A stretch of 22,666 nucleotides of DNA, taken from the IMG/VR virus record IMGVR_UViG_3300031162_000250, positions 1 to 22,666 of that record. One strand, given 5' to 3'. Source of the DNA: a virus. The number at the start of each line of letters is the position of its first letter. Within the stretch, counting starts at the first letter, position 1. The position numbers and the translations under genes were made by a program. Shown piece after piece: positions 1 through 22,666 of the stretch. The notes beneath the pieces were generated by a model. It was not told the origin of the DNA, did no database searches, and saw only the letters and a program-made list of their open reading frames with translations.

Positions 1-458
1 AACTTCATTGCGCTATCAATAACTTCTTTGATTTCATCAAACGAAGAAGTCTTGAGAAGACCAACGGACTTCATAATAGCTTCTTTTAGTTTTTGTTTCT
101 TGCAAAAATCAAGAGCGGTGGCTTTTACATACTCTGAATCCTCGACCACATTTGTAACTGCGATGCGAGCAAAGTAATCCCTTACCTGCTTCTTGACCAC
201 TTCAGTTTCATCATCAAGTTCTGTCTTGATTACTGAAGTCATAATGTCTACCGAAGGATGCTTCTCGTATGTGCTGCGATAACCAGCAAGCCGAGAATAA
301 AACAACCTTAGATACTTTAGTTCTAGAAAATAAATATCAAAAATATCCGACATCTGGTCATAGAATGACCTGTCGTAAAACATACACTGAACCAGCTTTT
401 CTTGAAAGTTCTTGCCGAACTTCGCAAAGTTCTCCAACTCAAACTCTTGCCCTTTCAT
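1..458 (-). CDS. Replicative DNA helicase, DnaB/gp41-like, N-terminal part (runs off window)
   Basis: The reading frame from the ATG at 458 stays open to the window edge and gives about 152 residues, beginning MKGQEFELENFAKFG. The pattern matches the helical N-terminal domain of DnaB-family replicative helicases as found in T4 gp41 relatives: an early 'KLVQCMFYDRSFYDQ' segment, then 'YFLELKYLRLFY' and, near the end, 'FCKKQKLKEAIMKSVGLL'. The family unwinds the replication fork as a hexamer and works with primase, SSB and polymerase, all fitting neighbours here. The RecA-type ATPase domain with the Walker motifs would lie beyond position 1, so helicase activity cannot be confirmed from this window. 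The start is supported by a purine-rich ribosome binding site (AAGGGGG) just upstream and by the gap after the exonuclease gene. A possible promoter sits in that gap. Family assignment is by pattern recognition only. Confidence 0.75.
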   Translation of the reverse strand, partial: MKGQEFELENFAKFGKNFQEKLVQCMFYDRSFYDQMSDIFDIYFLELKYLRLFYSRLAGYRSTYEKHPSVDIMTSVIKTELDDETEVVKKQVRDYFARIAVTNVVEDSEYVKATALDFCKKQKLKEAIMKSVGLLKTSSFDEIKEVIDSAMK

Positions 459-478
459 TTCACCCCCTTATTTGTTCT

Positions 479-507
479 ATTCTACTATAGTTTTATTTTG
501 ATTGCAA
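479..507 (-). promoter_or_regulatory. Candidate sigma70-like promoter for the helicase gene
   Basis: Read on the minus strand, TTGCAA (502-507) is followed after 17 bases by TAGAAT (479-484). The -10 box has one mismatch to TATAAT and the -35 box two mismatches to TTGACA. Transcription would begin near 472, leaving a leader of about 14 bases that still contains the AAGGGGG ribosome binding site of the helicase. It overlaps the last codons of the exonuclease gene. It is weaker than the three promoters near 4-6 kb and could be chance in an AT-rich gap. Confidence 0.35.
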
Positions 508-1446
508 GGAGATGTTTCTCATCGTAGCCCAAAGTTGTCCAAAGTTATAATTTCCAAATCCGTCTTCCAACATCATTGCGTTGACTTGTGTAAGATTAAA
601 ATCTGTGCAACATTCTTTGAGTGACCAATCAATCTTTGCTTTTGTTCTGGTCGAAATCGAAGGGGTGTATAGTTGCATTAGTTTGTAGTTGTCTGTTACA
701 AGTTGCTTGTTCTCTACGATGCTTTCGTAAATTTTTACTTTCTTCTCGGCTGTTTCACAAAGCTGAACCAACTCGTTGATAAAAATGTCACGGTCTTCAG
801 CCATCTCTGGGAAACGTGACGCAACGGTCTTTAGCCCTGCTCTTGGAACACCAACAAGATTGTCTGACTTGTCACCTGTGATAGCACGGGCAAGTGCAAA
901 GTTACGAGGGTGAATTTTGAACTCCTCAAGAATAGTTTTCTTTGTAACAAACTTATCTTGGATTGGACGATAAACAATAGTTTTGTCGTCGCAGAGTTGA
1001 AAGAAATCCTTGTCTGAGGAAACAATAACCTTTTCTGTTTTTGGGAAGCGAGAAACAATGTAGCCAACCAAATCGTCAGCTTCCACGTTCTCCGAAATAA
1101 GTTGGGCAATAGGAAGTTCGTTTAGGTATTCAAACAACCTTCCCATTTGCCAAACTCTATTGTCATTTTGTTGCCTATCTGTCATAAAGGTATTAGGACG
1201 GTTAAAGCGGATCGGCTTACGACCTTCTTTATAATTTTTATTTTGGGTTCTTCGCTTGAGCGAACCACCTTCGCCGTCCCACACCACTACAACAAAGTCT
1301 GGCTTGATAATACGGCACTGCTTTTGCAGAGACTTTAGAAAGCCTTTACAACCGCCAATGGGTTCTCCATTATTTGATAGAGACGGGTCTACAACATAGT
1401 TGCGTAAAAAAGAATTATTTCCGTCTACAATCATCATTCTATTCAT
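493..1446 (-). CDS. 5'-3' exonuclease / flap endonuclease (T4 RNase H / FEN type)
   Basis: This 317-residue protein carries the acidic metal-binding motifs of the PIN/FEN 5'-nuclease family in order: D8 in MIVDGNN, D57 in VVVVWDGEGG followed by arginines 65-66, VEADD at 121-125, SSDKDF at 143-148, and TGDKSDN at 190-196. The GVPRAGLKT segment at 199-207 corresponds to the DNA-binding helix-hairpin region. Such enzymes remove RNA primers and flaps during lagging-strand synthesis, as T4 Rnh does, and would complement the polymerase here, which has no nuclease domain. The length is close to that of T4 RNase H. The start at 1446 overlaps the stop of the preceding small gene, with AGGGG about 9 bases upstream; a second ATG at 1437 is possible. 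No key residue appears to be missing. Confidence 0.88.
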   Translation of the reverse strand: MNRMMIVDGNNSFLRNYVVDPSLSNNGEPIGGCKGFLKSLQKQCRIIKPDFVVVVWDGEGGSLKRRTQNKNYKEGRKPIRFNRPNTFMTDRQQNDNRVWQMGRLFEYLNELPIAQLISENVEADDLVGYIVSRFPKTEKVIVSSDKDFFQLCDDKTIVYRPIQDKFVTKKTILEEFKIHPRNFALARAITGDKSDNLVGVPRAGLKTVASRFPEMAEDRDIFINELVQLCETAEKKVKIYESIVENKQLVTDNYKLMQLYTPSISTRTKAKIDWSLKECCTDFNLTQVNAMMLEDGFGNYNFGQLWATMRNISLQSK

Positions 1447-1660
1447 TTGGATTTACCCCTACATAATCACCGAGTGTTTTTAGAAACCACTGCTCAAAAT
1501 AATCTTCATCCCACTGTGGGAGTCCGTGCATATACATAAACCATTCTTTGAACCGTTCGTTTACGTCTACTTTTACATCTACCGAACCATCTTCATTTTT
1601 ATTAATCGTCTGCACCCCTATGCCAAAACGACTCATCAAGTCCGATTGCGGCTGTCTCAT
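1439..1660 (-). CDS. Small acidic protein of unknown function, 73 residues
   Basis: I do not recognise this protein. The start at 1660 (MRQPQSDLMSRFG) is chosen because GGGAGAAG lies six bases upstream; the frame is open further back to 1705 but the upstream codons have no ribosome binding site and lie deep inside the deaminase gene. Even so it overlaps the 3' end of the deaminase gene by 59 bases in another frame. Its stop overlaps the start of the exonuclease gene. The C-terminal half is rich in aromatic and acidic residues (FKEWFMYMHGLPQWDEDYF), and there is no signal peptide or membrane segment. Its position suggests co-translation with the nucleotide and replication genes, but no function can be inferred. 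Confidence 0.7.
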   Translation of the reverse strand: MRQPQSDLMSRFGIGVQTINKNEDGSVDVKVDVNERFKEWFMYMHGLPQWDEDYFEQWFLKTLGDYVGVNPNE

Positions 1661-2048
1661 ATGAATCTTCTCCCGTTGTGTAATATACTTTTCGCACACC
1701 AACAAACTCCATTACTTCGTGGCACATACAACAGGGCTTGGACATTCTAAATTTGTTCTCGTTATTTATTCTCGCAACATACATTGATGCCCCTTGTGTT
1801 GTTTTTGCTGAAATGCCGAGTATTGCGGAGATTTCAGCGTGCTGTGTGGCGTGACCATATTTATATTGGTCTCTAAATCTTTGCCCGAAGGCACAGTAAG
1901 AACCCTTGTTGAATCCTACGGACACAACTCTGCCACCTTTTACCAGCACAGCGCCATGACGAAGTTTGCCATAAGTGCTTTCCTTCGCCATGCGCCTTGC
2001 TAGTTCAAAGTAGCGTTTTGTCTTTCTACTTGAATTACTAATCTTCAT
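1602..2048 (-). CDS. Zinc-dependent cytidine/deoxycytidylate deaminase-like protein
   Basis: A 148-residue protein with the two signatures of the cytidine deaminase superfamily: H70-A-E72 (zinc ligand and catalytic glutamate, in ATQHAEISA) and P105-C106-x-x-C109 (zinc ligands, in SKPCCMCHE). The N-terminal part (RRMAKEST, then HGAVLVKGGRVVSVGFNK) is the usual first strand and helix region. Phage members commonly act as dCMP deaminases that feed dTTP synthesis, but the residues seen do not separate dCMP, cytidine or tRNA substrates. The frame is open to a TTG at 2096; the ATG at 2048 is preferred because it removes most of the overlap with uvsX and still precedes the conserved region. Its ribosome binding site is weak (GACGAAG) and overlaps the uvsX stop, so translational coupling is likely. 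Confidence 0.75.
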   Translation of the reverse strand: MKISNSSRKTKRYFELARRMAKESTYGKLRHGAVLVKGGRVVSVGFNKGSYCAFGQRFRDQYKYGHATQHAEISAILGISAKTTQGASMYVARINNENKFRMSKPCCMCHEVMEFVGVRKVYYTTGEDSYETAAIGLDESFWHRGADD

Positions 2049-3159
2049 CTTCGTCGCTATCATAAAACTGAGAAGCATCGCCAGTTTGTTCATCAAACTT
2101 TTGAATCAACTCACGTTCCATAATCTTAAGAACTTGGTCATGGAACTTTTGGTCTTCAAGCATGTCCATCCACTTTGTTCCTTGGAACTTCTTCTGACTA
2201 CCATCGTCAAAAATAAGCGTCCACCAAGGACCACCCGACTTTAGTTGTTCTGAGCTTTTGACTGCATCAAACCAACTTTCTTTGTCAAGAATGCGTGGGT
2301 TGGAATCGCCCCAAACAATCTGGAACTTGCAGGTTCTTCCCTCTGTTCCAAATCGAGACTTCTCTAGTTTAATTTTTACCTCTGAACCAATGCGGAATCC
2401 CGCTTCGTTCTCGATAAAAGCATTTTTGGCTTTGCGCTTTGTAAGCCAAATACGAAGTGAATAAGCATAAGCCAAAGCTTTGCCACCCGGTGTAAAGTAT
2501 GGTGTGGTCATAGCCTCTGCTACATTCATAGTAATGTTGGTCTTCAACTGGTTGAGAACCAACAAGACAGAACCACTGTTCGCAATGGGAACAGTCAACT
2601 TTGACAGACCCTTTGAGAGAATGCGAGGCTTTACAGCCATAGAACTCAAAGGATTGAAGTCTCCTTCTACGTCAGAGTTAGACGGAGTGAAAGCCAAAGA
2701 ATCCCAGACAAACAACATTTTATTTTCGTTGTTGGCTAGAAGGTCTTCAACTGTCTCCAACACAAACTCAACTGAGTTGGCTTGAACATAAAGAAGTGTG
2801 TCCAAGTTACACCCAGCGTTCTTTAGAAACGAAGGATCAATAGCAGACTCTGAATCAAAATAAATAACATCAAAGCCCATCTTTTGAGCATTTGCTGCTA
2901 TCTGTGCTGCCATATAAGATTTGCCAGTTGACTGTAGTCCTGCAATCTCTACGATTTTTCCTGCTGGAATACCAGCAAGTTGACCTCGACAGATGATTGA
3001 ATCTAGAACTCGCGAACCTGTGGGAATCCACTCTGAAACAATTGTGGGATTGTCGTCGTTTAAATCATAAGCGACATTCATTCCCGCTCTTTTATTGATA
3101 AGTTTTTGCATATCTTTCAGCGATAACTTACCGGCTTGTTGCTGTTGTTTTCGTGGCAT
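2038..3159 (-). CDS. uvsX: UvsX/RecA-like recombinase
   Basis: A 373-residue strand-exchange ATPase of the RecA/UvsX family. The Walker A loop is GLQSTGKS at 74-81 and the Walker B strand is LFVWDS at 149-154; the glutamate/acid region FDSESAIDPSF follows at about 101-111. 'LVLNQLKTNITMN' and 'TPGGKALAYAYSLRIWL' match the L2/DNA-binding region of the family. The protein ends in an acidic tail (DSDEDED), as UvsX and many RecA proteins do. It would form filaments on single-stranded DNA for recombination-dependent replication, working with the SSB encoded just upstream. The start is fixed by GGAGG six bases before the ATG at 3159. The 3' end overlaps the start of the deaminase gene. A terminator hairpin separates it from the SSB gene. 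Confidence 0.9.
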   Translation of the reverse strand: MPRKQQQQAGKLSLKDMQKLINKRAGMNVAYDLNDDNPTIVSEWIPTGSRVLDSIICRGQLAGIPAGKIVEIAGLQSTGKSYMAAQIAANAQKMGFDVIYFDSESAIDPSFLKNAGCNLDTLLYVQANSVEFVLETVEDLLANNENKMLFVWDSLAFTPSNSDVEGDFNPLSSMAVKPRILSKGLSKLTVPIANSGSVLLVLNQLKTNITMNVAEAMTTPYFTPGGKALAYAYSLRIWLTKRKAKNAFIENEAGFRIGSEVKIKLEKSRFGTEGRTCKFQIVWGDSNPRILDKESWFDAVKSSEQLKSGGPWWTLIFDDGSQKKFQGTKWMDMLEDQKFHDQVLKIMERELIQKFDEQTGDASQFYDSDEDED

Positions 3160-3177
3160 TTTCCCTCCTATAAAAGA

Positions 3178-3197
3178 GGAGGGGCTTTCGCCCCTCC
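3178..3197 (-). terminator. Rho-independent terminator between the SSB gene and uvsX
   Basis: On the minus strand GGAGGGGC pairs perfectly with GCCCCTCC (8 bp, almost all G-C) around a GAAA loop, a stable GNRA tetraloop, followed by a U-rich run (TCTTTTATA). It starts 15 bases after the SSB stop codon and ends just before the uvsX ribosome binding site. A terminator immediately after gene 32 is also known in T4, where it helps give a short, abundant SSB transcript. Partial read-through into uvsX is expected, since I see no promoter between them. Confidence 0.85.
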
Positions 3198-3212
3198 CCC
3201 ACTCAGCAATGT

Positions 3213-3965
3213 TTAGCCGACATTGGCGAACGCTGCGTCAACCATCGAGGTCTTAGAAGCAGGCTTCTCAGAACCTCCATAGCGGACAGTATCGTTGCCG
3301 CCGTCAGGCATCAGGTAGTTGTCCAAAATCTTCTGAACCTCGTCGGGAGACTTGCGCTCAAAGATTTTGTAAATATCAATCTCGTGACTCATCCACTCAG
3401 TGGCTTGAGCATCGTCGTCACACAAAGCGCTCGGACGAGGACGAGGTTGAAGGTTGTCAAAGACAACTCGGTCACCCTTGCCGAAGTTCTTGCCAATGTA
3501 AGTGACCTTCAAATCGAAACCCTTCTTGGGGTCAGTCACATCGCCATAGTCTTCATCAAGGATGGTCTCAATGATAGACCTGTAAGCAGTCTTTGGGAAA
3601 GACCACAGAACAGGACCACGCTCCTCCTGACCGCGAATAATCGCTGGAGCGTAGTAACGCTGAGTCACAAACAACTTCTTTGCTTGATCCTGACTGTCAG
3701 GCGTTCCCTCACGGTAAAGTGAAGTCGCGAACTCACAGATAGGACAACTGTCATTGAAGTTGCGCTTTGGACACAACACACCGCCCTTTTCCACATTATA
3801 GTGAAAATGAAGTTCCTTTACGGGATCTCCATCCCCTGCGGGAAGGATACGAATCTGGTGTGTCCCAATCTCTGGCTTCCAGAACGTATCGTTGTTCTTT
3901 CCTCCAGAGCGCTTGCCATCAAGGGCGTCAAGTTTTGCTTTATACTTACTAAAATCAATTGCCAT
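3213..3965 (-). CDS. Single-stranded DNA-binding protein, T4 gp32-like
   Basis: A 250-residue protein beginning MAIDFSKYKAKLDAL, with a basic N-terminal segment like the cooperativity region of gp32. The OB-fold core includes a zinc-binding cluster: H53 or H55, then C65, C74 and C77 (LHFHYNVEKGGVLC, then SCPIC), close to the His-Cys-Cys-Cys arrangement of T4 gp32. The motif VTQRYYAPAIIRG follows at about 99-111. The C-terminus is less acidic than that of T4 gp32. The family coats single-stranded DNA in replication and recombination and contacts polymerase, helicase and UvsX. The start is fixed by AAGGAGAAG. A near-consensus promoter ends about 30 bases upstream, and a strong terminator follows the stop, so this gene probably has its own abundant short transcript. 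Confidence 0.85.
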   Translation of the reverse strand: MAIDFSKYKAKLDALDGKRSGGKNNDTFWKPEIGTHQIRILPAGDGDPVKELHFHYNVEKGGVLCPKRNFNDSCPICEFATSLYREGTPDSQDQAKKLFVTQRYYAPAIIRGQEERGPVLWSFPKTAYRSIIETILDEDYGDVTDPKKGFDLKVTYIGKNFGKGDRVVFDNLQPRPRPSALCDDDAQATEWMSHEIDIYKIFERKSPDEVQKILDNYLMPDGGNDTVRYGGSEKPASKTSMVDAAFANVG

Positions 3966-3995
3966 TTTACTTCTCCTTTACTGTTGATTTGCTTT

Positions 3996-4024
3996 ATAAT
4001 ACTATTGATTTTGTTCTTTGTCAA
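3996..4024 (-). promoter_or_regulatory. Sigma70-type promoter for the SSB gene
   Basis: Minus strand: TTGACA (4019-4024), a 17-base spacer, then TATTAT (3996-4001), one mismatch to TATAAT. The start point would be near 3989, giving a leader of about 24 bases carrying the AAGGAG site of the SSB gene. The -35 box lies in the last codons of the upstream 285-residue gene and the -10 box directly follows its stop codon. With the terminator at 3178-3197 it would delimit a single-gene transcript. Confidence 0.75.
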
Positions 4025-4859
4025 TAGTTTCTTCTAACATTTTATTTTGCACGGCTGTGGTTGAGCTTTTCACATAAACGATTTCTTGCTCAAAGGGAAC
4101 ACCGCACACTTTGATGGAAGTTGACACTTCCTGTTCCCTGTAATGCTTAAAGTTTGACATAATCTCGTCGTGGAGATTTGTGTCCTCATTTAGTCTTTTT
4201 TCTGGTATTCCTAAAAGCACCTCCTTTTCGCGTGTGAATAATAGATTACCAAGGTTTGTGGTTGTTGTCAAGGAAAAATCACAATAAGAAAGTGTAGAAA
4301 TAACCGCGTTTTTAATTTTTTCTTCTCTGATTTCAAACACAGGGTCGAGAGAAGAAAGCCAAAGGTGTGTCTGCCAGTGTTGAGCGCAGCAGTGAATGAC
4401 TGCTTCGTTCATTTTACCAAGCGTCACAGTGCCAGAAATCTTTTTTACTTCGGCTAAATCAAAAACCGTAAACTCCTTGAAAGTATGTGAACGAGTCTTC
4501 TCTTGCAAAACACCGTGAACCAAGTTGTGTAACATTATACCAGTTTTGCTGAGAGTGTCAAGGTCTGGCTGCAAATAAACAATGTCTACGTTTTTATTTT
4601 TGATGTGCTTTAGAACTTGCAGTGAAACAAGTGAAACGTGTTCTCCACCTGACACAACATAAGTTATGTCATCAGCTACTGTGGACAAATATTTCTTTAG
4701 ACCCCTCAAAGTCTCTTCGTATCTCTCCAACTCTGTGTAGATCGGGACTTTGAACTCAGCCGAGGTGTGGTTGAGGGTGTAAAAAGAAAAATCTGGGTAT
4801 TTTTCCAGATAATTTGTAAAATAAACTGCTGTTTCTCCTACTGCGACAATACTTCTCAT
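4002..4859 (-). CDS. Unknown protein, 285 residues; possible degenerate tubulin/FtsZ-like fold
   Basis: I do not recognise this protein with confidence. The ATG at 4859 overlaps the polymerase stop (ATGA) and has AAGGAG five bases upstream, so it is preferred to the in-frame ATG at 4883. The N-terminus (IVAVGETAVYFTNYLEK, then FSFYTLN) reads as a first strand, glycine turn, helix and second strand. Residues 64-97 (DITYVVSGGEHVSLVSLQVL, then VDIVYL) form another strand, glycine-rich turn and helix, where FtsZ and tubulin carry GGGTGSG. A strand near 130-133 and a long helix around 150-160 follow. The order recalls the GTPase half of FtsZ, but the nucleotide-binding glycine motif is not intact, so GTP binding is doubtful. 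Placement between polymerase and SSB suggests a replication-linked role. A perfect-consensus promoter lies inside the gene. Confidence 0.6.
   Translation of the reverse strand: MRSIVAVGETAVYFTNYLEKYPDFSFYTLNHTSAEFKVPIYTELERYEETLRGLKKYLSTVADDITYVVSGGEHVSLVSLQVLKHIKNKNVDIVYLQPDLDTLSKTGIMLHNLVHGVLQEKTRSHTFKEFTVFDLAEVKKISGTVTLGKMNEAVIHCCAQHWQTHLWLSSLDPVFEIREEKIKNAVISTLSYCDFSLTTTTNLGNLLFTREKEVLLGIPEKRLNEDTNLHDEIMSNFKHYREQEVSTSIKVCGVPFEQEIVYVKSSTTAVQNKMLEETIDKEQNQ
4534..4561 (-). promoter_or_regulatory. Consensus sigma70 promoter inside the 285-residue gene
   Basis: Minus strand: TTGACA (4556-4561), a 16-base spacer ending in TGG, then TATAAT (4534-4539). Both hexamers match the bacterial consensus exactly and the TGn before the -10 box makes it an extended -10 promoter. 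It points towards the SSB gene, with a start point near 4527. The sequence also encodes protein (DTLSKTGIM), so part of the match is constrained by coding. It could give a second, longer transcript for the SSB gene or a shortened form of the host gene, for example from the in-frame ATG at 4412, which has only a weak ribosome binding site. Confidence 0.7.
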
Positions 4860-6040
4860 AAAATCTCCTTCATCGCTCCCCAATTTGTTCCGAGACTCAT
4901 GTGAAGACCAAATTTGTATCCGTCAAAATTAGAAATAACGGACATAATGTCTTCAATTTTGGATCTCTCCGTTTTATCGAAGTCTAGAACAACGCTATCG
5001 TGAACCACAAATGAAATACGGGACTTCATACCCCACTCTTTCATTTTGTTTGACAGTCTGGCGATGTTGAACAGGAAAATATCGTTGAATGTGCTTTGCA
5101 CAAGATAGTTTAGTGCTTTTTCCTCCCCCACTTCTATCTTTCTACCCAACGGGTTAGTAATCTTGCCGTTAGAGTAATACCGCTCAAGAATTTCCTGTCT
5201 ACTAAATAGTTTCTCCAAAGATTCGTTCGACTTTCTTGGATCGTACAACCAAGAAAAGAATCTTTTTTTGCTTTCGTCTCTCGTTAGTTTACCACCGAAT
5301 GCTTTTTTGTTAATCCACTCGTGAAGGTCGCCTTCGGGAATGGGTTGGTCGGTTAGATAAAAGAGAGTTGCAACTTCAGCCGACACAACATCGAACTCAA
5401 GAAAAACTGATTTATAAGGCTCTATAACGCCGCGTATTTTTTTAGGCAGTGTCAGTATAGGAAAACTATTTTGGCGCGTTGTCAGGCGACCAGTGCGCGT
5501 TCCGAACTGGTTGTATTTGATGTATGGGTTGTCCCGTAATCTGTTGAAAAGATCGCGTCCAGAAGTTGTTGCTATTTGAAGACGAATGTTGGAAGCGTTG
5601 AGCTTTAGGGGCTGAAGGCTTATTTCTTTTAGAACTTGCTCTGTCCTAATAGTCGTGTCATAGTTCTCGGGTTTTGGATAGTTCCGTAGAACGTGTTCTG
5701 TGATGCGGTTCTTTAGTTCTGCGTGTTGCTTGAGAAACCTGTGGGGGACTAACTCATAAAAACAAAAATCATCGATGGTTAGACCAACGTGGTAGAAAGA
5801 TTTGAGCATTGCTTTCAGCCGGTTGGTTGACGCATCCCAATCTTCTTTTAGTTCCTCTGGACAAACTTGTTCAATGGTTTTGCCGCCAGCCCAGAGTTCT
5901 GCGAACTTGACTTTCTCTGGCAAATATGTATGATAGTTCCAAGTCCCAGAGCCTTCCTCTGGAATCTGGTCAAAATGAAGTGCGCCTTGGAAATAAGACG
6001 CGACACAGGTTTCTTTGTCGTCTAGCGTTTGAAAAATCAT
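4856..6040 (-). CDS. Family A DNA polymerase, short form without a nuclease domain
   Basis: A 394-residue protein with the family A polymerase motifs in order: TRTGRLTT at 181-188; motif A in FLEFDVVSAE with catalytic D217 and E222; the O-helix R254, K258, F262, Y266 (RDESKKRFFSWLY), matching the R-K-F-Y spacing of E. coli Pol I; NYLVQSTFND at 311-320; and motif C, VVHDS, with catalytic D348. The usual glutamate after that aspartate (HDE) is serine 349, and the glycine after the O-helix tyrosine is aspartate. T7 polymerase is about 700 residues; here no proofreading exonuclease motifs precede the polymerase part, only a short unassigned N-terminal region. It overlaps the next gene by four bases. 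The ATG at 6040 has no ribosome binding site; see the promoter at 6047-6075. It lies in the same frame as the upstream gene, 12 bases after that gene's TAG. Confidence 0.85.
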   Translation of the reverse strand: MIFQTLDDKETCVASYFQGALHFDQIPEEGSGTWNYHTYLPEKVKFAELWAGGKTIEQVCPEELKEDWDASTNRLKAMLKSFYHVGLTIDDFCFYELVPHRFLKQHAELKNRITEHVLRNYPKPENYDTTIRTEQVLKEISLQPLKLNASNIRLQIATTSGRDLFNRLRDNPYIKYNQFGTRTGRLTTRQNSFPILTLPKKIRGVIEPYKSVFLEFDVVSAEVATLFYLTDQPIPEGDLHEWINKKAFGGKLTRDESKKRFFSWLYDPRKSNESLEKLFSRQEILERYYSNGKITNPLGRKIEVGEEKALNYLVQSTFNDIFLFNIARLSNKMKEWGMKSRISFVVHDSVVLDFDKTERSKIEDIMSVISNFDGYKFGLHMSLGTNWGAMKEIL

Positions 6041-6046
6041 ACTGCC

Positions 6047-6075
6047 AGTATACTAGAAAGGATCGATACTGTCAA
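6047..6075 (-). promoter_or_regulatory. Sigma70-type promoter positioned for a leaderless polymerase mRNA
   Basis: Minus strand: TTGACA (6070-6075), a 17-base spacer, then TATACT (6047-6052), one mismatch to TATAAT. Only six bases (GGCAGT) separate the -10 box from the polymerase ATG at 6040. With the usual spacing, position +1 falls on the A of that ATG. The polymerase has no ribosome binding site, which agrees with a leaderless transcript. The -35 box lies in the final codons of the upstream 462-residue gene and the spacer contains its TAG stop. Confidence 0.7.
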
Positions 6076-7441
6076 GGATTTGATCTTGGTATTCTTCGAC
6101 TTCTTGTTTGTTGATACTGGCTAAAAAGGATTCTAGAAGTGCTGTCGCGCCTTTTCGCTGCTTAACTTTGGAGTAAAACTCGTCTGGATTTTTACAAGGA
6201 ATCCAAGTTCCATCAGCCGCAGAGCGATGTGCGCCAAGACAATTTAAATAATTTGCCACCGCTAATGCATCAATTCTGTCTAAGAAGGTTGGTGGAACAT
6301 ACAGTTGTTTCCTCTTCATAAAATCGTGTAACACCTCATAAGCGGCGTTTACATTTTCAACTTCGCCCTGTAATTCGCTAAACACTTTTTGTTTCATTGA
6401 TTTCGATAGGTTTTTTCCAGTTTCCTGTTGTCTCATTGTAACAAGAAAATTCATCACAGACAAGTTTACAACAGCTACATTTTCAATAAACTCTCTCTTG
6501 ATTTCTGTCTGAATTGGTTTTAAAGTCACCGCACACTGTGAGATTTGTTTTTTAGTGGAGAAAGAAACAAACTCGTTGTAATTGTCTATCAATAGTTTTC
6601 TAGCTATTTCAGCTTCTGTTTTGTATGCTGGTATAAAATAATCGCTTAAAAGCGTGGTAGCTGTTGTGCTTGTCCAAGGCATCCCTCGGTCTTCGCTTGG
6701 GTTCACAACCTGTGGAGATTTAATGTTAACCACGAACCTCCAAGGTGAGTGTCTGTCAAGCACCAAACCGTGGTGTATTAAAAAATCACCAAGTGCGTCA
6801 AATGAAACATCTTTGTAATAATCAACCACTGTCTTTTCGTCATCACCATGCTGTTGCTCATCTTGTAGATTGTATATTAGAAGGGTGTTGTCTGGGTGAT
6901 AAGCATCGGTTCTTATTAAAGCTTCTCGCGTAAATACAAACTTATTTTTTTGCAAAAAACTAGCGAACTTTGAAACATAACCATCAAACCCCAAGATATT
7001 CACTTCGTCTCCCGTAAAGAACATTTCTCTTCTGAAGTTATCGAATATAGTGAAATAGTAATTTTGAAAAGCCTCTTCAATGCTTCTAAAGTTCTTGTTG
7101 GCAAAATTAATGTTTTTATAGGTTGAAAACTGCGAAACCTGATTATCTACAGAGGACCACTCCAAGGCGAACTGACCTATAAGTTTCAACGTGAAATCAA
7201 ACCCAAACAAGCGCAATTTGGGATCAAATAGAACCTTGTCAACATTTGGATAAATTGAATTGTTAAATTCATCCACTCTGCCAAACAAAGATTTTTGTGA
7301 TCTAATATCCACAGTTTGTGAAATATCCTCACCAAAATCGATGTATTCTCTATCCTGATAATTTACAATTGAGCCTGCCGCATTATTTGACTCAGGTATA
7401 AGATGCCCAACTAATCCCTGCGCTATGCTTCCTTCTTTCAT
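6053..7441 (-). CDS. Probable virion structural protein (baseplate/tail region), 462 residues
   Basis: I cannot name a family for this protein. It is soluble, mixed alpha/beta and rich in aromatic residues, with no signal peptide, membrane segment or recognisable enzyme motif. Notable stretches are DISQTVDIRSQKSLFGRVDEF (about 39-59), which resembles an N-terminal linker, and FLIHHGLVLDRHSPWRFVVN (220-239). It directly follows the hub-like baseplate gene, starting ten bases before that gene's final codons end are cleared (a 9-base gap between stop and ATG), with a moderate AAAGGT ribosome binding site, so a baseplate or tail role is inferred from position. It is the last apparently structural gene before the replication block. 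It ends in TAG, and the polymerase gene continues in the same frame four codons later. Confidence 0.6.
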   Translation of the reverse strand: MKEGSIAQGLVGHLIPESNNAAGSIVNYQDREYIDFGEDISQTVDIRSQKSLFGRVDEFNNSIYPNVDKVLFDPKLRLFGFDFTLKLIGQFALEWSSVDNQVSQFSTYKNINFANKNFRSIEEAFQNYYFTIFDNFRREMFFTGDEVNILGFDGYVSKFASFLQKNKFVFTREALIRTDAYHPDNTLLIYNLQDEQQHGDDEKTVVDYYKDVSFDALGDFLIHHGLVLDRHSPWRFVVNIKSPQVVNPSEDRGMPWTSTTATTLLSDYFIPAYKTEAEIARKLLIDNYNEFVSFSTKKQISQCAVTLKPIQTEIKREFIENVAVVNLSVMNFLVTMRQQETGKNLSKSMKQKVFSELQGEVENVNAAYEVLHDFMKRKQLYVPPTFLDRIDALAVANYLNCLGAHRSAADGTWIPCKNPDEFYSKVKQRKGATALLESFLASINKQEVEEYQDQILDSIDPF

Positions 7442-7450
7442 GGTTTACCT

Positions 7451-9925
7451 TTATGTTCCTGCAAATTTTTTTCTGTCTACGTCTATAAAATCAATCAAGG
7501 CAGCACCCGTTTCACTACCTTTAAATATTTTTTTTGGTCCTTCTCCACCTTTACCAAACGGAATTCTGTATGCTGATTCAAATACGCCAGTTATGGTTGT
7601 TTCATATCCTTGAGGTGTCCACTTCATTTCAGTAGAAATTAATCTATAAGCTCCACCAATTCCAAGTTGCCCAGCATCGGTAGTCAGTGGAATAAATCCT
7701 CTGGGATCTACAATAATTAATTGTCCATTCTTAAAGAACGGATTTCCAACCATTGTAATTTTAACATCTGTTGGATATCTCACAATTCCAGTTTTACTGT
7801 AAGCTGATTTATCTAATTGGGCTGGACCATAATATTTTGACACATTTGCTTTAGAAAAGCTAATATCCTTAATTACGGCTTGTCTGCCGCCTAATTTAAA
7901 TATTGCATAATCATCGGTAACAGTTCCACCGTTAAGAGCAGAGATCATTATGCTTGTTCCCTCCTTATATGAGTAGTAATTTAAAGTTGCGTTATAAGGA
8001 GTCGGGGCAAAGGAAGCCAAGCCAAATCCAGCGAAAGCTTCTGCGATTAATCCTTGTAGTAATGTCGTTAAAAACTGCCTTAGAGTAAATGTAGATTTTT
8101 GTTGTCCAGCAATATACTTTACATACCACTTTTGGAAAGTTTCTATTGTGATTGGTATCGAACCAATGTTTGCTTCGTATACTTTTGACGTGGTGGCAAA
8201 AAATCCACGCCCATCACCAGCAGTATTTTTTCCTTCTATTATAGAAAATCTTATATTGCCAATTGTAATCTCTGGTTTTTTTCCAGCAAACTTGCCGTTC
8301 TTGTCTGTTCCCTTATCTAAAGCATTAAAAACATAGAACCTGATAATAGCCGCAAGGGGAATGTAATATATTTGTCTTGTTGTAAAATTTTCCTCACCCA
8401 CTTTTTCTGTAGGAGTTACATCAACATTATCCCCCTGACCGGGGACTGACGCCGTTAATTTTAATGGTGTTCCAACCGCATTCAAGCGGACGGGTTTTGC
8501 GGTAGCTTTGGGCGGTTTGTTCCAAACAATTTTTTTAAAAAGGTTTGAAGTATCTGCACTCTGCTCCGTCGGGGCGGGGTCACGAGTACCATCGCCGCCT
8601 TGAGCGTCTTTGGCAAATTTACTTTCAATCTCTGCCCTTGTGGGCTCGCGCATTTCGCCGGTAACAGGATCTCGGACCAAGTTGCTCGTTGCACCTGCTT
8701 TCTCTAACTGAGCCGCTGTTTTTCTATTTGTAACCTGATTTATTATAGAAGCCGCTACCGAGACTTTTCTAATGGATGTTTCCCTGTAAAACTGTTCAAA
8801 GACTTCCTTGGCAGCTTCTTGGGCGTATGTCTTTTTTGTTGCCTCTATGTCTTTCTGTATTGCGTTTCTTTCGTTTTTATCTTTCGTCGCCTTTAAGTCC
8901 TTGTATAATTTTGAAATAATTGTCCTGTGTGTTTTGTTTTTGGGGTTGAACATTACATTCATTGACGGATCTTCAAACATGGCATCCATTATTCCGAGAT
9001 ATTTTATGGTGATACCTAATGAACCGTCCGAATTTAAAGTTACGTTGTGTTCAAGAAGAGTTCCAAGAAGTCTAATTTGTCTAAATTGTTTTTGCCCAGC
9101 GAAAACTGTTAAATTATTTTTTCTTACAAAGCCACCCTTATCCAAATTGTTTAACATTTTGCCTGTGGGAGAAGATAGCCCTACGGTCAAACGCACGGTT
9201 TGATCTGCAAGTCTTGTTGTATTTGGATCTTTTCTGGCTTCGTTTCCAGATGCAACTTTGCCGAGACCCTTGGCTCGTCTAATAAAATCTACAAGAGCAA
9301 CGCCTTTATCGATAGAGTCACCATTCTTGCCAGCCTTGACCGCTTGTGCGCCTTTACCCATCGGTTTAACAAAAGCGTCATAAGAACTCGCGTGAAATTG
9401 TAGAGTAAATTCTATCGCCCGTTCCCCTATCCTTCTTTCATTGCGCTTGATGTCTATAGATTTAATAGTTGTATAGCTTATTTTGCCTTTATCTTTTGCA
9501 ACATCATCTATACTCTTTTGCAACTGCGTTATTGGATACTCTACAAATTTTCCTTGCTCTTCCTTCCACTTTTCAATTTTAAAATAAGGTTGGAGAAGAG
9601 TAATTTCTGCCCCACTTAATCTCATAAAAGCGTCTATTGCACTAGAATCCAATTGTAAATTTTGGTCAAACACAATCCCTCTGGTGTTGTAAGCAGAAGC
9701 TATATGCCAATATTGGTTATTTGACATTAACCAAGCCTGATCTGACCACACCGGGGTTTGTTTTTTATCTTTAACTTTTACGTTTGGAGATTGTGAACCA
9801 GTGGCTTGTGTCGTCGCAGGCGATGGGGCGCTCTGAGGCGCTGGGGCGCTCTGAGACGATGGGGCGCTCTGAGTGCCGTCCTCATCCTGTTGTCTGGGAG
9901 GCGGTAAGGTTGGGTCTGCAATCAT
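7451..9925 (-). CDS. Large baseplate hub-like structural protein, 824 residues
   Basis: The N-terminus is a low-complexity Gln/Ser/Ala/Pro region (residues 18-46) built on a six-residue repeat QSAPxP, then a long body with charged helical parts near 345-385. The C-terminal 110 residues (VRYPTDVKITMVGNPFF, GQLIIVDPRGF, then YRLISTEMKWTPQGYETTITG) follow the pattern seen at the end of hub proteins such as gpD/gp27 relatives: a strand, 'location of the origin' turn and a final beta hairpin with 'GYETT'. Gene order (tape measure, small tail protein, LysM protein, this gene) also fits a baseplate hub. It starts one base after the stop of the LysM gene, with only a weak AGGG site, so coupled translation is likely. 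No lysozyme or peptidase motif was recognised. Confidence 0.6.
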   Translation of the reverse strand: MIADPTLPPPRQQDEDGTQSAPSSQSAPAPQSAPSPATTQATGSQSPNVKVKDKKQTPVWSDQAWLMSNNQYWHIASAYNTRGIVFDQNLQLDSSAIDAFMRLSGAEITLLQPYFKIEKWKEEQGKFVEYPITQLQKSIDDVAKDKGKISYTTIKSIDIKRNERRIGERAIEFTLQFHASSYDAFVKPMGKGAQAVKAGKNGDSIDKGVALVDFIRRAKGLGKVASGNEARKDPNTTRLADQTVRLTVGLSSPTGKMLNNLDKGGFVRKNNLTVFAGQKQFRQIRLLGTLLEHNVTLNSDGSLGITIKYLGIMDAMFEDPSMNVMFNPKNKTHRTIISKLYKDLKATKDKNERNAIQKDIEATKKTYAQEAAKEVFEQFYRETSIRKVSVAASIINQVTNRKTAAQLEKAGATSNLVRDPVTGEMREPTRAEIESKFAKDAQGGDGTRDPAPTEQSADTSNLFKKIVWNKPPKATAKPVRLNAVGTPLKLTASVPGQGDNVDVTPTEKVGEENFTTRQIYYIPLAAIIRFYVFNALDKGTDKNGKFAGKKPEITIGNIRFSIIEGKNTAGDGRGFFATTSKVYEANIGSIPITIETFQKWYVKYIAGQQKSTFTLRQFLTTLLQGLIAEAFAGFGLASFAPTPYNATLNYYSYKEGTSIMISALNGGTVTDDYAIFKLGGRQAVIKDISFSKANVSKYYGPAQLDKSAYSKTGIVRYPTDVKITMVGNPFFKNGQLIIVDPRGFIPLTTDAGQLGIGGAYRLISTEMKWTPQGYETTITGVFESAYRIPFGKGGEGPKKIFKGSETGAALIDFIDVDRKKFAGT
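9822..9875. repeat. Three tandem 18-bp repeats encoding QSAPxP
   Basis: Three units of 18 bases, each containing GGGGCGCTCTGAG on the plus strand, lie at 9822-9839, 9840-9857 and 9858-9875, differing at a few positions. They encode residues 19-36 of the hub-like protein (QSAPSS, QSAPAP, QSAPSP), a flexible Pro/Ala linker. Such units can change in copy number by slippage without shifting the frame. Confidence 0.9.
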
Positions 9926-9926
9926 T

Positions 9927-10265
9927 TTAATACCCTATTAGTTCAAGAGCTTCTGAAAGTATTATTGGGACAAATAAAGAATCTCCAACTTTCAAGTCAA
10001 ACTCTGTTGGTCTTTTGTTTATTGTAGCAATAACCCACCACAAGCCGGGATCAGAATAATACTCGTAGCCAAGCTTGGCATATGTGTCACCTGTTTTCCA
10101 AACGTGATAAACATATTCTTCAACTTCGTTAATTTCGTTTTGAGTTGGGTAATCCAGTTCCGCTGTGGCTAGCTGGTTTATAAACTTTTTCTTGCCTCGA
10201 TATTTTTTAGTAAACTCTAGGTTATTATTTTGAAAAGCTTGTCTATTGTCTATTCTCATTCCCAT
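9927..10265 (-). CDS. LysM-domain baseplate wedge protein, gp53-like
   Basis: A 112-residue protein whose C-terminal half (51-102) is a LysM-type module: YVYHVWKTGDTYAKLGYEYY, then WWVIATINK and LKVGDSLFVPI. The N-terminal part begins MGMRIDNRQAF. Small LysM proteins occur in contractile-tail baseplates (T4 gp53 and its relatives in other contractile injection systems), where they help hold the wedge on the central tube. Position between a small tail protein and the hub-like gene fits. The ATG at 10265 has AAGGT eight bases upstream; a second in-frame ATG is two codons on. The stop TAA is one base from the next gene's ATG. Confidence 0.72.
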   Translation of the reverse strand: MGMRIDNRQAFQNNNLEFTKKYRGKKKFINQLATAELDYPTQNEINEVEEYVYHVWKTGDTYAKLGYEYYSDPGLWWVIATINKRPTEFDLKVGDSLFVPIILSEALELIGY

Positions 10266-10276
10266 AATTAGCTACC

Positions 10277-10966
10277 TTAAGCGTGTCCGACAGTTCGTCT
10301 TGCACCGGGAGCGACGTTTGGTGGTTGGGCTGGTGGGTCGCCGCTCGGTAAAATCTCCTCATTGTCGTAGAGCGGCGGTCTTGATACGCGATCTGGAACC
10401 GCGACAGGAAAAGTCGCGGCGTTTCCCAAAGTGAAGCCGTTATTTTTAAAGCCGGGTCGGTTAACATGAATTACATTCAAACTAAAAGAGAGCGTCCAAG
10501 AATAAAAGGCAACATACCCGGCTGCGGTTTCTCCGTATCCAGATTCGGAAATGTTCGGCGCAAGATTAATTCCATCAAGCCAGCCATATAAAAATCCGTT
10601 ACGAGAGCTATCGCGAATCACATTTTCAAATTTAACTCCAATAATTGGAGAACTTTTTGGAACTGTTTTTGAATTAAACCTTGGATAAAGAGATTGAACT
10701 AACTTATTTAATTGCACTTGATAATCTATTGATTCATTTTCTTTTTGTGCCATTATCTTAAAACTACAATCTATTTTTCTGGATGTTCCCACAAAGTGTC
10801 CAATCGAGTCTTGAACACCATAGTATTGTTTTGAATCCCAGTTTGCAGTAAAATTATCGGATATGCTGTCTAAAAACGCAGGAAATTTTATTGTCTCCCC
10901 AATTTGCGGAAGAAAAAATTCTATTTGTTTTAAAGTGCTTTGACGATCTAAAAATTGGGTTGTCAT
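10277..10966 (-). CDS. Tail/baseplate structural protein, possibly tube-initiator-like, 229 residues
   Basis: Not assigned to a named family with confidence. The first 165 residues are beta-rich and read like a tail-tube or baseplate beta-barrel protein: IKFPAFLDSISDNFTANWDS (27-46), QYYGVQDSIGHFVGTSRKID (47-66), then KFENVI and YSWTLSFSLNVIHVN. The last 50 residues are Pro-rich and probably disordered (PPLYDNEEILPSGDPPAQPP). It directly follows the tape measure gene and precedes the LysM gene, the place where T4-type phages and other contractile tails encode proteins that cap the baseplate and start the tube, so that role is inferred. No ribosome binding site is visible before the ATG at 10966; the motif CTATTTA ends four bases upstream of it. 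Confidence 0.6.
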   Translation of the reverse strand: MTTQFLDRQSTLKQIEFFLPQIGETIKFPAFLDSISDNFTANWDSKQYYGVQDSIGHFVGTSRKIDCSFKIMAQKENESIDYQVQLNKLVQSLYPRFNSKTVPKSSPIIGVKFENVIRDSSRNGFLYGWLDGINLAPNISESGYGETAAGYVAFYSWTLSFSLNVIHVNRPGFKNNGFTLGNAATFPVAVPDRVSRPPLYDNEEILPSGDPPAQPPNVAPGARRTVGHA

Positions 10967-10993
10967 AACATAAATAGACCAACGAGGAGTTTT

Positions 10994-13516
10994 TTAACCC
11001 ATTGCTTTTTGCACACCTTTTATAATTCTGGAGTCTAGAACTTGCCCATCAAGGGTTAGGTTAACTATGAGATCACCGACAGGGGCGCTCGGCGCTGCTG
11101 CGCCAGCGGTAGTAGAGCCTCCACTCACTGAAGCTTTAACCAGCATCGTCATTTCTTTTAGCTTGGGGAGTTCAGTGTCGTTTATGGCTTTAACTGTTTC
11201 CGTTAAGTTGGTTGCAAATCTTGCGAATCCAGCCATACCAGAAATCGATACATTCATCGCGGAATTAATTATTGATTTAAAGCTTTTGGCAAAAACTTTG
11301 GACTTCTCCATGATTGTGTTAATTATATTGCCAACTTTTTCAAGAGCCACCGACATTACGTTGGTAATTGCATTGCCAACTTTTTCGATAACCAAGCCAA
11401 TTCCGCTGAATATAGCCCCAATTGGGTTAAACGCTATACCTATTGCTTTTATTATTTGTATAATTTCTTTTGAATATTTTGCCATATTTGTAAATGAATC
11501 AACTAATTTTGAAATCGCATAAACGAGAAAGCCAAGTGGGGCTATTATACCAAATGCCGCTGCACCAACAGCAAGAATAATCGGTATTGCAGGCGCAGCA
11601 GCAGTACCGGCAGCGCCCAGAGCAGTGCCAAAAGTAACAATTGCGGGGCTTACAATAACCAAAGCTTGTGCCAAACCACTAGCAAGCGATGTTAAAAGAC
11701 TACCTACAAGACCGCCGATAGCCCTTCCTATGTTCGTAGCCACTGTCACTGCCGTTTGTGACATACTTTTGAGAGCGTCACCAAATCTGGGAGCAGCAGT
11801 TTGTGCTGATGAGGCAATGCTCTCCGCTCCTTTACCCACTGATGAGGCAAGGGTCTCTACTCCTTTGCCCACGCCTTCGGCACCTTTTCCAACGGCAGTG
11901 CTGACGGTTTCTGCGGCAGCTTTACCAACGTTCTTAAATTTTAGAAATGTGTTAATTGCGCTAGCGGCAAAAAGCCCAATCATCAAACTGCCATTGGGCA
12001 ACATATCTAAAAATTTTCCGAAGGTTTCATCGAGCTTGGTCAGCGCATTGGTGACTCCCAGCGATGATGCTTGTAAATCTTTCATCATTTTTTGTTGAGC
12101 AGTCATTAACTCTCGGGTTTTCTTTTCTTGTTCGGTAAGGGCAGCGGTATTATCTTTTGTAGTATCGGTGGCTTTAACGTTCACCTGGTTTCCCATACCC
12201 ATTATTTCGTTTATTGTTAAATTGCCGGGAATACTGTCTTCTAACAATCTGATTTGATGTTGGCTTAAATTATTTAAACCACCCTGAGCTTGAATTGCTC
12301 TGCGAATTGTTTCAATCCTCTCAGACTCAGACATATTCATCATATCTACAGAACTTATGTTTGTTCCTAATACAAGATTTAATTGTTGTGTTGCTCTTGC
12401 AGCATCCTCAAATGTTGTGAAGCCCTCGCTGATTGAAAGTAATTTTTCAATTGAAACGCCAGTTGATGCAGAAATAGCTTTTAATTTTGCAAACTCTTTT
12501 ACAGCGGCAGGACCGACTTTTTTAATTCTTGAACCAAACTGTGCAAATTGTTTTGCGGCTTTGCCCACAGGCTCGCCCAAATCTTTAGATATCTTAACCA
12601 AGTCGCCTAAGCGTTCCATAGCCTGCTCTGAAGACATTCCCTGTTGTATCATTGCTTCATTTAGGATTGCTGCTTGATCAGAAGTAGAAATGCCAGCTTT
12701 GCCCAACAAAGCTATTTGATTTCTTAGTTCTGGTCCAATCTTTTGAGCGAGAATTCCTGAAGTATTGCCCAAATCATTTGCAACATCAGCCAAGTCCTGC
12801 ATTGAGCCACCGGCACGAATAAATTCAGCCGAAGCGCCTGCGGTTGCAGCACGGGCTTGGTCTGTGGTAAGACCCATCGCTCCCATCGCCTGCTGGGCTG
12901 TGTGAATGCTGCCCTTGAGTTCCATAGCGTTGTTTGCCGCAATAGCAAAAGCGTTGCCTAAGTCAAACTTTTTAGCAAAACCTTTTGCAGCGGTGGTGGC
13001 AGCTTCCTTAAGGGATTCAGAAAACTTCTTACCGTTTTCCTTAGATTTAAGCAAAAGGCTTTCAATTTCACGGAAACCTTTTGCGATTGGATCAGTTTCC
13101 GCTGCCATAATGCCAAACTGTTGGGCAATATTGGTAGCGGAATCTTCCATAGTCTTAGAAAGATTTGCTATTTCTTTTTGTAAGGCAAGTATCTTTTCCT
13201 GTTTGGCAGCTTTTTGGTCAAGGAGTTTTATTGATTCTGCCAGCTTATTAAGCTCTTCTTGAAGTTCTTCAACAAGGTCGCCTTGGACCTCTTTTTCTTC
13301 TTCTAAGACAGCTAATGTTTCCGCGTATTGTTTAGCCAATAAACGCTGTTCTTTTTCAATGAAGCTTAAACGAATTTGTGCTTCTGCCGCAGACTTTTCT
13401 TGTGCAGTCTTAAACTGACCTAAAACTGCATTCCTGCTCTCAAGCAAAGCTAATTCTTGTTGGAGAGCAGCGTTTATTTGTTGCTGCGTTTGTAATTCTT
13501 CTTTTTTTGTAGCCAT
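10994..13516 (-). CDS. Tail tape measure protein
   Basis: An 840-residue protein with the usual tape-measure layout: a long coiled coil over about residues 5-130 (repeated Leu/Glu/Lys/Gln), an Ala/Gly-rich helical middle (160-480), a Gly/Ala/Ser repeat region (542-570), a very hydrophobic stretch (about 600-675, for example AAPAIPIILAVGAAAFGIIAPL) that could insert in the host membrane, and a second helical region. Tape measure proteins set tail length, roughly 1.5 angstrom per residue, so about 120 nm would be expected if the whole protein is extended. It lies between the tail assembly genes and baseplate genes as expected. The start at 13516 follows the preceding stop by ten bases and has only a weak ribosome binding site. 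Confidence 0.88.
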   Translation of the reverse strand: MATKKEELQTQQQINAALQQELALLESRNAVLGQFKTAQEKSAAEAQIRLSFIEKEQRLLAKQYAETLAVLEEEKEVQGDLVEELQEELNKLAESIKLLDQKAAKQEKILALQKEIANLSKTMEDSATNIAQQFGIMAAETDPIAKGFREIESLLLKSKENGKKFSESLKEAATTAAKGFAKKFDLGNAFAIAANNAMELKGSIHTAQQAMGAMGLTTDQARAATAGASAEFIRAGGSMQDLADVANDLGNTSGILAQKIGPELRNQIALLGKAGISTSDQAAILNEAMIQQGMSSEQAMERLGDLVKISKDLGEPVGKAAKQFAQFGSRIKKVGPAAVKEFAKLKAISASTGVSIEKLLSISEGFTTFEDAARATQQLNLVLGTNISSVDMMNMSESERIETIRRAIQAQGGLNNLSQHQIRLLEDSIPGNLTINEIMGMGNQVNVKATDTTKDNTAALTEQEKKTRELMTAQQKMMKDLQASSLGVTNALTKLDETFGKFLDMLPNGSLMIGLFAASAINTFLKFKNVGKAAAETVSTAVGKGAEGVGKGVETLASSVGKGAESIASSAQTAAPRFGDALKSMSQTAVTVATNIGRAIGGLVGSLLTSLASGLAQALVIVSPAIVTFGTALGAAGTAAAPAIPIILAVGAAAFGIIAPLGFLVYAISKLVDSFTNMAKYSKEIIQIIKAIGIAFNPIGAIFSGIGLVIEKVGNAITNVMSVALEKVGNIINTIMEKSKVFAKSFKSIINSAMNVSISGMAGFARFATNLTETVKAINDTELPKLKEMTMLVKASVSGGSTTAGAAAPSAPVGDLIVNLTLDGQVLDSRIIKGVQKAMG
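11808..11873. repeat. Two tandem 33-bp repeats in the tape measure gene
   Basis: Units 11808-11840 and 11841-11873 are both 33 bases, start GATGAGGCAA and match at 27 of 33 positions. They encode the repeated ESIASS/ETLASS and GKGAE/GKGVE segments of the tape measure protein (residues about 549-570), and a partial further unit (GKGAE again) lies alongside. An 11-residue period agrees with alpha-helical duplication, a common way for tape measures to change length. Confidence 0.8.
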
Positions 13517-13526
13517 ATCTTAAAAA

Positions 13527-13841
13527 TTATTTAATAGGATATTTGATACCCGTAGCTCTTTCAAAGTTTCTAATCGCCTGATTTAGACCAATCTTGCTTT
13601 TATATGTTTTTGGATCGGTTAAACCATAAGTTATTGCAGCATCCATATAAGCACGTTCTCCTTGAAGAGCGCCCATAAATGCGCCAATCTGAGAAGGAAG
13701 TCCGCGAATCTTAATATTGGAGCCACCTATCGATGCAAAGCCCATCTGAGCCAACATATATTTAATTTGTGCGCCGAAAGCGCTCATCCAAGATTCGTCT
13801 ATTCTTTTTTCATTTAAATTGATAACAAAAGGCTCTTTCAT
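13527..13841 (-). CDS. Small tail-region protein of unknown function, 104 residues
   Basis: I do not recognise a family. The protein is mixed, slightly basic at the C-terminus (RNFERATGIKYPIK), with a central GLPSQIGAFMGALQGERAYMDAA helix-like segment and no signal peptide or membrane span. The start is well supported by a doubled Shine-Dalgarno sequence, TAGGAGTAGGAG, eight to nine bases before the ATG at 13841. It sits between the frameshifted assembly chaperone and the tape measure, where small tail assembly factors are common, but that is only positional evidence. The next gene starts ten bases after its stop. Confidence 0.75.
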   Translation of the reverse strand: MKEPFVINLNEKRIDESWMSAFGAQIKYMLAQMGFASIGGSNIKIRGLPSQIGAFMGALQGERAYMDAAITYGLTDPKTYKSKIGLNQAIRNFERATGIKYPIK

Positions 13842-13911
13842 AATAAAATGCTCCTACTCCTAGAATAAGTAGTTACGTTTAAGCATTTACTACCCAACAG
13901 ACCCTCTAAGT

Positions 13912-14094
13912 TTATCTGCCAGAGGATTTCTTCATTGCCTTGTTTCTTTGTTCGATTTCTTTTTGTAGTCTTTCAAACAAATATTGTCTGAGAGCAATTG
14001 GAAAATTGTAAGCCTCTGTAAAGCTTATACCAGCGTAGTAAACGAGGTAAAAAATAACCTCGTATACCTGCTTGCCATATTCATCACTTAGACC
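13912..14094 (-). CDS. Start-less 60-codon ORF: frameshift extension of the tail assembly chaperone
   Basis: This ORF (GLSDEYGKQVYEVIFYLVYY at its start, ending MKKSSGR) runs from the T-run at 14095-14101 to TAA at 13912-13914. Between the preceding in-frame TAA (which overlaps the chaperone's MPLTAD codons) and the conserved-looking part there is no ATG, GTG or TTG, so it cannot start on its own. Joining it to the chaperone at the T7 run in the +1 (or -2) register gives a protein of about 338 residues. The content, an aromatic helix followed by 'AYNFPIALRQYLFERL', resembles the small second ORFs that follow tail chaperone genes in many phages (the G/GT arrangement of lambda). Alternative: a one-base homopolymer error, since six Ts would make a single continuous gene. 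Confidence 0.7.
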   Translation of the reverse strand, partial: GLSDEYGKQVYEVIFYLVYYAGISFTEAYNFPIALRQYLFERLQKEIEQRNKAMKKSSGR

Positions 14095-14929
14095 AAAAAA
14101 AGTCTGCCGTTAGCGGCATTGTCACCTCCTGTGTGTGACCACACTCTGAACAGGGGTGTTCAAAATTGATATCCACATCTGGGGTGACCTTTTCGTATGC
14201 ACTTCTAAGGTATCTACAATCTCTAACGGGAATTTTTGTTAAACATTGTTTAATGAGCGAACGGTCCTCTACATCATTAATACTTACAACCATAAGCTCC
14301 ATTGTATAAAGCATTTGTTCTAGCTCTACTTTATACTTCTTTCTTTTCTTCATGGTTTCTTCGATGCTCTTTTCGTCGTGACCATTCAAAATTTTAAACT
14401 CGACCACTAGGTTGGTGGCTGGTAGTGTTATTTTGTAAGTATTTCTTTCTGTCTCGACAACATCTTCAAAATCCAACTCTTTAAATTTGAATTCTCTTAA
14501 ATCAAGTTGTTTTTCTTCTGCTGTGCCACAGGCAGTGCAGGAAACATTTACGCCATAATGCGGTCCTAAACCGGAAATTCTTGTTGCAAATAAAACAGCG
14601 TTCTTATCTCCTATTAGCAAATCCTCTAGCTTTATGCTCTTGTCCACCAAAACACTTCTTAAAAGTTTGTCAATTGCTACGCCCTGTTTTAAATAACTTT
14701 CGTTAATTAAAATATCCTCTTCCTTTGCGGTCATAACTTTTATTTCAATGGTATCAACCCCGTGCAAAGGATGACCCTCTGGGTAGTGTTTACCACCAGA
14801 GGGAAGTTCTACAAATTCTGTTGGGGTTGGAAAGTTTAGTATGCTGTTAGCGGGGGGTGGTGTAGCCGCTCGGGACTGAACTGAAGGTTCTAAGGACGAA
14901 CCCAGTTTTTCTTCATTTCTTGCACTCAT
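14084..14929 (-). CDS. Tail/baseplate assembly chaperone with split zinc ribbon (gp26-like)
   Basis: A 281-residue protein. After a disordered N-terminus (1-30) comes the segment PTEFVELPSGGKHYPEGHPL, then MTAKEEDILINESYLKQG (66-83), a pattern I associate with T4-type baseplate hub assembly chaperones (gp26, T4_baseplate family). Two CxxC pairs, C131/C134 and C260/C263, would bind one zinc across the fold. Position after the tail tube and before the tape measure is where contractile and siphovirus phages keep the tail chaperone. The zero-frame product stops seven codons after a run of seven Ts. A start-less ORF continues in another frame, so some ribosomes may make a C-terminally extended form. 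The ATG at 14929 has GAGGT close upstream. Confidence 0.72.
   Translation of the reverse strand: MSARNEEKLGSSLEPSVQSRAATPPPANSILNFPTPTEFVELPSGGKHYPEGHPLHGVDTIEIKVMTAKEEDILINESYLKQGVAIDKLLRSVLVDKSIKLEDLLIGDKNAVLFATRISGLGPHYGVNVSCTACGTAEEKQLDLREFKFKELDFEDVVETERNTYKITLPATNLVVEFKILNGHDEKSIEETMKKRKKYKVELEQMLYTMELMVVSINDVEDRSLIKQCLTKIPVRDCRYLRSAYEKVTPDVDINFEHPCSECGHTQEVTMPLTADFFWSK
14095..14101 (-). other. Candidate ribosomal frameshift site (seven T run)
   Basis: Minus strand: GAC TTT TTT TGG TCT AAG TGA in the chaperone frame. The downstream ORF needs GGT CTA AGT GAT, which is reached if one T is skipped (+1) or if the ribosome slips back two bases on the T-run (-2). The zero-frame stop is only five codons after the run starts. 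The overlap in which both frames are open runs from just before the T-run to the TGA, and the T-run is the only slippery element in it. Confidence 0.6.
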
Positions 14930-14936
14930 TATACCT

Positions 14937-14967
14937 CTTATTTATTTGTTTTTGTGCTTATTTATTT
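14937..14967. repeat. Direct repeat CTTATTTATTT, two copies 20 bases apart
   Basis: The 11-mer CTTATTTATTT occurs at 14937-14947 and 14957-14967, across the gap between the tube gene and the chaperone gene; on the minus strand it reads AAATAAATAAG. The second copy also forms a short inverted repeat (GCTTA/TAAGC, 14956-14971) over the tube stop codon. It may be regulatory or simply AT-rich spacer. Confidence 0.6.
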
Positions 14968-15478
14968 AAGCGCCTGTTGGTGTATACGCTGCCCAATCAT
15001 ACTGAATTGAGACAGTCACCTCAATGAGACCCTCATCTGAGTAGCCGTGTTGTCCAAAGTCAACACTTGTTAAGAAGGCGTTTGTAAGAGTCCACTTGCC
15101 AATTTCAGTGCCAGCAGTATCCATTTGACTAATAACAACTGAACCGAGTTGTGTTGACAGTGTATTCTTAGAAAAAGTTGCCTTGCCTATTTGTGCTGTT
15201 TTTGGTTCTTGGACGCCAGTGGCTTTTAACAAGTCTACCAACTTTTTTGCCACAGAACTGTTACCAACCACATCATAAATAGTAAACTCTACTGGTGTCC
15301 AAGTAACCTTACCGGGGTAGTAAAACTTGTATTGTGTGTAATCAGCCTCCAGCGTCCCTATCTCCATTGAAGGCAGCTTTGCTGACTTGATAAGAAAAGG
15401 TTCTGCGATATTTTTCATAGTCACCGTGTATTGATAACTTTTCTTAGGCTCTAACTGTGCGGAATTCCAAAATGCCAT
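14966..15478 (-). CDS. Tail tube protein, gp19-like
   Basis: A 170-residue protein, close to the 163 residues of T4 gp19, the subunit that polymerises into the inner tail tube beneath the contractile sheath. The sequence is a beta-rich tube fold: SYQYTVTMKN near the N-terminus, then FLIKSAKLPSMEIG (28-41), YYPGKVTWTPVEFTIYD (53-69) and, at the end, the strand 'LIEVTVSIQYDWAAY'. The 'K/R-x-P' turn after the first strands and the 'W-T-P-V-E-F-T-I-Y-D' strand are typical of the family. It follows the tail sheath by 16 bases, the standard sheath-tube gene pair. The start has AAAAGGAGA upstream. Confidence 0.88.
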   Translation of the reverse strand: MAFWNSAQLEPKKSYQYTVTMKNIAEPFLIKSAKLPSMEIGTLEADYTQYKFYYPGKVTWTPVEFTIYDVVGNSSVAKKLVDLLKATGVQEPKTAQIGKATFSKNTLSTQLGSVVISQMDTAGTEIGKWTLTNAFLTSVDFGQHGYSDEGLIEVTVSIQYDWAAYTPTGA

Positions 15479-15494
15479 TGTTTATTGTCTCCTT

Positions 15495-18305
15495 TTACTC
15501 AAATGTGGCTGCTGAATTTGTGATTACAAAATCAAGTGCGATAAACTCAATTGACTTTGCTGGCTTCAAGAAGATCTTGGCGTAAAGCACATTTCTATCG
15601 CGAAGCTCGGGGGTTGTTGTTGTGTTATCAAGAACCAACTTGAAATCTTCTAGACCAAAGCCAGCTTGAATATCACGCAAGATAGGCTCTGCGCTAGAAA
15701 TAAAGTTGTTCCAAGTATCCTGAACGTTCTGCTCAAAGAGTAAATCGTTGGCTACTGCTGTGATTTGGCGCTTGGTGTAAATCAACAAGCGGCGAACATT
15801 AATTCTGTCCAATGCTGAACGTGTTGTCTGTAGGGTCTTCTGACCCAAGATAACAATACCCTCGTTCGGGAAAGTTCCGATTGGGTTGATGTTTGCTTCG
15901 TAAAGGTCATCACGGTCCTTTGAACGAAGTCTATCAGCAACACCTAGAACTCTTAGACCACCAGCACCCCTTGTTAGACCGCCACGGGTAAATCCTGCTG
16001 GGGCAAACCAAGGCTCTGCATTTCTATCTGTGAAAGAGAATGCGCCGATTGCTACAACTGATGGTGGTAACCAAACTGTGCTGTCAGAGAAGGTGTCTTG
16101 CACTCTAACCCAAGGGTAGAAAGCACAGCCGAAACTAGAGTTAATTGCTCTGTCATTAAAAGTGTTGACTGTTGAATTTACAGAACCAACTCTGCTTGAG
16201 AACCCATTGGCATTCTCGGAGGTAGGCTGGTAGCCACCGGCTAAGTCGATAACTGCTAGGCAATCGCCTCTGTCCTCAGCAACATCAAGTAGCTTGTCTG
16301 TAATTCCGGCAGTTGTTACACCGGGAACAGAAAGAACATTTGTTTGAACAACCTCTGGGTCTTTAACTGAATCAATTGCGACCGTCAAAGCGTGGTAGGC
16401 ATAGCTTGAGCGCTCTGTCTCACCGTCTAGGTTGCGGTTTGCAAAGGGATCTCTCTCGGTAATATCCATAGCATCATAGCCACCAAATAGGGGCATTGTG
16501 AAGCCCTTTGGAGCCAAGCCACCAGTGAGGATTGAGAATGCTCCGCTAACTGCCGTTAATGAAGTACCAGCCTGTCTTGAACCACTAGAGTAGGTCATGT
16601 TACCATCAGACTCGACCAAATCATCTAACGTGAAGATGTGTGAGAACTCTGTAAGAGCATTGAGGTTACTAAAGTTGTTCAAAGAACCCGGTTTTGTTCT
16701 TAAGAAATCTGGGATTGAATCATCGTAAGTTGTGGAGCCAGATGCTCTTGTGGTAGTTATCCCAAAGAAAGCGGCTTGTGGGCTGCTTACATCACCAACT
16801 GCCGTCGTAGAACGAAGTGGGATGCTTGGGAACTTAATCAATACTGGACCAACCTCGTCGCCTAAAACCAAGTCACCTGATGAGGCTTCTGGGAAGAAGA
16901 GCGCATTTGGTTTTGCAGCGTTTGGCAAGGTGCCTGTGGCTGATAAGAAATCATTTGCTGCGACTAAGGCAGAACCAGAAGCTAAAGAAACATTCTTAAA
17001 CTTTGATGGTCCGTAGAAGCCATATGGGAGCAATGAAGGATCAATTGTTCCGTCGTCTACAGTCTGTGCCATTGACATACGAACGTAGCTTGATTTGTTT
17101 GGGTATTGACCGTAGTATTTGTAAACTCTCTCATCATTATCCCAAGAAACATTTTGGTCGCCAATCTGTGCTGCAATGTAGTTTGGAGAGTTGGGGTTAA
17201 GGTTTACAGAGTTAAATCTCTCCACCTCTTTAACCTTACCATCGTTATCATCAATTCTGCGAACAACGACATTGAAAGTTCCAAAATCACCGGGCGTCTT
17301 GGCAGGACGGATGTTTTCAATAGAAATCTTAATCGCGCCTTGGTCATACTCACCAGTTTGCAAAGACACAAACTTGAAAAGCTTTGTAACTCGGCTGTTT
17401 TTACCTGCGTCATAACCGTCAGAGTTTGTTAGCAAGTCTTGAGAAATAACATCGCCAGTTTCAGAGTTAACAAAATCTCTGTTGAAATCAGCACCATCGA
17501 CTGTTCCGTTATCTAGTGGGACTGCCATAGCAAACGCGATATTTGAAACGCCACCAAGATCCTCTTGAATTGCTCTTTCAAAAGTTTCTCCCAAGAAGTA
17601 TTCCTCTTGGTTTGCGCTTGGGGTAATTGCCGTGGTTGTTCTGGTTGGGTCTGTGTTTAGAACATTGCGAATGTATTTTCTTGAAGTTCTATCAAAACTT
17701 ACTGCCTGCTCTAATGTTGAAGATCCGCCAACAATGCGAAGAGTAACTTCGTTGTTTGTGGTTGTCATTAACTGGCAAGCACCAGTTACAGCAAAAGTGT
17801 TTGGAACTGTGCCGCTTGTCTGAACGTGAGTATCAGAATCACAGTAAATAATCGCGCCCAATGTACCAGTGTGGTTACCAGCAGAAGCTGAACTAAACAC
17901 AAACAGACCGTATGCGCCGCCGCCTGTGTTGGCGGTGAAATCAGCCAACTTCCAGCCAGCTTCGCCGCCAGAGGCTTTATTGGGGTGTTCTTTACCAATT
18001 AAGCGAACAAAATTAACCGTTGGGCTATTTCTTAGCCAAGCCTGTGCTGCGTATGTTGCATATGTTGCGGCACCGAAGCCGGGGTTTCTGAAAGCGTCTA
18101 CGTTTTCTGTGCCTGCGATTGGTGGTCCAAAAACATCAACAAATTCTTCAAACGAATCAACCTGAACTGGCTGAAGCGCTGGTCCTCTCAACGAGCGACC
18201 GATCAGGGTTGGTCCTTCAGCGGCAGGCTCGGAGGGTAATTGTGAATTATCAATCTCGTTGATGAATACACCGGGAGATACAAATCTAAACTTTTTAACT
18301 GACAT
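15495..18305 (-). CDS. Contractile tail sheath protein, gp18-like
   Basis: A 936-residue sheath subunit. The N-terminus has the family signature (FVSPGVFINEIDNSQLP, then GPTLIGRSLRGPALQPVQV and FEEFVDVFG, residues about 8-60). The C-terminal part holds the conserved assembly domain: INPIGTFPNEGIVILGQKTL, RRLLIYTKRQIT and FEQNVQDTWNNF. It is larger than T4 gp18 (659), the extra length lying in the middle (roughly residues 110-600), which in other sheaths forms surface domains. Sheath subunits surround the tube and contract to drive it through the cell envelope. The start is supported by TAGGAG eight bases upstream. A CTATTTA motif and a small inverted repeat (18334-18348) lie in the 57-base gap before the gene. 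Confidence 0.93.
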   Translation of the reverse strand: MSVKKFRFVSPGVFINEIDNSQLPSEPAAEGPTLIGRSLRGPALQPVQVDSFEEFVDVFGPPIAGTENVDAFRNPGFGAATYATYAAQAWLRNSPTVNFVRLIGKEHPNKASGGEAGWKLADFTANTGGGAYGLFVFSSASAGNHTGTLGAIIYCDSDTHVQTSGTVPNTFAVTGACQLMTTTNNEVTLRIVGGSSTLEQAVSFDRTSRKYIRNVLNTDPTRTTTAITPSANQEEYFLGETFERAIQEDLGGVSNIAFAMAVPLDNGTVDGADFNRDFVNSETGDVISQDLLTNSDGYDAGKNSRVTKLFKFVSLQTGEYDQGAIKISIENIRPAKTPGDFGTFNVVVRRIDDNDGKVKEVERFNSVNLNPNSPNYIAAQIGDQNVSWDNDERVYKYYGQYPNKSSYVRMSMAQTVDDGTIDPSLLPYGFYGPSKFKNVSLASGSALVAANDFLSATGTLPNAAKPNALFFPEASSGDLVLGDEVGPVLIKFPSIPLRSTTAVGDVSSPQAAFFGITTTRASGSTTYDDSIPDFLRTKPGSLNNFSNLNALTEFSHIFTLDDLVESDGNMTYSSGSRQAGTSLTAVSGAFSILTGGLAPKGFTMPLFGGYDAMDITERDPFANRNLDGETERSSYAYHALTVAIDSVKDPEVVQTNVLSVPGVTTAGITDKLLDVAEDRGDCLAVIDLAGGYQPTSENANGFSSRVGSVNSTVNTFNDRAINSSFGCAFYPWVRVQDTFSDSTVWLPPSVVAIGAFSFTDRNAEPWFAPAGFTRGGLTRGAGGLRVLGVADRLRSKDRDDLYEANINPIGTFPNEGIVILGQKTLQTTRSALDRINVRRLLIYTKRQITAVANDLLFEQNVQDTWNNFISSAEPILRDIQAGFGLEDFKLVLDNTTTTPELRDRNVLYAKIFLKPAKSIEFIALDFVITNSAATFE

Positions 18306-18362
18306 ATTTTGTTCACTCCTAAATTGTCTCTATAAATAGTGTCTATTTGGTTGAAAAGAATG

Positions 18363-19166
18363 TCACTCCTCTACAAATGACTTCGCTCCACTAATTTGTG
18401 GCTTTTCCCCAACAATTGTTCTTTCTTTATTAAATTTTATGTTTACGGCATTCTGCGAGGTTTTTATTACAGCCTCATCAATATTTTCAATTCTAGGAAA
18501 CAGTGCGCCCCTTGTCTCTAACATAAATGAAGTTTCAAAGAACCTTTCCTCTGTATCAAGAGTCTCTGAAATTTTATCAAAATTAAATTGGTCTGGTATT
18601 GTCAAATAATATGTATGACCTTCGTTTTCCAGTTTTATGCCCCTAAAGTTGTTTGCTGTAATAAAAGCGTTTAAAATTTTATTCATATCTGTTAGGTAAT
18701 TTGTTCTTATCGTAATGTTGTATTTTGCAAGAACAGAGATTACATTGTTTGAAAACAAAGTTTCATAAACTACCTTTTTATTATCAAACTTTCTATTGTT
18801 AACTCCAAATTTTTTATTTGCTCGGGCATTTGCAAACTTCTGTGTTTGCACTGGCAATATTCTTCTTGCAATTGGAAAGTTGTTTGAGCCGGGAGTAAAC
18901 GGAAATGTTTCATTGTCTCTCTCGATTGTTTCTCTGTAGACTGTAAGAAGCGGGTAAATTAATGTTTCTCTGTCGTCTCTCAGTTCTTTTGCTTTTTTTA
19001 TTTGGAACGCTCTTTCTGCCGAAGACCAAAGAATTGGAACACGATGTTGCTCGCCCTGCTTTTCAGTATAAAGCTGCAAGTCATTTTTAAGAAAATTAAA
19101 TACGGCAGTGTCCATAGTTTCTATGGAAGACTCTATAAACACCTGTTCCTGTATACCGTTAGCCAT
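18363..19166 (-). CDS. Tail sheath stabiliser / completion protein, gp15-like
   Basis: A 267-residue protein whose pattern matches the T4 gp15 family that caps the tube and sheath and joins the tail to the neck: a 'HRVPILWSSAERAFQIKK' strand-helix near 41-58, then ETLIYPLLTVYRETIERD (67-84), VYETLFSNN, KYNITIRTNYLTDMNKIL, and 'FETSFMLETRGALFPR' late, comparable to the VPITYASK, ILPRI and GWMYPP regions of gp15. Gene order (neck proteins, this, sheath, tube) supports it. The ATG at 19166 overlaps the previous gene's 3' end by eight bases and has AGAAGGAA five bases upstream. Confidence 0.75.
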   Translation of the reverse strand: MANGIQEQVFIESSIETMDTAVFNFLKNDLQLYTEKQGEQHRVPILWSSAERAFQIKKAKELRDDRETLIYPLLTVYRETIERDNETFPFTPGSNNFPIARRILPVQTQKFANARANKKFGVNNRKFDNKKVVYETLFSNNVISVLAKYNITIRTNYLTDMNKILNAFITANNFRGIKLENEGHTYYLTIPDQFNFDKISETLDTEERFFETSFMLETRGALFPRIENIDEAVIKTSQNAVNIKFNKERTIVGEKPQISGAKSFVEE

Positions 19167-19638
19167 TAAATGTTCCTTCTCTTGCCTTTAGGCACTCTGC
19201 TGTTGTTTCATACTTTTGACCGTCTTGTCCAAACAATCTTTTTGCACCTCGTGTCTCTACAATCTCGTAGTAATCTCCGTCATAGAAAACGAAGTCTCCA
19301 GCCCTTACAAAAAGATTCTGGTCTTCTGTCAGTCTTTTTCTGTGAAAGTAAACTGTAATTTTTTGCCTTCTATCATATCCTGCTTTGGTTTGCTGAACGT
19401 CGGACTGTTGTGTTTCTACTCTTGCGTATACTCTCACAGGTGGCAAAAAGTTTTTTTCTTTGCTCTCGCCATAAACAGGGTGAAAGTTTGAATTGTCTAT
19501 GTCAATAGCGTAGTAAGCTACAACCTGCCCAACTACGTTCTCAATAAGTTCGGTATTGACTTGTCTTACTAAATTTCTTTCTTTCTCTCCAACAAAAAGC
19601 GGAGGGGGTGGTGCTGCCGGTCTTGTAAACTTTGCCAT
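19159..19638 (-). CDS. Neck / head-tail connector protein, possibly gp14-like
   Basis: A 159-residue protein with a Pro-rich N-terminus (PAAPPPPLF), then NLVRQVNTELIENVVGQVV and a beta-rich body containing VYGESKEKNFLPPVRVYARV (about 55-74) and FVFYDGDYYEIVETRG. The 'YGE-x-x-x-K-x-F-x-P-x-x-V' pattern is common in small neck or connector proteins of myoviruses encoded between the capsid and tail terminator genes. T4 gp14 is larger, so this would be a compact relative; the equivalence rests mainly on gene order. It starts four bases after the previous stop, with GGGG upstream, and overlaps the next gene by eight bases. Confidence 0.6.
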   Translation of the reverse strand: MAKFTRPAAPPPPLFVGEKERNLVRQVNTELIENVVGQVVAYYAIDIDNSNFHPVYGESKEKNFLPPVRVYARVETQQSDVQQTKAGYDRRQKITVYFHRKRLTEDQNLFVRAGDFVFYDGDYYEIVETRGAKRLFGQDGQKYETTAECLKAREGTFNG

Positions 19639-19642
19639 TTAT

Positions 19643-20896
19643 TTACCCCACATAGATTGCATTTGGAACATTCTGCAATAGTTTTTCGCTATTCTCCACA
19701 ATCGCTGCATCGCCTTCTGAGAGGGCTTGATAAGTTAGTTGGTCTAGAAGTTCTTTTAGTTCTGTTTTTAGATTCTGTTGGTCTTCTCGGGCTTGACTGA
19801 TAAGGTCTGAGCCGTTGAGAGTTACTGAATCATTTGGAATCGGGATTGTGCCAAACTTGGAACGAACCTGCCCTAATATTTCTTTGCAAAGTGCAAGAGC
19901 ATATCTACGAATCCACTGCTTACCCATAGAGTTAATATTATCGTAGGGAATGTTTGCAAACGGAAGCGTGTTCATATTGTTTACGCCTTTGACCCCTCGC
20001 AAACGTGTAGCGTCTTCTGTGTTGGCGTCTTCGTCAATGGTAAAGGTAAACCAGATAACATCGTCTGAAGCCACCGTATCACCGGGAGGCGGGTAAACTT
20101 TTATAAAGTTGTTTTGTAATTCGTAAGAGTAGTGCGAAAAACGAACAGTTGCGTGGTCTTCAAAAGCCATCGCTTGTAATCGGTTGTGCCAAGTTGGAAT
20201 AACTTCATAAACTGAGTCGTCGGCGTATTGACCATAAGTGGAAAGGTTGCCGACCACATTCAGACCACCATAGTAGCTAAAGAACCTCCACATATTATTT
20301 GCGTTTTTGTAATAAACATCACGAATTAAAACCTTTTTGTTATTAACTTTATTGAAGAAATCTGATGTTGCAATTGAACTTGATGTTTGCACAACATTCT
20401 GCAAATCATATTTTTGCTTATTAGCCTCAAGTTTAAAACTGGCTGAATATACGGTTAGTGAACCACCCACGCCAGCCTCTGAGGAAATACCCTCTGCCAC
20501 GCGACGTGCATAAGCAAAACCAAAGTTTGGAAAATCCCTTGAAGCGTCTGATGCGCCGCTTGAAATTTCACCGTCTTCATCAAATGATGCGGTAGTTGCA
20601 CCAAGCATGTCTGAAAGAACATTCTTTGCTTGATGAGAATTTATCATATACGAATATTCTAATACTGCTTCCTGATAGGCAGCGTAAACATTTCCTGTTT
20701 TTATTTCTATATCGAGAACATCACCACCCAACTTTTTATAAACATATGCTACTTGGTCTGACGCTCCGCTGATAAAAGCCGCTACATCGCTGTATATGGT
20801 AAAAGGCAGTGCTGCTGCTACGTCGGCTGTTGAACCTGTAGAAGTTAGAATAGAAGTGCTTGTAGTAGAACTAGGACTAAGTTGTGGTACTGGCAT
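19643..20896 (-). CDS. Neck / head completion protein, 417 residues
   Basis: The gene starts at 20896 (MPVPQLSPSSTTS), supported by GAGGA eight bases upstream. The frame is open further to 20968, but that stretch is the capsid gene's terminator hairpin and has no ribosome binding site. The N-terminal part has TIYSDVAAFISGASDQVAYVYKKLG; residues about 76-100 (AYQEAVLEYSYMINSHQAKN) and the C-terminal helices (WIRRYALALCKEILGQVRSKFG, then REDQQNLKTELKELLDQL) recall adaptor/neck proteins that dock on the portal after packaging (T4 gp13, P22 gp4-type). The first gene after the major capsid protein is a usual place for such proteins. The gp13 equivalence is inference; structural status is fairly secure. 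Confidence 0.62.
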   Translation of the reverse strand: MPVPQLSPSSTTSTSILTSTGSTADVAAALPFTIYSDVAAFISGASDQVAYVYKKLGGDVLDIEIKTGNVYAAYQEAVLEYSYMINSHQAKNVLSDMLGATTASFDEDGEISSGASDASRDFPNFGFAYARRVAEGISSEAGVGGSLTVYSASFKLEANKQKYDLQNVVQTSSSIATSDFFNKVNNKKVLIRDVYYKNANNMWRFFSYYGGLNVVGNLSTYGQYADDSVYEVIPTWHNRLQAMAFEDHATVRFSHYSYELQNNFIKVYPPPGDTVASDDVIWFTFTIDEDANTEDATRLRGVKGVNNMNTLPFANIPYDNINSMGKQWIRRYALALCKEILGQVRSKFGTIPIPNDSVTLNGSDLISQAREDQQNLKTELKELLDQLTYQALSEGDAAIVENSEKLLQNVPNAIYVG

Positions 20897-20937
20897 TTTT
20901 GATTTCCTCTTCTCTAAATAGTTTCCCCAAAGAGAAA

Positions 20938-20965
20938 CCCCCCGCCTACCGAAGCAGACGAGGGG
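20938..20965 (-). terminator. Strong hairpin terminator after the major capsid gene
   Basis: Minus strand: CCCCTCGTCTGC, loop TTCG, GTAGGCGGGGGG, a 12-bp stem capped by the very stable UUCG tetraloop, followed by UUUCUCUUU. It lies 23 bases after the capsid stop codon. Several of the pairs are G-U wobbles that can form only in minus-strand RNA, so the hairpin is shaped for transcripts of this strand. It would boost or isolate the capsid message and protect its 3' end. Confidence 0.8.
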
Positions 20966-20988
20966 CAACTCTTAGTCAAGGACTAGGC

Positions 20989-22666
20989 TTACACTAGGTC
21001 TTGGCAGATAACTAGACCGTACATGTCGGCACGAACCATCTGCTTGGCGTAGCGTGTCATAACACCCTTGCGTGGCACGAAGTCCTCGACACCAAAGATG
21101 GTGGGAGTGACCTGTAGTGGGACGTAAGGAGCGTAGACGTAGCCGCTCTCTAGGAAGCTGTTGCCACGGCGACCAACTAGAATCACGTTGCGTGGGAAGT
21201 ATGGATCGACGTAAACGTCTAGCTTCTTGGAGATGCTACCAACATTCATTGCACCGGCTGTGCCATTGGCGTCAACGGTAACGTTGGCGCGGAAGCCAGC
21301 AGTGAACTCTAGAATGTTAGCAACCTCTGGTGAACAAACGAGGAAGTTTGCACCACCGCGAACGGTCTTACGATGAATCTCTGCGGACACATCATTGATG
21401 GTCTCTAGAAGAGTCTCGTACCATTCGCTAACTGTACCTGTGAAGTCAGGGGCACCAGAGGCACCAACTTCAACACCAGTTAGGCGGTTTACAAACTTAC
21501 CAGCCTTGCGGCTCCAGTAACGAACAGTAGCCTTAGCGCCTTGAATGAGGTCATTCAAGATTTCCTGATCGATCTCTAGGGCAATCTGCTCTGAGAGGAT
21601 TGAAGTAAGCTCAACCTCGGCGTCAAGGTTGTGGTAAGCGTTGAGGTCTTGACCCAACTCTGGTGACCACTTAGCCTTGAGCTTCTTGGTAACTGCTGTA
21701 ACAGCAAGGCTGTCCACTGAAATGTTAACCTCTGGGATGGAAGCTTCATTTTCCAACTGCCAAGTTGTCGTACCAACAACAGCACCAGTTGCGCCACCGG
21801 CTGTGAAACCGTCCTTGATTGGTGCGGCGATTGCGGTAATCGCGTCCAATGAAGAGGAAAGCTGTGCCGTGGTGCGGTTGGTCTTGTTTGTTGTGGGAAC
21901 AGCAACAATTAGAACTCTGTTCGTATCATCAGGGTCGATACGAGTCAAACGACGTAGAATAACGGCGTCTGAAACCGTTGGGGTTAGGGCAACCAAGTTG
22001 TCCATGTTAACACCGCCATCGGAAAGCGTTGCAACTGGTACTGAACAAATGGCAAAGTTAGAACCACTTGGAATATCGGGATCGTAACGCAAAAGCTTAT
22101 CAAGTTCAGCCGCAGTGACGCCTGAGTCGTCGCCTGTGCCGAGAGTAGATGCCACATCGCCGCCGCCGTAGTTACCAGAAGCAATTACGGTGGTTGTTAC
22201 AGAAATGGAAGCTGTTGGGCTGGCGTAGCCATTATTAAGAGAGTATGCACCCTCTTCAGCGCCGGTTGTTGGGTATGTGTCGCCCAAATCAATGCCACCA
22301 GTGATCTGGCTACCGACCTTGTTGCCACCGTATAGTGACTCACCACCAGTGTAACCCAAACGAGCGGTGGTGCCTTCGACTGTGAAGTCCAAGAAGAAGA
22401 TGAGACCGCTGGGTAGGCTCATTGGCTGAACGCTAACGAGTTCGTTGGCGATCAAATCACCGAATACACGGCGAACGATAGGAAAGGCAACGGCTGAGAA
22501 ACCCTCAACGTTACCAGCCTCCATTGTGGAAGCCTCCTTTAGTAGTTGCTTGGCTTGGTTCTCTAAGAGACGAGCCATGTTGTTTTTCGTAACATCGTTA
22601 TCGAGACCTTCAAGGAGTCCTGTCTTCTCCCACTTGTTGAGTAGAGCAGCACCTTCCTGACCAAGA
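20989..22666 (-). CDS. Major capsid protein, gp23-like (5' end cut by window edge)
   Basis: The frame is open to the window edge. A methionine at 22578 is internal, because the codons before it (LLNKWEKTGLLEGL and on) match the family's N-terminal region. Recognisable gp23 features are AFPIVRRVFGDLIANELVSV, QPMSLPSGLIFFLDF, KWSPELGQDLNAYH with LTSILSEQIALEIDQEI, NFLVCSPEVANILE, and the C-terminal YAPYVPLQVTP and 'FVPRKGVMTRYAKQMV'. In T4 the precursor is cleaved by the prohead protease gp21 after a (Leu/Ile)-x-Glu motif; LKE at 22534-22542, just before AFPIVRR, is a candidate site. It forms the icosahedral shell. A hairpin terminator follows the stop. Confidence 0.93.
   Translation of the reverse strand, partial: LGQEGAALLNKWEKTGLLEGLDNDVTKNNMARLLENQAKQLLKEASTMEAGNVEGFSAVAFPIVRRVFGDLIANELVSVQPMSLPSGLIFFLDFTVEGTTARLGYTGGESLYGGNKVGSQITGGIDLGDTYPTTGAEEGAYSLNNGYASPTASISVTTTVIASGNYGGGDVASTLGTGDDSGVTAAELDKLLRYDPDIPSGSNFAICSVPVATLSDGGVNMDNLVALTPTVSDAVILRRLTRIDPDDTNRVLIVAVPTTNKTNRTTAQLSSSLDAITAIAAPIKDGFTAGGATGAVVGTTTWQLENEASIPEVNISVDSLAVTAVTKKLKAKWSPELGQDLNAYHNLDAEVELTSILSEQIALEIDQEILNDLIQGAKATVRYWSRKAGKFVNRLTGVEVGASGAPDFTGTVSEWYETLLETINDVSAEIHRKTVRGGANFLVCSPEVANILEFTAGFRANVTVDANGTAGAMNVGSISKKLDVYVDPYFPRNVILVGRRGNSFLESGYVYAPYVPLQVTPTIFGVEDFVPRKGVMTRYAKQMVRADMYGLVICQDLV

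Follow-up and report, generated by a model that had tools for sequence, protein, structure and literature searches.

A putative +1 frameshift linking two reading frames of a tail assembly chaperone gene in T4-related phages

Analysis of a viral DNA stretch of 22,666 nucleotides (the window) points with high probability to two ORFs at 13912-14929 being one gene for a T4-type tail assembly chaperone (TAC), which would yield a short and a long form via +1 frameshifting. This reading, drawn from comparison of sequences, is carried by the conservation of the two-frame layout in relatives, by selection on both frames and by the natural variants of the site where the frames meet. The initial annotation had proposed a programmed shift of such a chaperone at a run of seven Ts, in agreement with the layout that we now find conserved.

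Two reading frames between the tail tube and tape measure genes

The pair lies between a tail tube (gp19-like) gene upstream (14966-15478, minus strand; phrog_4542 tail tube, E 3e-18) and the tape measure gene downstream (10994-13516, minus strand), the latter assigned from phrog_58 (E 8e-4) together with size and position. The initial annotation placed the chaperone gene before the tape measure gene, which holds for the position, with the amendment that a separate gene of 104 residues (13527-13841) is found in between. This intervening gene has no match in Pfam or PHROG; among the 81 first-set sequences, window included, 46 possess it.

The first ORF, a gp26-like gene representing the short TAC form (0 frame, 281 residues, 14084-14929, minus strand), ends GAC TTT TTT TGG TCT AAG TGA. 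The slippery run T7 occupies 14095-14101 within TTT TTT TGG TCT, as judged from the sequence and its relatives, and the TGA stop (14084-14086) is found three codons past the last slippery Phe codon. ORF2 (60 residues, 13912-14094, minus strand), the putative C-terminal (T-like) domain of the long form, opens GGT CTA AGT directly after the T-run, in the +1 register (equivalently -2). Both the gene end and the coordinates of the 60-codon ORF given initially were confirmed. A stop located 15 nt upstream of the junction closes the frame of ORF2, and the interval from this stop to the ORF contains no ATG, GTG or TTG. Inside the ORF the earliest potential starts are codon 38 (TTG) and codon 53 (ATG), both beyond the point from which the conserved domain could be made; the original statement that the second ORF lacks a start is hence correct for the upstream interval and not for the ORF itself. 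The -1 frame at the site shuts after two codons in the window and in nearly all relatives, and no second ORF occupies the register of a canonical X XXY YYZ heptamer. At another gene end of the window (18363) a startless +1 stretch of 53 codons also runs into the next gene, so that the layout of one genome says little and the weight lies on its conservation in relatives.

The gp26-like protein matches PF12322 (T4_baseplate) at 52 bits, against a curated cut-off of 24.5 (E 9.5e-14), as well as phrog_150 (baseplate hub, E 1.1e-16), and it displays CxxC...CxxC cysteines resembling those of a zinc ribbon. The gp26-like part and ORF2 were folded separately, and the AlphaFold model of the former reached a mean pLDDT of 87. 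No significant match was detected between this model and solved TAC structures, the HK97 chaperone 2ob9 scoring E 3.7 and TM 0.18/0.38, and searches of solved structures by sequence and by fold returned nothing significant.

We then turned to the relatives, for which two sets were assembled: 80 IMG/VR loci whose gp26-like proteins share 37-57% identity with that of the window, and 97 further relatives retrieved with genes of Flavobacterium phage immuto and LR756508. The +1 layout is present in all 80 loci of the first set, four of them cut by the contig end. In these, 53-90 codons of open +1 frame follow the junction where the contig permits, and the 0-frame stop follows 3-7 codons beyond the second Phe codon. 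In the second set the layout recurs in 94 of 97, the remainder being one locus cut by the contig end and two with a separately started second ORF. Isolated phages behave similarly, with a +1 ORF at TTT TTT TGG CCT in Microcystis phage Mel-JY01, at TTT CTT TGG CCT in immuto, at GCC/ACC/CCC CGA in Bacillus SP-15, Listeria LIS04 and Streptococcus GXN1, and at TTT CGC in Streptomyces phage BRock; the exact slip codon in SP-15, LIS04, GXN1 and BRock is our reading. The layout also recurs in seven MAG contigs, mainly from Flavobacteriales bins. The homologue alignment suggested in the initial annotation thus reveals a conserved two-frame layout and slip site, and no fused single-frame version of both parts was found among the relatives examined. 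Taken together, the comparison indicates that the two-ORF layout is neither chance nor a sequencing error.

The putative slip site and alternative explanations

A slip-site tally was made over 182 loci (113 nonredundant at 85%). In 180 of these the junction consists of a UUU codon with U or C as the next base, a sequence on which Phe-tRNA is predicted to re-pair one base forward. The stretch TTTTTTTGGCCT ends 71 of the 81 first-set sequences, window included. Over the whole tally TTTTTTTGG is present in 119 loci, among them one before T rather than CCT-type codons, three before TCT, and a single TTTTTTTTC locus tallied apart in the output; T7-GG is found in the window and in 114 + 4 of the 182. 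The rest comprise TTTCTTTGG (40 loci), TTCTTTTGG (15), TTTCTATGG (4) and a few others, with the variants TTC TTT TGG in 15 loci and TTT CTA TGG in four, while TTT CTT TGG also occurs. Constraint at the nucleotide level is pronounced: among nonredundant genes, TTC replaces TTT at the two Phe codons in 1 of 71 and 0 of 67 cases, as compared to 25% TTC elsewhere in the same genes. With each gene's own usage, and kinship ignored, the chance of all-TTT at one position is about 1e-10. The wobble base T3 of the first Phe codon is constrained too, which slippage confined to the second Phe codon does not account for; it would be explained if either Phe codon could serve for the slip, or if two tRNAs slipped in tandem.

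From these observations we infer the ribosomal shift itself, its +1 direction, its efficiency and a function in assembly. Most ribosomes would stay in the 0 frame and stop, releasing the short gp26-like form of 281 residues. A minority would slip one base forward before decoding of UGG, with Phe-tRNA on UUU beside U or C, which at T7 means from UUU onto the overlapping +1 UUU. Shifted ribosomes would read on as ...TADFF-GLSDEY..., generating a long form of about 338 residues. In a role modeled on that of lambda G/GT, the two forms would associate with the tape measure protein and bring in subunits of the tail tube.

Upstream of the slip site lies an internal Shine-Dalgarno (SD)-like motif, AGGAGGTGA (14122-14130, minus strand), which on the basis of anti-SD pairing in relatives is a candidate frameshift stimulator. 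Of 69 nonredundant genes, 65 have a GGAGGTG-like motif here, placed in one of two registers (about -28 or -34 relative to the last T). Its mean anti-SD energy is -11.0 kcal/mol, against -4.8 kcal/mol for randomly chosen segments of these genes, and the GAG, CCG and GAC codons of this region are synonymously constrained. The distance from the motif to the P-site codon is 18 or about 24 nt, and does not fit the SD spacing of dnaX, about 10 nt. RNAalifold on 31 sequences returned no pair of a conserved RNA structure around the slip site. In the window the motif is followed by an in-frame ATG, AGGAGGTGACAATG, which could initiate a peptide of 11 residues or, if a shift ensued, a free-standing second domain. 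A more specific proposal is that a large clade of T4-related phages uses a UUU-Y slip before UGG together with a conserved internal SD-like motif at an unprecedented distance (18 or about 24 nt), and that one homologous chaperone family has switched among +1, -1 and gene duplication while yielding the same two products; we put this forward tentatively, as somewhat less than an even bet.

The initial annotation left the choice between +1 and -2 undecided. A -2 shift as in Mu, with the P-site tRNA moving back two bases on TTT TTT T and an extra Phe, leads to the same register. Its re-pairing would demand the T3 constraint seen, and a long-spaced upstream SD would, if active, pull the ribosome backwards. 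Such re-pairing is possible on T7. However, in TTC TTT TGG (clade L199-L213) it puts Phe-tRNA on UCU with a mismatch at the middle base, on TTT CTA TGG it is poor, and in the Firmicutes relatives with CCC/GCC/ACC CGA it is impossible. Thus, the natural variants TTC TTT TGG, TTT CTA TGG and CC-CGA favor +1 over -2, and we regard the latter as unlikely. The CC-CGA site rests on three phages, since almost no additional relatives of the SP-15-, GXN1- and LIS04-type genes were recovered from the collections searched; the same holds for the XacN1 type discussed below.

Production of two separate proteins, with ORF2 translated from an upstream or near-cognate start aided by the internal SD-like motif, is more doubtful still. 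The sequence AGGAGGTGACAATG in the window is congruent with this explanation, as are the cyanophage -1 junctions, which have an in-frame ATG and are annotated as separate gp51 genes, and two loci of our tally with an ATG of their own (L208 and L214). Yet the internal ATG after the motif is in the 0 frame, and in the window, as in many relatives, a stop 9-15 nt ahead of the junction closes the +1 frame, with no start codon in between. Where start codons are present their positions are inconsistent, and separate synthesis leaves the nucleotide-level conservation of TTT TTT T unexplained. In L208 (about 2190-2300) and L214 (about 2170-2290) the second domain is an ATG-started ORF shielded by a stop, and these are the two loci without UUU-Y, their degenerate slip sites reading TTC TTG TAT and TTC CTT TGG CCA, respectively. 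The slip site is thus lost precisely where an own ATG is present, an apparent loss of frameshifting. Homologues with an own start, named initially as evidence that would speak against a shift, are accordingly confined to these 2 of 182 loci.

Transcriptional slippage, with RNA polymerase making some transcripts one base shorter (or two longer) at T7 and a mixed mRNA pool encoding both proteins, we consider highly improbable. T7 is the sole coding-strand run of at least seven Ts in the window and is kept in most relatives. Nevertheless, seven Ts is short for slippage of this kind, and homologues with TTTCTTT, TTCTTTT or TTTCTAT maintain the same two-frame layout with runs of four Ts at most. 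Finally, a homopolymer error in sequencing or assembly with one continuous ORF as the true gene, an alternative raised in the initial annotation and conceivable for a seven-base run in a metagenome contig, is of negligible probability: the same register recurs in roughly 180 loci independent of one another and in the complete genomes of several isolated phages, Mel-JY01 and immuto included, the layout also exists at sites free of a homopolymer, and the lack of any examined relative with both parts in one frame excludes it.

The second domain and its counterparts in other phages

Returning to the +1 frameshift, we assessed ORF2 as a protein-coding domain. Its family has the consensus GLxxEYxxxVYExxFxLKYxGGWSFxEAYNLPxxLRxWFxxRL. 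The median dN/dS over 324 pairs is 0.12, demonstrating that ORF2 is under purifying selection, and the +1 frame has a codon-position signature (information 1.13, 1.49 and 0.56 bits). The predicted model consists of three helices (mean pLDDT 93). Profile comparison matched the ORF2 family along its length to the -1-frame 'gp51' domain of cyanophages (probability 82, E 1e-6), which in turn matches the C-terminus of T4 gp51 (probability 90, E 2e-7). A direct match of ORF2 to T4 gp51 was not significant with either 16 or 160 sequences, and a pattern scan with the short ORF2 alignment suffered from insufficient conservation. Foldseek with the ORF2 model ranked P-HM1 Gp51 second (TM 0.75/0.84, probability 0.99), but with E 0.16. 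In the simplest reading of these profiles, ORF2 would be the counterpart of the cyanophage 'gp51' domain and, only through this domain, of the C-terminal extension found in T4 gp51.

Mu was originally cited as a known -2 case; the closest precedent is rather the T4-type gp26/gp51 pair. T4 gp26 and gp51 both belong to PF12322, as does the gp26-like protein. T4 has two PF12322 genes, whereas the other genomes searched have one scored match, barring Mel-JY01 and immuto, in which a divergent gp26 is under threshold, and one record with one gene in pieces. The window shares with T4 the PF12322 family, short and long forms, the extra C-terminal domain (via the cyanophage domain) and the neighborhood of tail genes, and differs in having one gene with a +1-frame extension instead of two separate genes. 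According to a summary in PMC10885494, Vladimirov, Gautam and Davidson (2022) identified the T4 chaperones, a short and a long one encoded by distinct genes, and PMC12846349 credits their study with polyT -1 signals in the chaperone genes of T4-like phages.

In P-SSM2, S-PM2, HTVC008M and KVP40 the only gp26 gene has the canonical heptamer U UUU UUC/U at its end, after which a domain continues in the -1 frame, an arrangement also present in 80 of 80 P-SSM2-like IMG/VR loci (cyanophage, pelagiphage and KVP40 loci being L097, L098, L100, L101 and L219-L298). An in-frame ATG just after the junction is usual in cyanophage-type loci, and HTVC008M has none. The domain is annotated as a small separate gp51 in three records inspected; that the cyanophage gp51 represents the C-terminal part only was noted by Sullivan 2010 (PMC3037559). 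These phages resemble the window in having one PF12322 gene and then a homologous domain in another frame. They differ by a -1 heptamer, usually with an ATG, where the window has a +1 register, UUU-Y in place of the heptamer and no ATG. The simplest reading would be one chaperone family whose long form arises by +1 here, by -1 in cyanophages and KVP40, and from a second gene in T4. The gp26-like gene is also extended in the -1 frame, from GC TTT TTT ATT (U UUU UUA), in Xanthomonas phage XacN1 (L088, about 3780-4000) and Stenotrophomonas phage RAS14 (L092, about 3790-4020), which probably make the long form by a -1 shift, a reading that, with few further relatives, rests on these two phages.

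Frameshifting of TAC genes in general is already well known, and its conservation in long-tailed phages was reportedly described by Xu in 2004. Lambda G/GT, too, consists of two overlapping ORFs ahead of the tape measure gene, but uses -1 where the window gene would use +1. A review describes the conservation in long-tailed phages, with T4 as the exception, and includes -1, -2 and +1 cases (PMC5009743). The TAC pair of HSTV-2 and HF1-like haloviruses is in the +1 register (PMC5009743, PMC7230728), with TTT-CGC (UUU-CGn) as the site proposed for the HF1-like viruses (PMC7230728), which is UUU-Y as in BRock. Unlike the window phage these are archaeal viruses and have no T7-GG-CCT motif, the likeness being one of register and motif. 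UUU_U and CUU_U serve in +1 frameshifting of RF2 (PMC5009743), and RF2 (prfB) is similar in its forward slip by one base at P-site CUU_U/UUU_U with an internal SD upstream. It deviates in having a stop codon and an SD 3 nt away, as opposed to the sense codon UGG and an SD-like motif at 18 or about 24 nt. In the part of the literature searched, where Vladimirov 2022 was represented by later summaries, no report of a +1 version in the PF12322 chaperone family was found.

If our reading holds, the T4-related clade fills the gap left by the T4 exception, using a forward shift. One protein pair made via +1, -1 or duplication would then be a natural experiment on the gain, reversal and loss of decoding signals, the own-ATG loci with decayed slip sites (L208 and L214) exemplifying such loss. 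The TTT CTT, TTC TTT, TTT CTA and CC CGA variants would further lend themselves to testing +1 slippage at sense codons in bacteria, and a frequent small ORF of marine phages, at present misannotated or unannotated, would receive an assignment.

The phage has a T4-type capsid (Gp23). Elsewhere in the window, an ORF of 394 residues (4856-6040) resembles the C-terminal part of a family A DNA polymerase (PF00476, E 6e-11), and is possibly a split or shortened polymerase of this family.
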